DNA from: Bacteroidota bacterium
GTDB lineage: Bacteria; Bacteroidota; Bacteroidia; Chitinophagales; Chitinophagaceae
Assembly (NCBI GenBank): GCA_018267545.1
Contig: JAFDYG010000451.1
Location: 1-63,285 of the forward strand
Length of the DNA: 63,285 nucleotides
Direction: 5' to 3'
Position numbers and translations under genes: made by a program. Shown piece by piece: positions 1-63,285 of this stretch (positions within the stretch are counted from its first letter, which is position 1; every line of letters begins with the position of its first letter). Below the pieces are notes generated by a model that worked only from the letters and a program-made list of their open reading frames with translations, had not been told where the DNA came from and searched no databases.

Positions 1-168
1 CCTGTGCCGGGAGACGCCGGAGATGGTTTTATCCGGGAGAAAGACCGTTACGTCATAATTTCGGTCGGCCAGGCTCCTTACCATTTCCCGGCAATAGGTG
101 CTGATCCCCCCGCCATAGAATGGAGGGTACTCGGTAGTCAGTAACCAGTATTTTGACCTTTCCTCCAT
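1..168 (-). CDS. Glycosyltransferase family 4 protein, N-terminal part only
   Basis: The first 56 codons of a gene that runs off the left edge. It starts at an ATG at 168 and stays open to base 1. The start reads MEERSKYWLLTTEYPPFYGG, followed by GISTYCREMV and a DVTVFLP strand. That matches the first Rossmann strand and glycine-rich loop of GT-B retaining glycosyltransferases (TEYPP, GGGIS). Its first 31 bases overlap the end of the GT2-GT4 gene upstream on the same strand, so the two are probably translationally coupled. Role inferred: sugar transfer in the same surface-glycan locus. The catalytic C-terminal half lies outside the window, so the donor sugar and completeness cannot be judged. 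Confidence 0.75.
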   Translation of the reverse strand, partial: MEERSKYWLLTTEYPPFYGGGISTYCREMVRSLADRNYDVTVFLPDKTISGVSRHR

Positions 169-2291
169 ATGTGACTGATGGGTCTTTTGCGGGTGAGCAC
201 TTTGAATATTCGATGAAGCAGGATGATCTCCCGGCGACTTTTCCAAGGATGTTTTCTTTTTTCCGCTTGCAAAATAATCCATCTTCTTGCAAAAAGGCTA
301 TAACGCTGCAAAATTATTGCCTCTTCTTCACCACTTGTATTTCCTCCCGTTACGGCCGCCAGCGCATCTTCCAAAATATCCCGAAGCTCCGCCCAGGTCG
401 AATGCTGGTCGAAAAATTCTTCGACGCGCATCCTTCCGGCCATCCCCATTTGAAGCCGCCGCTCCGGGTCCCGGAGAAGCCCGGACACCGCTTCGGCCGT
501 ATCTTCTACAAGTTTTTCGGAAAGCGAAATAAGGATCCCGCAGTCGCCCGTTACCAGCTCGCGCTGACCACCGACATCCGTAGCTACTATCGGCAGACCC
601 GCGGCCATGGCTTCGTACAGCACCGTCGCAATCCCCTCCCAGGCCGAAGGCAGGACCATCAGATCGGCACACCGGATATAATCCAGGGCCCGGGCATGCG
701 GCACCGAACGGATCAGCTGAAAATGGTCCGTCAGCCCCTGGCGGTAGATCTTTTCTTCCAGCTGCGCACGGTCGGGGCCGTCACCGCAAACGACCAGGAT
801 AAAATCCTGCCCTTTCCCGACCAGCGATGCGGCAATGTCGGGCAGGAGCAGCACATTCTTCTGATGGGTTAGCCGCCCTACGAATACCAGAACCGGCTTG
901 TCCGCCGGTACCCCGAGCTGTTGCCTGAGCCGCTCCTTTTGCCCGCCGTCGAGTGGAAGGATCGCCTCGGTGTCCGTATTGATATAAAGGGTCCGCAGCT
1001 TGTCCGCCCGAACTCCCTGCTTTTTCATAAACTCTCCAAGCCACTGGCTGATTACGACGTGCCTGTCGATCAACGAGGTAAATTCGGCCGCAATCTTTGG
1101 AAACCCTCCGCCCTGCCAACCCATGTCTTCTATATGATTTATATCGATGATGGGTAACCGGGGATATCGATGCCGGACGTACGGCAGGAGATGATAAAAG
1201 GGTTCGGAGTGAGAAAGCACGACTCCATCGGGCGGCCGGCTCTCCAAAATATAGCGCAGCAGGACAGGATAAAGGCTCGCATCGGCGAGATGACCCAGGT
1301 GAAATATCGAATCCGACAACGCCCCGAATCCGGCGTCGTCATTTCGTAAAGAGGTATTCGTGGTTACGATCACAAAGTCGAATACCGGCCGTAATGCCCG
1401 CATCCACGCCAGCGTGAATTGTTCGACACCCCCCGGAGCCAGCCACGGCAGCACGACCAGGAGCAAAGGCTTACCCCCCGCACCCGCCTCCCGCTCACCG
1501 CCCGCTCTCCCCCGACCATTCGGTAGGGTAGGCATACCCGTTTTTTCATCATAGACCGCCTTTTGCGGCTTGGGAAAATGCTTGCGCAGCCTGGCCCCGT
1601 AGAGCTTTTGCAGGCTCTTTTTCGTCGCCTTCTGCCGTTCGCCATGGTCCCAATTCTCCCACTTCCCGCTGACGGCCTGGATCCGGTAATGAAACATGAT
1701 TTCCGGAATGGTATACCCCCAGTAGCCTTTTGCAGCCGCAGACAGCCAGAATTCCCAGTCCTCCAGCCCCCCTCTCCGGCTTTCGTTAAAAGGATTCTTT
1801 ACCAGGAAGTCTCTGCGAAAGAGTCCGCAAAAAGCTACCCAGTTCTCATCCAGAAATCCCAAACCCTTTTCCAGCCCCACTTTCCATTCATAGTTTTTTG
1901 CGCCAAACCCGGAAGACCAGGAGTTTACAAACGCAAAAGCCGGGTTCAGCTCCAGCGCCAGCCAGGCCTTTTCCAGGTAGTCCGGCTCGATAAGATCGTC
2001 CGCATCGAGGAAGAATATGAACTCGGCAGTCGCCAGCTCGATGCCCTTGTTTCGTGCAGCGGGTAGTCCAAGATTCGAAGGAATGTCGACGATGCGTATC
2101 CTGGGATCGGCATCGCGCCGTAACTCATCGAGCATCGAAAGAGAACCTTCTTCCTGACTTCCGTCATTGACGATAAGCCATTCCCAACGGGGATAACGCA
2201 CCGCTTTGACACAAGCCACGGTCTCCCGAAAAACGGCTCCAGTATTGTAGAAAGGAGTAACGATTTGAATAACAGGAACATCCAATTGCAT
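138..2291 (-). CDS. Bifunctional GT2-GT4 glycosyltransferase
   Basis: A 717-residue fusion of two glycosyltransferases. Residues about 5-235 are a GT-A fold family 2 domain: VTPFYNTG near the start, VNDGS at 41-45 and the metal-binding DADD at 96-99. A short Gly/Arg-rich linker (about 258-272) leads to a GT-B family 4 domain: WLAPGGVEQ near 285, VGRLTHQKN near 470 and the E-x7-E motif EGIATVLYE at about 551-559. The last 70 residues are basic and could touch the membrane (inference). There is no signal peptide or membrane span, so it is probably a cytoplasmic enzyme adding two successive sugars to a lipid-linked glycan. The next gene overlaps its 3' end by 31 bases. The family calls are firm; the substrates are unknown. 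Confidence 0.88.
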   Translation of the reverse strand: MQLDVPVIQIVTPFYNTGAVFRETVACVKAVRYPRWEWLIVNDGSQEEGSLSMLDELRRDADPRIRIVDIPSNLGLPAARNKGIELATAEFIFFLDADDLIEPDYLEKAWLALELNPAFAFVNSWSSGFGAKNYEWKVGLEKGLGFLDENWVAFCGLFRRDFLVKNPFNESRRGGLEDWEFWLSAAAKGYWGYTIPEIMFHYRIQAVSGKWENWDHGERQKATKKSLQKLYGARLRKHFPKPQKAVYDEKTGMPTLPNGRGRAGGEREAGAGGKPLLLVVLPWLAPGGVEQFTLAWMRALRPVFDFVIVTTNTSLRNDDAGFGALSDSIFHLGHLADASLYPVLLRYILESRPPDGVVLSHSEPFYHLLPYVRHRYPRLPIIDINHIEDMGWQGGGFPKIAAEFTSLIDRHVVISQWLGEFMKKQGVRADKLRTLYINTDTEAILPLDGGQKERLRQQLGVPADKPVLVFVGRLTHQKNVLLLPDIAASLVGKGQDFILVVCGDGPDRAQLEEKIYRQGLTDHFQLIRSVPHARALDYIRCADLMVLPSAWEGIATVLYEAMAAGLPIVATDVGGQRELVTGDCGILISLSEKLVEDTAEAVSGLLRDPERRLQMGMAGRMRVEEFFDQHSTWAELRDILEDALAAVTGGNTSGEEEAIILQRYSLFARRWIILQAEKRKHPWKSRREIILLHRIFKVLTRKRPISHIWRKGQNTGY

Positions 2292-2394
2292 TAATCTGCA
2301 GATATTAGAAATAAGAAAATGTCATGCTAAAGTGCAAGTTTATGAAAAACTATTGCCTCCCTCAGGCCCAGAGAGGATTTTTAAAAGACTTTGT

Positions 2395-2411
2395 ATTTAT
2401 TTGAAATAAAT
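2395..2411. promoter_or_regulatory. 17-bp perfect palindrome in divergent intergenic region
   Basis: ATTTATTT-G-AAATAAAT lies between the divergent genes starting at 2291 and 2473. An operator serving one or both glycan units is possible. AT-rich palindromes also occur by chance, and no clear TTTG/TAnnTTTG pair is centred on it. Confidence 0.25.
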
Positions 2412-2472
2412 CTTTTAGCTTCGTTGCTTCTAAAAACGTAATACTAATAACCTAAAAGAAACTCCTAACTGA

Positions 2473-3168
2473 ATGATATTCAAGCCTTATTCAAATCAGA
2501 ATTACAGTTCTGTATTGAAAAAAGGCGGGGCTTCCGACTATGACTATCCTTTCCTTCCCGCCGGAAATTTTATTTATCGTTTTTCCATCAGGAATCCTTC
2601 TACCGATGCCTTCGAATTAGTAATGAAGATATCGGATGCCCAGGGTAATAGTGAAGAACACACCTTCGAAAGCAATCAACTTTTTATTAGGGAAGAAGTT
2701 AATATTAAAAAAAGCTCGGATAACTTCAATTCTCCCCTCAGGGTATCCTTTCTATTGAAGAAAGGCGCCGAGCTCGACATCCAATTGCCCGTTAGCCTGA
2801 TCATGACTTCTTCTGTCAAAGAGAAGAAACAGAACTATCTCAGCACGGTCAACAGAGTTAAAAATGCTTTCTCAGAGCAACTCAAGCTCGCAGGAGCAGG
2901 TAACGCATCTTCCAATTCCCTTTTCAATGCAGACGTACAGGCCCGGCTTCTTTCGTTCAAACAAGCGGAAAGTCAGCTCGACTATGTCATATACCATAAG
3001 CTATTCGTTCCAGACGGTTCCCGCGGCCTGCTGAAGGCCAAACGGGCCTTCTACAGAAGAATGCTGAGGTTCATATACAGAAGGCTGACAAAGAACACGG
3101 TCCGTAAAGAATATATCGTCAAAATATATAGGAACTACGTCAACCTCAATACCCTATTCGAGAACTAG
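2473..3168 (+). CDS. Uncharacterised protein of glycan locus (beta-rich N-terminus, basic C-terminus)
   Basis: 231 residues of no recognised family. Residues 1-110 alternate short hydrophobic strands and polar turns (GNFIYRFSIRNPST, FELVMKISDAQGN), as in a small beta-sandwich. Residues 115-180 are helical. The end is strongly basic and aromatic (KAKRAFYRRMLRFIYRRLT), like an amphipathic helix that could sit on acidic lipid or bind another protein. There is no signal peptide. It begins a same-strand run with the giant glycosyltransferase 41 bases downstream and two methyltransferases, so a part in making or modifying the same glycan is likely (inference). It could instead be a docking subunit. 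Confidence 0.7.
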   Translation: MIFKPYSNQNYSSVLKKGGASDYDYPFLPAGNFIYRFSIRNPSTDAFELVMKISDAQGNSEEHTFESNQLFIREEVNIKKSSDNFNSPLRVSFLLKKGAELDIQLPVSLIMTSSVKEKKQNYLSTVNRVKNAFSEQLKLAGAGNASSNSLFNADVQARLLSFKQAESQLDYVIYHKLFVPDGSRGLLKAKRAFYRRMLRFIYRRLTKNTVRKEYIVKIYRNYVNLNTLFEN

Positions 3169-3209
3169 AGGTTAGCCTTATTTAATCAATCAATATATCA
3201 ATTTAGATC

Positions 3210-6200
3210 ATGCGGATCTGTATCATTACCAAGTACCTGCCGCCGGCAAAGACAGATGGCATACCTAGGAACCGGTGGGAGTACGCGCGGCATTTCGCCA
3301 AGCTTGGTCACGAAGTACATATCATTACTTCAGGAGAGAATGGAGTCGAAGAAACCAGGAACGGAATATACATCCATCATATACCCGCTTTCGACGAAAC
3401 AGTTTACAACAGATATTTCAGGGACATCCATATCATGGAGCACGTCCGCCGGCTGTTGACCTATAGCTATCTCGTCTACGAGCGGATCAAAGAATTGAAC
3501 GAAAAGATCGGCCTGGACATCATCGATGCCCCGCTCTGGGATATCGAAGGTTACCTGACGAAATTGTTCCTGCCCGGCATCCCGATGGCCCTCCGCCTCG
3601 AGTCGACCACCATGCTGATCAAGGAAATCCGTACCGGGGTGACACCCGCTAAGGACGATCATAATAATCTCGAGACGCACTTCCTGGAGATCGCCGACTC
3701 TTACGTCTTCGACAGCTGGTCCATCTTCAAGGAAACAGAAAGACTATACCAGGTGGACCTGAGCAAGAAGCCCTCCGCAATGGTCTACCATGGCATCGAG
3801 CTTGAGCCCTACGCTCCCCTCCCGCCGGCCGTCGAAAAGAAGCGCGGCGACGCCTTTCGCGTAATCATCGTCGGACGAATGGAGAAAAGAAAGGGGACGG
3901 ATATCATCGTAAAAACCATCCTCCCGGTCGCACTGAAAGAGATCCCCAAGATCGAATTCCACTTCATCGGCTTTGACAACGCCCAGTGGGACGGCTTTAA
4001 GGAAGAAACGGGGATGTTCTATACCGAATACGTAAAAAAGCATTTTTCGGAATACCTCGACAAGCAGATCTTCATACACGGCTACGTCAAGGACGACGTT
4101 CTCGCCGACCAATATAACCGCGCCGATTGCGTGCTCGGCCTATCCCGCTACGAGTCGTTCGGGCTCTTATACGTAGAGGCCATGCAGAAGGGCAAGCCCC
4201 TGATCGTGTTCGGAACGGGCGCCGTACCCGAGCTTTTCGAAAACGAGGTGGACGCGCTCGTGATCCCGCTGGAACAGCCGGTGAAGGTAGTCGATGCGCT
4301 CAAAAAGATCAACGACGACCCCGCCTTCGCCCACCGGATGGTTGGCAAGGCGCACGAAAAATTGTACGCCCGGTTTCACGCCGAAAGAATGGGAAAGGAA
4401 TGCAGCGCCTTCTTCGAAAGCGTTGTCAAGGCATACCAGGGACAAAAGGTCTACCAGGTCATGAACGCACTTTCCGACAAGGATGGAGTAAGCAACATTA
4501 CGATCGACTACGATAAATTCCTCCGATCCGAAGGTATCCTCACGCAGGTCCTCGGCACCTGGGCCACGAAACCCGTGGAGCAATACCAGCAGCCCATCGA
4601 GTCCGTTACATTCCACAATGCGGACATGATCTTATACCACTACTGGAACTATTGCGATCGCGCCGAATATTTCAACAAGCTCGAAAAAGGACGAAAGGTT
4701 TTTCTGTTCCACAACATGACCAGCCCCTCCTTCTTCGAAAAGGGCGACGAAGCCTTCGAGACGACCAGCAAAGGCTTCCAGCAGCTAAAGGACATGGACA
4801 ACTTCGACCTGTACGTCGGATTTTCCGATTATTCGGTGAAGATCATGGAACAGTCCATTTCTACTCCTATCGAGACCTTCGTGCTGCCCCCCTTGATTGA
4901 CCCCAGGATCATCCTGGAACGACCCTTCGACCCCGCAGTGGTCGAATCCGTCCGCCAGCGCTCTTCGTTCAATATTCTCTTTGTCGGCCGTATCGCCAAT
5001 AGCAAACGGCAGGACGACCTCGCCCGTTTCTTCGCGTACTATGTTTCGGAAGTAAACCCCGACACACACCTGATCCTGGTCGGAGGCGGTCATGATAAAT
5101 TTGTCCGCCAGCTCGCCGAGAAGATCAAAGAGCTGGGCCTTGCCGGAAAGGTCACCCTGACAGGAAAGGTTTCCGACAACGAACTATACAGCTACTACCG
5201 CGCTTCCGATATCTATATTTCCATGAGCGAGCACGAAGGCTTCGGCATTCCGCTGGTGGAAGCAATGACCTTCGGCATTCCGGTCCTGGCCTATAACTGT
5301 ACTTCCATCCCCGACACGGTTGGAGACAACGGCGGACTTTTCAGCCAAAAGGACAATAAGGAGATCGCCGTGCTCGTCGAAAAGGTAAGGACCGACTCTG
5401 CCTTCCGCGAGGAAATGATCCGCAAACAAAACATCCAGCTGAAGAAATACTCGGCCGAAAACGTCAAAAAAGCGTTTACCGAGATGGAAGAGCTGCTCGA
5501 TGAACAGTTCAAGAAGCGCGGAGCCAGACGCAAAGACGAATTCCTGAGCGAATACAACATTCCCTTCAACGACCCCGACATCGTACGCGAAGGAAAATGC
5601 GACTACCGCGACGACGGCTTTATCTGCCTGGAATCGAGCGGCGTTACAAAATCCAGAATAATCATCGACGCCGAATTCGAATCCTTCGAGCTCAACCTGC
5701 TCATGCACGAGTGGGGCGGTAAGGGAACCATCCAGGTCGACGACATCTATACCGAAGAATTCGACCTTTACTCGAGCCAGTGGAAGATCGAGACGTTTAC
5801 TTCCGCGACCAAACTACCCTTTGGACCACACCGCATCATCATCGAAGCGCTGTCCGAACGGAACATCGACTCCAAGGGCTCCGAAATACTATTCAAGAAC
5901 ATTACCCTCTTTGGACCCAGCCGGCCCAGGATCATAAAGAACCTGAATCCCAAGACACCCCTGGCCAGACCGGTGGTCGCGGAGAAGCTGAAACCCGTCA
6001 ATGCCCGGCCCAATCGCTCCTCCAAAGGCGTATGGCTCACCGACGTAAAGAAAGCAACGGAACCCATCTTTACGTATACGGGGGAATGGTCTGTAAAAGA
6101 CGGAATGTTCAAGTACGCGGTCGGCAACAAGGGACTCAACCAGTGCTCGTTCGAGCTTTCTTTCACCGAGCTGGAGCTGGCTTTCATGGTCCACGCCTGG

Positions 6201-7466
6201 TGCGGAATCGTAAAGGTGACGGTCGACGACACCTATACGGAAGTGATCAACCTCTTCAGCGAGCAGCACGGAGCCCGGCAGGTCAGGCTCTCCCATATTT
6301 TCGACGAGAAGCCGCACAAGGTCGTGATCACGCCCATCAACGACAAGCACAAAAACGCCCACGACTACCAGGTCTTCCTCAAGGAAGTTTCCACCCACCA
6401 CTATATCCCCGTCGATATAGACGACGAGACCCTGGCGCAGGACTATAAAATATCCATCAACGTAAATACGATGAACCGCGGGCCCTATCTTGAAGCGCTG
6501 CTCAAGGCCCTGGTCTTTCAGACCTACCCCCATTTCGAGGTGGTCATCGTCAACGGACCTTCCACCGATAACACGGAGGAAATCCTCAACCGCTACAAGG
6601 ACAGGATCAAGATCACCCACTGCCCCGACGCCAACCTCACCCGCTCGAGGAATATCGGCATCAAGAACTCCGCAGGCAACTACGTCGCCTATATCGACGA
6701 CGACGCCATTCCCTGCGACGAGTACTGGCTGGAAAACTACGTCTACTACCTGGTCTATCGCAAGGACCAGCAAATAGGAGCGATCGGCGGACCCGTCAAG
6801 CACCGGGATACCGACTTCTTCGAATACAACAACGGGGTAAGCTCCGACTATGCCGTACAGGTCTTCGACGTAACCTACCTGAACGGCAGGACCGTGGACG
6901 GCAACCGATGGTTCTACCGCGTTTGCGGCTGCAACAACATCATGAGCCGCAAAGCGCTCTACGACATCGGCGGCTTCGACGAAAGAATGTACCACTACCT
7001 GGATGAAACGGACGTCTGTCTGCAGATGTGGAGACACGGATACAAGGTCGACAACCACCCGCTCAACTATGTACGGCATTATAAGGCAACGAACGAATAC
7101 CGGAAGAGCGACTACGATATCCGCTGGGACGTCATTTCCCGATCCGATACCTTCTTCTGTATCCGGAACGGCGACGACTTTATCCTGTTCCGGATCCTGA
7201 AGCTCTATGCACTCTTTAAGAAGAAACACTTCTACAAAGAGATCTATGACCTGCTGGAAAAGAAAAAGATCGATAAAGCCGCCTTCAAACGCTACAAAAA
7301 GATGATTTGGTCCGGCTTTTGGACAGGGATGAAGTGGGGATTGTCTCAAAAAACAAAGAAGAATTACCTGACCGAACAAAATAACGACTTTAAATATTTT
7401 AACGATCAGGCCCTTCTTAAGGAAGAAAAAAAGAACCTGAAACAAGCAATCGGACATTTACAATAA
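3210..7466 (+). CDS. Giant GT4-GT4-beta-sandwich(x2)-GT2 glycosyltransferase
   Basis: 1418 residues holding three predicted glycosyltransferase domains. The first GT4 domain is about 1-400 (VGRMEKRKG near 220, ESFGLLYVE near 314). The second GT4 domain is about 413-770 (FVGRIANSKRQ near 590, EGFGIPLVE near 675). The GT2 domain is about 1080-1330 (VNTMNRGPY, VNGPSTDNT, IDDDAIP near 1162, FDERMYHYLDETD). Between them lie two related beta-rich modules, about 795-915 and 950-1065. They share the pattern L-x4-H-x-W-x-G-x4-V-x-VDD-x-YTE, seen at 830-857 and again at 992-1019. These resemble jelly-roll carbohydrate-binding or CE2-type N-terminal domains (inference). No membrane span is visible. It probably builds several consecutive linkages of a repeat unit. 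Confidence 0.87.
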   Translation: MRICIITKYLPPAKTDGIPRNRWEYARHFAKLGHEVHIITSGENGVEETRNGIYIHHIPAFDETVYNRYFRDIHIMEHVRRLLTYSYLVYERIKELNEKIGLDIIDAPLWDIEGYLTKLFLPGIPMALRLESTTMLIKEIRTGVTPAKDDHNNLETHFLEIADSYVFDSWSIFKETERLYQVDLSKKPSAMVYHGIELEPYAPLPPAVEKKRGDAFRVIIVGRMEKRKGTDIIVKTILPVALKEIPKIEFHFIGFDNAQWDGFKEETGMFYTEYVKKHFSEYLDKQIFIHGYVKDDVLADQYNRADCVLGLSRYESFGLLYVEAMQKGKPLIVFGTGAVPELFENEVDALVIPLEQPVKVVDALKKINDDPAFAHRMVGKAHEKLYARFHAERMGKECSAFFESVVKAYQGQKVYQVMNALSDKDGVSNITIDYDKFLRSEGILTQVLGTWATKPVEQYQQPIESVTFHNADMILYHYWNYCDRAEYFNKLEKGRKVFLFHNMTSPSFFEKGDEAFETTSKGFQQLKDMDNFDLYVGFSDYSVKIMEQSISTPIETFVLPPLIDPRIILERPFDPAVVESVRQRSSFNILFVGRIANSKRQDDLARFFAYYVSEVNPDTHLILVGGGHDKFVRQLAEKIKELGLAGKVTLTGKVSDNELYSYYRASDIYISMSEHEGFGIPLVEAMTFGIPVLAYNCTSIPDTVGDNGGLFSQKDNKEIAVLVEKVRTDSAFREEMIRKQNIQLKKYSAENVKKAFTEMEELLDEQFKKRGARRKDEFLSEYNIPFNDPDIVREGKCDYRDDGFICLESSGVTKSRIIIDAEFESFELNLLMHEWGGKGTIQVDDIYTEEFDLYSSQWKIETFTSATKLPFGPHRIIIEALSERNIDSKGSEILFKNITLFGPSRPRIIKNLNPKTPLARPVVAEKLKPVNARPNRSSKGVWLTDVKKATEPIFTYTGEWSVKDGMFKYAVGNKGLNQCSFELSFTELELAFMVHAWCGIVKVTVDDTYTEVINLFSEQHGARQVRLSHIFDEKPHKVVITPINDKHKNAHDYQVFLKEVSTHHYIPVDIDDETLAQDYKISINVNTMNRGPYLEALLKALVFQTYPHFEVVIVNGPSTDNTEEILNRYKDRIKITHCPDANLTRSRNIGIKNSAGNYVAYIDDDAIPCDEYWLENYVYYLVYRKDQQIGAIGGPVKHRDTDFFEYNNGVSSDYAVQVFDVTYLNGRTVDGNRWFYRVCGCNNIMSRKALYDIGGFDERMYHYLDETDVCLQMWRHGYKVDNHPLNYVRHYKATNEYRKSDYDIRWDVISRSDTFFCIRNGDDFILFRILKLYALFKKKHFYKEIYDLLEKKKIDKAAFKRYKKMIWSGFWTGMKWGLSQKTKKNYLTEQNNDFKYFNDQALLKEEKKNLKQAIGHLQ

Positions 7467-7482
7467 CCATTAAAAAATCAAT

Positions 7483-8199
7483 ATGACACCGGACCTGGCA
7501 TTTGTAGAATACCTGTACACCAAATATCGTTACGAAATACAGGGAATGCATGCGATTCAAAAGCAGCGCATTTCTCAGCTGGATTTCAAGCCCCATTTCG
7601 ACGACATGGAATCGGAGCTGCTTTACATGCTGGTCCGCGAATTTGCCCCCTCTTTTAGCATCGAGTTTTCTCCTTACTTTGGATACTCCACAACCTGGAT
7701 CCTCGCCGCGCTTCGGAAGAACAACAACGGTCTGCTCAAGTCATTCGACATCGTCGACTTTTCATACCCCAAGGTCAAAGCCAGCGGGCTCGCAGACCGC
7801 TGGGAATTCGTACTTGGTGATGTCACACAGAACTATCCGATCTTCGAATACGCCGATATCGATTTTGTATTCATCGACTCCGACCACACCCGCGAATTTG
7901 CCAATAGATACTGCCGTGAGTTCCTGGCCCCATTGCACGAACAGGCTATCAAAAGCTGCAAGATCATACCTGTAATGACGCACGACATCTATTCCTGGGA
8001 AACGAAAGAAGTGCCGACAGAAGAAGGTGAAGAAGTACTGAACTTCCTGAAGGAAAGAGATATCCCTTATTTTACGGCGAGCTGTTTCTATGAAAACTTC
8101 CCCAAACTCAAGGAAATCCGTGGAAAGCTGGGCATTACCTCAAGTGTGCATGCCGTGGAAGGCAATCCCAGCATCATGTATTTTCTCGGCGTGCGCTAG
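7483..8199 (+). CDS. Class I SAM-dependent methyltransferase (Methyltransf_24-like)
   Basis: 238 residues. The fold is visible as a modified motif I (IEFSPYFGYST, about 60-70), an acidic strand end (SFDIVDF), a GDVTQ motif and FVFIDSDHT near 127-135, followed by a C-terminal half with HDIY. Proteins of this type modify sugars or small acceptors; the FIDSDH metal/SAM region is typical of the Methyltransf_24 group (family knowledge). It starts 16 bases after the giant glycosyltransferase and 28 bases before a second methyltransferase, so all three are probably co-transcribed. Likely role: O-methylation of a glycan sugar or chain end (inference). Motif I lacks the usual GxGxG, so activity should not be assumed. 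Confidence 0.72.
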   Translation: MTPDLAFVEYLYTKYRYEIQGMHAIQKQRISQLDFKPHFDDMESELLYMLVREFAPSFSIEFSPYFGYSTTWILAALRKNNNGLLKSFDIVDFSYPKVKASGLADRWEFVLGDVTQNYPIFEYADIDFVFIDSDHTREFANRYCREFLAPLHEQAIKSCKIIPVMTHDIYSWETKEVPTEEGEEVLNFLKERDIPYFTASCFYENFPKLKEIRGKLGITSSVHAVEGNPSIMYFLGVR

Positions 8200-8227
8200 T
8201 CACCGGTCGTGACCTTTTAAAGCAGCC

Positions 8228-9172
8228 ATGAGCACCAATTTACTGGAAATTTTCGGGGACCTTTCCCTGAACGAGATCTTTACATCCAATGAGGTAGTCG
8301 AATTGCAGCGGGATAGAGAAGAAGATTCCTGGATAGAGTTTCCGCCCGAAGATTTTTTGGAATTTGTCGCGTCATACCCGCGAACTCCATTCGATCGGGT
8401 ACCTCCGTCGCCGGATTACCATAAGGAGCCCAGCTTCCTGATGGTTCAGGCGCATCGATTTTGGATAACGGCCTCCCGGGTGTATCGACAGCTGCAAGCC
8501 ACGTCCGCAAAGACTTTTGTCGACCTGGGGAGCTATCCTTTCTTCCTGCCGTTTATCTTGCGGGATTATTTTTCTTTCGACGGCGAAATTGTGGCCACGG
8601 TCAATATGCCCCTCACGGCGCAGCAAGAGAAGCTGCTAAATAAAAAAAGGATTTCTACCGCACTGCTCGACCTCGACCCGCTCATCCGGGATCCCGAAGG
8701 AAATAAGCCGGCTGAGCTGAACCTCGAATCGGGATCGGTAGACGTTGTACTGGCTTCGCACGTCATCGAGCATCTCTATCATCCCATGGATATGATCGGT
8801 ACCGCTTCCCGGCTTCTGCGGCCCGGCGGCAAGTTCATCGTCACCACGGACAACGCCCGGATGATCGATCTATTTTCAAATTATATATTCGGAAACGCTT
8901 TCTTCTACGAACCCATCGAGGGGACTGCCGCCATGACCTTTAACGACTGGAGGGGACACGTTCGCTTCTTCACGGCCGAGGAGCTGACCACAATGCTGAT
9001 GACGAAAGGATTACAGACCGGGCAGGTCGAATTCTTTCATTGCTTCTATTCGGTCTTCTTCGAAGAATATTTCAGACAGCCGCAGCTGCTGATCAATGAT
9101 TGGAAGAAAAGATGGTTGAGCAAAACGCCCTGGCTTCGAAACGACGTTTCTATAATAGCGGAGAAAAAATGA
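8228..9172 (+). CDS. SAM-dependent methyltransferase (Methyltransf_11-like)
   Basis: 314 residues. A Rossmann core occupies about 95-240: TFVDLGSYPFFLP as motif I, VDVVLASHVIEHLYHP as the motif IV/post-motif region and LLRPGGKFIVTTDNA as motif VI. The VIEHLYHP stretch is diagnostic of the Methyltransf_11/23 group. The N-terminal 90 residues are an acidic cap, and the C-terminus resembles acceptor-binding helices. It ends one base before the convergent coiled-coil gene. As last gene of the run 2473-9172 it probably methylates a sugar made by the neighbouring glycosyltransferases (inference). Confidence 0.8.
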   Translation: MSTNLLEIFGDLSLNEIFTSNEVVELQRDREEDSWIEFPPEDFLEFVASYPRTPFDRVPPSPDYHKEPSFLMVQAHRFWITASRVYRQLQATSAKTFVDLGSYPFFLPFILRDYFSFDGEIVATVNMPLTAQQEKLLNKKRISTALLDLDPLIRDPEGNKPAELNLESGSVDVVLASHVIEHLYHPMDMIGTASRLLRPGGKFIVTTDNARMIDLFSNYIFGNAFFYEPIEGTAAMTFNDWRGHVRFFTAEELTTMLMTKGLQTGQVEFFHCFYSVFFEEYFRQPQLLINDWKKRWLSKTPWLRNDVSIIAEKK

Positions 9173-9532
9173 TTAACGATTGAAAAGCTTTTGACGGATC
9201 GTACCCAGCAGGCTTCGCTTTTCATACGTCCGTTTATACCATTCCAGATCCTTTTGATAATTGCTGATATCGCTCAACAGCTTGTTGATCAGCTGCCGGG
9301 TTCCTTCATTGGCCTGGCGGCATTCGAGCAGCTGCCCTTCCAGCCGCTGAATGACCACTTCCTTCTCCTCCATCTGGGTCTTCAGCTGCCTGATGTGCTC
9401 GTCCTGCTTCCCGATCAGGTCCTGCTTGAACGAGATCTCCTTATCCATGTATAACCGGATCTTCTCCAGACTTTCATGAATGGAGTGCAGCTCAAAATCT
9501 TTATCGGCATTGTTATCAATCACAGAATACAT
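9173..9532 (-). CDS. Small coiled-coil protein
   Basis: 119 residues from an ATG at 9532. An alternative TTG at 9601 would overlap the upstream gene's stop but adds a poorly credible N-terminus. Residues about 15-95 form a long heptad-rich coiled coil (LEKIRLYMDKEISFKQ, IRQLKTQMEEKEVVIQRLEG). The tail is basic (LLGTIRQKLFNR). Coiled-coil tails like this occur as separate proteins or domains attached to glycan-chain glycosyltransferases and may measure chain length or scaffold the complex (family knowledge, weak). It lies 65 bases after a GT4 gene on the same strand. It has no signal peptide and its function is unknown. Confidence 0.65.
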   Translation of the reverse strand: MYSVIDNNADKDFELHSIHESLEKIRLYMDKEISFKQDLIGKQDEHIRQLKTQMEEKEVVIQRLEGQLLECRQANEGTRQLINKLLSDISNYQKDLEWYKRTYEKRSLLGTIRQKLFNR

Positions 9533-9597
9533 TTCAGGCAAATTTATTGGGTTTCCGGGGTAAAAAAAACGGTTTCCGGTATAGGTAGTACAAATTC

Positions 9598-10722
9598 TCA
9601 ACTTTTATAAAGGCTCCGGTAGGAGATCATCGTCGACTGAACATCGAACTCCTGCTCACAATGCTGCTGGGAATATTCGCCCATTACCTGGAGCATATCC
9701 CGATTATTGTGATACTGCAGAATCTTGATGATGGCCTCGTCTTCGGTATTGAAAAGGTCCCCATTCGACCGTTTGTTAACGATATCCCGGTTGCCTACGC
9801 AATCGGTAAGCAATACCGGTTTCTTTAACGCCATCGCTTCCAATACGGCAAAGGGCATTCCCTCGAAGTTGGAGGTCGACAAGTATACCTGCGATTCGGC
9901 GATCAGGGCCTTGGTCTGTTCCGTTGTCAGCCAGCCCGTGATCTTAATGTTCTTGGACGTCAGCAGATCACGGTCCGCACCTTCCCCAACCCACAGAAAT
10001 TCAAAGTCCTGGAACTCCTCGAAGTATTTCGCGATTGTATTGAACAGGGTAGGGTTCTTCTGTCCCTCGATCCGTCCGCTGGTGACGATTCGAAACTTTC
10101 CCGGGGTCAATTGAATGGTTGGCTGTATATCTTTCGGGCTGGTCTCGGGCGCCATCTTGGCCAAGGGCATCTGCGGCCGTTCTTCCAAAAGGACCCCGTT
10201 ATTGATGGTTAATGCTTTGATACCAATAGCATTATAGGCTTTCCATTCGGAAGGGCTGCAGCAGACCACCTGTCCGCCAAAAACCGAACCAAGCCTTTCC
10301 AGCTGTTTATAGAGAAAATTGGTGAAGCTATTTCCGACAAAGAAGGGAGCCCCATTAGGTGTATAAATTACACTGTTGATCCCCGCCATACGGCATGCGA
10401 CTCTTCCAAGGAACCCGCTTTTAGACGAGTGAAGGTGCACCGCATCGACTGCATTTTGTCTTTTCAGTCTTTTGAGGATGGTGTAAAGCTCCATGAAAGC
10501 CGCCGTATCGCGACGAAAACTTATTTCGCGCTGGGCTGATTTCCAACGGATAAAGCGGACATTGCCTTTCGGGAAACGTTGCTTGACCTGGGCAGAAGTC
10601 ATTACTTGCTGCCGTTCTCCATGGACGATAATATGAAGATCGTCATGCAGGTTCTCGACCAACGATCGCACGAACGTGGCAATTCCAGAGGCAAAAGGTT
10701 CGACAACATGTACTATTTTCAT
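9598..10722 (-). CDS. Glycosyltransferase family 4
   Basis: 374 residues with GT-B architecture. The N-terminal Rossmann domain starts MKIVHVVEPFASGIATFV and carries the acceptor-side AVHLHSSKSGFLGR motif. The C-terminal domain has IVTSGRIEGQKNP near 220 and the E-x7-E motif FEGMPFAVLEAM near 290, then PVLLTDCVGNRD. The length is normal for GT4. It is cytosolic or peripheral, with no membrane span. The coiled-coil gene follows 65 bases downstream. It probably adds a hexose or N-acetyl sugar to a lipid-linked surface glycan; the donor cannot be told from sequence. Confidence 0.85.
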   Translation of the reverse strand: MKIVHVVEPFASGIATFVRSLVENLHDDLHIIVHGERQQVMTSAQVKQRFPKGNVRFIRWKSAQREISFRRDTAAFMELYTILKRLKRQNAVDAVHLHSSKSGFLGRVACRMAGINSVIYTPNGAPFFVGNSFTNFLYKQLERLGSVFGGQVVCCSPSEWKAYNAIGIKALTINNGVLLEERPQMPLAKMAPETSPKDIQPTIQLTPGKFRIVTSGRIEGQKNPTLFNTIAKYFEEFQDFEFLWVGEGADRDLLTSKNIKITGWLTTEQTKALIAESQVYLSTSNFEGMPFAVLEAMALKKPVLLTDCVGNRDIVNKRSNGDLFNTEDEAIIKILQYHNNRDMLQVMGEYSQQHCEQEFDVQSTMISYRSLYKS

Positions 10723-10827
10723 CGGTTTTTCTGATAAGGTGTCAGTAAATACGATTCTGAAGGTTTCTACGGCAAGTTTTCGTATTTATAACTTATTATA
10801 TATGTCAGTGAAACAAGATGCTCTGAC

Positions 10828-11670
10828 CTAATTAACGCGATTATGTTTAATTCCGTATATCACTTTCTTAATCTCCAGTATCAATCTGTACGGAATTCCT
10901 AGTAAAAGCCGGAGTTTTAGCACGCCTAATAGACGGTAAAGCCCATTATTTCCATATCTCCGGACCACCTTTATACGGCTTTTCAGCTGCTCCTGGCGGT
11001 AGCTCAGAGAGATTCCCTGCGGGTTGATTTCACATATGACAAGGTCTGCGGGTAAAACCGCGGCTTCTCCTTTGGAAATTATTTCATAAAAAAATCCATA
11101 ATCCTCGGCATGCGGAAAATCCTCAGGGTAAACACCTATCTCCTTTGTTAAGTTCGACCGCCACATGACCGTCGGATGTATAAAGACATTCCTGAAATGC
11201 ATTTCTTTCAGAATAGGCTTATACTCCGTAGGAGTGACATAGCGATAAGATTCACCCGTACGAAAATTCTTAAAAATACACCAGCTGCCTATCAGCTTCA
11301 CCTCCGGATGCGCATCCATAAAGGCTACCTGACGAGTCATTCTCTCCGGCAAACAAACGTCTCCACAATCCAACCGGGCGATATACCGGCTGTTTCCTTC
11401 CTTTTCCAACCATCGAAGACCCGTATTAAGGGCAGAGGTAATTCCTTGATTCTCTTTAAGCTGTAGAATTGTTACCGATAACGATTGAGGTACATGGGGG
11501 GTGATGCTCGAATGTTGCAATGGCTCGGTACTGCCATCATCTACTATTAGCAAGGCATATGCCAATGGATCATATGCGATGCTTTCCAGTGCCCGGATCA
11601 GCCCCGGGAGGTTATTATAGTACGGAATAAGGACGTAGAAATCGTAGACAGGTTTCTTCCGTTCTTCCAT
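10828..11670 (-). CDS. Glycosyltransferase family 2
   Basis: 280 residues. This is a GT-A domain with FYVLIPYYNNLPGLIRA at the start, IVDDGSTEP near 40, a glutamine/aspartate-rich region and ARLDCGDVCLPERM in the place of the DxD motif (LDCGD: first Asp kept, spacing altered). The C-terminal part has HAEDYGFFYEI, the usual ED base region. The length is short but complete. A TACCTTTG -7 element sits 24 bases before the start. It is transcribed away from the priming transferase at 12133. It is probably an inverting transferase for the locus glycan. Confidence 0.83.
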   Translation of the reverse strand: MEERKKPVYDFYVLIPYYNNLPGLIRALESIAYDPLAYALLIVDDGSTEPLQHSSITPHVPQSLSVTILQLKENQGITSALNTGLRWLEKEGNSRYIARLDCGDVCLPERMTRQVAFMDAHPEVKLIGSWCIFKNFRTGESYRYVTPTEYKPILKEMHFRNVFIHPTVMWRSNLTKEIGVYPEDFPHAEDYGFFYEIISKGEAAVLPADLVICEINPQGISLSYRQEQLKSRIKVVRRYGNNGLYRLLGVLKLRLLLGIPYRLILEIKKVIYGIKHNRVN

Positions 11671-12132
11671 GGGTTAGGTTTGGGTATTGATTTTCAAAGG
11701 TAAGCAAAAATAAATCATGAAATCGGCCAAGGCCCGTCCCTCGGGCTTTTAACATCTATTTATAACTGTCTGCTTCACCTTTCTACCATACACTATCCTT
11801 CTATTTTAACACATCATGGCCACATTATGACACGAAAAGGGGCGAATATAGCACGCTCGTAAAATAGAAGCTTAACGACTTGTTAAGAAATTGGTTTAAA
11901 ATAAATTATAAAGAAAATTAGTTAATCGCATCATGCAACGGTTTAGAAATCGTTCTTGTCTTGCTTTTAGGTATGAAAGTTGTAACTCATTACCACATAG
12001 TGGTATGTTAAATCTGAGATTTATTTGCTTGCTTTACAGATTTTTTAAGGCTCTTTCTTCAACTTTGCAGACTAGAAAGGCTTTTTTAACGTTAACGGCA
12101 TCAATATCAGAAGAAAAACAATCCTTATCGGC
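11671..12132. other. 462-bp AT-rich intergenic region with small dyads
   Basis: This is the divergent spacer between the GT2 gene and the priming-transferase operon, clearly more AT-rich than its flanks. It holds a GC-rich hairpin with a T run at 11729-11750 (AAGGCCCG / CGGGCTTTT) that terminates nothing visible on the + strand. It also has a perfect TACCAC-ATA-GTGGTA dyad at 11991-12005, which may be an operator for the operon starting at 12133. No convincing gene was seen: the open frame starting at 11933 has no codon bias and runs into the transferase gene in another frame. A long leader for the glycan operon is possible. Confidence 0.5.
11695..11702 (-). promoter_or_regulatory. Bacteroidota -7 element for the GT2 gene
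   Basis: TACCTTTG on the minus strand matches TAnnTTTG exactly and would put the transcription start near 11688, about 17 bases before the ATG at 11670. No good TTTG -33 box stands at 18-20 bases upstream, so the call is modest. Confidence 0.45.
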
Positions 12133-12894
12133 ATGCGCAACACGACCAGTCTGGAATCCAATATTTACCATCAGCATAAATTGCAGGATGGAAAAGCTCA
12201 GACTATTCGCTTTTATTTCGAATCACGTCGCACCTACCTGGCGGTCAAAAGGGGAATGGATATCACCATCGCCCTCCTCGTCATCCTTCTGATCTTCCCC
12301 TGGTTATTTCCTGTAATTATTACACTTATTAAGCTGGACTCCCGGGGCCCCATCTTCTTCAAACAAAAAAGGGTCGGCTTTCTGGGCCGTACTTTCTGGT
12401 GTTATAAATTCCGGACCATGTACCAGAACGACGTCGCCGACACCCGGCAGGCCTCCCGCAACGACCCTCGCGTAACCCGCGTCGGCCAGTTCCTTCGCAA
12501 CACCGGCGTCGACGAGCTTCCGCAATTCATCAACGTATTGCTGGGACATATGAGCATCGTCGGCCCCCGCCCCCATATGCTGAAAGATTCCCGCGATTTC
12601 GCCGAAGTCGTGACCAACTATAAGTTCCGCAATCTCGTTCGTCCCGGTATCACCGGTATGTCCCAGGTCCGCGGCTGCCGCGGTCCCGCCACGACTTTCG
12701 CCAGCATCTTCCGCCGTTATCAGTGGGATGCTTATTATGTACGCAACGTTGGCTTCCTGCTCGATATACGGATAATGATGGAGACGGGTTTGCTTATGCT
12801 GACCTCCCTCTTCAACAAAGACAAGCCCATCCCCATGGATGGCTCCGTCATCGATCAGGCTTCCCAGCCTACGGCAAAGAAGAAGATCGCTTAG
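12133..12894 (+). CDS. Priming sugar-1-phosphate transferase (bacterial sugar transferase, WcaJ/PglC type)
   Basis: 253 residues. It transfers a sugar-1-phosphate from a nucleotide sugar to undecaprenyl phosphate, starting surface-glycan synthesis at the inner membrane. The family core is plain: [19 protein letters not shown] membrane hairpin at about 36-65, [20 protein letters not shown], the catalytic Asp-Glu in [16 protein letters not shown] and MSIVGPRPH, then [13 protein letters not shown]. The roughly 35-residue N-terminus is soluble, so this is the short single-hairpin type and not the long WbaP type. It opens an operon whose next gene starts at the following base. It probably supplies the lipid-linked first sugar for the glycosyltransferases to its left (inference). 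Confidence 0.92.
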
Positions 12895-13383
12895 ATGAAA
12901 GTCTTTTTACTGACGCTAGCTTCCGCCTTCCTGGTTATCCTGCTTATCAACGTGGGTTATTACGGCGTATGGTTTCGTGAAAAGCCGCGCTCTTACTGGT
13001 TCTCCTTCCTAAAAGAAAAAGACGATACCACCGCTGAGGAAGGCATCAAAAACGCACGCTACGGCATCTCCTATACTATCTCCATGCGGGTCAAGGCATT
13101 CCTCGAGAAAAAACGTCTCCCCAATGCCATCGTCCTGTTCGAGCCCAACAGCTATTACCGGGATTCCCTGCACATCTATAATTCCGTACGAGCCCCCGAG
13201 CCGGCCGTTTTTTATTACTATACCGGCCTCACCGGCGTCTGGACCAATTCCCCCGACGTAAACAAAGCCAATTTCATCGTCCATATTACCCGCACCAAGG
13301 GAGTTACGATCGAAGAAATTCATACCCCGGAACGCCTGCAGCAAATCCTGGCAGGCTTTAAAAAGTACCCCCCAATCTTATAA
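12895..13383 (+). CDS. Uncharacterised single-span membrane-anchored protein
   Basis: 162 residues, no recognised family. One hydrophobic segment at about 3-24 (LLTLASAFLVILLINVGYY) acts as a membrane anchor or uncleaved signal. The remainder is a mixed alpha/beta domain (AIVLFEPNSYYRDSLHIY, PAVFYYYTGLTGVW, ANFIVHITR). Its start codon abuts the stop of the priming transferase and its stop lies three bases before the next start, so it is tightly co-translated with both. A periplasmic or peri-membrane partner of the GT-C protein downstream is the best inference. Confidence 0.68.
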   Translation: MKVFLLTLASAFLVILLINVGYYGVWFREKPRSYWFSFLKEKDDTTAEEGIKNARYGISYTISMRVKAFLEKKRLPNAIVLFEPNSYYRDSLHIYNSVRAPEPAVFYYYTGLTGVWTNSPDVNKANFIVHITRTKGVTIEEIHTPERLQQILAGFKKYPPIL

Positions 13384-13386
13384 CCT

Positions 13387-14901
13387 ATGCCCGCAATAGC
13401 CTTCCTATTCTTATTGATTTGCGCTTGGCTTTCGGGCGTCGGCTTGCTCCGGCTCTTTCACCTGCGGCTAAAGCCCGCTTATACCCACACCCTCGCAGTC
13501 ATGCTGGGCGTAGCGGCAGCCTCCTTTATCCCCTTCTTATTACAGCTGTGTTATATTCCCCTCAATGGTACCACCGTATTCGGCGCTCTATTTCTATCGG
13601 CCCTGCTGCTGAACATCCCAGCCTTCCTGGATATTCGCAAGCAAGGCCTCCGGCCCTTTCTCCATTCCCAACGGCCGCATTTCCAGCTTTTCCGCCGCGG
13701 CCACGTCTGGCCAAAAGCCTATGAAATCCCTTACTGGCTGGTTCTCGGCTTCCTGATTTTTGTCAGCGTCTGGCGTTGTTACTATCTGCCCCCTACCTCT
13801 CGCGACGCCCTATCGGGCCCCGAAGCCATCGCCGAATACGCCGTCCGCGAACAGACCATGATCAACTCTTTCTTCGACGTCGACCTCTGGTCGACCAACA
13901 ACCAGTTCAAATCCCCCTTCCTCATCAGCCTCCAGCTGATCTATAAGCTGGCCGGCTTCCCCTTCGGACAAGTCTGGCTAAGCCTCCTTTTCATTTGTTT
14001 TACCGTCTTCCTCTACCACGCGCTAAAAGAACGCCTGCACCCCCTTCTCGCCGGCCTGCTCCTGCTCCTGTTCACGATGTGCCCGGAAATCTATGCGTAC
14101 TCGTTCATGATACTGTATGACTATAGCAATATGGTCTTCTTTTTCCTGGGGCTCTATTTTCTCTTCCGCGACCCCGCAGCCATCGGGCCCGCCGCCCCGG
14201 CCCCCAGCCCCCACGCATCCTCGTCCCTTTCCTTTGCCGGCCTCCTGCTGGGCATCGCCACCTATATCCGCTCCGAAACCGTCATCCTGGTCGGCCTCCT
14301 GCTCCCTGCCATCCTGCTCATGCAATGGAGAAAAACTCCCCGCTCTATAAAAAAAATAGCCATCGCCGACGCCCTCTTCCTCCTGCCCTCCCTCATCGCC
14401 TACTATCTTCAAACCAATCTGTATATACAGCACTACCTGCCCGTACACTACAATATTGGCAGCCTCGTCAACAACCACCTGGAAAACTGGTCGCCCCTCT
14501 TTCAACGCTACAGGGACATCATCACCGTACTGTTATTTGGAACATTCGCTACCCAGCTCTGGGGCTACATATTCTACCTCTTTATCACCCTCTTTGTCGC
14601 CGAGCTGATCTTTATCCGTCGCCTTAACCGCATCGCCCGAAACTGGCTATACGCCATGCTGGCCCTTTACCTGGCGCTCGGCGCCCTCGGCTTCACACTA
14701 CCCATGTTCAACCTCCTGGAGACGACCAAACGCGCCCTCTTCAAGCTGATGCCGCTGGTACTCCTCTACCTGGCCAATAATGAGCTATTGCTCCGCCTTT
14801 CCGGGCGCATTGCCCGCTGGGAAATGAGCGGGAGCCCGGCCAGCCACCCTGCCCCCGCCGTTGCAATCAGCAAAATCAAAAAGAAAGGTCAAAAAAAGTA
14901 G
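13387..14901 (+). CDS. Polytopic GT-C type membrane protein (ArnT/PMT-like)
   Basis: 504 residues with about 11-12 hydrophobic spans. The first extracytoplasmic loop after the early spans has the character of GT39/GT83 lipid-linked sugar transferases: SVWRCYYLPPTSRDALSGPEA, with acidic/aromatic residues where the catalytic Asp lies, then FDVDLWSTNNQFKSP. These enzymes use polyprenyl-phosphate sugars outside the inner membrane to decorate lipids, proteins or glycans (family knowledge). It is the last gene of the operon with the priming transferase. The C-terminus is short and basic. An O-antigen-polymerase-like role cannot be excluded. Confidence 0.68.
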   Translation: MPAIAFLFLLICAWLSGVGLLRLFHLRLKPAYTHTLAVMLGVAAASFIPFLLQLCYIPLNGTTVFGALFLSALLLNIPAFLDIRKQGLRPFLHSQRPHFQLFRRGHVWPKAYEIPYWLVLGFLIFVSVWRCYYLPPTSRDALSGPEAIAEYAVREQTMINSFFDVDLWSTNNQFKSPFLISLQLIYKLAGFPFGQVWLSLLFICFTVFLYHALKERLHPLLAGLLLLLFTMCPEIYAYSFMILYDYSNMVFFFLGLYFLFRDPAAIGPAAPAPSPHASSSLSFAGLLLGIATYIRSETVILVGLLLPAILLMQWRKTPRSIKKIAIADALFLLPSLIAYYLQTNLYIQHYLPVHYNIGSLVNNHLENWSPLFQRYRDIITVLLFGTFATQLWGYIFYLFITLFVAELIFIRRLNRIARNWLYAMLALYLALGALGFTLPMFNLLETTKRALFKLMPLVLLYLANNELLLRLSGRIARWEMSGSPASHPAPAVAISKIKKKGQKK

Positions 14902-14909
14902 GCTCCCCC

Positions 14910-16190
14910 TTACACTTTCGCCAACGGCATCGCCGCCTTGAAAGCCGCCACGGTCGCGTCTACATCCATCGTTCCTACCCCCTCGCTCACCCGCAAACGC
15001 GAAAACCCATCCTCTTCCGGACTCGCCGTCCACACCGCATATTTCTCTCGCAGCACCTTCGCCAATGTCTTCCCGTCATATCCCTTATCCACTTTCAAAA
15101 GATAGATATTACACCCATCCGGTACCGGCTGGACGTGCAGACCCGGGATCTTATTCAGGGCCGCAAATAAACGGTCCGCCTTTTCCCTTGCCGTCCGCAG
15201 CCGGTCTTCAAGCCCATCCAGCGTATGCAATGCCATCGACGCATTGGCCCAGTTCTGATACATTGCTCCTCCATGCACTTTCACCAGATGTTCCATTGGC
15301 TCGATGACCGATTTCGACCCGCACAACACCGCTCCCGAAGAGGCGCCAAGATATTTGTAAAGACACATATAAACCGTATCGAAATAAGACGCATACTCCC
15401 GAATCGAAACCCCCGACCAGGTAGAAGCAAGGTGCAGCCGGGCGCCGTCCAGGTGAAGCTTGTATCCCTTTTCCCGGCACCATGCCGAGATCTTCTTTAT
15501 CTCTTCGATCGGGAATACCTGCGCATCGCAGCGACGCACCGGAATCTCGATCGAAATGGCCCCAATCCCCGTCTTGAAATATTCTTCGTGCGTTGCATAG
15601 TTCACCTCCTGCTGTAGCTCCTCCAGTGTAAAGGCATACTTCCCCTTTGCCAGCGGCACCAGCCGTTTATTGTACAAGGACTGGGCGGCATCGGCCTCAT
15701 CCCGGTATACATGGCTGGTCTCCTGCACAAGGACCTTTGAATTCTCCCCGCTAAGCACCTGTATCGCCAGCTGATTGGCCAGCGTCCCCGACGGCATAAA
15801 GATCGCCATCTCCTTGCCGGTCATCTCGACAAAGGCCTTCAGCAGCTCCTCCACCGTACCCCGCGCTCCGTAAAAGTCGGGTTTCACCGGCCTGGCCTTG
15901 TTGATCTGGTCCAGCTTGGCGATATAATCGGTCGGCGAATAACCCAGGCCATCCCGCGTCAAAAACACCGGCGCCGGCCCATCCACCGGCCCCGCCGCTG
16001 CTTCGCCCAATCCAGCATCCGCCGTCGCGCCCGCCCGAGCCATCGCTTCGTCCAACCCTGCCGCACCCGCCGTGCTCGTCCGCACCCCCGCCCCCGCATC
16101 TCCCCCGCGGAAAGCCAATCCGGCCAGTCCGCCCGTAATCAGGGGCAGCGTTCCTGCCCCCGACCGTTTTAAAAAATTTCTTCTATTCAT
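14910..16190 (-). CDS. Threonine-aldolase/beta-eliminating-lyase family PLP enzyme with Tat-type signal
   Basis: 426 residues from an ATG at 16190, chosen because AAGGAG lies just upstream and the protein then begins with a twin-arginine signal (NRRNFLKRSG, a hydrophobic AG-rich stretch). A low-complexity Ala/Gly linker (about 28-75) follows, then a fold-type I PLP domain: GTVEELLKAF, IFMPSGTLANQLA, HLDGARLHLAS (cofactor Asp) and CLYKYLGASSGAVL (PLP lysine). This is the low-specificity L-threonine aldolase fold, which cleaves threonine to glycine and acetaldehyde. Such enzymes are normally cytosolic, so the Tat-type leader is unusual. It is convergent with the GT-C gene, 8 bases apart. Confidence 0.82.
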   Translation of the reverse strand: MNRRNFLKRSGAGTLPLITGGLAGLAFRGGDAGAGVRTSTAGAAGLDEAMARAGATADAGLGEAAAGPVDGPAPVFLTRDGLGYSPTDYIAKLDQINKARPVKPDFYGARGTVEELLKAFVEMTGKEMAIFMPSGTLANQLAIQVLSGENSKVLVQETSHVYRDEADAAQSLYNKRLVPLAKGKYAFTLEELQQEVNYATHEEYFKTGIGAISIEIPVRRCDAQVFPIEEIKKISAWCREKGYKLHLDGARLHLASTWSGVSIREYASYFDTVYMCLYKYLGASSGAVLCGSKSVIEPMEHLVKVHGGAMYQNWANASMALHTLDGLEDRLRTAREKADRLFAALNKIPGLHVQPVPDGCNIYLLKVDKGYDGKTLAKVLREKYAVWTASPEEDGFSRLRVSEGVGTMDVDATVAAFKAAMPLAKV

Positions 16191-16328
16191 AGTAGTGTTT
16201 CTCCTTGCCCTCAATTTAAGGTAAAAAGTACCACTTAATGCATCAAAAGGACAATGCCGCTCTTCCCGGGCCTGGTAACTTTGTATCGTAATCGAAACAA
16301 CCACCTCTCATCACCAAAATAATGTCGT

Positions 16329-16796
16329 ATGTGTGCCAATCGACTAGACCATGATCACAAACCCAATCTCCTCCGTAGCGTACTGACCAACAAATGCTCC
16401 CGCTGCCGCCGCGGCGACATTTATAAGTATGGCAACCCATACCGGCTTAAGCACTTCATGGAAATGAACGAAACCTGCCCCGTCTGCGGACAAGTTTTTG
16501 AGATCGAAGTAGGCTTCTTCTACGGAACCGGCTTCGTCAGCTACGCCCTGTCCGTCGCCATCTGCGTAGCAACCTTCATCGCCTGGAAAGTGCTGATCGG
16601 TATGTCACTGCACGACAACCGCGTTTTCTGGTGGATGGCCGTCAACGGCGTCATCCTTATCGCCATGCAGCCCCTGCTCATGCGCCTCTCCAGGACCATC
16701 TGGCTTAATTTCTTTGTATGGTATGACCCCAATTGGCCGGAAGTATCTGCCAAAGAACCCGAACGAGCCAACATGACTTTAAAAAACGACTGGTAA
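16329..16796 (+). CDS. DUF983 family membrane protein with zinc-ribbon
   Basis: 155 residues. The N-terminal half carries paired cysteines typical of DUF983: NKCSRCRRGD and ETCPVCGQVFEIE, forming a small zinc ribbon (inference from spacing). Two to three membrane spans follow (FVSYALSVAICVATFIAW, WMAVNGVILIAMQPLLM). The function of the family is not established. The gene stands alone, divergent from the Tat-type lyase. The start is the ATG at 16329; another nearby ATG is out of frame. The call is firm, the role unknown. Confidence 0.82.
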   Translation: MCANRLDHDHKPNLLRSVLTNKCSRCRRGDIYKYGNPYRLKHFMEMNETCPVCGQVFEIEVGFFYGTGFVSYALSVAICVATFIAWKVLIGMSLHDNRVFWWMAVNGVILIAMQPLLMRLSRTIWLNFFVWYDPNWPEVSAKEPERANMTLKNDW

Positions 16797-16847
16797 CAGA
16801 TCGACCATCACTTTCTTTCACCATCAGCTAAACATAAACGCTTTCAT

Positions 16848-17381
16848 ATGTCCTTTACAGTTCCATCTTACGAGCAGGCACCCGCCGAAACAAAGACTTT
16901 TTTCGATCAGTTTAAGCAAGGAGGTGGAAACATCCCCAACCTGTATGCGACAATCGGCTACTCCGGCAATGCGCTTACTTCTTACATGGCCTATGTCCGT
17001 GCCCAGGCCAAAAACACCTTCCACGCCCGCGAACGGGAAGCCATCTACCTCATCGTCTCCGAGCTGAACGGCTGCGAATACTGCCTGGCCGCCCACACTC
17101 CATCAGCCATCAAGGCCGGCTGGACCGAAGAAGATACCCTCGCCATCCGCGCCGGCACCCATCCCGACAAAAAATGGCAGACTATCTATGCCGTCGTCCG
17201 CTCGGCCATAGACAACAAAGGCGCCGTAAGCGAAGCCCTGCAGCAGGAGTTCTTCGCGCTCGGCTACAAAGAAGCAGCCCTCATCGACCTTTTCGTGCTG
17301 ATCAACGTCATGAGCTTCACCAACTACGTCTTCCGGCTTTCCCAAATCCCCATCGACTTTCCCCCGGCAAAGACGATTTAA
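16848..17381 (+). CDS. Carboxymuconolactone decarboxylase/AhpD-like peroxidase family protein
   Basis: 177 residues, all helical. The hallmark is NGCEYCLAAHTPSAIKAG near 64-81: the CxxC plus His of AhpD-type alkylhydroperoxidases, where the cysteines cycle between thiol and disulfide. The AREREAIYLIVSEL helix before it is also typical. It is expected to act in the cytoplasm on peroxides, although many family members have no proven substrate. It lies 51 bases after DUF983 and ends two bases before the convergent comM gene. Confidence 0.85.
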   Translation: MSFTVPSYEQAPAETKTFFDQFKQGGGNIPNLYATIGYSGNALTSYMAYVRAQAKNTFHAREREAIYLIVSELNGCEYCLAAHTPSAIKAGWTEEDTLAIRAGTHPDKKWQTIYAVVRSAIDNKGAVSEALQQEFFALGYKEAALIDLFVLINVMSFTNYVFRLSQIPIDFPPAKTI

Positions 17382-17383
17382 GC

Positions 17384-18922
17384 TCACCCGGCCCACGCTT
17401 CTCTATCCAAACTTCTATATTGTATCGCCTCCGCTATGTGCAGAGGCTTTATATGTTCACTGCCCGCCAAATCCGCAATCGTCCTGCCCACTTTCAAAAT
17501 ATGATCGTGCGCCCTTGCCGAAAGTCTCAATTTCTCCATCGCCTTCCGCATTAATTCCTCTCCAGCCGAATCAATCTTGCAAAACTGCCTTAGCAGCCTG
17601 CTTCCAATCTGCGCATTGCAATAAATTGAGCCGGCCTCCTCATATCTTTTCCTTTGTATCTCTCTTGCCCCCACCACTCTTTCCCTGATTACCTTCGAGC
17701 TATCACCCCTCCGTTGCTCCGCCATCTGCGCATAAGGCACCGGCACCACTTCCACGTGCAGGTCGATCCGATCCAGCAATGGCCCCGAAATCTTATTTAA
17801 ATATTTAGCCACAGCCCCCGGAGGACACAAACACTCTCGCTCCGGATGATTAAAATATCCACACGGGCAAGGATTCATCGAAGCCAGCAACAAAAAAGAA
17901 GAAGGAAATTCCACCGAAATCTTAGCCCTGCTGATCGTGACCCGCCGATCCTCCATCGGCTGACGCATCACTTCCAACGTACCCCGGCTAAACTCCGGCA
18001 GCTCGTCGAGAAACAACACTCCATTATGCGCCAGCGATATCTCCCCCGGCTGCGGGATCGAACCCCCACCCACCAACGCACTCCCGGAAATAGTATGGTG
18101 AGGGCTTCGAAAAGGCCGCTGAGAAAGAAGACGGGTATTGACCGGCAGCTTCCCCGCCACACTGTGTATCTTGGTTGTCTCTAAAGCCTCCTGCAAGCTC
18201 AACGGCGGCAGAATGGTCGGCAAACGCTGCGCCAGCATGGTCTTTCCCGCCCCCGGAGGCCCGACTAATATAAGATTATGCCCTCCCGCCGCCGAGATTT
18301 CCATTGCCCGCTTGATACTTTCCTGTCCCTTTACATCACTAAAATCCAGCTCGGACGGAGGCGTCGAATAAAAGTCGGATCGGGTATCGACACAAACCGG
18401 CTTCGCAGAAGATGGATTTGCAAAAAAGCCAATCACCTCCCGGATATGCCCCAAAGCATACACCTTCAAATGATTGACCATTGCAGCTTCCGTTCCATTA
18501 TCCTTCGGAACGATAAGTCCCTTGAAACCCTTTTTCCTCGCTTGAATGGCGATGGGCAGCGCCCCCTTGATCGGCATTATACTTCCATCCAATCCCAGCT
18601 CCCCCACTATCATATACTCCTTCAGCAATTCCGGTTCCGGCATCTGTTCACTGGCAGCCAATACCCCAATCGCAATTGGCAGATCGAACGCCGACCCCGT
18701 CTTGCGAATCCCCGCCGGCGCTAGATTGACGATCACCTTCGTCCGCGGCATATAATAACCATTGCTCTTGATCGCACTCTCGATACGCTGTATGCTTTCC
18801 TTGACGGCATTGTCGGCTAATCCGACCACAAACGTATGAAGCCCCTCCGTCACATTGACTTCCACGGTAATGGTGATCGCTTCCACACCATACACCGCAC
18901 TCCCAAATGTTTTCACCAACAT
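17384..18922 (-). CDS. comM: YifB/ComM family Mg-chelatase-like AAA+ ATPase
   Basis: 512 residues from an ATG at 18922. The first domain (about 1-170) is the Lon-protease-like N-terminal fold of the family (MLVKTFGSAVYGVEA, VIVNLAPAGIRKTGSAFDLP). A Mg-chelatase AAA+ core follows: Walker A GPPGAGKTMLAQRLP near 220, Walker B GVLFLDELPEF, and the FRSPHHTISGSALVGGG loop. The C-terminal domain contains CPCGYFNHPERECLCPPGA with four to five cysteines. ComM-type proteins are hexameric helicases that extend branch migration during natural transformation (family knowledge). An exact TAGGTTTG -7 motif occurs at 18941-18948, just before the start. The gene is complete. Confidence 0.92.
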   Translation of the reverse strand: MLVKTFGSAVYGVEAITITVEVNVTEGLHTFVVGLADNAVKESIQRIESAIKSNGYYMPRTKVIVNLAPAGIRKTGSAFDLPIAIGVLAASEQMPEPELLKEYMIVGELGLDGSIMPIKGALPIAIQARKKGFKGLIVPKDNGTEAAMVNHLKVYALGHIREVIGFFANPSSAKPVCVDTRSDFYSTPPSELDFSDVKGQESIKRAMEISAAGGHNLILVGPPGAGKTMLAQRLPTILPPLSLQEALETTKIHSVAGKLPVNTRLLSQRPFRSPHHTISGSALVGGGSIPQPGEISLAHNGVLFLDELPEFSRGTLEVMRQPMEDRRVTISRAKISVEFPSSFLLLASMNPCPCGYFNHPERECLCPPGAVAKYLNKISGPLLDRIDLHVEVVPVPYAQMAEQRRGDSSKVIRERVVGAREIQRKRYEEAGSIYCNAQIGSRLLRQFCKIDSAGEELMRKAMEKLRLSARAHDHILKVGRTIADLAGSEHIKPLHIAEAIQYRSLDREAWAG

Positions 18923-19113
18923 ACCACAAAATTTAGCGGACAAACCTAGAGAATATTCCACGGTTCGCGCCGACAACTTTTCAACCCTTCTCCGCCCCCG
19001 AACCACCACCCACGCTACAATGCGCGCATTTTGCGCTCATATTAGACCGCGAAAAATCCTTCCGTCTTGTGCAACGCTCAAAACCATCCGTTTGTCAACC
19101 TAAAAAACACCTT

Positions 19114-19449
19114 ATGCGCCCCTTCCTCCTATGCACCCTCCTTGTCCTTGCCGCCGCCTGCTCCAAAAAGCACGACAATGACAAAGTTCCCCCTGCCGTA
19201 CAATCCCTGATCGATTCCTTCAAATGTGGCGCAAACGGCTGCTACGCCTCCGTCACCGAATACCGCATGACCGATAGCCTCTGGCACGGAATGTCTATCT
19301 ACGTATACTCCGTCGGCGGCCCCGCCTGTGACGGATTCCCCCTGTTCTTCGATGCCAATGGAAACAAGCTTCAATTGCCCAAGGATTATCAAATCAGCAG
19401 CTTTCAGCACGACACAGAACTGATTCGCACCGTCTGGAAATGCCAATAA
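19114..19449 (+). CDS. Small secreted lipoprotein, uncharacterised
   Basis: 111 residues from an ATG at 19114. The lipoprotein signal is clear: hydrophobic FLLCTLLVLAAAC ending in a lipobox, then SKKHDNDK. The mature part has three further cysteines (FKCGANGCYASV and a C-terminal VWKCQ), so disulfides are likely. It resembles small lipoproteins common in Bacteroidota that lack a known function. The last 10 bases overlap the start of the next gene in another frame, pointing to translational coupling. Expected location: outer membrane or periplasm. Confidence 0.72.
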   Translation: MRPFLLCTLLVLAAACSKKHDNDKVPPAVQSLIDSFKCGANGCYASVTEYRMTDSLWHGMSIYVYSVGGPACDGFPLFFDANGNKLQLPKDYQISSFQHDTELIRTVWKCQ

Positions 19450-19862
19450 GCACTTGCGGCCTCCCATACAAGGGCGTCTATACCAATATCGATGAATTTA
19501 GAAATAACGCACCGTCTATCACCGGCTACGAGGTAACGAAGGACAAACAGGCTAACCTAGAGCTTCGTATTCGCGATATCGATGGCAATTTGTATTACTC
19601 GCATACTATGTGGGGATTCTGCGACGGACAGCAGATCTATGTCATGATGGACGGAAACCTCTTCCCCATCTTCTCCGTTCAGCACCAGATGTACGTGCTG
19701 GGGTCGAAAGAGTACCGAACATCGAAGATACCCCTGTTGTTCCTGGTTCCTTTGTCTCCCGGTATCGCCTACTTATACGGTGTAGCCACCTACGACGCGG
19801 CTGTGCTGCTGAAGCTCGACTTATTTCGGCTGAACATGGAAACGGGTGAAGTGATCGACTGA
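19440..19862 (+). CDS. Uncharacterised protein, possibly missing its signal peptide
   Basis: 140 residues, beta-rich. The opening GLPYKGVYTNIDEFRNN resembles the mature start of secreted Bacteroidota proteins (recollection, not searched). Here only nine residues precede it and no signal peptide is present. The ATG overlaps the stop region of the lipoprotein gene by 10 bases. Either it is a coupled cytosolic protein, or the signal was lost, or its 5' end was fused away by a small deletion. A hydrophobic stretch, LLFLVPLSPGIAYLYGVA, lies near 100-117. No function is assigned. Confidence 0.55.
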   Translation: MPISTCGLPYKGVYTNIDEFRNNAPSITGYEVTKDKQANLELRIRDIDGNLYYSHTMWGFCDGQQIYVMMDGNLFPIFSVQHQMYVLGSKEYRTSKIPLLFLVPLSPGIAYLYGVATYDAAVLLKLDLFRLNMETGEVID

Positions 19863-19864
19863 GC

Positions 19865-21181
19865 CTAGAGACGATCCAGCATTTCTACCACCTTCTCCCG
19901 CTTTAGGATCAGATAGCCAATGCGGTCGTTGCTGATCCCCTTCTTCAGCTGATAGCTGAACTCCAGCTGATCGTCCTTGACGGTGGTTTCGAAATAATTG
20001 AAGAGTATATTGGGATAGACTTTTAATTCATCACCGATTTCATATAGGTGAGTGCTGAGAATGAAGAGGGAGCGCCGTATCTTGATCAACCCCTGTATCA
20101 CCGCCGTCGAGCACTTCATCGCGTCCTGCACATTTGTCCCCTTGAACAGCTCGTCGATCAGCACCAGCCATTTCTTTTTACCGCTGATCTTTTCCAGGGT
20201 ATTGCGAATCCGCTGCACTTCGTTGAAGAAGAAGCTTTCCCCCTTTGTAATGTTATCGACGACATTGATATTGCTGAGAATACCGTCGAAAAGGCTCAGC
20301 CGCATCGACTTCGCCGGCACGCCCATTCCAAGGTGGGCCAGAAAGACGACGACCCCGACGCTTCGGATAAATGTACTCTTCCCGGCCATATTGGCCCCCG
20401 TCAGAAAAAGAAAGTTCATCTCCTTGTCCAGCTGTACGTCATAAGCCACCGGATGCGGCAACAGCAAATGGTACAGCCCGGTCGCCTCGAAATAGGGGTC
20501 TTCCTGGTCGACAAAGGCCGGGAAGCTCAACCCATAACGCCGCATCGCCATCGCCATCGAATACCAGGCGTCCAGCCGGCTATGGATCTCGATCAGACTC
20601 TGCATGGCCGTCTTGCTCCGGTATCGCAAAAAATTCCCGTATTGAATCACCTGGACCGGATTCAGTTTCACCCCTTGCTTCAGCTTCGCTAATGACTGCA
20701 GCGTCTCCTGGTCCAGGTCCTTCCTGATGCGCTGTAACAAACCGCCCAATAGGGGAGGGCAGTCCGGCCCCTCCAGCAGGCTGACCAGCTGGTTCAATCC
20801 CCGGACAAAGTCGGCAAAGTGCGATACGGAATACCGGACGATCGAATAATCAGGACCGTGAAAGACTTTATACGCCAGCGCCGCCGGCAGATTATGCCCC
20901 TCCGGGATATCGTCCACCGGCGTCTCATAAAACCGCTCCATCACCATGATCGTCCCATTGCTGATAGCCGTAGGCCATTGGTCGATCTTCGCCAGGATCA
21001 GCGAAATCACTTTCTGCGTTTCCAAAATGGCGTCCAGCTTATCGAGGGGACGGTTGAAATAATCCAGCAGCAGGTCCTTCCCCTGCGTGGTACGCGTAAA
21101 ATCCAGCTTGTGAAAAATCGAAAATTCCTCCTCATGGCTGAAAAGGGATAGGTCCTCGTACGTGGTGATGTCGATATCCAT
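19865..21181 (-). CDS. MutS-related ATPase lacking mismatch-recognition domain
   Basis: 438 residues from an ATG at 21181. It has the MutS clamp/lever helical region (about 30-230) and C-terminal ABC-type ATPase: Walker A GANMAGKSTFIRSVG near 275, GESFFFNEVQRI, Walker B VLIDELFKGTN near 345, and the H-loop region LFILSTHLYEI. The N-terminal mismatch-binding and connector domains of full MutS (850 or more residues) are absent, so it is a MutS-like protein of unknown DNA substrate. It starts 10 bases after the stop of dihydroorotase on the same strand, so the two are probably co-transcribed. Complete for this short subfamily. Confidence 0.85.
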   Translation of the reverse strand: MDIDITTYEDLSLFSHEEEFSIFHKLDFTRTTQGKDLLLDYFNRPLDKLDAILETQKVISLILAKIDQWPTAISNGTIMVMERFYETPVDDIPEGHNLPAALAYKVFHGPDYSIVRYSVSHFADFVRGLNQLVSLLEGPDCPPLLGGLLQRIRKDLDQETLQSLAKLKQGVKLNPVQVIQYGNFLRYRSKTAMQSLIEIHSRLDAWYSMAMAMRRYGLSFPAFVDQEDPYFEATGLYHLLLPHPVAYDVQLDKEMNFLFLTGANMAGKSTFIRSVGVVVFLAHLGMGVPAKSMRLSLFDGILSNINVVDNITKGESFFFNEVQRIRNTLEKISGKKKWLVLIDELFKGTNVQDAMKCSTAVIQGLIKIRRSLFILSTHLYEIGDELKVYPNILFNYFETTVKDDQLEFSYQLKKGISNDRIGYLILKREKVVEMLDRL

Positions 21182-21191
21182 GGTCTTACCT

Positions 21192-22532
21192 TTAATAGTT
21201 GAATCGCAGGCGCTGCCCCCAGTGAGATTCATCGAAGGCCCCATTTCCATAAACTAAATGCCCATTTACAAAAGTATGGGTCACCGTCGCCGGAAACTCG
21301 AACCCCTCCAGGGGGCTCCAGCCACATTTATAGAGGATATTCTCCGGACTCACACGCGAAGGCCGGTTCAGGTCTACGATAACAAGGTCGGCAAAATACC
21401 CTTCCCGGATATATCCCCTCTCGGCGACACGGAAGCAGGTAGCCACGGCATGGCTCATTTTCTCGACCACCTTCTCCAGGCTGATTCGGCCCTCTTTCAC
21501 ATAGTGTAACATCAGCAAAAGAGAGTGTTGTACTAATGGCAGTCCCGCATGGGCCCGCTCATAAGGGCCTTCCTTCTCTTCGCGGGTATGCGGCGCATGG
21601 TCGGTAGCAATCAGGTCGAGCCGGTCATCCAGCAAGGCCTTCCACAACGCTTCCCGGTTATTCGGCGCCTTGATGGCCGGGTTACACTTGATTTTATTGC
21701 CCAGCCGCGCATAGTCTTCACTGGTGAAGTGCAGGTGATGGACACAGACCTCAGCCGTGATTCGCTTCTCGGCCAGCGGTATCATATTTCCGAAGAGCTG
21801 CATCTCCTTCTCGGTGGATAGATGGAAGACGTGCAGACGGCTGTTGTGTTTTTGCGCAAATTGAATGGCGGTAAGAGAAGACTCGAAGCAGGCTTCCGCA
21901 TCCCGGATAATGGCGTGGTCCGCTGCGGTCAGCTCCCGGCCCTCCGCCTTGACCCGCTCCAGGTTCTGCCGGATGATCTTCTCATCCTCACAGTGCGTGG
22001 CGATCAGCACCTCGCTGTCCCGGAACAGCCGGTCCAGGGTCAGGTAGTTGTCGACAAGCAGATTGCCCGTGGAGGAGCCCATAAAGATCTTGATCCCGCA
22101 GACGTCCCGCTTCTTCTCATTGGTCCGTAAGGCCTCCTCCGCATTTTCATTCGAAGTGCCCATGTAAAAGGAATAGTTGGCCAGCGCACTCCGCGCCCCG
22201 ATCGCATACTTCTCCTCCAGCAGCTCCTGTGTGAACGCCGGCGGCATCGTATTGGGCATTTCCATAAACGACGTGACACCCCCGGCGACAGCCGCCTTGG
22301 CTTCCGTATAGATGGTAGCCTTGTGGGTTAGTCCCGGCTCCCGGAAATGCACCTGCTCGTCGATCACCCCAGGCAATAAATGCTTGCCTTCACCGTTGAT
22401 TTCCGTGACAGCGAAGTCCGTCTGGATCCCCGTCCCCATTTTTTCAATCCGGCCGTTTTTGACTAGTAAATCTGCCGTACTAATCTTACCTTCGTTGACT
22501 ATAGCAATATTCTTGATCAAGTAATTACGCAT
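21192..22532 (-). CDS. pyrC: Dihydroorotase (amidohydrolase family)
   Basis: 446 residues from an ATG at 22532. Cyclises carbamoyl aspartate to dihydroorotate in pyrimidine synthesis, in the cytoplasm. Signatures: PGVIDEQVHFREPGLTHK near 52-69, AVAGGVTSFMEMPN, GIKIFMGSSTGN (bridging lysine region), ATHCEDE, VFHLSTEKE and DHAPHTREEKEGPYERAHAG. The first metal motif reads QVH, where the classical enzyme has HVH. I recall this substitution in other Bacteroidota sequences, but its effect on zinc binding is not known to me. It shares a transcript with the MutS-like gene and diverges from the Wzi-like gene. Confidence 0.88.
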   Translation of the reverse strand: MRNYLIKNIAIVNEGKISTADLLVKNGRIEKMGTGIQTDFAVTEINGEGKHLLPGVIDEQVHFREPGLTHKATIYTEAKAAVAGGVTSFMEMPNTMPPAFTQELLEEKYAIGARSALANYSFYMGTSNENAEEALRTNEKKRDVCGIKIFMGSSTGNLLVDNYLTLDRLFRDSEVLIATHCEDEKIIRQNLERVKAEGRELTAADHAIIRDAEACFESSLTAIQFAQKHNSRLHVFHLSTEKEMQLFGNMIPLAEKRITAEVCVHHLHFTSEDYARLGNKIKCNPAIKAPNNREALWKALLDDRLDLIATDHAPHTREEKEGPYERAHAGLPLVQHSLLLMLHYVKEGRISLEKVVEKMSHAVATCFRVAERGYIREGYFADLVIVDLNRPSRVSPENILYKCGWSPLEGFEFPATVTHTFVNGHLVYGNGAFDESHWGQRLRFNY

Positions 22533-22568
22533 AAAGAAAATTAGATCGTCCCTTATTTGATAAACATT

Positions 22569-24329
22569 ATGACGCAATTTATTAAAACCCTTCTAAGACA
22601 TCGGATAATTTTAAGAATTGCAACTTTTGTCGCCTTACTGCTCGCCAGCTTCTTGCCCCGGTCTGGCCGCGCCCAATCTACCTTCCTTCCCCAGGATTCC
22701 AAATTCGACCATTTCCTCGACCGAATGGAAATCCTGCTCCAAAAAGACCCCGACCTGAACATCAGCACCGCCAAACCCATCAGCCGCCGTCTCGCCGTCC
22801 GCGTAGCCGAGATGTCGGACTCCCTGCATAAATTCTACCCCTACGACTACTTCTACCACCTTTCCCCCATCGACCGCCAGAACCTCTCCTCCCTACTGAT
22901 GAACAACGTCGAATGGGTGACCGGTAACACCGATAGCTTCGTCAGCAAACGCCCCTGGCTAAATACCTTCTATAAGGACAAGGCCAACTTCTATACCGTC
23001 AACGAAAAAGACTTTTTCCTGGCCATCAACCCCGCCATACAGCAAACCCAGTCCTTTGAAACCGGCAGCGGAAACAGCAAATCCCGGGTCTTCCTCAATT
23101 CCAAAGGGCTTACCCTCCGCGGGATGATCGGCCGCAAGCTGGGCTTCTCGGCCTACCTCACGGACAATCAAGAACGCGGACCCTCCTGGTTCCAGCAACG
23201 CGCCGCCCAGTTCGACGCCGTCCCCGGAGCCGGCTATTACAAACACTTCGGCGGGACCGGCTTCGACTATTTCGACAACCGCGCCTCGATCTACTTCAAC
23301 GCCTGGAAGTTTATCGACTTCCAGTTTGGATACGACAAAAATTTCATCGGCAATGGCTACCGCAGCCTCTTCCTCAGCGACTTCAGCGCCCCCTATCTCT
23401 TCCTGAAGTTCAACACCCGCATCTGGAAGCTCAACTACCAGACCATCTACATGGAGCTGACCAGCCAGCACGCCACCCAGCCCAACCGGGACTATCAATA
23501 CCCGAAGAAATACGCCGTAGTCCACCACCTCAATATCAATGCAACCCCCTGGCTGAACCTCGGTCTCTACGAGAACGTCGTCTTTAGCCGGGCCGATCAC
23601 TATGACTTCTCCTACCTCAATCCGGTCATCTTCCTCGTCGCCGCCCAACAGCAAAACGGCAGCCCCGATAAGACCACCATCGGCCTGGACTTCAAGGCCA
23701 ATATCGGCCACGCCACCCAAATCTATGGACAGCTGCTGTTCAATGAGTTCGTCCTGAACCAAATCGTACACTACGGCCGCGGCAGCTGGGTCAACAAGCA
23801 AGGCCTCCAGCTGGGCGTCAAATACGTAGACGCCTTTGAAGTAAAGAACTTAGACCTGCAGTTCGAGACCAATGTAGTCCGCCCCTTCACCTACTCGCAC
23901 GACGACACCGTCTCCAACTTCAGCCACTACAACCAACCCCTGGCGCACCCCCTCGGGGCCAACTTCTACGAAATCCTCGGCATCGCACGCTACCAGCCGG
24001 CCTATAAATGGAACCTCGAAGGAAAGGTCATCTATTACAAACAAGGCCTCGACTCCGCCGGCATCAACTTCGGCGGCAATATCTTCGAAGACTACCGGAC
24101 CCGCCCCCGCGACGACAACTTCAGCATCGGCGGCGGCACCCCCGCTACCTGTATCAATGTCTCCGGTCTGGTGTCCTATCAATGGAAGGAGAACCTCTTC
24201 CTCGAGCTATCCGCCATGTACCGCCACTATTCCGTCAACGACCCGACCAATACCTACCACAGCTCCAGCTCTGCGGTATTTACCGCCGGCGTCCGGATCA
24301 ATATGTTCCGCCGTCAGTATGATTATTAA
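22569..24329 (+). CDS. Outer-membrane beta-barrel, Wzi/RemB-like capsule-assembly family
   Basis: 586 residues from an ATG at 22569. A signal peptide is visible (hydrophobic IATFVALLLASFLP then GRAQS). The N-terminal 90 residues are helical and periplasmic. The rest is a long run of amphipathic aromatic strands (FINAWKFIDFQFGYD-like repeats, NFIGNGYRSLFLSDF, PYLFLKFNTRIWKLNYQ) and ends in RINMFRRQYDY with a terminal aromatic. The layout fits Wzi-like barrels and the Bacteroidota RemB-like group, linked to surface polysaccharide binding or gliding (family knowledge). It may display glycan made by the left-hand locus (inference). The RemB versus Wzi assignment is uncertain. Confidence 0.7.
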   Translation: MTQFIKTLLRHRIILRIATFVALLLASFLPRSGRAQSTFLPQDSKFDHFLDRMEILLQKDPDLNISTAKPISRRLAVRVAEMSDSLHKFYPYDYFYHLSPIDRQNLSSLLMNNVEWVTGNTDSFVSKRPWLNTFYKDKANFYTVNEKDFFLAINPAIQQTQSFETGSGNSKSRVFLNSKGLTLRGMIGRKLGFSAYLTDNQERGPSWFQQRAAQFDAVPGAGYYKHFGGTGFDYFDNRASIYFNAWKFIDFQFGYDKNFIGNGYRSLFLSDFSAPYLFLKFNTRIWKLNYQTIYMELTSQHATQPNRDYQYPKKYAVVHHLNINATPWLNLGLYENVVFSRADHYDFSYLNPVIFLVAAQQQNGSPDKTTIGLDFKANIGHATQIYGQLLFNEFVLNQIVHYGRGSWVNKQGLQLGVKYVDAFEVKNLDLQFETNVVRPFTYSHDDTVSNFSHYNQPLAHPLGANFYEILGIARYQPAYKWNLEGKVIYYKQGLDSAGINFGGNIFEDYRTRPRDDNFSIGGGTPATCINVSGLVSYQWKENLFLELSAMYRHYSVNDPTNTYHSSSSAVFTAGVRINMFRRQYDY

Positions 24330-24334
24330 GGGTA

Positions 24335-24365
24335 TTTCATGGACCGAAAAATGGCTTTATCTTTA
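24335..24365 (+). promoter_or_regulatory. Possible promoter of the secreted FGE cassette
   Basis: TTTC, 19 bases, TATCTTTA: one mismatch in each box of the TTTG/TAnnTTTG consensus, ending 17 bases before the ATG at 24383. It suggests the three-gene cassette has its own start and does not depend on read-through from the barrel gene. Confidence 0.4.
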
Positions 24366-24382
24366 GTCGGTAAACCCGTCTT

Positions 24383-24853
24383 ATGATAAAGACCCTTCAC
24401 GCCCTGCTCATCCTGCTGACCTCCTTGTCCTGCCTGGGACAGCGAGATACCGTTAGCACAAGCACCTATAAGTCGTTCACCCTCCGCGAAAAGTTCGACT
24501 ACAACATGAACCACAAGGAGTCGTTCTATCAGATCTGTTCCGCAATAGGCTTCAGACCCATTCAAGACTCTCATGAGCTTGATTTGGACTACGCAAGACT
24601 CATCGTCCGGCTTAATGCTAAAAAAGCGATCCCCGCGCTCCTGAACGCCTACAGACATAAACCGGATAACGATATCCATACAGCGCTGTTACTGCTGATG
24701 AGTAACGCAAAATACCTGCCTATGACCGGCCTTTCATTTTACCAGGATTTGTATCTGCAGTCCGGACGAATGGATAACGCCTATATCAATTTCAAACCTG
24801 AATACGCGCTGGTGATTCAAAAGAAAGCACTCGATTTTTATAGCAACAAATAA
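24383..24853 (+). CDS. Secreted protein of unrecognised family, short paralogue
   Basis: 156 residues with a signal peptide (LHALLILLTSLSCLGQ). The mature part holds a motif FTLREKFDYNMNHKES and a helical C-terminal region (LIVRLNAKKAIPALLNAYR, IHTALLLLMSNAKYLP, ending ALDFYSNK). The same motifs recur in the next gene, so the two are tandem paralogues; this copy lacks the long charged insert. The paired-helix pattern is HEAT-like (inference). It begins a three-gene same-strand cassette, 9 bases before its paralogue. I do not recognise the family. Confidence 0.68.
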   Translation: MIKTLHALLILLTSLSCLGQRDTVSTSTYKSFTLREKFDYNMNHKESFYQICSAIGFRPIQDSHELDLDYARLIVRLNAKKAIPALLNAYRHKPDNDIHTALLLLMSNAKYLPMTGLSFYQDLYLQSGRMDNAYINFKPEYALVIQKKALDFYSNK

Positions 24854-24862
24854 CAGCAAACC

Positions 24863-25618
24863 ATGTCCAACCGAATTTGCCTTCTCCTCCTGACCCTGAC
24901 AATCGGCCTTTCCTGTTTTTCCCAGGACGATAACTATAAAGAACCCAGCAAAGAAAGCCAGGCTTATCACAAACAAAGACACCGCCTGACCACGCCACCC
25001 TATGGCCTGGAAAAAGTCAAGTCCCTCGCGGCAAAGGTCAAGCCGGTAAGGGACGACGATGACGTAACTACCACCGCCCTTTCCCCCAAGGTCTACGAAT
25101 CGCTTTCCCTGCGGGAGAAGTTCACCTATAATATGACCTACCCGGAATCCAATAGCCAGAACTGCGACATAACACCCACCCTGCAGGATGAACAGAAGAA
25201 AATATTCGGGCACCTTCCCGATGTTTTCGGCGAAGACCACTGGAGTGAAAGACAGATGAAATTCTTCGAAAAAAACAAGGACTCGGTGATGAGTATCATG
25301 AAAGAAAGCATCGACCGCAGCCACCACGTCGGCTTAAACTACAAATGGATCATCGTCGATATCAACGCCAAAGAAATGATTCCCTTCCTCATCACGACCT
25401 ACAATAGTGACAAAAATGACCGCGACATCCTTACCGTCCTTCTGCTTCTGATGGAAAAGAATAAATATCCCGAATTCATGAAATCGACTTCGTATAAAAA
25501 ATTATACGCCTCCGTTGAGGAAAATTATAACAACTATTATACTGCCTACCTCGACCTGAACAAGGCCAACGAAGACCTCATCATCCAACGCGCGACCGAC
25601 TTTTACAATGGCAAGTAA
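24863..25618 (+). CDS. Secreted protein of unrecognised family, long paralogue
   Basis: 251 residues with a signal peptide (ICLLLLTLTIGLSCFSQ). It shares with its neighbour the SLREKF-x-YNM motif and the C-terminal block IVDINAKEMIPFLITTY, DILTVLLLLMEKNKYP and ATDFYNGK. It adds a charged N-terminal region (KPVRDDDDV) and an insert of about 60 residues between the shared blocks. The last 11 bases overlap the FGE-like gene, a sign of translational coupling and common function. It is probably periplasmic or outer-membrane-associated. Function unknown. Confidence 0.68.
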   Translation: MSNRICLLLLTLTIGLSCFSQDDNYKEPSKESQAYHKQRHRLTTPPYGLEKVKSLAAKVKPVRDDDDVTTTALSPKVYESLSLREKFTYNMTYPESNSQNCDITPTLQDEQKKIFGHLPDVFGEDHWSERQMKFFEKNKDSVMSIMKESIDRSHHVGLNYKWIIVDINAKEMIPFLITTYNSDKNDRDILTVLLLLMEKNKYPEFMKSTSYKKLYASVEENYNNYYTAYLDLNKANEDLIIQRATDFYNGK

Positions 25619-26420
25619 AGGACTATACCTCCTCCTTTTATTCACCTGTACCATCGTCCATGCACAGGTAAAGGATAGCTTTGTGCTGATACCCAAAGGC
25701 GAATACATCATCGGTAAAAAGGGATTTCTCCGAAATCCCCGGCGCAAGGTGAAGCTCGAAGCGTTCCATATCGCCATCTACGAAACGACCAACAGGCAGT
25801 TCTACGCTTTTATAAAAGCAACAGACTATAAAACCGATGCCGAGAAAAGACACGACGCCCTGATCTTTGTTCCCGGGTTGGATGAATTTCAATGGAAGGA
25901 AGACTCCACTGCTTACTGGCGCTACCCCAACGGAATCAGCCGCGGCGGTATCGAAGACAAAATGGACCACCCGGTCACCTCTATCAGCTACGCCGATATA
26001 CAGGCCTATTGCAAATGGGCCGGCGTCCGCCTGCCTACCCTTGAAGAGTGGGAGGTAGCCTGCCGCGCAGGAACCAGGACCGACTTTTTCTTCGGAAGCG
26101 ATGACAACCTCATCGGCAAGTACGCTAACATCTGGCACGGCAGAGACCACCTGCAGGCCGACAGCTCCGACGGATACATGTACACCTCCCCAGTAGGCTC
26201 CTTCGCCCCCAATCCCCTCGGGCTTTATGACATGTACGGCAACGTCTTCGAATTTTGTTCCGGAAAGGTAGACGCTAATGAAAAAAGTACCCTGGCCCAT
26301 GCACGAGGAGGCTCCTGGTGGTGCAGCTCACACGCCTGCCACTTCTTTACGTCTTATGATATTGGAAGAGTGAATATCCATGCCTCTTTCAGCAACCAGG
26401 GCTTCCGCGTGGCTAAATAA
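25608..26420 (+). CDS. Secreted FGE-like enzyme (formylglycine-generating/sulfatase-modifying family)
   Basis: 270 residues with a signal peptide (GLYLLLLFTCTIVHAQ). The family core is complete: LIPKGEYIIGKKG, EAFHIAIYETTNRQFYAF, HPVTSISYADIQAYCKWAGVRLPT, LEEWEVACRAG, NPLGLYDMYGNVFEFC and RGGSWWCSSHAC...GFRVAK. Cys239 and Cys244 keep the C-x4-C spacing of the copper-binding catalytic pair in true FGE, which many family members lack (family knowledge). FGE oxidises a cysteine in CxPxR of sulfatases. No sulfatase is in the window, so a different substrate is possible. It overlaps its upstream neighbour by 11 bases. Confidence 0.85.
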   Translation: MASKGLYLLLLFTCTIVHAQVKDSFVLIPKGEYIIGKKGFLRNPRRKVKLEAFHIAIYETTNRQFYAFIKATDYKTDAEKRHDALIFVPGLDEFQWKEDSTAYWRYPNGISRGGIEDKMDHPVTSISYADIQAYCKWAGVRLPTLEEWEVACRAGTRTDFFFGSDDNLIGKYANIWHGRDHLQADSSDGYMYTSPVGSFAPNPLGLYDMYGNVFEFCSGKVDANEKSTLAHARGGSWWCSSHACHFFTSYDIGRVNIHASFSNQGFRVAK

Positions 26421-26444
26421 CCCCGCGCGCCCTACCCGCCGCGC

Positions 26445-27071
26445 CTACATCGCCAGAAACACGGCCACATAATGACACATCGCCGCCGCCAGCACAAACA
26501 CATGCCAAACGGCATGGGTGTATAAATATTTATCCCAGAGATAGAAAAACACCCCGATCGAATAAAGGCCGGCGCCGACAAATACAAGAACCACTACCTC
26601 ATGCGGCAAATGATCGAAAAATCTCCGCCCGCCTGCTACCATTATCCAGCCCATCGCAAGATATATGATGGTGGAAACGATCTCGAACCGACCCGTAAAC
26701 AAAACCTTGAAGATAACACCCGCTGCCGTCAACACCCAGAGTACGGTCAGCAGCGTCATGCCGAACGAATTGTTGACATAGACTAAAAGAAAGGGCGTAT
26801 AGGTCCCCGCGATAAAAAAATAAATACTAATGTGATCAAATACCTTCAACGCCTTTTTCCGGCGAGGTCTTCTTTCAAAATGGTAAAACGTGCTGGAAGC
26901 AAAGGCCAGCAAAAAGCAAATTCCATAAACACAGGAACCGATCAGCCCCGCATTATTTTGATGGAGCGTCGCCAGTCCCGGAAGAATTGGAAGAGCCGCC
27001 AGGCCAAACAGCACACCTGCCGCGTGCGTGAGGCCATTGACGATTTCCTGGTGACGATTGTAGCTCTCCAT
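26445..27071 (-). CDS. Hemolysin III/PAQR-family membrane protein
   Basis: 208 residues with seven hydrophobic spans. Motifs: EIVNGLTHAAGVLFG, ASSTFYHFERRPRR (SxxxH in the second span), DHISIYFFIAGTYTPF (Asp) and a terminal HAVWHVFVLAAAMCHY (HxxxH). These Ser/His/Asp/His residues form the metal site proposed for the PAQR/CREST hydrolase fold. The name hemolysin III is historical; the cellular role is unsettled. The gene stands alone, convergent with the FGE cassette. Confidence 0.9.
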   Translation of the reverse strand: MESYNRHQEIVNGLTHAAGVLFGLAALPILPGLATLHQNNAGLIGSCVYGICFLLAFASSTFYHFERRPRRKKALKVFDHISIYFFIAGTYTPFLLVYVNNSFGMTLLTVLWVLTAAGVIFKVLFTGRFEIVSTIIYLAMGWIMVAGGRRFFDHLPHEVVVLVFVGAGLYSIGVFFYLWDKYLYTHAVWHVFVLAAAMCHYVAVFLAM

Positions 27072-27109
27072 AATATTGCCTAACCGTCTACCAGCAATTT
27101 TGTTGCCAC

Positions 27110-27853
27110 CTACCCTTCGAAAATCAGCGAGAAAACGACCATGCGGGACTTGATCTTGTCGATCACATTGGAGTACTGTAAGTTGGGATCACGGCTGTGA
27201 ACATTCTTCAGTCCCTGGCTGATCTTCAGCTCAGGAGAAAGAATAAAAACCGGGAAATAAAACTGAAAGCCCACCCCCGCCTCGACGCTGAAATCGGAAG
27301 ACTGCAGCTTAACCAGGTTCTCAGCCTTGCGTGCGGACGAGTTGGATGCCAGGTCATAGCGGTAATTGATGCCGCCCAGCATATATACGCGGAAATTATT
27401 GATGCGATCCGAAAGGAATTTTACCTGCGCCGGAAAACCCAGCAAAAGCGACTGTATCTGTTTGGTCGCCACCGTCTGCTCCCCCGAAGGCGGATAGTTG
27501 ACGTGATAGGTGATATTATTCGTCGCAAACATGAATTCAGGAAAAGCCACTCTAAGTTCCAGGTGCTCCGCCACACGGAAAGTAAACATTCCCGACACCC
27601 CAAACCCACCCGAATTCACCGGGTTCACATACATGACGCTGTCGCTTTGCAGAAACATCGGGTGCGCATTTACCTGTAGGTGGGAATTGAGATACATAAA
27701 GCCAATCCCCAGGTAATATCGCTTGCTGTCGTGATCGGGCAGATTGAGATAGTCCCGCAGCTGGGCCGAAGCCCCCTTTCCCGCCAGCAACGCCCCGCAT
27801 AGTAGTACGGCAATATAGAGACCCCTTCTTTTGTTAAATCCGGATAGTTTCAT
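27110..27853 (-). CDS. porT: PorT-family outer-membrane protein (type IX secretion/gliding)
   Basis: 247 residues from an ATG at 27853. The signal peptide is clear (GLYIAVLLCGALLAGKGASAQ). The mature part is a small eight-strand-type beta-barrel with alternating strands (YYLGIGFMYLNSHLQV, GFGVSGMFTFRVAEHLELR, FRVYMLGGINYRYDLA, FSVEAGVGFQFYFPVF). PorT is a component of the type IX secretion system. The call rests on barrel type, size and the upstream ubiE gene, a neighbour I recall in other Bacteroidota. A generic porin-family barrel remains possible. Confidence 0.72.
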   Translation of the reverse strand: MKLSGFNKRRGLYIAVLLCGALLAGKGASAQLRDYLNLPDHDSKRYYLGIGFMYLNSHLQVNAHPMFLQSDSVMYVNPVNSGGFGVSGMFTFRVAEHLELRVAFPEFMFATNNITYHVNYPPSGEQTVATKQIQSLLLGFPAQVKFLSDRINNFRVYMLGGINYRYDLASNSSARKAENLVKLQSSDFSVEAGVGFQFYFPVFILSPELKISQGLKNVHSRDPNLQYSNVIDKIKSRMVVFSLIFEG

Positions 27854-28024
27854 AAATACTTGATAATCAAATAATCCCCCTTTCGCCCCTTGGGCGTCCG
27901 GTGATTTTTGCAATAGATTGAGGGTAAATAATCTCTATAGGCTTGACTTGGAGTTCAAAAATAACGGGAAAAGAGAAAAATAATTGCCACGGCTGAGGGA
28001 CTATAACAGTTTTTTGGGACTTTT

Positions 28025-28825
28025 TTATTTTTCCCCAATGTATAACGAGCAGATTCCCAAACTTAAACGTTTGTGCTGGGTATTGCGATACCCACAGCCG
28101 TCTAAAATCCGGATAAAATTTTCGCCTTCCGGGAACGCTTTTACCGAGTCATTCAAATACTGGTACGCCTCCCGGTTGCTCGACACCATCTTCCCCACGT
28201 TCGGCGCGACCAGCCGTAGATAAAAGTCGTATACCTGCCTCACCCCCGGCGTCTTGGGCTGGGAAAATTCCAGCACGACCAATCTTCCCCCCGGTTTCAA
28301 CACCCGCCACATCTCCCGCAGCCCCTTCTCCAGGTTCTCGAAATTGCGCACTCCAAAAGCGACCGTCGCAGCGTCGAAATGATTATCCGGGAAATGAATA
28401 CCCTCGCTATCTCCCGCCTCCAGCGTAATTCTATCCTCCAGCTTCAGCCTGCCCACCTTCTGCTTGCCGATCTCCAGCATCCCCTTGGAAATATCGATAC
28501 CCGTGACCCTGGAACCAGACAAATAACGGGCCATCATAATCGCCATATCCCCCGTACCCGTCGCCACGTCCAGGATAGTTTGACCCGCACCCGCACTCAC
28601 CCCAGAACCCGCGCCCGCCGCGGCGCCCTCGCTCTCTGCACGCGCGCGTGCACCCACTTCCCTTATCGCCCGCTTCCGCCAGTAAATATCTATCCCCCCC
28701 GACAAAAACCGGTTCAGGAAATCATACCTAAACGCAATCTTATCGAACATCTCAGCAACCTGCTGCTTCTTCCCAAGCTCCGAATCCTTGAACGGGACTA
28801 TCTTATCATGCGAATAATTGGCCAT
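28025..28825 (-). CDS. ubiE: Demethylmenaquinone methyltransferase
   Basis: 266 residues from an ATG at 28825. Methylates demethylmenaquinone to menaquinone using SAM. The UbiE/MenG signature is clear: FDKIAFRYDFLNRFLSGGIDIYWRKRAI, then LDVATGTGDMAIMMA, IDISKGMLEIGK, GDSEGIHFPDNHFDAATVAFGVRNFEN and LKPGGRLVVLEFSQP. A Gly/Ala/Ser-rich insert of about 20 residues (GARARAESEG and following) sits between the first helix and motif I, which explains the extra length. An exact TACCTTTG lies at 28834-28841, only eight bases from the ATG, so the mRNA may be leaderless. porT follows on the same strand. Confidence 0.93.
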   Translation of the reverse strand: MANYSHDKIVPFKDSELGKKQQVAEMFDKIAFRYDFLNRFLSGGIDIYWRKRAIREVGARARAESEGAAAGAGSGVSAGAGQTILDVATGTGDMAIMMARYLSGSRVTGIDISKGMLEIGKQKVGRLKLEDRITLEAGDSEGIHFPDNHFDAATVAFGVRNFENLEKGLREMWRVLKPGGRLVVLEFSQPKTPGVRQVYDFYLRLVAPNVGKMVSSNREAYQYLNDSVKAFPEGENFIRILDGCGYRNTQHKRLSLGICSLYIGEK

Positions 28826-28910
28826 AGCGGCCACAAAGGTACGCCACCGCGGCTAAATACTATGTATCTTGCACCCTTGAATTGGCCGGAACCCAATTCG
28901 CTCAATCAGT

Positions 28911-29519
28911 ATGGATATCCTCTCCTCCGTTTACGTCGTCAGCAGTCCTGACTACACCAAGTGCCCAGCCCCGGACCGGCCCGAATACGCATTCATCGGC
29001 CGAAGCAACGTAGGCAAATCCTCGCTGATCAACATGCTCATGAGCAACGAAAAGCTGGCCAAGACTTCCGGCACCCCCGGAAAAACCCAGCTGATCAATC
29101 ACTTCAGCATCAACAACAACTGGTACATCGTCGACCTGCCCGGCTACGGCTTCGCCAAAGTCTCCCAAAGCCAGCGGAAAAAGTGGGAACGGATGATCGA
29201 AGACTACCTCCGGAAAAGAGAGAACCTCGTCAACGTCTTTGTACTTATCGACAGCCGCCACGAGCCGCAAAAAATCGACCTCGAATTCGTCAACAAGCTG
29301 GGCTCCTGGCAAGTCCCCTTCTGTCTCGTCTTTACCAAGGCCGACAAAGAAAATCAACGCACCGTCGCCGCCAACGTAAAAGCCTTCCTCGAAAAGATGC
29401 GCCAAACCTGGCAGTTCCTCCCCCAGCATTTCGTCACCAGCGCCGTCAAAAAGATGGGCCGCGACAAGATCCTCTCCCTGATCGACGAGATGAACAAAGA
29501 GTTTCACACCCAGGACTAA
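28911..29519 (+). CDS. engB: Ribosome biogenesis GTPase EngB (YsxC/YihA)
   Basis: 202 residues, standard length. P-loop GTPase: G1 GRSNVGKSSLINML near 30-43, G2/G3 TPGKTQLINHF and DLPGYGFAKVS, G4 TKADK near 145 and a G5-like TSAVKKMG. It is needed for assembly of the large ribosomal subunit in bacteria (family knowledge). Divergent from ubiE with about 85 bases between. Cytoplasmic; no oddities. Confidence 0.95.
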   Translation: MDILSSVYVVSSPDYTKCPAPDRPEYAFIGRSNVGKSSLINMLMSNEKLAKTSGTPGKTQLINHFSINNNWYIVDLPGYGFAKVSQSQRKKWERMIEDYLRKRENLVNVFVLIDSRHEPQKIDLEFVNKLGSWQVPFCLVFTKADKENQRTVAANVKAFLEKMRQTWQFLPQHFVTSAVKKMGRDKILSLIDEMNKEFHTQD

Positions 29520-29670
29520 ACCCCGCGGCCGGCCCTCCCGCACTGCCCGATCACCCCCCATTGTTTACAATAAATTTTGAGAATTTCTTTTTCGAAGAGA
29601 GGAGACAAGCCCCTGGGCCGTGTTTTGGCACGACCTGCCACAGTAGCGAGCGCTACGGTCAGGGCACTGA

Positions 29671-30144
29671 CTAATTCACAACCTTATTCGCACAGCTGCT
29701 GCTGGCAAACGCTTCCGGCTTAGCCTTGAAGGCGAAGCCCATACCAAGTATGTAGCCCATTGCTTCCTTCAACGCATCATTGCTCTTGAAGCTCGGATTC
29801 GTATTGATGTCTGCATGGACCTCCATATCGACATTATACTTGTTAAAGAGATTGCAGAGCTCATACGCAATCTCGATACTCTTTGCTACTTCCACCAGCA
29901 TACGCTCTTTGATCGTGTACTGGTGCCGGGTCTTCTCGTTGTGAATAAACATGAAACCTCCATGTCCTTCACGCAGGAAGACGATGACCGTAGCAAATTC
30001 CGTTTCCAAACCTTTTACCTGGGAGTCAGTGCCGATGCATACTTTCAGCCGATAGCCCTTATCCGTCTCTCGACGGATTGCATTTTCAACGGCTTCAATG
30101 ATGGGTAGATCGATGAGATCGCCATTAAATTTTCGCCATAGCAT
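29671..30144 (-). CDS. YkuK-like ribonuclease H-fold protein (DUF458)
   Basis: 157 residues. The sequence LKVCIGTDSQVKGLETEFATVIVFL near 35-60 has the RNase H-like first strand with the TDSQ acidic residue, followed by EVAKSIEIAYEL, VEVHADINTNP-like and DALKEAMGYILGMGFAFKAKPEAFASS. This is the layout of DUF458/YkuK proteins, predicted nucleases whose function in Bacillus spores is unknown to me. Cytoplasmic. Convergent with engB; the spacer has short hairpins such as GTAGCG-AG-CGCTAC near 29644-29657 that may help termination. Confidence 0.8.
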   Translation of the reverse strand: MLWRKFNGDLIDLPIIEAVENAIRRETDKGYRLKVCIGTDSQVKGLETEFATVIVFLREGHGGFMFIHNEKTRHQYTIKERMLVEVAKSIEIAYELCNLFNKYNVDMEVHADINTNPSFKSNDALKEAMGYILGMGFAFKAKPEAFASSSCANKVVN

Positions 30145-30282
30145 ATTGAAATAGGTTTTTCGAATTTACCGAAAAACTCTTTATTCACAAAATCGTCTAA
30201 ACGTTAATGTATTATTAAGCTGCCCGGCAAACTAGCCGCCGCGGATGCCGCAAATCACATCCACAGCAAGCCGCCCGCGGCC

Positions 30283-30654
30283 CTAATACTGCCCCGTGCT
30301 CAGCAGCACCAGCGTACATGCCTCCATCGGCTCGATGCCGTTTTCTTGCGCTAACCGTTCCAGTTCTGGATTTTCCGCACCCGGATTGAAGATGATCCGT
30401 TTCGGATGAAGAGAGAGGATATAATCGTAGTACTCTTTCTGATTCTTTGCACTCAAATATAAAGTCACCGTATCCACGTCCGCATATTCCTTCTTCTCGG
30501 TCTCGATCTCGATGTCCCCCGCCCGTACCCGCTTCCGGCCGATTGCCACCACGGGATGCCCCTTAACTCGCAACCGATTCATAGCCAGATAGCTATAGCG
30601 GTCTGGATTGTCGGATGCGCCAAGCACGAGCGTCTTTTTTACGGATGTTGACAT
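30283..30654 (-). CDS. CoA-binding domain protein (YccU-like)
   Basis: 123 residues with one Rossmann domain: TLVLGASDNPDRYSYLAMNRL near the N-terminus (GAS nucleotide loop), VVAIGRK, DTVTLYLS, RIIFNPGAENPELE and EACTLVLLSTGQY. This is the small stand-alone CoA-binding family with no known enzymatic activity. It is the last gene of the five-gene operon starting at 33778, 12 bases after the SRPBCC gene, and so under the GbsR-like operator there (inference). Confidence 0.85.
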   Translation of the reverse strand: MSTSVKKTLVLGASDNPDRYSYLAMNRLRVKGHPVVAIGRKRVRAGDIEIETEKKEYADVDTVTLYLSAKNQKEYYDYILSLHPKRIIFNPGAENPELERLAQENGIEPMEACTLVLLSTGQY

Positions 30655-30666
30655 AGTCTGCCTAAA

Positions 30667-31635
30667 TTACAAATTCCTCTCGCATCTTGTTTGAATCACT
30701 TGCAAAATATTGTTCTGGATGTCTTTCATGATCCAACCCGCCCACCAGCTGGCGTAGAAGTTGAGCGGTGTCTTTAGGACCCAATGACTGTATAGATGCA
30801 ATCGGTACACACCCGACCCCAACCGCTCGAGCCGGTAAGTTCCATCCAGCACGTCGAAATACGCCCCGCCGATAACGATATGCTCATCCATCGCCGTCGG
30901 TGGAACCTTTGACGGGTCCGCATTAATGGAGAACCGCATCCGCTCCTGCTCCGCATAGTCGTTCACGATCTCCTCGAAGACAAGCCCCTTGCTGAAGATC
31001 GCCTGTCGCCGCCCCCCTACGCCGGTGTAATCCAGCTCCGCCCTTATCGGTCTCGGGAAACCCATCCACTTTGTCAACCCCCCATGGTCTTCCTCCGGAG
31101 CGATGGTCCGTACGCGCACCACATTGCTCCATATCCGCTCCGCCGGAGCCTGTATGTCGCTGTAAGTATAGGCTTCATATCGAGCCGGCAGCAAAGGCAG
31201 CAGCTTCTCCACCGGCGCACACACGATCGGAAGAAACAGAACCCAGCTCCCCTGCAATTTTTGCGAATCGTCGGACTGCTTCCTTCTTTTCTTTCCTGCG
31301 ACCAATCCCCCGATAGAAGAGGCGATCATCCAAAGCGGCATAATCATTATCCAGCACGCCGCACCTTCGATACGGAAAATCAACGTCACCGTCATAAAAG
31401 CAAACAGCGGCAGCCAGGGCATAAAGATGCAATAGCGAGTCTTCCTCGCTTTTACCGGGTCCGATATCATTACCGTCAGATAACCCACCACAAAGGGAAC
31501 GCCCGCCAGAAAGCTGATGGACATCACCGCAGGCAGAAGACCCGCAATATTCCCGGCGCCGAAAAACAACCGGGACAAGAGCGCATAAGCAACTGGGATG
31601 GCTATCACGAGCCACCACTTGGTCTTTTTTCTCAT
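30667..31635 (-). CDS. Membrane protein with C-terminal SRPBCC lipid-binding-like domain
   Basis: 322 residues. The first 130 residues contain four or five hydrophobic spans (WWLVIAIPVAYALLS, VPFVVGYLTVMI, PWLPLFAFMTVTLIF). After a Lys/Arg-rich linker, residues about 165-320 have the helix-grip features of SRPBCC/polyketide-cyclase-like domains: YEAYTYSDIQAPAERIWSNV, ELDYTGVGGRR, GTYRLERLG and YRLHLYSHWVLKTPLN. Such domains bind hydrophobic ligands. Part of the tight operon with the desaturase-like protein and SDR epimerase (spacing 12 bases each side), consistent with lipid remodelling (inference). Confidence 0.75.
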   Translation of the reverse strand: MRKKTKWWLVIAIPVAYALLSRLFFGAGNIAGLLPAVMSISFLAGVPFVVGYLTVMISDPVKARKTRYCIFMPWLPLFAFMTVTLIFRIEGAACWIMIMPLWMIASSIGGLVAGKKRRKQSDDSQKLQGSWVLFLPIVCAPVEKLLPLLPARYEAYTYSDIQAPAERIWSNVVRVRTIAPEEDHGGLTKWMGFPRPIRAELDYTGVGGRRQAIFSKGLVFEEIVNDYAEQERMRFSINADPSKVPPTAMDEHIVIGGAYFDVLDGTYRLERLGSGVYRLHLYSHWVLKTPLNFYASWWAGWIMKDIQNNILQVIQTRCERNL

Positions 31636-31647
31636 GATAAGAGCAAT

Positions 31648-32343
31648 TTAAAAAACTTCTTTAATGGTTACGTCCGGCAGTTTTTCTCTAATCCTCGCCG
31701 ACAGCTCCGGCAGCCGGATTGTCGGAACACCGGGGAACAAATGATACTCCAGGTGATAGAACATGTTATAGGTAAGCCTGTTCTTCCAGCGTTTATGCAG
31801 CGACCGGGCAAAGACCTCCTCGTCACAGTCGTGATGCACCGTCCACACCGCAAAAAAAGCCGTAAAGAGCTCTCCCGCCACCGCGCGCCGAATAGCCGGT
31901 GAACCCATTCGCAAAGCCGTCGCATGCAGACGATAGATAAATGCCGGCCCATACAATAGCGCCCGAACCGGCTTCATCTTCGCACAATTCCCTTCGACGT
32001 CTCCCTCCTTCAAACAGTATTTGTGGTGACGCAGGTGATTGAATTTAACGGCATGCATGGACGTAATCATCAGCAGGCTATTCATATACAGCGTAAATCC
32101 CGTATACCGCTTCCCGATTCCCAGGGTATAATGAAACCCATTGTGTACCTGCCGCAATCCCGTCAGGAAGAAAAGAAAGGAAAAGGGCAGGGCCAGAAGA
32201 TAGTAGTGGAAATAAGCAAGTCCGCAGGAAAGAAGCAACCAGGGCAGCGTAATATTATTTTCGATAAATCGCTGTCTAAGGCTCAACCGCGTCAAATCCT
32301 TCCACACGACCTTTTTCAACCGCGCATCTTGTAAAAGGCTCAT
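31648..32343 (-). CDS. Fatty acid desaturase-like membrane protein with altered third histidine box
   Basis: 231 residues from an ATG at 32343. Membrane di-iron desaturase layout: hydrophobic YFHYYLLALPFSFLFFLTG, box 1 HNGFH near 70, box 2 HLRHH near 103, and box 3 in YNMFYHLEYHLFPGVPTIRLPEL. The third box reads HLEYH. The canonical form is HxxHH, so one iron-ligand histidine is a tyrosine, and activity may be changed or lost. It is shorter than typical desaturases, with a compressed middle section. Third gene of the operon under the GbsR operator; 12 bases from the SRPBCC gene and 10 from the SDR gene. Confidence 0.78.
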   Translation of the reverse strand: MSLLQDARLKKVVWKDLTRLSLRQRFIENNITLPWLLLSCGLAYFHYYLLALPFSFLFFLTGLRQVHNGFHYTLGIGKRYTGFTLYMNSLLMITSMHAVKFNHLRHHKYCLKEGDVEGNCAKMKPVRALLYGPAFIYRLHATALRMGSPAIRRAVAGELFTAFFAVWTVHHDCDEEVFARSLHKRWKNRLTYNMFYHLEYHLFPGVPTIRLPELSARIREKLPDVTIKEVF

Positions 32344-32353
32344 AATAGTAAGT

Positions 32354-33349
32354 TTAAAAGAAATGATACAATCGTCTTGGCATCTTCCGCACGATCGAGC
32401 GCAATGCCGCATCCACCCGCGCATACTGGAACGTAAACCCAGTCTCCAGCAGCTTCGTCGGCACCACCCACCTGCTCTTCAATATCAGCTCTGTCTCTGT
32501 ACCGATCAGCAATGCCCCCAGCTTCAACAACCAGACCGGAGCAGGCAGTCCAATTTTATGACCGGTGATCCTTCTCAGCGTCGACATGAAGTAAGAGTTC
32601 GTCACAGGTCCCGGCGCCGCCAGATTGAACACACCTTCCAGCTCCGTATGTTCCAGAAACCATTCGATCGCCCGGCCGACGTCATCGATATGCACCCAGC
32701 TATACATCTGCCGCCCATTGCCTTGCCGCCCTCCAAGCCCCGTCTTTACAAGGTTGAGATATGGAACCATCACACCCCCTTGCCCCAGTGTAATCGCCAT
32801 CCGCATCGCCACCTTCCGCGTAAAAGGCGTCCTTTGCTCATCGAATGTCTTTTCCCAACGCTTACACACTTGTACTGAAAAGTCATTCTGGTATTCTCCC
32901 GTATACTCGTCCTGCGACGTATCCGTTGCATGCCGGTAGATCGTAGCGCTCGCCGCATTGATCCACAGCTTCGGCGGCACCGTAGCCTCCCGTATCGCCT
33001 GCCCGATGGCCCGCGTCGCATCCGTGCGACTATCAAAGATCTCTTTCTTATTCTCAGCCGTATAACGGCAGTTCACACTTTTACCCGCCAGATTGATCAC
33101 CAGATCGGCTCCCTCCAGCTCCTCCGCCCAGTGCTTCTCCACAAAACGCCCATCCCAATGCCAGTAGGTGATATAGTAACCATCGTCCGCAGTCAGCAAT
33201 CGCTTGCCAAAACCATTGTTCTTGCCCGTAGCGGCCGTAGCCGACTGACGGCTAAGAATAATCACATTGTTCTCCTTCCCCCAGCGGGCGGCCAACGCCT
33301 GACCGATAAAGCCCGTACCACCCGCAATAATGATCTTCTTGTTTTTCAT
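32354..33349 (-). CDS. TIGR01777-type SDR epimerase (YfcH-like)
   Basis: 331 residues. The N-terminal Rossmann fold has KIIIAGGTGFIGQALAARW with GxxGxxG. The family region follows: ADLVINLAGKSVNCRYTAENKKEIFDSR, LWINAASATIYRHA, then GGRQGNGRQMYSWVHIDDV, GVFNLAAPGPVTN and the C-terminal LLETGFTFQY...ALRSIV. It uses a nicotinamide cofactor; the substrate is unknown. Family members occur in stress and light-response operons with SRPBCC proteins (recollection). No photolyase is present here. Second gene of the operon, 18 bases after the small membrane protein. Confidence 0.88.
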   Translation of the reverse strand: MKNKKIIIAGGTGFIGQALAARWGKENNVIILSRQSATAATGKNNGFGKRLLTADDGYYITYWHWDGRFVEKHWAEELEGADLVINLAGKSVNCRYTAENKKEIFDSRTDATRAIGQAIREATVPPKLWINAASATIYRHATDTSQDEYTGEYQNDFSVQVCKRWEKTFDEQRTPFTRKVAMRMAITLGQGGVMVPYLNLVKTGLGGRQGNGRQMYSWVHIDDVGRAIEWFLEHTELEGVFNLAAPGPVTNSYFMSTLRRITGHKIGLPAPVWLLKLGALLIGTETELILKSRWVVPTKLLETGFTFQYARVDAALRSIVRKMPRRLYHFF

Positions 33350-33367
33350 TGTGCAGTGTTTAGAGGA

Positions 33368-33778
33368 TTAATAAATGCCCTTCGAAGGATTTTCACCAGG
33401 ATAGACAAAATGAGCGCCAGCCGTTTTTTTCTCCAGCAATGCTTTCTTACGCAGTTTAAAAAACACGAACATGTTGAAGAAATGCATCCCGCCCAGGATA
33501 AGAATGATCGCCCCGATCTTGAGACTCAGCTCCTCGATCAGCACCCGCGCAGTCGTTACGTCGTATTCGATCCGCAGGGTGTACACCGCATAGCCGATAT
33601 TGATCAGATAGAAGCCCACCAGCAGCAGATTGTTGACCGCCTTGGCCAAATCCTCGTTGCCATGAAAGATGTCGATCAAAAAGACCTTTCCATTCCGGAA
33701 CAAAGTCCTCGCCACCCAAACAGTCAGGATAACCGTAAGAACCAGATAAACGCTGTAGCAAATAATAATGTAAGACAT
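33368..33778 (-). CDS. Small four-span membrane protein, uncharacterised
   Basis: 136 residues with three to four hydrophobic segments (YIIICYSVYLVLTVILTVWVA, AVNNLLLVGFYLINIGYAVYTL, IGAIILILGGMHFFNMFVF) and a short polar tail. No family is recognised. It is the first gene of the operon 33778-30283, so it lies nearest the operator at 33818-33837. It probably acts in the inner membrane with the desaturase-like and SRPBCC proteins (inference). Confidence 0.7.
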   Translation of the reverse strand: MSYIIICYSVYLVLTVILTVWVARTLFRNGKVFLIDIFHGNEDLAKAVNNLLLVGFYLINIGYAVYTLRIEYDVTTARVLIEELSLKIGAIILILGGMHFFNMFVFFKLRKKALLEKKTAGAHFVYPGENPSKGIY

Positions 33779-33817
33779 AGTTGTAAATTTTGGTATTGAA
33801 TAAATATTGTTATTGAA

Positions 33818-33837
33818 CTTTCAGAAAATATTGAAAC
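33818..33837. promoter_or_regulatory. Operator copy upstream of the membrane/lipid operon
   Basis: CTTTCAGAAAATATTGAAAC closely resembles the perfect palindrome in front of the gbsR-like gene (34470-34489); both are preceded by GAA on the + strand. It lies 40 bases before the start of the operon at 33778, where a -33 box would fall. Inferred to be bound by the GbsR/MarR-type protein encoded next door. Confidence 0.68.
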
Positions 33838-33854
33838 ATTGAATCCAAATAAAA

Positions 33855-33869
33855 GGGACTTCAAGTCCC
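33855..33869 (-). terminator. Terminator of the GbsR-like gene
   Basis: GGGACTT-G-AAGTCCC on the minus strand followed by TTTTATTT: a 7-bp stem and T-rich tail, 41 bases after the regulator's stop. It separates the regulator from the operon it seems to control. Confidence 0.65.
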
Positions 33870-33910
33870 ATCCTACAACGCGCCCAATCGCAACGCTCAC
33901 CACAACACAC

Positions 33911-34435
33911 CTAATGCTTCGCCCCAAACAACTTCATCAAACTGCTCCAAAACCAATGCTCATCAGCTTTAATCATCGTATCCAGCGTCTTATCCGCCTG
34001 CTCGCTAAACTTCCGGATATTCTGTATCGTGTCCGTAAAAGTCTTCACCGCCCGATCCTTCTTATCCCCCTCCACATCACTCAGCTCCTTCAACACCGGA
34101 ATCATCAAATCCAGCTCCCGCTTCTTCCGCTCCTTCACGATCTGCCTCGCCACCTTCCAGATATCCTTCTCCGCCGTAAAGAACTCCTTCCTTTCCCCCG
34201 CCACAATCACTTTCTGAACCAGCCCCCAGTCGATCAGCTCCCGCAGATTCATATTCGCATTCCCCCTGCTGATCTGAAGCTCCTCCATCACCTCATCAGC
34301 GCTCAACGCATCGGGACTCACCAGCAGCAGCGCATGTATCTGCGCCATCGTCCGGTTGATGCCCCAATTCGAGCCAAATCTTCCCCAGTTCGCTATAAAT
34401 TGTGATTTTGCTTCTGCCAGCTGCATACCCTTCAT
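33911..34435 (-). CDS. GbsR/MarR-family transcriptional regulator
   Basis: 174 residues from the ATG at 34435; a TTG upstream lies inside the promoter and is rejected. The winged-helix domain is WGRFGSNWGINRTMAQIHALLLVSP, LSADEVMEELQISRGNANMNLRELIDWGLV and the wing VIVAGERKEFFTAEKDIWKVARQIV, typical of GbsR proteins. A helical C-terminal domain (RKRELDLMIPVLKEL, ADKTLDTMIKADE) probably dimerises and may sense a ligand. A perfect palindrome overlaps its own -33 box, and a near-copy precedes the adjacent operon, so it is likely an autoregulated repressor of both. Confidence 0.9.
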   Translation of the reverse strand: MKGMQLAEAKSQFIANWGRFGSNWGINRTMAQIHALLLVSPDALSADEVMEELQISRGNANMNLRELIDWGLVQKVIVAGERKEFFTAEKDIWKVARQIVKERKKRELDLMIPVLKELSDVEGDKKDRAVKTFTDTIQNIRKFSEQADKTLDTMIKADEHWFWSSLMKLFGAKH

Positions 34436-34447
34436 TGATTTCTGACT

Positions 34448-34477
34448 CAAAGATAATAACTTTTCTGAACTTTCAAA
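34448..34477 (-). promoter_or_regulatory. Promoter of the GbsR-like gene
   Basis: TTTG, 18 bases, TATCTTTG on the minus strand: exact matches to the Bacteroidota -33 and -7 boxes. The predicted start is near 34441, a few bases before the ATG at 34435. The -33 box is inside the palindrome at 34470-34489, as expected for repression. Confidence 0.75.
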
Positions 34478-34489
34478 AATATTTGAAAG
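34470..34489. promoter_or_regulatory. Operator palindrome overlapping the gbsR-like promoter
   Basis: CTTTCAAA-AATA-TTTGAAAG, with perfect 8-bp arms. A close copy stands upstream of the operon at 33818-33837. The pair of sites beside one regulator gene makes autoregulation plus operon control the simplest reading (inference). Confidence 0.72.
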
Positions 34490-34539
34490 TTTGTTTTCCC
34501 GCCCCTTCTCTCAAGCCGTCAGCCATGAGCCGCAGAGCC

Positions 34540-34926
34540 TTATTTGAGCTTAAAATCAACCGGTTGTAATTTGTAGGAATTCACCAGCCGCCCACTCTGA
34601 TTCGCCGGCACCCATTTCGGACTCTGCTTTATCATAGCCAGCGCCGCTTCCGCTAATATGGAATTGCCACTCATGACCTTGAAGTCTGCCAGCGTGCTGT
34701 CTTTGTAAACGATAAACCGCAGTATCACCCGTCCCTCGATTTTCTTTTGAATGGCTTTGGCAGGATATTTCAGGTGTGTAGCCACGAACTCCCGCCAGCC
34801 GCGAATTCCACCCGGGAAATTGGCTTCTATTTCCACCCGCTGAAACACCGGCTCTTTTTCACGAACCTGTGCACATATAGACTGAAAAGAAAAAAAGACC
34901 AGACAAGCGGTCAAAACGATTTTCAT
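34540..34926 (-). CDS. Secreted TonB C-terminal-domain protein
   Basis: 128 residues with a signal peptide (MKIVLTACLVFFSFQSICAQ). The mature part is essentially one TonB C-terminal domain: EANFPGGIRGWREFVATHLKYPAKAIQKKIEGRV, FIVYKDSTLADFKVMSG, AALAMIKQSPKWVPANQSGRLVNS. It lacks the inner-membrane anchor and Pro-rich linker of a true TonB, so it cannot transduce energy by itself and may be a periplasmic binding module. It starts 3 bases after the stop of the DUF5723 gene and is coupled to it. Confidence 0.85.
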   Translation of the reverse strand: MKIVLTACLVFFSFQSICAQVREKEPVFQRVEIEANFPGGIRGWREFVATHLKYPAKAIQKKIEGRVILRFIVYKDSTLADFKVMSGNSILAEAALAMIKQSPKWVPANQSGRLVNSYKLQPVDFKLK

Positions 34927-34929
34927 GGT

Positions 34930-36408
34930 TTAATCTTTAGGACAAGTATACATCTTATCCTCCTTCTGCTTGAATCCGCCCTTGTGTTTCCCCGGACGAA
35001 CTACAAACGATAGATAGAAACCCCCATTCTGCGCCTTGGTCTTTGAAAAGACGGTCGCCCAGTTATGTACCCCAAAGATCACCGGCCCGGCCTTGAACGC
35101 TCCCCCCAGCCATACCTTGCCATCCGTCGTCACGGTCAAAGGCAGATATCCTCCCAGGCTTCTCGTTTCCCACCGGGGCGTAACCGCCAGCAGCGTCATC
35201 TCCTTGGTATAAAAAGTCTTCCCCTTGTTGTTTCCTCCGAGGTTAAGGGTGAGGTTGGCATTTATGGCAAAATGGTCTTGCAGGGGACGATCTACATTGA
35301 GGACCAGCCGCACCGGATTCCAAATCTTGAACTGCCCCGTCAGCGTCTGAAAATCATCTACGATCGTAGACAGGCTATCGTTGAACTCAGCAAAGCTTCC
35401 CGTATTATCGAACTTCTTATTCAGGTCGACATCCGTAACGTTCGATTTAGGAGTGCTGGCCGACCGGCTCTGCGTGCCATAGATGTAGTTGTTCCGGCCG
35501 ATGTCCAGCAGGCTGGCCCCCAGCTTCCACTCATAATCCCAATAGTCGTCATCGTCGTCGTCCGGAGCTTTCAGCGCCTGCGTCTTCACCAGGTATTCTA
35601 CCCCCAGGTCCATCGCTACGCCGCCTTGCGAATGGCCTAAGAAATCGCTCAAATTCTTTGAGGTGCTTTGATTGTCGTGCCAGTAGTCGTAGTTGGCGGA
35701 ATAGCCGTAGCGGAAATTTCCGGCCAGCAGGTTGTAGAGGGTTTCTCCCGTGGGCAGCGCATTTCGGTTGATTCCGCCATTCCTCAGCTGCGCAAAAGCC
35801 CCCGAAAGCCCTCGCATGCCCTTTAACGTAACTCCCGCGTTCAGCCGTCCAAAGCCATCGTCCCAAATGGTCCTGCTATAGGTGGCATATAGCTCCATCC
35901 AGGTGCTGCTGGCGACCTGGGCCTCATAAACGGTATTGGGTCCATTGATGCTGAAGAAGTCATTCATATCTTTCAGCGTATCGTTGTAATTGGTCAACCC
36001 CGTTCGAACGGTAGTATAGCTCTTCAGGTTAAGACCAAAAGAAATCGCTTGCTTGCGCCCCAACAAAAAACGGGCGTTGAATAGATGCAGATTGTAATTG
36101 ACGGAAGCAAAACGTCGGATATTGCCCGGAGTCCACTTGTATGCGATGGTATCCGGATGGGAGAGATAGGAGTAGTTGCCGAATTTAATCGCATTGGTGC
36201 TATTCTTCAGCTGGGTAGACAGGATGGTGAAATCCCACTTGTACGGAGTAGACAGGATAGAAGCCGGATTATTCGATACCCCCATTGCCCCGGCAAAGGG
36301 GGAACCCTCGACTGCATGATAATCTTGCGCATATGCTCCGTAATAACCCACCAAGCCCAGTAAGAACCCCAATAAGACCTGTTTCGTCATCCAGTTAATT
36401 TTTGTCAT
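34930..36408 (-). CDS. DUF5723-like secreted protein, likely outer-membrane barrel
   Basis: 492 residues from an ATG at 36408. It has a signal peptide (VLLGFLLGLVGYYGAYAQ), then VEGSPFAGAMGVSNNPASIL, a start typical of PorV/FadL-like barrels of Bacteroidota. Many amphipathic aromatic strands follow (WTPGNIRRFASVNYNLHLF, AISFGLNLKSYTTVRTG). An Asp cluster APDDDDDDYWDYE lies near 286. DUF5723 is my best family guess by layout. Function unknown. Coupled to the TonB-domain gene downstream. Confidence 0.68.
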   Translation of the reverse strand: MTKINWMTKQVLLGFLLGLVGYYGAYAQDYHAVEGSPFAGAMGVSNNPASILSTPYKWDFTILSTQLKNSTNAIKFGNYSYLSHPDTIAYKWTPGNIRRFASVNYNLHLFNARFLLGRKQAISFGLNLKSYTTVRTGLTNYNDTLKDMNDFFSINGPNTVYEAQVASSTWMELYATYSRTIWDDGFGRLNAGVTLKGMRGLSGAFAQLRNGGINRNALPTGETLYNLLAGNFRYGYSANYDYWHDNQSTSKNLSDFLGHSQGGVAMDLGVEYLVKTQALKAPDDDDDDYWDYEWKLGASLLDIGRNNYIYGTQSRSASTPKSNVTDVDLNKKFDNTGSFAEFNDSLSTIVDDFQTLTGQFKIWNPVRLVLNVDRPLQDHFAINANLTLNLGGNNKGKTFYTKEMTLLAVTPRWETRSLGGYLPLTVTTDGKVWLGGAFKAGPVIFGVHNWATVFSKTKAQNGGFYLSFVVRPGKHKGGFKQKEDKMYTCPKD

Positions 36409-36506
36409 TATTGCCGCATGGATCCCCACCCGACACAATCGAATTGCCTTTACAGTCAAAGGATTTGGAGGTCTTTTCGGTGGGATATAGGGTAGGGGTG
36501 CGCCTG

Positions 36507-37631
36507 CTAAAAAGGCTGTCCATGCGTTTGTCTGATTAAAAACGACACTATCTTTGGGAAAGGCCTTAGCGAAGATAATAAAAGATTGGTACGAGACTCA
36601 CTTCCAAACAAGCTTTGTAGCTGCCTGCCCATCCAAAATCTCCGGCCGAATTGCCTATTCCATTGATCCGTATACTCCTGCTCCAGCTCATATCTTGCCA
36701 GCTGCCCCTGTAAAAATGCGTGAATGCACTGAAAAGCTATCTTGCTCCCATGCAAAGCCATGCTCATCCCATTCCCCGACAAAGGAGGTATCATCCCCGC
36801 AGCATCGCCGATAAACAAAATGTGCTCCTCGACCTTCGTCTTCTTTTCGTAGCTGATCTGCGATATAGTCACCGGCTGCTCGAATACCGGTTTGATCGAT
36901 GAAAATAACCGATCCAGGTGGGGATTCTGCCGCAAGATCGCCTTTTCCATTTCTGGGATGGAATTACCGCTGGCTCGCAGATTCTCCGCCGTCGTCATAT
37001 AACAAAGGTTACACAGGCCGTCTTCTATCCTGGAAATCCCACAATAACCGTTCTTGAAATGATGCAGCGCGATCAAATCCTCCGGAAACTCCGCCCGCAC
37101 GTGGTATTTAACGCCCACATAGTTATTCAGCCGGGCAGACTTCTTCCTGATAAAGGTACGTTGCCACTTGACGTCTAGGTTGCTTCGCTTCCCAAAAGTT
37201 CCGCAGGCAACCGTCGAGAAAAAGGTACCCTTGCTGGTCTCTACAGCAAACTGCGACTTCCCGAAGGCCATATCGGTCACCTTCACCCCTTCGTATAGCT
37301 CGACCCCCTCCGACCGGGCGATTTCCGCCAGCGCCGTATCGAGCTTGTACCGGCTGATACCAAACCCGCCCAGCGGAAGCTCATGCTCTAAGGATAGCCC
37401 ATTCGGCGCAGACATCAAAAGCCGCTGAATGACCGGCAGATTCCAGTCACTGAGCGGCAGCCCCAGCTCCTCCAGGAAGTTCCAGCTTTCCAGGCTGACA
37501 TACTCCCCGCAAACCTTATGATAAGGGAAAGTTTCCTTTTCAAATACGGCTACCCGGTAGCCCGCCTTCGCCAGTTGAATCGAAAGCGCCAGCCCCGCCA
37601 GTCCACCGCCAGCTATGATTGCGTCGTACAT
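36507..37631 (-). CDS. FAD-dependent oxidoreductase (geranylgeranyl-reductase/halogenase-like), polyketide cluster
   Basis: 374 residues from an ATG at 37631. FAD-binding Rossmann fold: MYDAIIAGGGLAGLALSIQLAK with GxGxxG, VFEKETFPYHKVCGEYVS, and the second FAD motif HILFIGDAAGMIPPLSGNGMSMAL near 280. The layout matches the group of flavin monooxygenases and reductases that hydroxylate or reduce aromatic rings or prenyl chains (family knowledge). It follows the methyltransferase by 11 bases in the type III polyketide cluster. Likely role: ring hydroxylation to a quinone, or side-chain reduction (inference). Confidence 0.83.
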   Translation of the reverse strand: MYDAIIAGGGLAGLALSIQLAKAGYRVAVFEKETFPYHKVCGEYVSLESWNFLEELGLPLSDWNLPVIQRLLMSAPNGLSLEHELPLGGFGISRYKLDTALAEIARSEGVELYEGVKVTDMAFGKSQFAVETSKGTFFSTVACGTFGKRSNLDVKWQRTFIRKKSARLNNYVGVKYHVRAEFPEDLIALHHFKNGYCGISRIEDGLCNLCYMTTAENLRASGNSIPEMEKAILRQNPHLDRLFSSIKPVFEQPVTISQISYEKKTKVEEHILFIGDAAGMIPPLSGNGMSMALHGSKIAFQCIHAFLQGQLARYELEQEYTDQWNRQFGRRFWMGRQLQSLFGSESRTNLLLSSLRPFPKIVSFLIRQTHGQPF

Positions 37632-37642
37632 AAATAGCTCGC

Positions 37643-38347
37643 TTAAACCTTTGCCTCCACCAGCCACCGGAACGCCCACATCCACCGCAGCGAATACTTT
37701 TCTCTCCCTGACTCCCGTAACAGCTTCTTCCATTCCCTCCGGCTAAACCCTCTTTGCACCGACAAGGGGGCGTCATTCTTCACCAGGTAGCTCCGCGAAA
37801 ACCACCTCGTCAGCAACCGGATCGACCACCAGGCCAGCCGGTGACGATGCAAGTCATTGATAAACCAACCCCCGCCCGTATTTTGATCCATCCATCGCAA
37901 CATTTCCACCAATTCCTCATCGGTAAAGTGATGACAGAACAAGGACGAAAACAGGATGTCCGGCTTCCGCCCGAAAACTACTTTTTTGTAATCCGAGTGT
38001 ATCCACTGCGCCTGCCCATCTCCCCATCGCTCCCTCGCCACCCGCACGCAGGATTCATTGATATCGATGCCTACCACCTCCACCTCGATCCCTCTCTTCT
38101 TGCACCACCGGCTCAAAACCCGCAGATTATCCCCTCCCCCGCAGCCGATCTCGCAAATGCTGACCCGCTGCCGGTCCCCTACCAAATCCTTCAACCCCCG
38201 TATGCTGATGGCATGACCACCCAACCAGGTATTGATCGTATCCAGCTCCTGCATATTCCGTTCGACATCCGTAAACGGAATATCTCCCAGGTCCAACAGC
38301 TCCTTCTCGTAACTTCTCCGTGAAAAATCGGGTTGATTCGATGACAT
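37643..38347 (-). CDS. Class I SAM methyltransferase, polyketide cluster
   Basis: 234 residues. Rossmann methyltransferase: VSICEIGCGGGDNLRVLSRW near 62-81 (motif I), VVGIDINESCVRVARER, DILFSSLFCHHFTDEELVEMLRWM and GGGWFINDLHRHRLAWW. The last stretch and the C-terminal RGFSRREWKKLLRES are typical of small-molecule methyltransferases found in type III PKS clusters. It starts 11 bases after the PKS stop. Likely O- or C-methylation of a phenolic polyketide (inference). Cytoplasmic. Confidence 0.84.
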   Translation of the reverse strand: MSSNQPDFSRRSYEKELLDLGDIPFTDVERNMQELDTINTWLGGHAISIRGLKDLVGDRQRVSICEIGCGGGDNLRVLSRWCKKRGIEVEVVGIDINESCVRVARERWGDGQAQWIHSDYKKVVFGRKPDILFSSLFCHHFTDEELVEMLRWMDQNTGGGWFINDLHRHRLAWWSIRLLTRWFSRSYLVKNDAPLSVQRGFSRREWKKLLRESGREKYSLRWMWAFRWLVEAKV

Positions 38348-38358
38348 ATACGTTTGCG

Positions 38359-39447
38359 TTAGATCGTTTCCCCGATAAAGGTTTCCATCGTCAACCCCGG
38401 ACCGAAAGCCGCTCCAAATATGCAGTTCGACCGGCCATAGTCCATCTTATCGAGCATCTCCTTCAGGACGAATAGAATAGTAGGAGAGGACATGTTCCCG
38501 AATCGCCGCAGCACGTCATAGCTCTCATCGAGATGCCCATTGGTAAATTCAAGACTCTTATAGATAGCATCCAATATCTTCTTCCCGCCAGGATGAACAC
38601 ACCAATGGCTGACTTCGACCCGCTCCTTCCCACCCTTCCGCAAAGCATTCTCGACAAGACCCGCAAAGTCTGTCCGAAGCAAATCAATGACATAATTCGT
38701 TAACGTCATCTTAAAACCGGTCGATGAAAGGTCCCAGGTCATCTCTCCCTTCCCCTTCGGTACCACCTGCGAATAAAAATGACTCAGCCTCAGCCCCTTC
38801 TCCGGATAGTCATCCGGGGTTACCAGCACCGCCGCAGACCCGTCGGCAAATAGTAAGCTCGACAACATATTGTCCAGGGTCGGCTCCTGCTGAAAATGAA
38901 GCGTACACAGCTCCGTACAGACGATCAATACCCTCGCATCCGGCGTGGTCCGAACCAATGCATCCGCCAGCTTCAACCCATGCACCGCGGCGTAGCAGCC
39001 CATGAAATTGATCGACGTCCTAAATACGGTAGGCGCCAGGCCCAGTGCCTCCACCAGCTCCAAATCCAGCCCCGGAGCGCTCATTCCGGTACAGCTCACC
39101 GTTATCAGGTGCGTAATGTCCGCCGGAGCCACATTCCCCAGGCACTTTTCAATCGCCTGCAGCGACAACGGCAACGCATGTCGCTGATATACCTCCATCC
39201 GCATCTCCAGAGACGGAAACGGCTCCAGGTTTTCAGTCGGCGGGTAGAACTCCCAATCCCGTATATCCCTGGAATAATCCGGAATCACCGACCAACGGGT
39301 ATCAATCCCGCTCTGATGGTAGAGAAATTTCAGCTTCCGCCCGCCATCCCTGTCCAGCGCATAAATCTTTTGCATAAACGGCAAGATATGCTCCTGCCGG
39401 TGCTGATACGCCGGTACCGCAGTTCCTATCGATACGATCTTACTCAA
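38359..39447 (-). CDS. Type III polyketide synthase
   Basis: 362 residues from a TTG at 39447. That start gives SKIVSIGTAVPAYQHRQ, the family's usual beginning; the frame extends upstream but its sequence there is low-complexity. Thiolase fold with the catalytic triad: Cys151 in INFMGCYAAVHGLK, His in WCVHPGGKKILD and Asn in RFGNMSSPTILFVL. Also CTGMSAPGLD and FGPGLTMETF. It condenses malonyl-CoA with a starter, perhaps a fatty acyl-CoA, to alkylresorcinols or pyrones (family knowledge; starter unknown). The operon continues with methyltransferase and FAD oxidoreductase; ubiA lies 152 bases upstream across a G-rich spacer. Confidence 0.9.
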   Translation of the reverse strand: MSKIVSIGTAVPAYQHRQEHILPFMQKIYALDRDGGRKLKFLYHQSGIDTRWSVIPDYSRDIRDWEFYPPTENLEPFPSLEMRMEVYQRHALPLSLQAIEKCLGNVAPADITHLITVSCTGMSAPGLDLELVEALGLAPTVFRTSINFMGCYAAVHGLKLADALVRTTPDARVLIVCTELCTLHFQQEPTLDNMLSSLLFADGSAAVLVTPDDYPEKGLRLSHFYSQVVPKGKGEMTWDLSSTGFKMTLTNYVIDLLRTDFAGLVENALRKGGKERVEVSHWCVHPGGKKILDAIYKSLEFTNGHLDESYDVLRRFGNMSSPTILFVLKEMLDKMDYGRSNCIFGAAFGPGLTMETFIGETI

Positions 39448-39581
39448 AATAAGAGGATTAATAAAATATACGTATTCTACAGCCGCAAAGATGAGACCAG
39501 CCCCCGCCATCCGCCCGCGCCCCGCCACAAGCCTGCACTCCGCGCAGCCCCGCGCCGCGCAAAAGCCCGCGCCCCGCCACA

Positions 39582-39609
39582 CCCCCGCAAACCCACCCCT
39601 CAAACCCCC
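39582..39609 (-). other. G-quadruplex motif at the ubiA-PKS junction
   Basis: On the minus (coding) strand four G runs of 3-5 bases are split by loops of 1-6 bases (GGGGG-TTTGA-GGGG-T-GGG-TTTGC-GGGGG). It overlaps the ubiA stop and opens the G-rich 152-base spacer before the polyketide synthase. If transcribed it could slow read-through or translation (inference). Confidence 0.45.
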
Positions 39610-40478
39610 ATCCACCACAAAACGATAAATCCCACATTCGTACACACCGACGCGATCAGATTCATCCGCATCGTATTACCAAAGCTCGCCTGGCCAGGGT
39701 CCCGCCACACCTTGACAGCCCATATCAAAAAGTAAACGATCACAGGCAGCATGCAGGTTGCCAGTACATAAAATTCTGTTATCTGCAAGGTTAGAAAGAA
39801 GTAATGCGCCAAAAGCAAAAAAGCAATCGTATAAACAGTTACCGTAAAAACAAATGTCCCCCGGAGCCCCAGCACCATACTGATCGTCCTCACCCCATCT
39901 TTTCGATCCGCATCATGCTGATAGATCTGTGTCAGGGGATAAAAACCGCCCAGCAGCAAAGAACAAGCTACCATCGCCTCTACCGGCGCCTGCAGGCTCT
40001 GCTCCAGCGCGATCGCCGCATGGCTGCCATGATACACCAGGAAGAATACCAGCGCCCCCTGACAGCTGATCACCGTCAGATAGCCCAAAAAAGGATACTT
40101 CTTTAGCCGGATGCCCCGATAGCTATACGCCCTGGAAGCGAGAATATATACCGCCAGCCCCGCCACAAAATAAAGACTGATAAATAGCCCCAGGAGCAAC
40201 GCCACCACATCCATAACCAGCGTCACCCAGAAAAGTTGCCGCGTAGGCTGTAACGGCTTCTCCAACCCCCCGATGGGCGTCGTATCCCTGTCCATCAGGC
40301 TGTTATAGCCATTGCTGGCTGGATAGACCAGTAAGTGCAGGATACAGAAGACCAGCAAAGCCCGGCTCCAGCTGCGATTGTCGACGGTCTGCCCCAGGGC
40401 AAACCAGTATACCGGCATCAAAAAGAACGAAAACGGAAGGCGCAACAGCTGCAGCGTCGAAGCTTGTAGTCTCCTCAT
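39600..40478 (-). CDS. UbiA-family prenyltransferase
   Basis: 292 residues with eight or nine hydrophobic spans. First aspartate region: YPASNGYNSLMDRDTTPIGGLEKP. Second: YQHDADRKDGVRTISMVLG. These two Asp-rich loops bind Mg and the prenyl diphosphate in UbiA enzymes (family knowledge), which attach isoprenoid chains to aromatic rings in the inner membrane. Its start overlaps the stop of the GT87-type gene by 4 bases. With the type III PKS, methyltransferase and FAD enzyme downstream, it probably prenylates a phenolic polyketide (inference); a menaquinone or heme O role is less likely in this context. Confidence 0.87.
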   Translation of the reverse strand: MRRLQASTLQLLRLPFSFFLMPVYWFALGQTVDNRSWSRALLVFCILHLLVYPASNGYNSLMDRDTTPIGGLEKPLQPTRQLFWVTLVMDVVALLLGLFISLYFVAGLAVYILASRAYSYRGIRLKKYPFLGYLTVISCQGALVFFLVYHGSHAAIALEQSLQAPVEAMVACSLLLGGFYPLTQIYQHDADRKDGVRTISMVLGLRGTFVFTVTVYTIAFLLLAHYFFLTLQITEFYVLATCMLPVIVYFLIWAVKVWRDPGQASFGNTMRMNLIASVCTNVGFIVLWWMGV

Positions 40479-41659
40479 AGAACGGGTTTATAACGTAGCA
40501 TAATTTGTTCATAGAAGATCTTGAACCACACCACGACGCCCATGACAGCCTTGATCTGGTAAGGCCGTATAAAGTCATTGCGCACCGGCGCGGGGACGAG
40601 ATCGGAGACAGACATAGATATCAGGAGGAAAGATAGAAGTAACAAAATCCGGTTCACCGGGTCGGGACGCTGCGAAAAATACCAGATGCCGACCCCGGCC
40701 GTCACGATCACAAAAGTGGGAGACTCCGCTTTGTGATTGAAGATCACCATCCAGATCAGGACCGAAGCCAGGTACAAAAGCCGAAAGGTATAATCCGTAT
40801 AGCGTCGTATATGTATCAAGGGCAGCAGAAAGAGAACCAGTCCCGCCAACGCTACACCATTTTTGGAAGGGGACAAATGAAACCAGGTTTCCAATATCCC
40901 CATCAACGACATCCCCACCGACGCAGACCGGTCGTTCAATAACAGGTCCAGCCAGCTGTGATACAGAAAGCCTAGCTGATGCGGAGGCACTACCAACAGC
41001 GGCAACAGTGCGAACAGTACCATCCAGAAGATGGACCACGCCGCCACACGTCCCTTGTTCGGATAAAAGAGGTAGAAGATAAAGGCCAAAGCGCCATAGA
41101 TTTTTATATAGAACGAGAAAACGATGCAAAGGGTTGACCAGACATATTTCTGCCGCTCCGCCAGCGCAAACGCCAGCACGATCAGCCCCGCCATCAATCC
41201 ATTGCTTTGCGTATTCTGTATGGACAGCAGCATCTCCAGCAACGAAAACAAAAGTATCCAGCTCTTTTTCTGATCACTGAGCCCCGGCAAAAGCCGAACT
41301 CCGGCAAACAGGCAAATAGTATTGATCAGGTTCCACAACAGAAGCCCCAGCCAATCCGGCATCCAGGCTAACAAACCAAAACAAAGCGCAAAAGCCGGAC
41401 TATACTTATATAGATCCCAGTGGTCTTCAGGAAATAGCTGATAGATATCCTTCCCCTGCACCAGGTGGTAAAAGGAGAACTTGAAGATGCGAAAGTTATT
41501 ATACGTGATGTATGCCCGCCCGCCAGGTACATATACTTTGAGACCGGCAAACATATCCTGGCAGGTCGAGATCAAAGCGATCAAAACATACGCGAATAAG
41601 ACGATGGAAAGACTTTTGGTTTGCCAGCTTCGGAGCAAACCCGTTTTGGAGAAATTCAT
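40475..41659 (-). CDS. GT87-like polytopic membrane protein
   Basis: 394 residues with about ten hydrophobic spans. The motif HWDLYKYSPAFALCFGLLAWMPDWLGLLLWN near 80-110 is typical of GT87/DUF2029 polyprenol-phosphate-mannose-type alpha-transferases of GT-C fold. An acidic residue pattern GGRAYITYNNFRIF lies in the first outer loop. Family members transfer mannose or arabinose to lipoglycans in Actinobacteria; in Bacteroidota the substrate is unknown. Its stop overlaps the ubiA start by 4 bases, coupling it to the polyketide genes. It could glycosylate the product (inference). Confidence 0.75.
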   Translation of the reverse strand: MNFSKTGLLRSWQTKSLSIVLFAYVLIALISTCQDMFAGLKVYVPGGRAYITYNNFRIFKFSFYHLVQGKDIYQLFPEDHWDLYKYSPAFALCFGLLAWMPDWLGLLLWNLINTICLFAGVRLLPGLSDQKKSWILLFSLLEMLLSIQNTQSNGLMAGLIVLAFALAERQKYVWSTLCIVFSFYIKIYGALAFIFYLFYPNKGRVAAWSIFWMVLFALLPLLVVPPHQLGFLYHSWLDLLLNDRSASVGMSLMGILETWFHLSPSKNGVALAGLVLFLLPLIHIRRYTDYTFRLLYLASVLIWMVIFNHKAESPTFVIVTAGVGIWYFSQRPDPVNRILLLLSFLLISMSVSDLVPAPVRNDFIRPYQIKAVMGVVVWFKIFYEQIMLRYKPVL

Positions 41660-41680
41660 AGTTTATGCAGACTTGTTATC

Positions 41681-42496
41681 CTAATTTCCATAAGGGGCCA
41701 TAGTAGCACAGTCGCAATCCTTCTCGACCGGCACCTGCAGAAAACCGGCGAAGTACTTGTAAAAGCCAATCCGGTCCTCCCGGTTACCCTTGATCTCAGG
41801 GTTTTGACTCTTGCACTCTACGCCGCCATTGATGATGTTGATGGTCATGCCAAAGCCCGCAACACGACCCAGCCGCTGGTCTTCCGCATCGGGCTGCCAT
41901 TTGCCGCAGATAACGTCGTGGCACGAAGGCTTGGGCTTCTGCGCCCTCATCCAAAACCAAATCGCCGTCTTGAAAGCGACGACCCCATCGTGACTGACCA
42001 GCTCCGGCTTGGCAAGCAGCGGCAGCCCCAACTCTGCACCCGCCAGGCCATAGTTATAGGCATAGCTCAATTGCAAGGGGCCGCGTCCATGATAAGATTT
42101 GCCGGCAACGGGTTGATAAGGGCTGGTCCCCGCCGTGCTGTACACGCTGCAATGGCCGGTCAAACAGGCCTGCTCATCGGTATAATAAAGGCCCCAGGCA
42201 TAGGGCCCGCCGCGCGCACCGGCTCCGCCATTCGTCGTCTCATGCGAAGCATGCGCAAAAAAAGCCGCCAGCTCCCGTTTACGCTGAGAAGGATCACCTT
42301 CTCCGGCAAATAAAGGAAAACTGGCGGCCGCCTTTATAAATGATTCGTAGCTATAGAGTGGATGATGGTGCGGAAAGAACTGTTCATACTGTTCCTTGGA
42401 AAGCAGAGACTGGACGTCCGTCCGCTCCACCCGGTAAGCAGGCTCCGTGGCCCCCACCGACAGCCATCCGATAAGCAGCAAGAGGTAAAGTTTCAT
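41681..42496 (-). CDS. Secreted GH19 chitinase
   Basis: 271 residues from an ATG at 42496, with signal peptide ([16 protein letters not shown]). GH19 lysozyme-like fold: [29 protein letters not shown] with the catalytic Glu, [31 protein letters not shown] with the second acid region, and [26 protein letters not shown]. It hydrolyses chitin or related beta-1,4 GlcNAc polymers in the periplasm or outside. No carbohydrate-binding module is attached. It lies 21 bases before the GT87-type gene on the same strand; functional linkage to the polyketide genes is unproven. Confidence 0.92.
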
Positions 42497-42555
42497 CCAA
42501 TGATTTAGCGCTAAACTAGGCAAATTCTATCACTTCTCCTCTCTTGCACCACCGG

Positions 42556-44253
42556 CTACCACTTCTCGTCGCCCGCGCTCTGGTTGATATTCATTCCCAG
42601 ATCGCTCGCGTCTTGAATTTTAACATCTTTTTTGGGCGCAGGCGCGGTCAACATCCCCGGATTGGGGCGTCTCTTCGGCTGGTCCGGATTTCTCCTTTCC
42701 ATCGGCGGACGATCTTTCTTCACGGGCCTATCTGCACCAGCCTGCCGCTCCGCACTAACCGGGCGCTCTGCTTTGACCGGGCGCTCCGCTCCAGCCGAAC
42801 GCTCGGCACCAACCGCACGCTCCGCACTAACCGGCCGTTCTGCACCAGCTGGACGCTCTGCGCCAATCGGCCGCTCACCAGCCTGCTGCTGCTCGGGCCT
42901 CTTTCCATGACCGCCTTGCTGCTCTCTCCTCGGAGGCCGGCCCTGATTCTGCTGCTGCCCATTGCCGCCCCTTCCGCGTGAATTATTATTATTGCCGGAC
43001 TGCTGTCCCCGGCCTCCATTCTGCTGTCCACGACCTCCATTCCTTCCGGAAGAATTTCCCGAACCAGCCGCTACGACCGTAGCACCGGATAACCCCGCCT
43101 GCATTACGTGCGGATGATCTTCTACCACCGGTATCGTCTTGGCGATCAGCTTCTGTATATCCCGGAGAAACTCCCGCTCTTCCGCATCGCAGAAAGAAAG
43201 CGCGGTTCCATTGGCGCCAGCCCTTCCCGTCCGTCCTATACGATGTACGTAAGTCTCAGGAACGTTCGGCAATTCGAAGTTGATGACGTGTGTCAGCTCG
43301 TCGATATCGATACCGCGAGCGGCAATATCGGTCGCTACCAGGATCCGGGTCTGTCTGCTCTTGAAATTCAGGAGCGCCCGCTGCCGGGCATTCTGCGACT
43401 TGTTGCCATGAATGGCTTCGGCGCGGATACCGGCCCGGACCAGCCCCTGGGCCACCTTATCCGCCCCATGCTTGGTGCGGGTGAATACCAGTGCCGAAGG
43501 AATGGCCGTAGTCTTTAAAATGTGGAGCAGAAGCGAACGCTTGTCCTTCTTCTCGACGAAGAAAATGGATTGCTGTATCGTCTCGGCCGTAGAAGACACA
43601 GGCGTGACTTCTACCTTCGCCGGGTTCACCAGGATCGCATCGGCCAGCTTCTGTATCTCCGGCGGCATAGTGGCCGAAAAGAACAGCGAATGACGCTTCG
43701 CAGGCAGCTTGGTGAGCACCTTCCGCACGTCATGGATGAATCCCATGTCCAGCATACGGTCCGCTTCATCCAGTACAAAGTACTTGATATTTTGAAGGTT
43801 GATGTACTTCTGATCGATAAGGTCGAGCAACCGCCCCGGTGTAGCCACCAGGATATCGGTGCCGCGCTGCAACGCATGAACCTGCGGCTGCTGAGGCACG
43901 CCGCCAAAAATGACCAGGTGCTTCATCCCGGTGTGCCGGCCATAAGCCGCAAACGAATCCCCGATCTGGATCGCCAGCTCACGCGTAGGCGTAAGCACCA
44001 GCGCACGAATCGGACGGGAACCGCCCGTACGGGTTTCGGCCGTAACTCCGGCCGCATCTTCACAAAGCAATTGTAAGATCGGCAATGCAAAGGCAGCCGT
44101 CTTACCTGTTCCCGTTTGGGCGCAGCCCAACAGGTCTTTTCGTTCCAGTAAAAGAGGTATTGCTTGTTGCTGGATCGGTGTAGGCGTAGTATATCCCTCA
44201 CCCTCCAATGCTTTTAACAAAGGCTCAATTAGATTGAGATGTTGAAATGACAA
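42556..44253 (-). CDS. rhlE: DEAD-box RNA helicase RhlE-type with repetitive C-terminus
   Basis: 565 residues from a TTG at 44253; [20 protein letters not shown] is the normal RhlE beginning, so the TTG is credible. Helicase motifs are complete: [52 protein letters not shown] and [10 protein letters not shown]. From about residue 385 the tail is disordered: Gly/Asn/Gln/Arg-rich, then six-residue repeats of the type AERPVS, and a basic end. Such tails bind RNA. A long leader of about 100 bases and a TTTG-N18-TATCTTTG promoter precede it, fitting cold-shock control (inference). Confidence 0.93.
42728..42871 (-). repeat. 18-bp coding minisatellite in rhlE
   Basis: About eight tandem 18-base units (period exact from 42746 to 42871, seven clean units, plus a diverged one before). 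On the coding strand each encodes x-x-(G/S/K)-A-E-R. Units differ at third positions, so the array is old, but copy number could vary among strains. Confidence 0.8.
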
Positions 44254-44368
44254 AGTAATTACTATTTAAAATTGATAAAAGCCCATCTACTCATCAATAT
44301 CCTTCGGGCGTATGTAACTGACAGAAGGTTGTCACGAAAGTGATTAGAAAGGAATAAAATAACGAAAG

Positions 44369-44398
44369 CAAAGATAGGTATTTGTGGATAACTACAAA
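44369..44398 (-). promoter_or_regulatory. Promoter of rhlE
   Basis: TTTG, 18 bases, TATCTTTG on the minus strand, exact in both boxes. Predicted start near 44362, leaving a leader of about 108 bases before the TTG start at 44253. Confidence 0.7.
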
Positions 44399-44478
44399 AT
44401 ATTGCAGTGTGCTATTGATAGTCAATTGGTTATCTGTTGAGTCAAAAAAAAGAAGAAATTTTTCTAAAAAAATATTGC

Positions 44479-44492
44479 GGTCTAATTAGACC
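44479..44492. promoter_or_regulatory. 14-bp palindrome over the small-RNA promoter
   Basis: GGTCTAATTAGACC, perfect. It overlaps the -33 position of the + strand promoter at 44486-44516, so it may be an operator for a dimeric regulator. The small HTH protein encoded at 44718-44939 is one candidate binder (inference). Confidence 0.55.
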
Positions 44493-44516
44493 ATTTCAGA
44501 AAATGTCCTATATTTG
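44486..44516 (+). promoter_or_regulatory. Promoter without a protein gene downstream
   Basis: TTAG, 19 bases, TATATTTG: exact -7 box and a -33 box with one change. It points at the 140-base gene-free stretch ending in the terminator at 44662-44691. Confidence 0.62.
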
Positions 44517-44522
44517 TATCGT

Positions 44523-44691
44523 TAACGGTTTACACTTATATCCTCGATCATCTGCCCTCAGCATAATTTTTTTAAGTTCCGAAGTTTGGTTGGAACAGCA
44601 AGGACACAGTTCTTAAGGGCCTTTTATTTCTATAGAAGACCTAAAAGGATAAGGTTTAATGAGCCCCCTCATCTCTATGAGGGGGCTTTTT
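44523..44691 (+). ncRNA. Candidate small structured RNA, about 170 nt
   Basis: Bounded by an exact -7 element and a strong terminator, with no open frame between. Nested complementary segments can form a rod: CTTATATCCT near 44537 with AGGATAAG near 44646, GCCC near 44556 with GGGC near 44618, TTAA with TTAA, and an apical GTTCC/GGAAC hairpin near 44577-44600. Large internal bulges recall the 6S RNA shape, but no conserved primary sequence was recognised. It could also be a regulatory RNA tied to rhlE or the HTH gene. Pairings were found by eye and not folded. Confidence 0.5.
44662..44691 (+). terminator. Rho-independent terminator of the small RNA
   Basis: AGCCCCCTCAT-CTCT-ATGAGGGGGCT: a perfect 11-bp GC-rich stem, followed by TTTT. 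It faces the + strand and lies 27 bases after the 3' end of the convergent HTH gene, so it probably ends the small RNA. Confidence 0.85.
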
Positions 44692-44717
44692 GCGTTTAGA
44701 CAGGTCTGGTGGTCATC

Positions 44718-44939
44718 TCACTGAAAGTTAATGTGAAATTGTCCCTCGATCTCGTAATAATAGGAATGATCTTGCCTGGAGAACTTGATCGGCGCCCCCA
44801 GCTCTTTCAAAACTTTCAAATACTCATAGAGACTACGTTCAGAGATTCCCATCTTGCGGGCAAATTCGGGCGGAGAACCCGTTCCTCTTGTACGAATAAA
44901 CTGGTCTAACTTCAGGAGTAGGTTAAGGTATTGTTTCAT
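44718..44939 (-). CDS. Small stand-alone HTH DNA-binding protein
   Basis: 73 residues. A winged-helix/HTH_11-like domain makes up the whole protein: LLLKLDQFIRTRGTGSPPEFARKMGISERSLYEYLKVLKELGAPIKFSR, with SYYYEIEG as the wing. Small proteins of this form occur in many Bacteroidota, often as lone regulators (recollection). No ligand domain is present. It faces the candidate small RNA convergently and is separated from the E2 gene by a 248-base spacer. It may bind the nearby 14-bp palindrome (inference). Confidence 0.78.
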   Translation of the reverse strand: MKQYLNLLLKLDQFIRTRGTGSPPEFARKMGISERSLYEYLKVLKELGAPIKFSRQDHSYYYEIEGQFHINFQ

Positions 44940-45114
44940 AAACAGTAAATTAAACTACTACGCAGGGGCCTTAACAGTCAAAGGTGGTTTGGTTTGTAAA
45001 ATGAAACTGACCCTTTAAAAATACAGTAGTCGGAAATATCCCGCTTCGGGGACCGGTAAAACTTGCCCTGGGTAAGAGATAACACTCAGAGGGCCTTATA
45101 GAAATATAACTAAA

Positions 45115-45148
45115 CCGGCGTAAGCCTTCATTGAAGCGCTTACGCCGG
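45115..45148 (-). terminator. Terminator of the E2 gene
   Basis: CCGGCGTAAGC and GCTTACGCCGG form an 11-bp stem, extended by CTTC/GAAG in the loop. On the minus strand it is followed by TTTAGTTATATTT and lies 39 bases past the E2 stop. Confidence 0.7.
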
Positions 45149-45187
45149 ACTGTTGTAAATATTTATCGGTAACGGTCAAACGCCGTA

Positions 45188-46870
45188 CTAGATCATCATT
45201 CGCAAAGGCTCTTCCAGATAGCCTTTCACCGTCTGAAGGAATGCAGAGCCCGTTGCTCCGTCCACCACCCGGTGGTCACAGCTTAACGTGAGCTTCATCA
45301 CATTCCCCGGAACTACAGCCCCGTTCTTCACGACCGGAACCTGCTGGATGGCGCTTACAGCCAGGATACAAGCATCCGGCGGATTGATGATCGCCGTAAA
45401 CTCGTCTACCCCGAACATCCCCATATTGGAAATAGTAAAGGTGCTTCCTTCCCAGTCTGCCGGCTGTAGCTTCTTGGCCTTCGCACGCTGCGCGAGATCC
45501 TTTACTTCGGCTCCGATCTGCGAAAGACTCTTCGTATCCGCAAATCTTACCACCGGCACCAGCAGCCCGTCTTCGATAGCCACCGCAACACCGATGTTCA
45601 CGTGGTGATTGACGCGGATCTTGTCTCCCAGCCAGCTGCTATTGATAGCCGGATGTTGCTTGAGCGCAATAGCCACGGCCTTTAAAACGATATCGTTGAA
45701 GGAGATCTTGACAGGAGAAACTTCATTCATCCGCGTCCGGCTTTCTACGGCCTTGTCCATGTCGATGGACATGGTGATATAGAAGTGAGGAGCGGTAAAC
45801 TTGCTTTCGGCAAGACGCTTGGCGATGACCTTCCGCATCTGGGATACGGGAACTTCGTCGAAGCTGACCTGACCGACGCTGGCGGGAGCCGCGGGCTTGC
45901 CGCTGGATGCCGGCTGTGCAGCGCTGGCCGCCGGAGCCGACTGTTTCCCGGGGACATAACTGTCCACGTCCTTCTTCACGATCCTTCCATTGTCACCGCT
46001 GCCCGGTACCTGGTTGATATCGATGCCTTTCTCCGCCGCCAGCTTCCGGGCGAGGGGAGAAGCCTTGATACGGCCATCGGCGCTAACCGAAAGACCCGAA
46101 GACAGACCGGGCTGAGCCGTTTCAGCCGCTGCCGGCTGTGCCGCACCCTGCTGCGCAGGCTCCTGGGCCGCCGGAGCAGAACCTCCGCCATTTACAGCCG
46201 TACCGCCGCCTGCCGCTGCCGCCTTGATCTTCTCGAGATCAACTTTCTTCTCGTCTCCGATCACAGCCAGAAGCGCATTGATCGCGACCTTGTCGCCCTT
46301 CTGCGCACCGATATATAGTAATTTACCTTCCTTGTAGCTTTCCAGCTCCATCGTCGCCTTGTCGGTCTCGATATCGGCCAGCACGTCTCCCTTCTTCACC
46401 ATATCCCCAACCTTCTTGTGCCAGTCGGCGATCACCCCTTCGGTCATCGTATCGCTCAGCCGGGGCATAAGAATCACTTCTTCCATCTTGGACAGGTCCA
46501 GACCGCCGCCGCCAGACGGAGCCGCAGCAGGCGCTGCCGGAGCAGCCGCCGGAGCCGGAGCCGCTTCAGCCTTTGCCGCAGGAGCAGGCGCAGCCGACGC
46601 ACCACCCTTGACCAGGGCCGAAATATCTTCGCCCGGAGCGCCGATAATCGCCAGCAGATCATCCACCTGTATCTTTCCCCCCTTGTCCGTTCCCAGATAT
46701 AATAAGGTACCGTCTTTATAGCTTTCCAGATCCATCGTTGCCTTATCGGTCTCTACTTCTGCCAGTATTTCGCCTTTCTTTACCGTATCTCCCACCTTTT
46801 TATGCCATGCTGCGATCACTCCTTCGGTCATCGTATCGCTCAATCGGGGCATCTTAATAACTTCAGCCAT
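45188..46870 (-). CDS. pdhC: Pyruvate dehydrogenase E2 (dihydrolipoamide acetyltransferase), two lipoyl domains
   Basis: 560 residues. Moves acetyl groups from E1 to CoA in the pyruvate dehydrogenase complex, cytoplasm. Two lipoyl domains (about 1-80 and 131-208) carry the modified lysines K43 (VETDKATMD) and K171 (IETDKATME), linked by Ala/Pro-rich flexible segments. The peripheral subunit-binding domain is near 265-300 (ASPLARKLAAEKGIDINQVPGSG). The catalytic domain ends with LSCDHRVVDGATGSAFLQ, containing the active His and Asp. E1 and E3 genes are not adjacent. The first line of sequence is nearly repeated in the second lipoyl domain, pointing to an internal duplication. Confidence 0.95.
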   Translation of the reverse strand: MAEVIKMPRLSDTMTEGVIAAWHKKVGDTVKKGEILAEVETDKATMDLESYKDGTLLYLGTDKGGKIQVDDLLAIIGAPGEDISALVKGGASAAPAPAAKAEAAPAPAAAPAAPAAAPSGGGGLDLSKMEEVILMPRLSDTMTEGVIADWHKKVGDMVKKGDVLADIETDKATMELESYKEGKLLYIGAQKGDKVAINALLAVIGDEKKVDLEKIKAAAAGGGTAVNGGGSAPAAQEPAQQGAAQPAAAETAQPGLSSGLSVSADGRIKASPLARKLAAEKGIDINQVPGSGDNGRIVKKDVDSYVPGKQSAPAASAAQPASSGKPAAPASVGQVSFDEVPVSQMRKVIAKRLAESKFTAPHFYITMSIDMDKAVESRTRMNEVSPVKISFNDIVLKAVAIALKQHPAINSSWLGDKIRVNHHVNIGVAVAIEDGLLVPVVRFADTKSLSQIGAEVKDLAQRAKAKKLQPADWEGSTFTISNMGMFGVDEFTAIINPPDACILAVSAIQQVPVVKNGAVVPGNVMKLTLSCDHRVVDGATGSAFLQTVKGYLEEPLRMMI

Positions 46871-46961
46871 AACGCAAGTCTTATTTAGAATAAAATGAAT
46901 TCGAGTTTGATCGGACCCTCGTCCAAATCGAGCCGTGAAATTAAGACAAAAATGATTGCTA

Positions 46962-49900
46962 TCACACTGTTTTTACGTTGCCTGTCCGTTTTAGGACGCC
47001 CCAGTGCTGCAGCTCGCCCTTAAAGGCCCGGCGCACAGCCCGGAAGAGTACCAGCCAGGTCAGCCAGCGCCAGATCAATCGCTGCGGAATCAGCCAAACC
47101 AGCCGGCTGATGCGCTCCCTCTCGAAGCTAAATGCCACCACAGCCACTGCTAGATCCACCAGCATAAAGATCAGGTAATAGCCGGCAATCTTGGAGCCAT
47201 TGCCGGTAAGCAGACCGACGACCATAAAGAAGTCGGCCAGCGGGATCACAAAAGGTATGATATATTGAAAGATTAGAATATTTGGCATCGCGGCCCAGCC
47301 CAACCCACGATACTTCCAGTTTAGCAAAGCATCCCGGTTCTTCCAGAAGGTCTGCATGACGCCATAGCTCCAGCGGAACCGCTGCTTGAAGAATTGCTTC
47401 AAGGTCTCCGGCGCCTCGGTCATGGCGATCGCCCGGTTGTCGTTCTCGATCACATATCCACGACGCAGGATCCGGATGGTCAGGTCACAGTCCTCCGCCA
47501 GCGTATCGGTCGTAAATCCACCCGCTTCCTCGATGGCCTTCTTCCGGAAAGCGCCGATCGCACCCGGAACCACCGTTATCGCATTCAGATAGGCAAAGGC
47601 CTTGCGGTCGAAATTCTGGCTGCTGATATATTCGATGGCCTGCCAGCGCGTCATCAGGTTCACCTGGTTGCCGACCTTCACATTCCCGGCGACAGCGCCT
47701 ACCCGCGCAGACAGCTGCCCCGCCTTCTTCCCGCCCCGTGTTCCCCCGAAGTGCTCCATCAGCTTGCTGACGGCATCCTGCTTCAGCTTGGTATCCGCAT
47801 CGATACAGATCACGAATTCCGCTTCCGACTGGCTGATGCCATAGTTCAAGGCCGACGCCTTTCCTCCGTTGGGCTTGGTCAGCACTTTCACTTTTGGATT
47901 GTTCGCAAAGGCCGCGCTTACCCTTTCATAGGTCTGGTCCTGGCTGCCATCGTTGACGAAGATGATCTCGAAATTGGGATAGTCGCCCTTTAACAGACTT
48001 TCAATGGAACCGACCGCATTCACTTCTTCATTATAAGCCGGCACGATGATGCTCACCAGCGGCGCACCCGTTCCATCCGGCAGCCAGAAGGGCGCCAGGG
48101 CGTATTTCTTTTCCCGGAAATGCTCCCGGGTGGCGATAAAAGCAATGAAAAGAACCCTGCTCACCGACAGCACCATAAAGACGACAAACATCGAGAACAG
48201 GATATGGCTGGCCCAATAGCCCAGCTCGGCAAAATAATAATTGGCCTGTAACAGGTAGAACCCGCTTCCCTTCGGCACCGGCGGCATCATCTCGTCCTTG
48301 GTCTTCCCCAGGATATCCGCCACCGTGGTAAACTTGAAGCCACGTTTTTGAAAATGCTCGATGATCCTCGGCAGCGCCTCCACCGTCGGCATCCGGTCTT
48401 CCCCTCCCGCGTCGTGCAGCAGGATAATGTTCCCGCTGAGTCCCGACCTCGTCATATCGTTCTTCCTCCGGATCACCCGGTCGACGATACTGTCGGACGG
48501 AGTGCCAGGCTCCCAGTCCAGCGGGTCGATGGATTCACCGATGTCCAGGTAATTTTTCTTGCGGGCAATGGCCACCGGGATCAATTCCTCCCACTTCTCC
48601 GGCTCGAAATCCGCATTATAGGGCGCCCGGAACATGATCGTGCTCCGGCCCGTAATACACTCGATCAGCAGCCGCGTCGACTCCATCTCGAGAATGGCCC
48701 TCCCCTGGCTAACCTTGGCGATATTGGGGTGGGTAAACGTATGGTTGCCGATCTCATGACCTTCCTTGAACTCGCGCTTGACGATCGGAATATTGTTCTC
48801 CGCATTGATGCCCACCAGGAAGAAGGTAGCCGGCACATGATACTTGCTCAGTATATCGAGTATCTTGGGAGTATAGTTCGGGTCGGGGCCATCATCGAAG
48901 GTCAGCACCAGCTTCATCGAATCGTTGGTCCCGTATTTCCTCGCGACGAATCTGGACGGCAGGCTGTCATAGCTCTCCTCGCTGATCAGCATCTCTCCCG
49001 TATTTACCTCGGGCGTAATCCGGCCATTGGTAGGCGTAGCGATGATGTCCAGTATCTCTCCCGTGCCCTCATAGTCCACGAAGTCGGCGGTCGCCATGGC
49101 ATCCACCTTGCTGAACTCCGAGAAATTGAAGTGCCCCATCTTCGACTTCTGCATGTCCTGGTCATAAAAATACCAGGTCCGCGGATCCTCGTCACCGAGT
49201 CTCCACAACGCCGTTCCCGCAATCCCATATTCTGTCGCAAACCGCAGGGCGTTGAACGTTGTCGCCGCATCGGTAAACTGCACCTGGTGACGCACGTTAT
49301 CCTCGTCATCATAGTCGTAGTGCAGGTTATAGGAATCGTCGTCGAAGTCGATCTTCGCTTCTTCGTCCTTGGCCGTATACAACGCCTGCTGATAGCTCAC
49401 CGTCCGGGAAGACATCTCCTTGCCCAGTCGCCAGTCGTAGCCATAGGCGGCCAGACAGAGGACCAGCTTCTGCGTGGGAATGTTTTTGACCGCATCGTCC
49501 ACCGCCCCCTCGATCCACTTCTGATGCGCAATCGGCCCCGGACCCGAGGCGTCCGAAAACTGGTCGTAAGCCATCAGGAAAATATAGTCGTTGTACTTGG
49601 CCAGCTGCTTGAAGTTATAGTCCTCGTTGAACGGAATGACGTCCTGGGTTACCAGCAGATGCTTGGCGTGGAGACGCTCGTACAGGTCCTTCTGAAAGGC
49701 GACCAGCTTTTCATTGCTTTTCTCGACCAGCTCCTCGAAGTCCACGTTCACCCCGATAAAATTATTCTGCTCCAGTATGCGGACCAGGTCATTGATCAGC
49801 CGTTCCTTCTTCACCGGGTCGTTGATGATACGATGCACCGCGTCACCCCTGAACTGCTCCTTGAAGTTATTGGACAGGATCGGCAGGATCTTCACCCCGG

Positions 49901-50480
49901 ACTTCTTCATCACGCCCCAGGCACGCTGATCGATGTCGGTATAAATTGTGTCGGCATTCGGGTCGATAAAAATCCATTCCGGTATAACCAGGTTCATCTT
50001 GTCGATATACTGCTGAAGGGAAAGGAAAGACTGGGCGTCCCAGTCGACATAGAAAGCCGCCCGTATACCGGCAGGAAACTTGTTGAAGGACCGAAAGCTG
50101 GTGTCGGCCTGTTTGAGGCGATGCGCCGCAAGCCGCTCCGAGTCTTTTTTAGATTGTCCCGGGAAGGCCCCCGACCGGTACGGAACCTTTTCATTGATGA
50201 ACTTTCGGAAGCCCCCATACTGCTCGACAAGACTATTCTTGGGTAGAAGAAAGCTTTTATTGGTATCCAGCACTTTTTTGTACAGCTGGCTCTGCTCCGT
50301 CAGCCTGGGTACCGCAGGCGTATAATTCCGCGAAACCGCGATATAGAAAATGACAATACCCAATACCAAAACGAGAAGAACAATCCGTCCTCCCCATTTT
50401 AGCCGCTGCCAGCGGCCCGGCGAACTTGTCTGAAAAATCTGCTTTTTTGAACCAGGTGCTGGTGTCGAGTTACCTGTCAT
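46962..50480 (-). CDS. Trifunctional GH18-polysaccharide deacetylase-GT2 membrane protein
   Basis: 1172 residues. One anchor span at about 30-50, then an outside GH18-like domain (about 125-430) with GVNVDFEEL near 242: it keeps the catalytic Glu and adjacent Asp but has Asn for the second Asp of DxxDxDxE. Next a CE4 deacetylase (about 520-720): TFDDGPDPNY, HTFTH, FRAPYNADF and IILLHD, all present. After a span (about 760-790) comes a processive GT2 (VSIIVPAYNEE near 807, DAD near 892, ED near 997, QRFRW near 1032) and C-terminal spans. Inferred to synthesise, export, deacetylate and cut a beta-linked GlcNAc polymer, like PgaC plus PgaB in one chain. Confidence 0.88.
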   Translation of the reverse strand: MTGNSTPAPGSKKQIFQTSSPGRWQRLKWGGRIVLLVLVLGIVIFYIAVSRNYTPAVPRLTEQSQLYKKVLDTNKSFLLPKNSLVEQYGGFRKFINEKVPYRSGAFPGQSKKDSERLAAHRLKQADTSFRSFNKFPAGIRAAFYVDWDAQSFLSLQQYIDKMNLVIPEWIFIDPNADTIYTDIDQRAWGVMKKSGVKILPILSNNFKEQFRGDAVHRIINDPVKKERLINDLVRILEQNNFIGVNVDFEELVEKSNEKLVAFQKDLYERLHAKHLLVTQDVIPFNEDYNFKQLAKYNDYIFLMAYDQFSDASGPGPIAHQKWIEGAVDDAVKNIPTQKLVLCLAAYGYDWRLGKEMSSRTVSYQQALYTAKDEEAKIDFDDDSYNLHYDYDDEDNVRHQVQFTDAATTFNALRFATEYGIAGTALWRLGDEDPRTWYFYDQDMQKSKMGHFNFSEFSKVDAMATADFVDYEGTGEILDIIATPTNGRITPEVNTGEMLISEESYDSLPSRFVARKYGTNDSMKLVLTFDDGPDPNYTPKILDILSKYHVPATFFLVGINAENNIPIVKREFKEGHEIGNHTFTHPNIAKVSQGRAILEMESTRLLIECITGRSTIMFRAPYNADFEPEKWEELIPVAIARKKNYLDIGESIDPLDWEPGTPSDSIVDRVIRRKNDMTRSGLSGNIILLHDAGGEDRMPTVEALPRIIEHFQKRGFKFTTVADILGKTKDEMMPPVPKGSGFYLLQANYYFAELGYWASHILFSMFVVFMVLSVSRVLFIAFIATREHFREKKYALAPFWLPDGTGAPLVSIIVPAYNEEVNAVGSIESLLKGDYPNFEIIFVNDGSQDQTYERVSAAFANNPKVKVLTKPNGGKASALNYGISQSEAEFVICIDADTKLKQDAVSKLMEHFGGTRGGKKAGQLSARVGAVAGNVKVGNQVNLMTRWQAIEYISSQNFDRKAFAYLNAITVVPGAIGAFRKKAIEEAGGFTTDTLAEDCDLTIRILRRGYVIENDNRAIAMTEAPETLKQFFKQRFRWSYGVMQTFWKNRDALLNWKYRGLGWAAMPNILIFQYIIPFVIPLADFFMVVGLLTGNGSKIAGYYLIFMLVDLAVAVVAFSFERERISRLVWLIPQRLIWRWLTWLVLFRAVRRAFKGELQHWGVLKRTGNVKTV

Positions 50481-50551
50481 AGATAGAAATTGGCAAAATT
50501 CCCGCCAATAAAGGATATGTCAACAATCAGGGAGCGGTTTTAACTGGAATT

Positions 50552-52474
50552 TTAATAATCCAGCTCCAGCCTGAGCCGATCCTTGAGCTCCTTTACCAGC
50601 GGATACTGCTCTACAATCTGTATAAACTGCTCCCGCTTATTCAATGGCTTTTCCCCCGGCTCTTCCTCTACGCGTTCTTTTTCCTCCACAATCACCGTAA
50701 AAGAAATCGCCTTATTCGAAAACGCCTTCTGCAGGTGATCCGACAGCGTGCGCTTCTCGTGCTCGATAAACTTCTGCTCCAGCGGATTGCTCGTTACCGC
50801 TATGAAGTTGTTGGCATCCGTAATCCGTAATTCCGCCAGCTCCAGGCTCTGCACGGCCGGATTCTTGTTTTCCCGCAGATAGTCGGCGTACTGCTGCCAG
50901 GCCTTGTGCAGCTCCTCGACGTCCAAACTCTTGCTCTGACCCTGCTCATTGGTCGACTGCTTTCCGGCAATCTGCTGTCTTATGCTCGATAAAGACCCCA
51001 GCGAACCCCTTCCCGCCAGTCCTGCCCCACCGCCGGCCGTCGCTGCCGCCGCATTCCCGCTAGTCGCCGCACCACCACCGGCCGCCGCCGCACTACCACT
51101 CGCTACTTTATTCTCTATCGGGACTTTAACTTCTTTTATACTCTCCGGCTCTTTCACCACTTCTGGCTCTTTCGCCACCTTCGTCTCCACAATCAGCTTA
51201 GCGCCCCCATTTTTCGGAGCCACCTCCGCCCCCGCATTCCCGCGCGCTTCCGCCCCAACGCCCCCGCGCGCTTCAGCGCCCGCTCCCCGCACCAGCTCCA
51301 TCGCCGGAATATTCCGGAAAGACACCGGCCTCAGCTGCTCAGACTTTTTTTTTCCATCCCCCCCTGCGCTTACCTGCAAGGCTTGCGCCAGGTAGCAAAG
51401 CTTGATCAAAGCCAATTCCACATGCAGCCGCTTATTCCTGGCTGATTTATAATTGAGCTCGGCTTCATTCAATACATTCAGCGCGCTGATCAGGTACAGC
51501 GTCTCGACACTCCTGCCCACCGACACATACCTGTCCTTGAAACTCTCCACCACTTCCAGCAAAGCCGCTACCTTCTCGTCCTTACAAACCAGCAGGTTCC
51601 GGATAAACTCCGCAAACCCATTCAGGACCAGGTCTCCCTCGAACCCCTTCCGGTTAATATCGTCATATATAAGAAGAGCATCCGCCAGATTCTGCTGCTG
51701 CATCGCATCCAGGATACGGAAGTAATAGTCCGCGTCCAATATATTCAAGTGCTCCAGCGTATTCCGGTAGCTCAGCTCCCCATTGGTAAAGCTGACGATC
51801 TTATCCAGGATACTCAACGCATCCCGCATACAGCCCTCGCTCTTCTGGGCGATCATCTGTAATGCCGGCTTCTCCGCACTGATCTCCTCCTTTTGACAGA
51901 TGTCCTCCAGGTGCTCTACCGTATCGGCCGAAGTAATCCGCTTGAAGTCGAAGATCTGACAGCGCGAAAGGATGGTAGGTAATATTTTATGCTTCTCCGT
52001 GGTCGCCAGGATAAAGATGGCGTAGGAGGGGGGCTCTTCCAGCGTCTTCAAAAAGGCGTTGAACGCCGAGGTGCTAAGCATGTGCACCTCATCGATGATA
52101 TACACCTTGTACTTCCCGGCCTGCGGCGCAAATCGCACCTGCTCCACCAGCGTCCGGATGTCGTCCACCGAGTTATTGCTGGCGGCATCGAGCTCGTGGA
52201 TATTCAGGGAAGTCCCCTCGTTAAAGGAGACACAGGAATGACAAGTGTTACAAGCCTCCCCCTGTGGGGTGACATTTTCACAATTGATAGTTTTTGCTAA
52301 TATTCTCGCACAAGTCGTCTTCCCGACGCCCCGAGGCCCGCAAAACAGAAACGCGTGCGCCAGCTGCCCATTCTTGATCGCATTCTTAAGGGTAGTCGTG
52401 ATATGCGATTGACCCACCACCGTCGAAAAATCCTGGGGGCGGTACTTTCGCGCCGAAACAATAAATTTATCCAT
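50552..52474 (-). CDS. dnaX: DNA polymerase III subunit tau/gamma
   Basis: 640 residues. Clamp-loader AAA+ ATPase: Walker A GPRGVGKTTCARI near 46, zinc module with CENVTPQGEACNTCHSC, Walker B IIDEVHML, SRC sensor (LSRCQIFDFKRI). Domain III ends near 370. A variable Ala/Gly/Glu-rich linker (about 390-490) and a tau C-terminal domain follow. At codons 374-377 the coding strand has G7-ATGG-A9-G; a -1 slip leads to GTC TGA at once, giving a 378-residue gamma-like product. tau joins polymerase and helicase at the fork (family knowledge). Start at the ATG at 52474. Confidence 0.95.
   Translation of the reverse strand: MDKFIVSARKYRPQDFSTVVGQSHITTTLKNAIKNGQLAHAFLFCGPRGVGKTTCARILAKTINCENVTPQGEACNTCHSCVSFNEGTSLNIHELDAASNNSVDDIRTLVEQVRFAPQAGKYKVYIIDEVHMLSTSAFNAFLKTLEEPPSYAIFILATTEKHKILPTILSRCQIFDFKRITSADTVEHLEDICQKEEISAEKPALQMIAQKSEGCMRDALSILDKIVSFTNGELSYRNTLEHLNILDADYYFRILDAMQQQNLADALLIYDDINRKGFEGDLVLNGFAEFIRNLLVCKDEKVAALLEVVESFKDRYVSVGRSVETLYLISALNVLNEAELNYKSARNKRLHVELALIKLCYLAQALQVSAGGDGKKKSEQLRPVSFRNIPAMELVRGAGAEARGGVGAEARGNAGAEVAPKNGGAKLIVETKVAKEPEVVKEPESIKEVKVPIENKVASGSAAAAGGGAATSGNAAAATAGGGAGLAGRGSLGSLSSIRQQIAGKQSTNEQGQSKSLDVEELHKAWQQYADYLRENKNPAVQSLELAELRITDANNFIAVTSNPLEQKFIEHEKRTLSDHLQKAFSNKAISFTVIVEEKERVEEEPGEKPLNKREQFIQIVEQYPLVKELKDRLRLELDY
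51339..51364 (-). promoter_or_regulatory. Putative programmed slippage site in dnaX
   Basis: On the coding strand: seven G, ATGG, nine A then GTCTGAG. Normal frame reads GGA AAA AAA AAG TCT GAG. One added A, or a -1 ribosomal slip, gives AAA GTC TGA. The G run resembles the upstream Shine-Dalgarno enhancer of E. coli dnaX, and a CCGGAATATTCCGG palindrome lies downstream. T. thermophilus uses an A9 run for transcriptional slippage (literature recollection). Confidence 0.72.
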
Positions 52475-52620
52475 ATTTTAGCTCCTGTAGCAAACGTACA
52501 GCAATTCCTCCAATTCCTAAAACGGGCAATGACCACGCCAATAATTCTCCCCGGCCATCCTGTCACCCGCTTCACCCTGCGCCCGCCTCCCGGCCAAAAA
52601 CAAAAAAATCTCCAAAAAAA

Positions 52621-52651
52621 TTTGGAATATTTACAGTGTTAAGTAAATTTG
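52621..52651 (+). promoter_or_regulatory. Promoter of the tetR-type gene
   Basis: TTTG at 52621-52624, 19 bases, TAAATTTG at 52644-52651: exact boxes at ideal spacing. The -7 box is inside the candidate operator 52633-52663, so the repressor would block its own promoter. Confidence 0.8.
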
Positions 52652-52663
52652 TCTTGTTAATAA
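52633..52663. promoter_or_regulatory. TetR operator, copy 1 (before tetR)
   Basis: A 31-base block that matches the block before the tolC-type gene (53437-53467) at 26 of 31 positions, counted by hand. The shared core is TGTTAAGT-x-AATTT-x-TCT, followed by TTAATAA. It overlaps the exact -7 element. Confidence 0.7.
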
Positions 52664-52669
52664 TTCGAT

Positions 52670-53299
52670 ATGGGCATCCTAGAGCGAAAAGAAAAACAGA
52701 AACTGGAGATCCGCAAACTCATCCTGGACGCATCCATGAAACTCTTTGTCGAAGAGGGTTTCAGCAATGTCACCATCCGCAGGATAGCCGACCTGATCGA
52801 GTATAGCCCGACCACCGTATACCTCTACTTCAAGGATAAGGACGAAATCTTCTTTAGCCTCCACGACATCGGCTTCCAGAAGATGGAGGAGATGAACAGG
52901 GACCTCGTCACCATCGAAAACCCCCTGCTCCGCCTGCACAAAATGGGCGAAAACTACATCGAATTCGGTCTCCAAAATCCTGAATACTATAATCTTATGT
53001 TTATCCAGGAGGAGCCGATGAAGAAGCTTTCCGAGCTGGGCTGCGACTGGGTCAAAGGCGACTCCGCCATCTCCCGTCTAAAGGCAACCGTGACCGAGTG
53101 CATGGAGAAAGGCTATCTCAAGGGAGACCCCCACCTGGTAAGCCTTTCCGTATGGAGCTTTGTCCATGGCCTCGTTTCCCTGGCCATCCGCGAGCGCATG
53201 GAGAAGTTTATCCCACAGAAAGAAATGATCCTGCCCGCCCTGAAACAATCGTTGAACTGGATGATCAGCAACATAGAAATAGATAACCGTTCCAAATAA
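52670..53299 (+). CDS. TetR-family transcriptional regulator of the RND efflux operon
   Basis: 209 residues. N-terminal HTH: RKLILDASMKLFVEEGFSNVTIRRIADLIEYSPTTVYLYFKDKDEIFF, the standard TetR motif. The C-terminal helical domain (about 60-205) holds FIQEEPMKKLSE and a hydrophobic C-terminal helix region, the site of ligand binding and dimerisation in this family. It lies 180 bases upstream of the TolC-type gene, with a terminator between, and the same 31-base element stands before both. It is likely a repressor of itself and the pump, relieved by a pump substrate (inference). Confidence 0.9.
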   Translation: MGILERKEKQKLEIRKLILDASMKLFVEEGFSNVTIRRIADLIEYSPTTVYLYFKDKDEIFFSLHDIGFQKMEEMNRDLVTIENPLLRLHKMGENYIEFGLQNPEYYNLMFIQEEPMKKLSELGCDWVKGDSAISRLKATVTECMEKGYLKGDPHLVSLSVWSFVHGLVSLAIRERMEKFIPQKEMILPALKQSLNWMISNIEIDNRSK

Positions 53300-53398
53300 A
53301 TAGCCGCCCGGACAGGCCTTGCTTTCTCACCAGGTAAGCCATGCCTTTCCGCCGATCCGCCCTTCGGCTCACTCCGCCAAATGAGCAATTGACTCTTC

Positions 53399-53423
53399 AA
53401 AAAGCCCACTTGGCGCTTTTTTT
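53399..53423 (+). terminator. Terminator of the tetR-type gene
   Basis: AAAAAGC...GCTTTTTTT with an inner CC/GG pair and a T run, 100 bases past the tetR stop and just before operator copy 2. It isolates the efflux operon from the regulator. Confidence 0.6.
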
Positions 53424-53436
53424 ACGCAAAAAATGA

Positions 53437-53467
53437 ACATTGTTAAGTTAATTTATCTGATTAATAA
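53437..53467. promoter_or_regulatory. TetR operator, copy 2 (before the efflux operon)
   Basis: It agrees with copy 1 at 26 of 31 positions, differing at positions 4, 13, 19, 23 and 24. It lies 11 bases before the ATG at 53479, where it would overlap a weak -7 element (TAATTTAT). Confidence 0.7.
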
Positions 53468-53478
53468 ATAGAACGTAT

Positions 53479-54891
53479 ATGCCAAAGTTAACCTTCCTGC
53501 TGTTTTTGGTCTTCGCCTCAGGCCTCCAACAGCTCTTTGCCCAGCAGCCTCCTATCCTCGACACCTATATCCGCCTCGCCCTCGACAGCAATCTCGCCCT
53601 GCACCAGCGCAACTTTGACCTGCAGCGCGCCCAATACGACCTGAAACGCGCCCAGTCTCTCTTCTATCCCCAGGGCACCTTCAGCTCCCAATATACCGTC
53701 GCCAACGGCGGCCGCTCCCAGGATATCCCCGTCGGCGACCTGCTCAACGGCGTCTATTCGAGCCTCAACCAGCTTACCGGCACGAACAAATTCCCGCAGG
53801 TAGCCAACCAATCCATCCAGTTCCTCCCCAACGACTACCACGACACCAAGATGGAGATCTCCCTCCCCATCCTCAACACGGACCTGCAGCATAATAAAGA
53901 GATCAATCGCGAAACGATCAATGCCCGCCAGGCCGACCGCGACATCTATCGACGCGACCTGGTCCGAAACGTCCGCATAGCCTACTATCAATACCTCCAG
54001 GCCGGCAAGGCCGTCGAGGTCTACAGCACGGCCCTCGGCCTCGTCAAAGAGAACCGCCGCGTCAGCCAAAAATTCGTAGAGAATCACATGGCGACCCGCG
54101 AGATCGTCCTCCGCGCCCAATCGCAGGTAAGCCAGGTCGAAGCTTCTTACATCGAAGCCGGCAACACCCGCCGCAACGCTGCCGCTTATTTCAACTTCCT
54201 CCTCAACCGGCCCCTCGAAAGCGAAATTCTCACCGACTCTTCGCTGATGGACCCCGGAGCCGCCACAACCACCGGAACTACCACAATCGCCGGAGCCGCC
54301 GCTCCCGCCCCCGAAGCCTTCGCCCCAGGAAACGGCGAAGCCCTCCTCGCAAAGCGCGAAGAGTTCAACCGCATAAAAAGTTTTCAAAACATCACCGCCT
54401 CCAATCTAAAATGGAACCGCTCCTACCTCATCCCCAAACTAAACGCCTTTTATGACATCGGCTTCCAGGGCTATGGCTATCGCTTCAACAGCGCCCAGTT
54501 TTATCAGCTGGGTGGCATCCAGCTCATCTGGCCCCTGTTCAAGGCAAACGATAATAAATATAAAATCCGCCAGTCCGAGATCGACATCGCTACGCTCAAA
54601 GAACAATACCAGCAGCTGACCCAGCAGGTCAGTCTCGAGCAAACAACCTCGCAAAACAATTACAGCTCGGCCTTGCAAACTCTTCACTCGCTCTCCGACG
54701 AAGTGAGCAGCGCCCGCGAAGCCTATCGCCTGGCCGAACGGCGATACAACGAAGGACAGGCCCTGCAGATCGAGCTCTTCGACGCCCGCACGCAGATGAC
54801 CAACGCCGAAATACGCTATTCTCTCGGCCGCCTCTCAGTACTCGACAGGGCCGCCGACCTGGAACGCGTCAACGCTTCTTATAAATTTTAA
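53479..54891 (+). CDS. TolC-family outer-membrane efflux protein
   Basis: 470 residues with a signal peptide (LTFLLFLVFASGLQQLFAQ). Two repeats of long helices with DSNLALHQRNFDLQRAQYDLKRAQS and IRQSEIDIATLKEQYQQLTQQVSLEQ, and the YFNFLLNRPLE motif typical of TolC-like outer-membrane factors. It forms the outer-membrane duct of a tripartite pump (family knowledge). A Pro/Ala/Thr-rich insert lies at about 255-285 (GAATTTGTTTIAGAAAPAPE). First gene of an operon with adaptor (21 bases later) and RND permease. Confidence 0.93.
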   Translation: MPKLTFLLFLVFASGLQQLFAQQPPILDTYIRLALDSNLALHQRNFDLQRAQYDLKRAQSLFYPQGTFSSQYTVANGGRSQDIPVGDLLNGVYSSLNQLTGTNKFPQVANQSIQFLPNDYHDTKMEISLPILNTDLQHNKEINRETINARQADRDIYRRDLVRNVRIAYYQYLQAGKAVEVYSTALGLVKENRRVSQKFVENHMATREIVLRAQSQVSQVEASYIEAGNTRRNAAAYFNFLLNRPLESEILTDSSLMDPGAATTTGTTTIAGAAAPAPEAFAPGNGEALLAKREEFNRIKSFQNITASNLKWNRSYLIPKLNAFYDIGFQGYGYRFNSAQFYQLGGIQLIWPLFKANDNKYKIRQSEIDIATLKEQYQQLTQQVSLEQTTSQNNYSSALQTLHSLSDEVSSAREAYRLAERRYNEGQALQIELFDARTQMTNAEIRYSLGRLSVLDRAADLERVNASYKF

Positions 54892-54912
54892 TCATCCTCC
54901 AAACTAAAGTAT

Positions 54913-55983
54913 ATGAAACTGCTCAACTCCCTTCGCTTCCCTCTCGCGATACTCCTCGCCTTCAGCATGGCACGCTGTGGCCACGACGCCGCTGCCGTCA
55001 CGCCCCCCGCAGAAGAAGCGATCCCGGTCAGGATCTCCCCGGTTGTGACTAACGGACATAGTCGTACGCTGCAATATTCGGGTCTCATCGCCTCCAACTC
55101 CGAAGCCCGCCTCTCCTTCAAGATCGGCGGCATCATCTCCCGCATCTACGTAAAAGAGGGCGACCACGTAAGTGCCGGCCAGCTCCTCGCCACGCTCGAC
55201 CTGACCGAGATCGACGCCCAGGTGCAGCAAGCCACCCAGAACGTCGAAAAGTCACAGCGCGACGAAGGCCGTATCAGCAACCTCTATCGCGACACGGTCG
55301 CTTCTCTCGAACAATTGCAAAATGCCCGCACGCAGCTAAACGTCTCCAACGAGGCCCTGCGCATCGCCCGCTTCAATCGCCAGTACGCCCAAATCCGCGC
55401 CGGCTCCAGCGGGACCATCCTGCAGAAGATCATGAACGAAGGCGAGTACGCCTCCGCAGGCTCCGCCGTCCTGCTCTTCAACGGTACCGGCGGCGGCAAC
55501 GAATGGGTCGTCCGCTTCGGCGTATCGGATAAAGACTGGGCCGCCCTGAAGAAAGGCGACAAAGCATCCATAAAGATCGACGCATATCCGGAGGTGAAAT
55601 TTGCCGGAGTGATCTCCAAGCTCGCCGAAGGCTCCGACCCCAACGGCGGTACCTACGCCGTCGAAGTGACGGTCGCCCCCGACGGTCACCGCCTGGCCCC
55701 CGGCCTGTTCTGTACGCTCCAGCTCCAGCCGACGTCTTCTGCCAGTGCCGTCACTTTTATCCCCGCCTCCGCCCTCGCCGAAGGAGATGAAAAAACCGGC
55801 TTCGTATATACGTTAAACGCTGATCAGCGGACGGTCAAAAAAATCCCTGTCCACGTTGCATATCTCCAGGGCGACCTCATCGCCATCAGCAGCGGCCTCG
55901 AAAACGTACAGGAAGTCATCACCGATGGGGTAGGATACCTGACCGAAAGCTCTGTTGTCAAAAACACCACGAACAAGAAATAA
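54913..55983 (+). CDS. RND efflux periplasmic adaptor (membrane fusion protein)
   Basis: 356 residues. N-terminal signal LAILLAFSMARC resembles a lipobox with Cys at 22 (the -1 Arg is unusual). The lipoyl/hairpin domain starts RLSFKIGGIISRIYVKEGDHVSAGQLLATLD, followed by the coiled hairpin (QQATQNVEKSQRDEGRISNLYRD), then SGTILQKIMNEGEYAS and beta-barrel and membrane-proximal parts (LAPGLFCTLQL, ISSGLENVQEVITDG). It bridges the permease and the TolC-type duct. It stops 10 bases before the permease ATG. Confidence 0.92.
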   Translation: MKLLNSLRFPLAILLAFSMARCGHDAAAVTPPAEEAIPVRISPVVTNGHSRTLQYSGLIASNSEARLSFKIGGIISRIYVKEGDHVSAGQLLATLDLTEIDAQVQQATQNVEKSQRDEGRISNLYRDTVASLEQLQNARTQLNVSNEALRIARFNRQYAQIRAGSSGTILQKIMNEGEYASAGSAVLLFNGTGGGNEWVVRFGVSDKDWAALKKGDKASIKIDAYPEVKFAGVISKLAEGSDPNGGTYAVEVTVAPDGHRLAPGLFCTLQLQPTSSASAVTFIPASALAEGDEKTGFVYTLNADQRTVKKIPVHVAYLQGDLIAISSGLENVQEVITDGVGYLTESSVVKNTTNKK

Positions 55984-55993
55984 ACGAATTACC

Positions 55994-58900
55994 ATGAACT
56001 CGAATAAACAAAAGGACGCCGCACCCACACCGGGCACCCCTGCCACGCCCGGCGTCCCCGCCAAAAAGCGCCGCGGCCTCACCGAATTCGCCGTCCGCAA
56101 CTACCAGTTTACGCTCATCGTATTCGTCATGCTGGCCTTCCTCGGCATCAACTCCCTGCTCAACATGCCCCGCGGTGAAGACCCCGACACCGAAGCGCCC
56201 TCCTTCTCCGCCATCGTCATTTACCCCGGCACCAGCCCCAAAGACGTGGAAGAGCTCGTCGTCAACCCCATCGAAAAACGATTCAACGAAATGGATGACG
56301 TCAAACGCATCCGTTCCACCATCGACGACGGCTTGGCCGTCATACAGATCGAATTCAAATACGAAACCGACCCCGATAAAAAATACCAGGACGTCATCCG
56401 CGAGCTCAACGCCGTCCGCACCGAGCTCCCCCAGGATATTCTCAGCATCGACATCCAACGCTTCAGCCCCTCGGACGTCAATATCCTGCAGGTAGGCCTG
56501 CTCAGCGAGACCGCGCCTTATAAAGACCTCAAGGAATGGAGTAAGAAGCTGAAGGAAAGACTGGAGAAAATCAAGACCCTGAAGAATGTAGACAACTGGG
56601 CCTTCCCCCAGCAGCAGGTTCGCGTATCGCTCAACCTCGAACGCCTTTCCCAAAGCCGCATCCCCCTCAATACCGTCCTGCAGGCCATCCAGCGCGAGAA
56701 CGTCAATATCCCCGGCGGCAGCGTCGACATGGGCAGCCGGAAGTTCAACGTCAAGACCAGCGGAGACTATAAAACGGTCGAAGAAATAAAGAATACCATC
56801 GTCAGCAGCGTGGGCGGCAAAATTATTTATGTAAAGGATATCGCCGAAGTCTCCTTCGACTATGAAGAACAAAATTACATCGGAAGGCTCAACGGCAAAC
56901 GAGGCGTCTTCGTTACCGCCAGCCGTAAATCCGGGACCAATATCTTCGCGGTCGAAAAAGAGATGGACCCCATCCTGCAAAAGTTCAGGCAGGAGCTGCC
57001 TCCTTCCATCGCTTATGAAAAGAGCTTCAACAACGCCCAGAGCGTTCGCACCCGCCTCGGACATTTTGTCCGCGATTTCGGCATCGCCATTGTCCTTGTG
57101 CTATTGACGCTGCTCCCTTTGGGACCACGCGCTTCCATCGTGGTGATGGTATCCATCCCCCTTTCGCTGCTCATCGGTCTCGTGCTGTTGAATCTATTTC
57201 ATATTACTATCAATCAGCTCAGCATCGTCGGCATGGTCGTGGCCCTGGGTCTGCTCGTGGACGATAGCATCGTCGTAGTGGAGAACATCGAACGCTATCT
57301 AAGGATGGGCTATACCCGAATCGACGCGGCCATTGCCGCCACACGGCAGATCAGCCTGGCCGTGCTCGGCTGTACCGCCACCCTCATCTTCGCGTTCCTG
57401 CCACTGATGTTCCTGCCCGAAGCGGCCGGTGACTTTATCCGCAGCCTGCCCGCCGCCGTCGTAACGACGGTCCTGGCTTCCCTTTTCGTATCGCTGACCA
57501 TCGTCCCCTTCCTGTCCAGCCGCATCCTGAGCGCGCACGAACACCCCGAAGGCAACTTCTTCCTGCGTGGCCTGCGTCGCTTTATCAACGGCTCCTATCG
57601 TCGCCTCCTCCATACCGCCATTACTCGTCCGATAGTGACCCTGCTCGTAGCCCTGGGCATTTTTATCGGATGCCTGGCCTTGATTCCCCGGGTCGGCTTC
57701 AGCGTCTTCCCCGCCTCGGAGAAACCCATGTTCCTCGTCAACATCCAAACCCCGCTTGGTACCAGCCTTTCCGCCACGGATAGCGTCGCCCGGTACGTCG
57801 AAAAACACATCGACCACCTGCCCGACCTAAAGAATTATGCGACGAATGTAGGCCATGGCAATCCCCGTATCTATTATAATGTAATCCCGCAGAACGAGCA
57901 GAGCAACTACGCCCAGATCTTCATACAGCTAAACGAAACGGCGCCCTACAGAAAAAGACAAATGATCGACTCCCTGCGTCAGACCTTCAAGGACTATCCC
58001 GGCGCAAAGATCGAAGTAAAGGACTTCGAACAAGGACCCCCGATCGAAGCCCCCATCGCCATCCGCCTCTTCTCCGAGGACCTCGACACTTTGCGCAGCC
58101 TCGCCTTCCGCGTCGAAAACCTGCTCAAAAAAACCGAAGGCACTATGTACGTCAACAACGAGCTGACTACCCTGAAGACCGATATCAAGGTCAACGTCAA
58201 CAAGGAAAAAGCCGGCATCCTCGGCGTACCCGTCAACGAGATCGACCGCACCGTCCGCCTCGCCGTAGCCGGCCTCGACATCGGAAAATTCCGCAAGGAC
58301 AATGAAAAAGGCGACGACTATAACATCACCGTCTGCCTCCCCCGCGGTCCGCACCAGACCCTCGACGCGCTGGACAAGATCTACGTCAACTCCTATACCG
58401 GCGCTTCCATCCCCCTGAGCCAGGTCGCCGATATCCAGTTCCAAAGCTCACCCACCAGCATCCGTCACTACGACAAGGACCGATATACGACCGTCACGGC
58501 CTTTGTCCGCAATGGCTACAACACGACCCGCATGACCCAGGGCATCCTGCAGCAGCTGGACAAAATGCAATTCCCCAAAGGCTCCGGCTACAAGGCCGCC
58601 GGTGAAGTGGAAAGCAAAGAAGAAAGCTTCGGCGGACTCGGCGCCATTATCCTCATCACCGTCTTTGGCATCCTTGGTATCCTGATATTGGAATTCAAGA
58701 CCTTCCGGGGCACCCTCATCGTCCTCTCCGTCGTCCCCCTCGGCATCATCGGCGCGGTCCTCATCCTCTTCGCCACCGGCAATACCTTCTCCTTCGTCGC
58801 CGTCATCGGTATTATCGCCCTCATCGGCATCGAAGTAAAGAACTCCATCCTGCTCGTCGACTACACCGACCAGCTTCGCCGCGGCGGCATGGGCCTCGAC

Positions 58901-59167
58901 GAAGCCATCCAGGAGGCCGGCGAAACCCGGTTCGTCCCCATCATCCTCACCACCCTCACCGCAATCGGAGGCCTCATCCCCCTCGTCGCCGAAAACAACC
59001 CCCTCTATTCCCCCCTCGCCCTCGTCATCATCGGCGGCCTGCTCAGCTCGACCATCCTCACCCGCGTGGTCACCCCCGTTCTCTACAAGCTGCTCGCCCC
59101 CCGAATCGAACCCGACCCAACCCATACCTCCGATCATACCCCCACTCCCGCACCAGCCCTCGCATAG
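55994..59167 (+). CDS. RND-family multidrug efflux permease (AcrB/HAE1-like)
   Basis: 1057 residues from the ATG at 55994, preceded by a Pro/Thr-rich cytosolic start (QKDAAPTPGTPATPG). Twelve spans with two large periplasmic loops. Proton relay Asp pair in GMVVALGLLVDDSIVVVENIERYL near 435. The usual HAE1 signatures ARQISLAVLGCTATLIFAFLPL, GEDPDTEAPSFSAIVIYPGTSP and PAALVIIGGLL-type ends are visible. It exchanges protons for export of drugs or organic molecules. The pump substrate is unknown; many Bacteroidota homologues handle bile-like or aromatic compounds. A 15-bp-stem terminator follows. Confidence 0.94.
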   Translation: MNSNKQKDAAPTPGTPATPGVPAKKRRGLTEFAVRNYQFTLIVFVMLAFLGINSLLNMPRGEDPDTEAPSFSAIVIYPGTSPKDVEELVVNPIEKRFNEMDDVKRIRSTIDDGLAVIQIEFKYETDPDKKYQDVIRELNAVRTELPQDILSIDIQRFSPSDVNILQVGLLSETAPYKDLKEWSKKLKERLEKIKTLKNVDNWAFPQQQVRVSLNLERLSQSRIPLNTVLQAIQRENVNIPGGSVDMGSRKFNVKTSGDYKTVEEIKNTIVSSVGGKIIYVKDIAEVSFDYEEQNYIGRLNGKRGVFVTASRKSGTNIFAVEKEMDPILQKFRQELPPSIAYEKSFNNAQSVRTRLGHFVRDFGIAIVLVLLTLLPLGPRASIVVMVSIPLSLLIGLVLLNLFHITINQLSIVGMVVALGLLVDDSIVVVENIERYLRMGYTRIDAAIAATRQISLAVLGCTATLIFAFLPLMFLPEAAGDFIRSLPAAVVTTVLASLFVSLTIVPFLSSRILSAHEHPEGNFFLRGLRRFINGSYRRLLHTAITRPIVTLLVALGIFIGCLALIPRVGFSVFPASEKPMFLVNIQTPLGTSLSATDSVARYVEKHIDHLPDLKNYATNVGHGNPRIYYNVIPQNEQSNYAQIFIQLNETAPYRKRQMIDSLRQTFKDYPGAKIEVKDFEQGPPIEAPIAIRLFSEDLDTLRSLAFRVENLLKKTEGTMYVNNELTTLKTDIKVNVNKEKAGILGVPVNEIDRTVRLAVAGLDIGKFRKDNEKGDDYNITVCLPRGPHQTLDALDKIYVNSYTGASIPLSQVADIQFQSSPTSIRHYDKDRYTTVTAFVRNGYNTTRMTQGILQQLDKMQFPKGSGYKAAGEVESKEESFGGLGAIILITVFGILGILILEFKTFRGTLIVLSVVPLGIIGAVLILFATGNTFSFVAVIGIIALIGIEVKNSILLVDYTDQLRRGGMGLDEAIQEAGETRFVPIILTTLTAIGGLIPLVAENNPLYSPLALVIIGGLLSSTILTRVVTPVLYKLLAPRIEPDPTHTSDHTPTPAPALA

Positions 59168-59177
59168 ATAAACACTT

Positions 59178-59213
59178 AGTAGGTGGTCACAATTTGTGAC
59201 CGCCTACTTTTTT
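59178..59213 (+). terminator. Terminator of the RND operon, also palindrome 1
   Basis: AGTAGG-x-GGTCACAA... paired with ...TTGTGACC-x-CCTACT and a T run. It ends the efflux operon 11 bases past the stop. Its core GGTCACAATTTGTGACC (59185-59201) recurs in the two other palindromes downstream. Confidence 0.8.
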
Positions 59214-59237
59214 GAGGTCGCAATTTGCGACCTCAAA
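59211..59237. repeat. Palindrome 2, core GGTCGCAATTTGCGACC
   Basis: A perfect 27-base palindrome with 13-bp arms around a single central base. The core differs from copies 1 and 3 by a paired A-T to G-C change on both arms, so the symmetry is preserved. Confidence 0.85.
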
Positions 59238-59266
59238 ACTCTAATTTTCTAAAACCATGTTACTTA

Positions 59267-59297
59267 TCTCTAAGGTCACAATTTGTGACCTTAGAGA
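59267..59297. repeat. Palindrome 3, core GGTCACAATTTGTGACC
   Basis: A perfect 31-base palindrome with 15-bp arms (TCTCTAAGGTCACAA and its complement). The flanks differ from copies 1 and 2 but are themselves symmetrical. It is 103 bases before the ORF6N gene. Confidence 0.85.
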
Positions 59298-59399
59298 ATA
59301 AAGGATTGATTTTGATGGCCTTGAGAAGGCATGGATTCGGAAAACTTCATTTTTCTATCGAAAAACTAGTTGCTAATTTTATTAGCTAAAATTATGTAT

Positions 59400-59921
59400 A
59401 TGGAACCGGTAATTATTCAACAAAAGATTTATGAAATAAGGGGTGTGAAGGTTATGCTAGATTTTGATTTAGCAGTATTATATGAAGTCCCGACAAAAGC
59501 CTTAAACCAGGCTATGAAAAGAAATATTGAGCGTTTTCCTCAAGACTTCATGTTTCAACTTACTCGGAAAGAATATACGACTTTGAGGACTCAATTTGGC
59601 CTTTTAGACACAAAAGGAGCGCATAGCAAGTATAATCCTTATGCGTTTACCGAACACGGAGTAACCATGCTTGCAAGTATTCTTAAGAGTGACAAAGCCA
59701 TTGAGATGAATATATTTATAGTCCGCGCCTTCATCGCCCTTCGCCAGTTCGCCCTCCAATACAAAGACCTCGCCGACCAAATCCAGGAAATCCGCCGCAC
59801 CGTCGAAAGCCACAACGAACAGCTCGTCAAAATCTACGGCGCCATCGAAACCCTCCTCGCCGAAAAAGAAGCCGAACAATCCTTCGCCGACCGCGAAAGA
59901 ATCGGCTTCAAAACAGCCTAA
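59400..59921 (+). CDS. ORF6N-domain DNA-binding protein
   Basis: 173 residues from the ATG at 59400 (another ATG at 59394 is possible). ORF6N domain in about 1-90: IIQQKIYEIRGVKVMLDFDLAVLYEV, KALNQAMKRNIERFPQDFMFQLT, and YNPYAFTEHGVTMLASILKSDKAIEMNI, a phage/plasmid-type DNA-binding fold. The C-terminal third (FIALRQFALQYKDLADQIQEI onwards) is a coiled coil. The first two thirds are clearly AT-rich, while the part after about 59725 has the GC-rich codon use of the surroundings, so the gene seems mosaic. It follows three palindromes that it may bind (inference). Confidence 0.85.
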   Translation: MEPVIIQQKIYEIRGVKVMLDFDLAVLYEVPTKALNQAMKRNIERFPQDFMFQLTRKEYTTLRTQFGLLDTKGAHSKYNPYAFTEHGVTMLASILKSDKAIEMNIFIVRAFIALRQFALQYKDLADQIQEIRRTVESHNEQLVKIYGAIETLLAEKEAEQSFADRERIGFKTA

Positions 59922-59925
59922 CGAA

Positions 59926-59949
59926 AAAGCCGGGCGTCAACCCGGCTTT
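59926..59949 (+). terminator. Terminator of the ORF6N gene
   Basis: AAAGCCGGG-CGTCAA-CCCGGCTTT, a 9-bp stem starting five bases past the stop, followed by AAATAATA; the T tail is weak. It may work on both strands. Confidence 0.6.
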
Positions 59950-60054
59950 AAATAATATCGCGCTCCGCGCTCACCCCAAACGCCCCGCGCCGCAAACACG
60001 CCGCACCCAAACACTCCAAGCCCCCAACACCCCGCGCCGCCTATACCACACACC

Positions 60055-61218
60055 CTACACCATCGGATGCCTCTTAAACTCCTTACTCCTATCAAACAAA
60101 TACCGATAAGTCGTCAGCTTCCTGCTCACAAACGTATCCCCCAGATTCTTCGCCACATTCACCATCTTCGGATTGAAATCCCCAATCCACTGCATCTCGT
60201 AGTGCAGATAAAACCCCGCCGGCTGCACCACCTTCGCTATCTCCCCAATAATAAACGCATCCACCCCCTTCGCCTGAAACTCCGGCACCACCGCAAACAC
60301 AATCCCCGTAAAATGCCGGCAGGCGCCCCTGCTCCTCAACCACAAAAAATAAAGCTTCTGCAACAGCCCAAACTTCCCATCGAAGTGCTTATAGTACTGA
60401 TTCAGCTCCGGAATATTGATAAACATCGCAATCGGCGTCTCATTATGATACGCAAACCAAACGATCTTCTCATCCATCAGCGGCTTCATCTTCTTGAACA
60501 GCTGCATCACCTGCTCCTTCCGCATCGACTTCATCCCTCCATGCCCGGCAAAAGCGCCGTTATAGATCGCCAGAAAATCCTCGGCATATTTCTCCAAACG
60601 CGCCTTTTCTATGTGCCGGGCGGAGAAAGCCGGGTCGGAAGCCAGCGCCGCATGCCGGGCTAACAGTTTCTCACTCAGCGGCTTAGCCGGATCGAGGCCA
60701 AAGCAAAGCTGGTGAAAGAACGGCTGAAAACCATAGTTTTCCAGCAGCTCCTTATAATAAGGCGCGTTGAAATTCATCGACCAGAGCGGCTCATGGAAGC
60801 CCTCGACCAGCAGCCCCCACCACTTGTCCCGCTCCCCAAAGTTGATGGGCCCGTCCATCGCTTCCATTCCCTTCTGGCTCAGCCAGTGCCGGGCCACATC
60901 CAGCAGCATATCCGCGGCTTCCTGTTTGTTGATACAGTCAAAAAAGCCCATCCCCCCGACCAGGACGTCATCCCCCTTGTTTTTGTATTTTTTATTCACA
61001 AAAGCGGCGACCCTGCCGATCAGCCGCCCCTCGCCATCCTTTAAAATCCAGCGGGCGCACTCCCCATGCCGGAAGGCCTTGTTGTGCTCCGGGTCAAATA
61101 CTTCATTGATTTCCTTGTCGATAGGTCGAATGTAAGAAGGATTTTTCCGGTTTAGCTCGACGTTGACCTGGATAAACTCCCTGGCGAGGGAGGGATTTAA
61201 AACTTCTATCAATTGCAT
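60055..61218 (-). CDS. GNAT-like acyltransferase family protein, uncharacterised
   Basis: 387 residues from an ATG at 61218 (an ATG at 61227 is also possible). An N-terminal part (about 1-180) contains HGECARWILKDGEGRLIGRVAAFVNKKYKNKG and VGGMGFFDCINKQEAADMLLDVARHWLSQKG, the strand-helix layout of an acetyltransferase A/B motif; a second half (about 200-387) resembles a further GNAT-like fold. Such double-domain proteins are common in Bacteroidota with unknown substrate (recollection). It shares no operon. C-rich low-complexity sequence lies after its stop. Divergent from atpD with 98 bases between. Confidence 0.65.
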   Translation of the reverse strand: MQLIEVLNPSLAREFIQVNVELNRKNPSYIRPIDKEINEVFDPEHNKAFRHGECARWILKDGEGRLIGRVAAFVNKKYKNKGDDVLVGGMGFFDCINKQEAADMLLDVARHWLSQKGMEAMDGPINFGERDKWWGLLVEGFHEPLWSMNFNAPYYKELLENYGFQPFFHQLCFGLDPAKPLSEKLLARHAALASDPAFSARHIEKARLEKYAEDFLAIYNGAFAGHGGMKSMRKEQVMQLFKKMKPLMDEKIVWFAYHNETPIAMFINIPELNQYYKHFDGKFGLLQKLYFLWLRSRGACRHFTGIVFAVVPEFQAKGVDAFIIGEIAKVVQPAGFYLHYEMQWIGDFNPKMVNVAKNLGDTFVSRKLTTYRYLFDRSKEFKRHPMV

Positions 61219-61250
61219 AAGAGGCATCAAATGTAGCAAAAAGGCCTTAA

Positions 61251-62816
<1,566 letters not shown>

Positions 62817-62874
62817 TCCCCCGGCCCTCGTGTCTCATTAACTTAACAAAATGTCACCCCTCTGGGGTTTGGGT

Positions 62875-63135
62875 ATGAACCTTGAAATATTAACACCCGA
62901 GAAGAAATTGTTCAGCGCCGACGTATATGGCGTTCAGCTGCCCGGCGTCGACGGCCTGTTCGAGGTACTGGACAAACACGCCCCCCTCGTGAGCGCGCTT
63001 AAAGCCGGCCGGGTCAAGGTGTTGAAAGATAAAAACAACCACCTGGCTTTCTTCACGATTCAAAGCGGCTTCGTAGAAGTCATTCACAATAAGGTCACCG
63101 TCTTAGTCGAAGGCGCGGTGCCCCTGGAAAAATAA
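62875..63135 (+). CDS. atpC: F-type ATP synthase subunit epsilon, short form
   Basis: 86 residues from the ATG at 62875, 58 bases after atpD. It consists of the N-terminal beta-sandwich: NLEILTPEKKLFSADVYGVQLPGVDGLFEVLDKHAPLVSALKAGRVKV, then LAFFTIQSGFVEVIHNKVTVLVE. The C-terminal two-helix domain of longer epsilon subunits (about 130 residues), which inhibits ATP hydrolysis in other bacteria, is absent. Short forms are known in Bacteroidota (recollection), so regulation of hydrolysis must differ. Confidence 0.93.
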   Translation: MNLEILTPEKKLFSADVYGVQLPGVDGLFEVLDKHAPLVSALKAGRVKVLKDKNNHLAFFTIQSGFVEVIHNKVTVLVEGAVPLEK

Positions 63136-63184
63136 CTTGACAAACAGCCCTTGTGGTCCTTTCCCCACGGAACAATGTTAGTTT

Positions 63185-63209
63185 AATCCCCGGCTTCGCG
63201 CCGGGGATT
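63185..63209 (+). terminator. Terminator of atpD-atpC
   Basis: AATCCCCGG...CCGGGGATT, a 9-bp stem with a short loop, then CTTGTTTG; it lies 50 bases after the atpC stop. Confidence 0.65.
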
Positions 63210-63247
63210 CTTGTTTGAGGCCTGACCCCAACCGCCCAGAGCCCCCA

Positions 63248-63270
63248 CCCCCCCCCCCCCCCCCCCCCCC
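63248..63270 (+). repeat. Run of 23 C
   Basis: An uninterrupted run of 23 cytosines in the C-rich end of the window. Homopolymers like this slip in replication and sequencing, so its length is uncertain and may be an assembly artefact. Confidence 0.8.
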
Positions 63271-63285
63271 ACCCTTACCCCCCTT

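Follow-up and report, generated by a model that had tools for sequence, protein, structure and literature searches.

The dnaX genes of Escherichia coli and Thermus thermophilus are the standard cases of a gene that specifies both a full-length product, tau, and a shorter product, gamma (PMC5009743). In E. coli, the frame is changed by the ribosome at an in-register heptamer, with the help of a Shine-Dalgarno (SD)-like element and a stem-loop; in T. thermophilus, RNA polymerase transcribes a run of nine A's into messages that differ in their number of A's (PMC1088944). Production of both gamma and tau, in a ratio of about 1:1, is a feature of the Thermus system. A 2013 survey by Antonov et al. 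described 17 split dnaX genes from 12 genera, for which slippage was suggested; nine of these, from species left unnamed in its main text, have a run of ten A's, and three Chlorobi species are named in the survey (PMC3711429). The dnaX gene of Blochmannia likewise contains a poly(A) tract where transcriptional slippage is believed to restore the frame, but there, unlike in the gene described here, the tract is found past the gamma site, within the tau-only region, and the genomes are those of reduced symbionts (PMC3017870). Slippage that yields a shortened protein is difficult to spot by comparison, as a 2005 survey notes, because no coding sequence is gained that could be compared (PMC1088944), and in a 2012 review most bacteria are held to keep no dnaX frameshift signature and possibly to make no gamma (PMC3290774).

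The dnaX gene studied here lies on the minus strand (50552..52474) of the window, that is, the whole 63,285-base stretch that was analyzed. Its tau reading frame is open for 640 codons, and the product matches NCBIfam models PRK14971 (710 bits against a cut-off of 685) and TIGR02397 (441 bits against a cut-off of 250), as well as the Pfam domains DNA_pol3_delta2, DNAX_ATPase_lid and DNA_pol3_gamma3. Read on the minus strand, a run of seven G's (51364-51358) is followed by ATGG, nine A's (51353-51345) and GTCTGAG, such that codons 374-377 are GGA AAA AAA AAG; the letters, coordinates and codons of the A run given in the initial annotation are therefore correct. Within the run and the following G sits an in-register A_AAA_AAG (51344..51350), with letters identical to those of the E. 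coli dnaX site. One extra A, equivalent to a −1 shift, would bring a TGA 3 nt past the run into frame (51339..51341), and translation bears out the proposal that this would give a 378-residue gamma beside a 640-residue tau. One A fewer would lead, in the +1 frame, to a second TGA 11 nt past the run (51331..51333) that the initial annotation had overlooked, and so to a gamma of 380 residues. The predicted gamma coding region (51339..52474, from translation and domain matches) thus comprises domains I-III followed by KKKV. Domain III is matched up to residue 365, in agreement with the earlier placement of the site right after that domain, and the remainder (50552..51343) is the tau-only part, delimited by the open reading frame and by a matching tau end in related genes (see below).

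The locus accordingly resembles both standard cases in part. As in T. thermophilus dnaX, there is a sense-strand run of at least nine A's, here exactly nine, within a single tau open reading frame, with near stops in both non-tau frames and a shorter product that would be gamma (PMC1088944, PMC5009743); unlike in that system, the gene belongs to another phylum, and slippage, demonstrated there, is proposed here. As in E. coli, A_AAA_AAG stands in register with a −1 stop within a few codons, but the run is longer, the +1-frame stop is also under selection, and there is neither a conserved SD-like stimulator nor a clear stem-loop. The nine A's at dnaX are the only run of at least nine A's or T's in the window. 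The whole genome (7,315,069 bases in 553 contigs) contains 63 overlapping matches to nine A's on the two strands, which by simple proportion gives a probability of about 0.001 for such a match to begin within any particular 180 nt of a single strand. Two other features of the window were noted: a gene at 46962-50480 (minus strand) for a 1172-residue protein with glycosyl hydrolase 18, polysaccharide deacetylase and family 2 glycosyltransferase domains, and a run of 23 C's at 63248-63270, close to the contig end, that may be a sequencing artefact.

To compare the site across relatives, we sought dnaX in the genus, family, order, class and phylum, and obtained matches in 432 distinct genomes. 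Of these genes 397 were fetched and 394 analyzed, three being too short (L103, L301 and L402). The genes left unfetched were G010, which came with no locus; G180 and G442, which lie at a contig edge; G260, a partial hit; and another 31 rows, each from outside the class, that were picked without a rule. The run was defined as the longest A run within 60 codons after residue 352, a rule that may pick a non-homologous run where the site has been lost (for example in L029 and L030). (Note that class here means GTDB class; GTDB places Chitinophagales in Bacteroidia.) Among the 32 loci of a single contig scan, which may have missed the record of the window itself and those closest to it, the nearest one with a species name is that of Puia dinghuensis (family Chitinophagaceae, NCBI class Chitinophagia), at 77% identity; its cultured strain CGMCC 1.15448 has nine A's in the same layout.

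A run of at least nine A's occupies the dnaX site in 335 of the 394 Bacteroidota genomes. Its length is ten in 185 genomes, nine in 135, eleven in 14, twelve in one, eight in five, seven in eight and six in ten, with shorter runs in 36; 320 of the 394 thus have exactly nine or ten. The run reaches nine A's in 22 of 30 genomes of the same genus, in 312 of 353 of the same class, in 23 of 41 fetched from other classes of the phylum (not a random sample, given the 31 rows omitted without a rule) and in 24 of 31 named records, some of which share a species (a further one of 32 was partial). In these 22 congeneric genes, the −1 frame closes within 12 nt in 21 and the +1 frame within 30 nt in 20; L010, L020 and L031, of the same genus, have a run of at least eight but no prompt −1 stop. 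Many of the genes L005-L033 also encode, after the run, a short peptide like RPVSFRNIPAME (window 51296-51331, minus strand), which is recognizable across the genus despite the variable linker that precedes it. Runs of this length are rare elsewhere in the same genes: there is one in the 414,564 nt upstream, before residue 352, and there are nine in the 245,835 nt of the tau part. The run is just as common in GC-rich dnaX genes (11 of 12 with at least 55% GC). Its register is free (109, 118 and 113 genes in the three codon positions), its length peaks at nine to ten in every register, and none of 138 representatives has a run of eight. The initial annotation had named relatives with a broken run as the case that would count against it; such relatives do occur, but as a minority, the run being shorter than eight in 54 of the 394 genomes.

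The site also bears the marks of selection at the level of nucleotides. Lysine codons at the site are AAA rather than AAG in a ratio of 704:44, as against 4123:1910 upstream. For the stops, we used 276 genes with a run of at least eight and tau in frame, and took the expectation from synonymous shuffling. (With the open-frame limit set at 280 nt, L006 counts as intact and the set numbers 276; at 300 nt it falls under 'other' and the set numbers 275. The tau frame of L006 has a TAA 286 nt past the run with homology continuing beyond it, which is either a nonsense change or a sequencing error.) A −1 stop within 12 nt of the run was found in 263 of 276 genes, against 126.5 ± 6.7 expected; a +1 stop within 30 nt in 259, against 163.6 ± 6.8; and stops in both non-tau frames in 248, against 70.2 ± 6.3. 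The −1 stop is the closer and more strictly kept of the two, since the +1 stop falls within 12 nt in only 139 of 276. Both stops were present in 70 of 81 representatives sharing less than 75% identity, where 20.4 ± 3.3 were expected. In 52 genes without the run, which serve as a natural control, both stops occurred in six, close to the 3.3 ± 1.6 expected, so that the excess of stops is found only where the run is kept. The comparison of relatives that the initial annotation had called for thus came out in its favor, with the run widely retained and the out-of-frame stops under synonymous selection. A run of nine or ten A's in dnaX appears, from these counts, to be kept by selection in the window and in most relatives. 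Taken together, the position of the run after domain III, the kept stops and the synonymous selection make a separate gamma very likely, and we consider it very likely that gamma and tau are both made from the dnaX gene of the window.

In 64 of the relatives, dnaX is split: the zero frame stops at the run, no more than 16 nt past it in all 64, and tau continues in the −1 frame in 58 and in the +1 frame in six. The tau C-terminal region is recognizable in the shifted frame in every one of the 64 (profile built from intact relatives, E < 1e-3), and the third frame is closed within 30 nt in 62. These genes, among them those of Puteibacter caeruleilacunae and Prolixibacteraceae bacterium JC049, leave tau unreadable without a shift; because of the zero-frame stop, the frame must change at the run unless the cells lack tau. 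Reinitiation was considered as another way to express the downstream part and rejected, as just one of the 64 has a tau-frame ATG (the only start codon counted) in the interval from the run to 45 nt beyond the stop. The split genes have the same two-open-reading-frame form as those of Antonov et al. (PMC3711429), unlike the gene of the window, which is intact, with tau in the zero frame and no zero-frame stop at the run; we infer that the intact form would escape a search for frame transitions. In a FastTree phylogeny of the N-terminal part of the 340 genes with a run of at least eight, rooted at the midpoint and analyzed by parsimony, intact and split forms interchanged at least 32 times, the register of the run changed 69 times and its length 76 times. 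The states nevertheless follow the tree, with 69 changes among four states compared with 110 when labels were shuffled; the relatives are not independent, and the representative set and the tree correct for this only in part. The split dnaX genes (64 of 394) are, on this pattern, likely to be functional rather than pseudogenes, and should serve as a warning to annotators.

The results of these comparisons lead us to propose, with reasonable confidence, that the nine A's are a selected slippage site at which RNA polymerase adds or drops A's, yielding dnaX messages in three frames. In particular, the polymerase would most likely gain or lose A's on the run and so place all three frames downstream of it; messages that keep the templated A count, or exceed it by three, would encode the 640-residue tau, whereas other numbers would lead to one of the two stops (3 or 11 nt past the run) and hence to gamma, of 378 residues with one extra A and 380 with one fewer. 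The sequences themselves show the run, the two stops with their conservation and synonymous selection, and the relatives whose tau needs a change of frame; that this change takes place in transcription, that both proteins are made, and in what ratio, are inferences. The initial annotation had allowed for either a −1 slip or an additional A in the RNA; the comparison favors RNA with A's added or missing. Four observations together favor transcriptional slippage over frameshifting of the E. coli type: the length of the run, its free register, the mixture of frames in which tau is found, and the lack of any excess of SD-like sequences. Transcriptional slippage is therefore the best-supported route to the predicted gamma, and the putative slippage site is real, selected and far more widespread than the window. 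Somewhat less firmly, we favor a class-wide reading in which the tau frame is not fixed in the DNA: polymerase would make all three frames, selected stops would close the two that do not encode tau, and the template would then be free to drift by one or two bases.

The main alternative, which we regard as unlikely, is that gamma arises, as in E. coli, by programmed −1 ribosomal frameshifting at A_AAA_AAG on faithful transcripts. The window has exactly the heptamer and the −1 stop, 3 nt on, that this would require, and a pure −1 ribosomal shift would likewise make the −1 stop the nearer and stricter one, as it is among the 276 genes (within 12 nt in 263). The heptamer alone cannot discriminate, however, and was set aside as uninformative, because every run of at least nine A's holds an in-register A_AAA_AAR. 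Runs at codon position 3 need only seven A's to supply a heptamer, yet 111 of 121 (runs of at least six) have nine or more; since these are as long as the others, the heptamer is unlikely to be the reason for the run. A_AAA_AAG, which is far slipperier than A_AAA_AAA in E. coli (PMC5009743), occurs in 66 of 340 genes. Selection on the +1 stops and the six split genes with tau in the +1 frame also argue against a −1 mechanism. The picture differs at short A_AAA_AAG sites without a long run (L018, L027, L205 and L325): in all four the −1 frame closes within 9 nt, and L018 and L027 have no +1 stop near, whereas at short A_AAA_AAA sites a −1 stop falls within 9 nt in none of four (one lies at 11 nt). 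These four lineages may, to judge from their stops, use the ribosome, having switched from polymerase slippage, or may be in recent decay. In a 2016 review, the reversed, split dnaX genes are attributed to ribosomal frameshifting, and Chlorobium phaeobacteroides dnaX is said to have potential E. coli-like stimulators (PMC5009743).

Stimulators of the E. coli type are not conspicuous in the genes compared here. The run of seven G's in the window (51358..51364), which the initial annotation had suggested as an enhancer, we judge to be incidental: seven G's occur within 30 nt upstream in one of 340 genes with the run, the window itself. As an SD-like element it was rejected on this ground and because SD-like four-mers, present in 101 of 340 genes, match the synonymous expectation of 98.9 ± 6.5; the raw count seems enriched over upstream windows (202 of 1700), but the enrichment is gone against synonymous shuffles. 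(On the ribosomal side, frameshifting in prfB is reported to be common in Bacteroidia despite a hidden anti-SD (PMC8710568).) Predicted folding downstream of the run had a mean z of −0.46 in 150 random genes with the run, compared with −0.35 and −0.10 in controls and −0.40 in the window, and fell below −2 in 12% of the 150 compared with 8% and 5% of the controls; a weak folding effect may exist.

A second alternative holds that ribosomes slide in both directions on the A run, with no special stimulators, and stop in either frame. This predicts an identical dependence on length, a free register and stops in two frames, and E. coli ribosomes do slide on A runs, sometimes on just three AAA codons (PMC4363877). 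As far as the sequences go, sliding ribosomes and a slipping polymerase look alike. However, in a cell-free E. coli system with three lysines, a run of eleven A's gave a robust product but nine or ten gave little (PMC4363877, section 11), and it is exactly nine or ten A's that 320 of the 394 genomes have. We therefore think sliding ribosomes improbable; for polymerase slippage, the literature searched yielded no measurement with a Bacteroidota RNA polymerase.

It is still less plausible that the run yields no second product and is a side effect of base composition or of a patch of lysines that is useful in itself. The linker past the run is variable, and LigD-like genes of the family have a lysine-rich linker with at least nine A's in four of 23 (the gene of the window's genome included, and with 480 nt searched compared with 180 for dnaX). 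Against this stand the AAA bias, the free register, the retention of the run in GC-rich genes, the selection on stops only where the run exists, and the split genes, which need a shift. One of the LigD-like runs, ten A's in the lysine-rich linker that joins the 3'-phosphoesterase and ligase domains (L464 / L473; G000 contig C301, about 12.7 kb), has stops 35 nt (−1) and 10 nt (+1) past it; given the four in 23, it is probably not programmed. Finally, we give almost no credence to a phase-variable DNA tract or to assembly errors as the source of the split genes: homopolymers mutate and misassemble easily and many of the genomes are drafts, but the split form recurs in related species with prompt stops, and tau is required for replication in known systems, so that a phase-variable off state is unlikely.

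Slippage of RNA polymerase at dnaX is a kind of mechanism already known; the novelty lies in how much of the class it would cover and in the drift seen in the frame of tau. We found no report of a class-wide dnaX slippage signal in Bacteroidota in the open-licence literature searched, and PMC3322544 and PMC3017870, the two papers that came up besides the 2013 survey, give none in the parts consulted. The test for stops in two frames is one way around the difficulty of recognition raised in 2005. If the class-wide reading is true, it would be slippage of the polymerase that determines, throughout a whole bacterial class, how much gamma the replicase has relative to tau. A signal selected throughout the class would make gamma the rule there, in contrast to the general view put forward in the 2012 review, and would supply hundreds of natural variants, losses of the run included, with which to probe what gamma is for.
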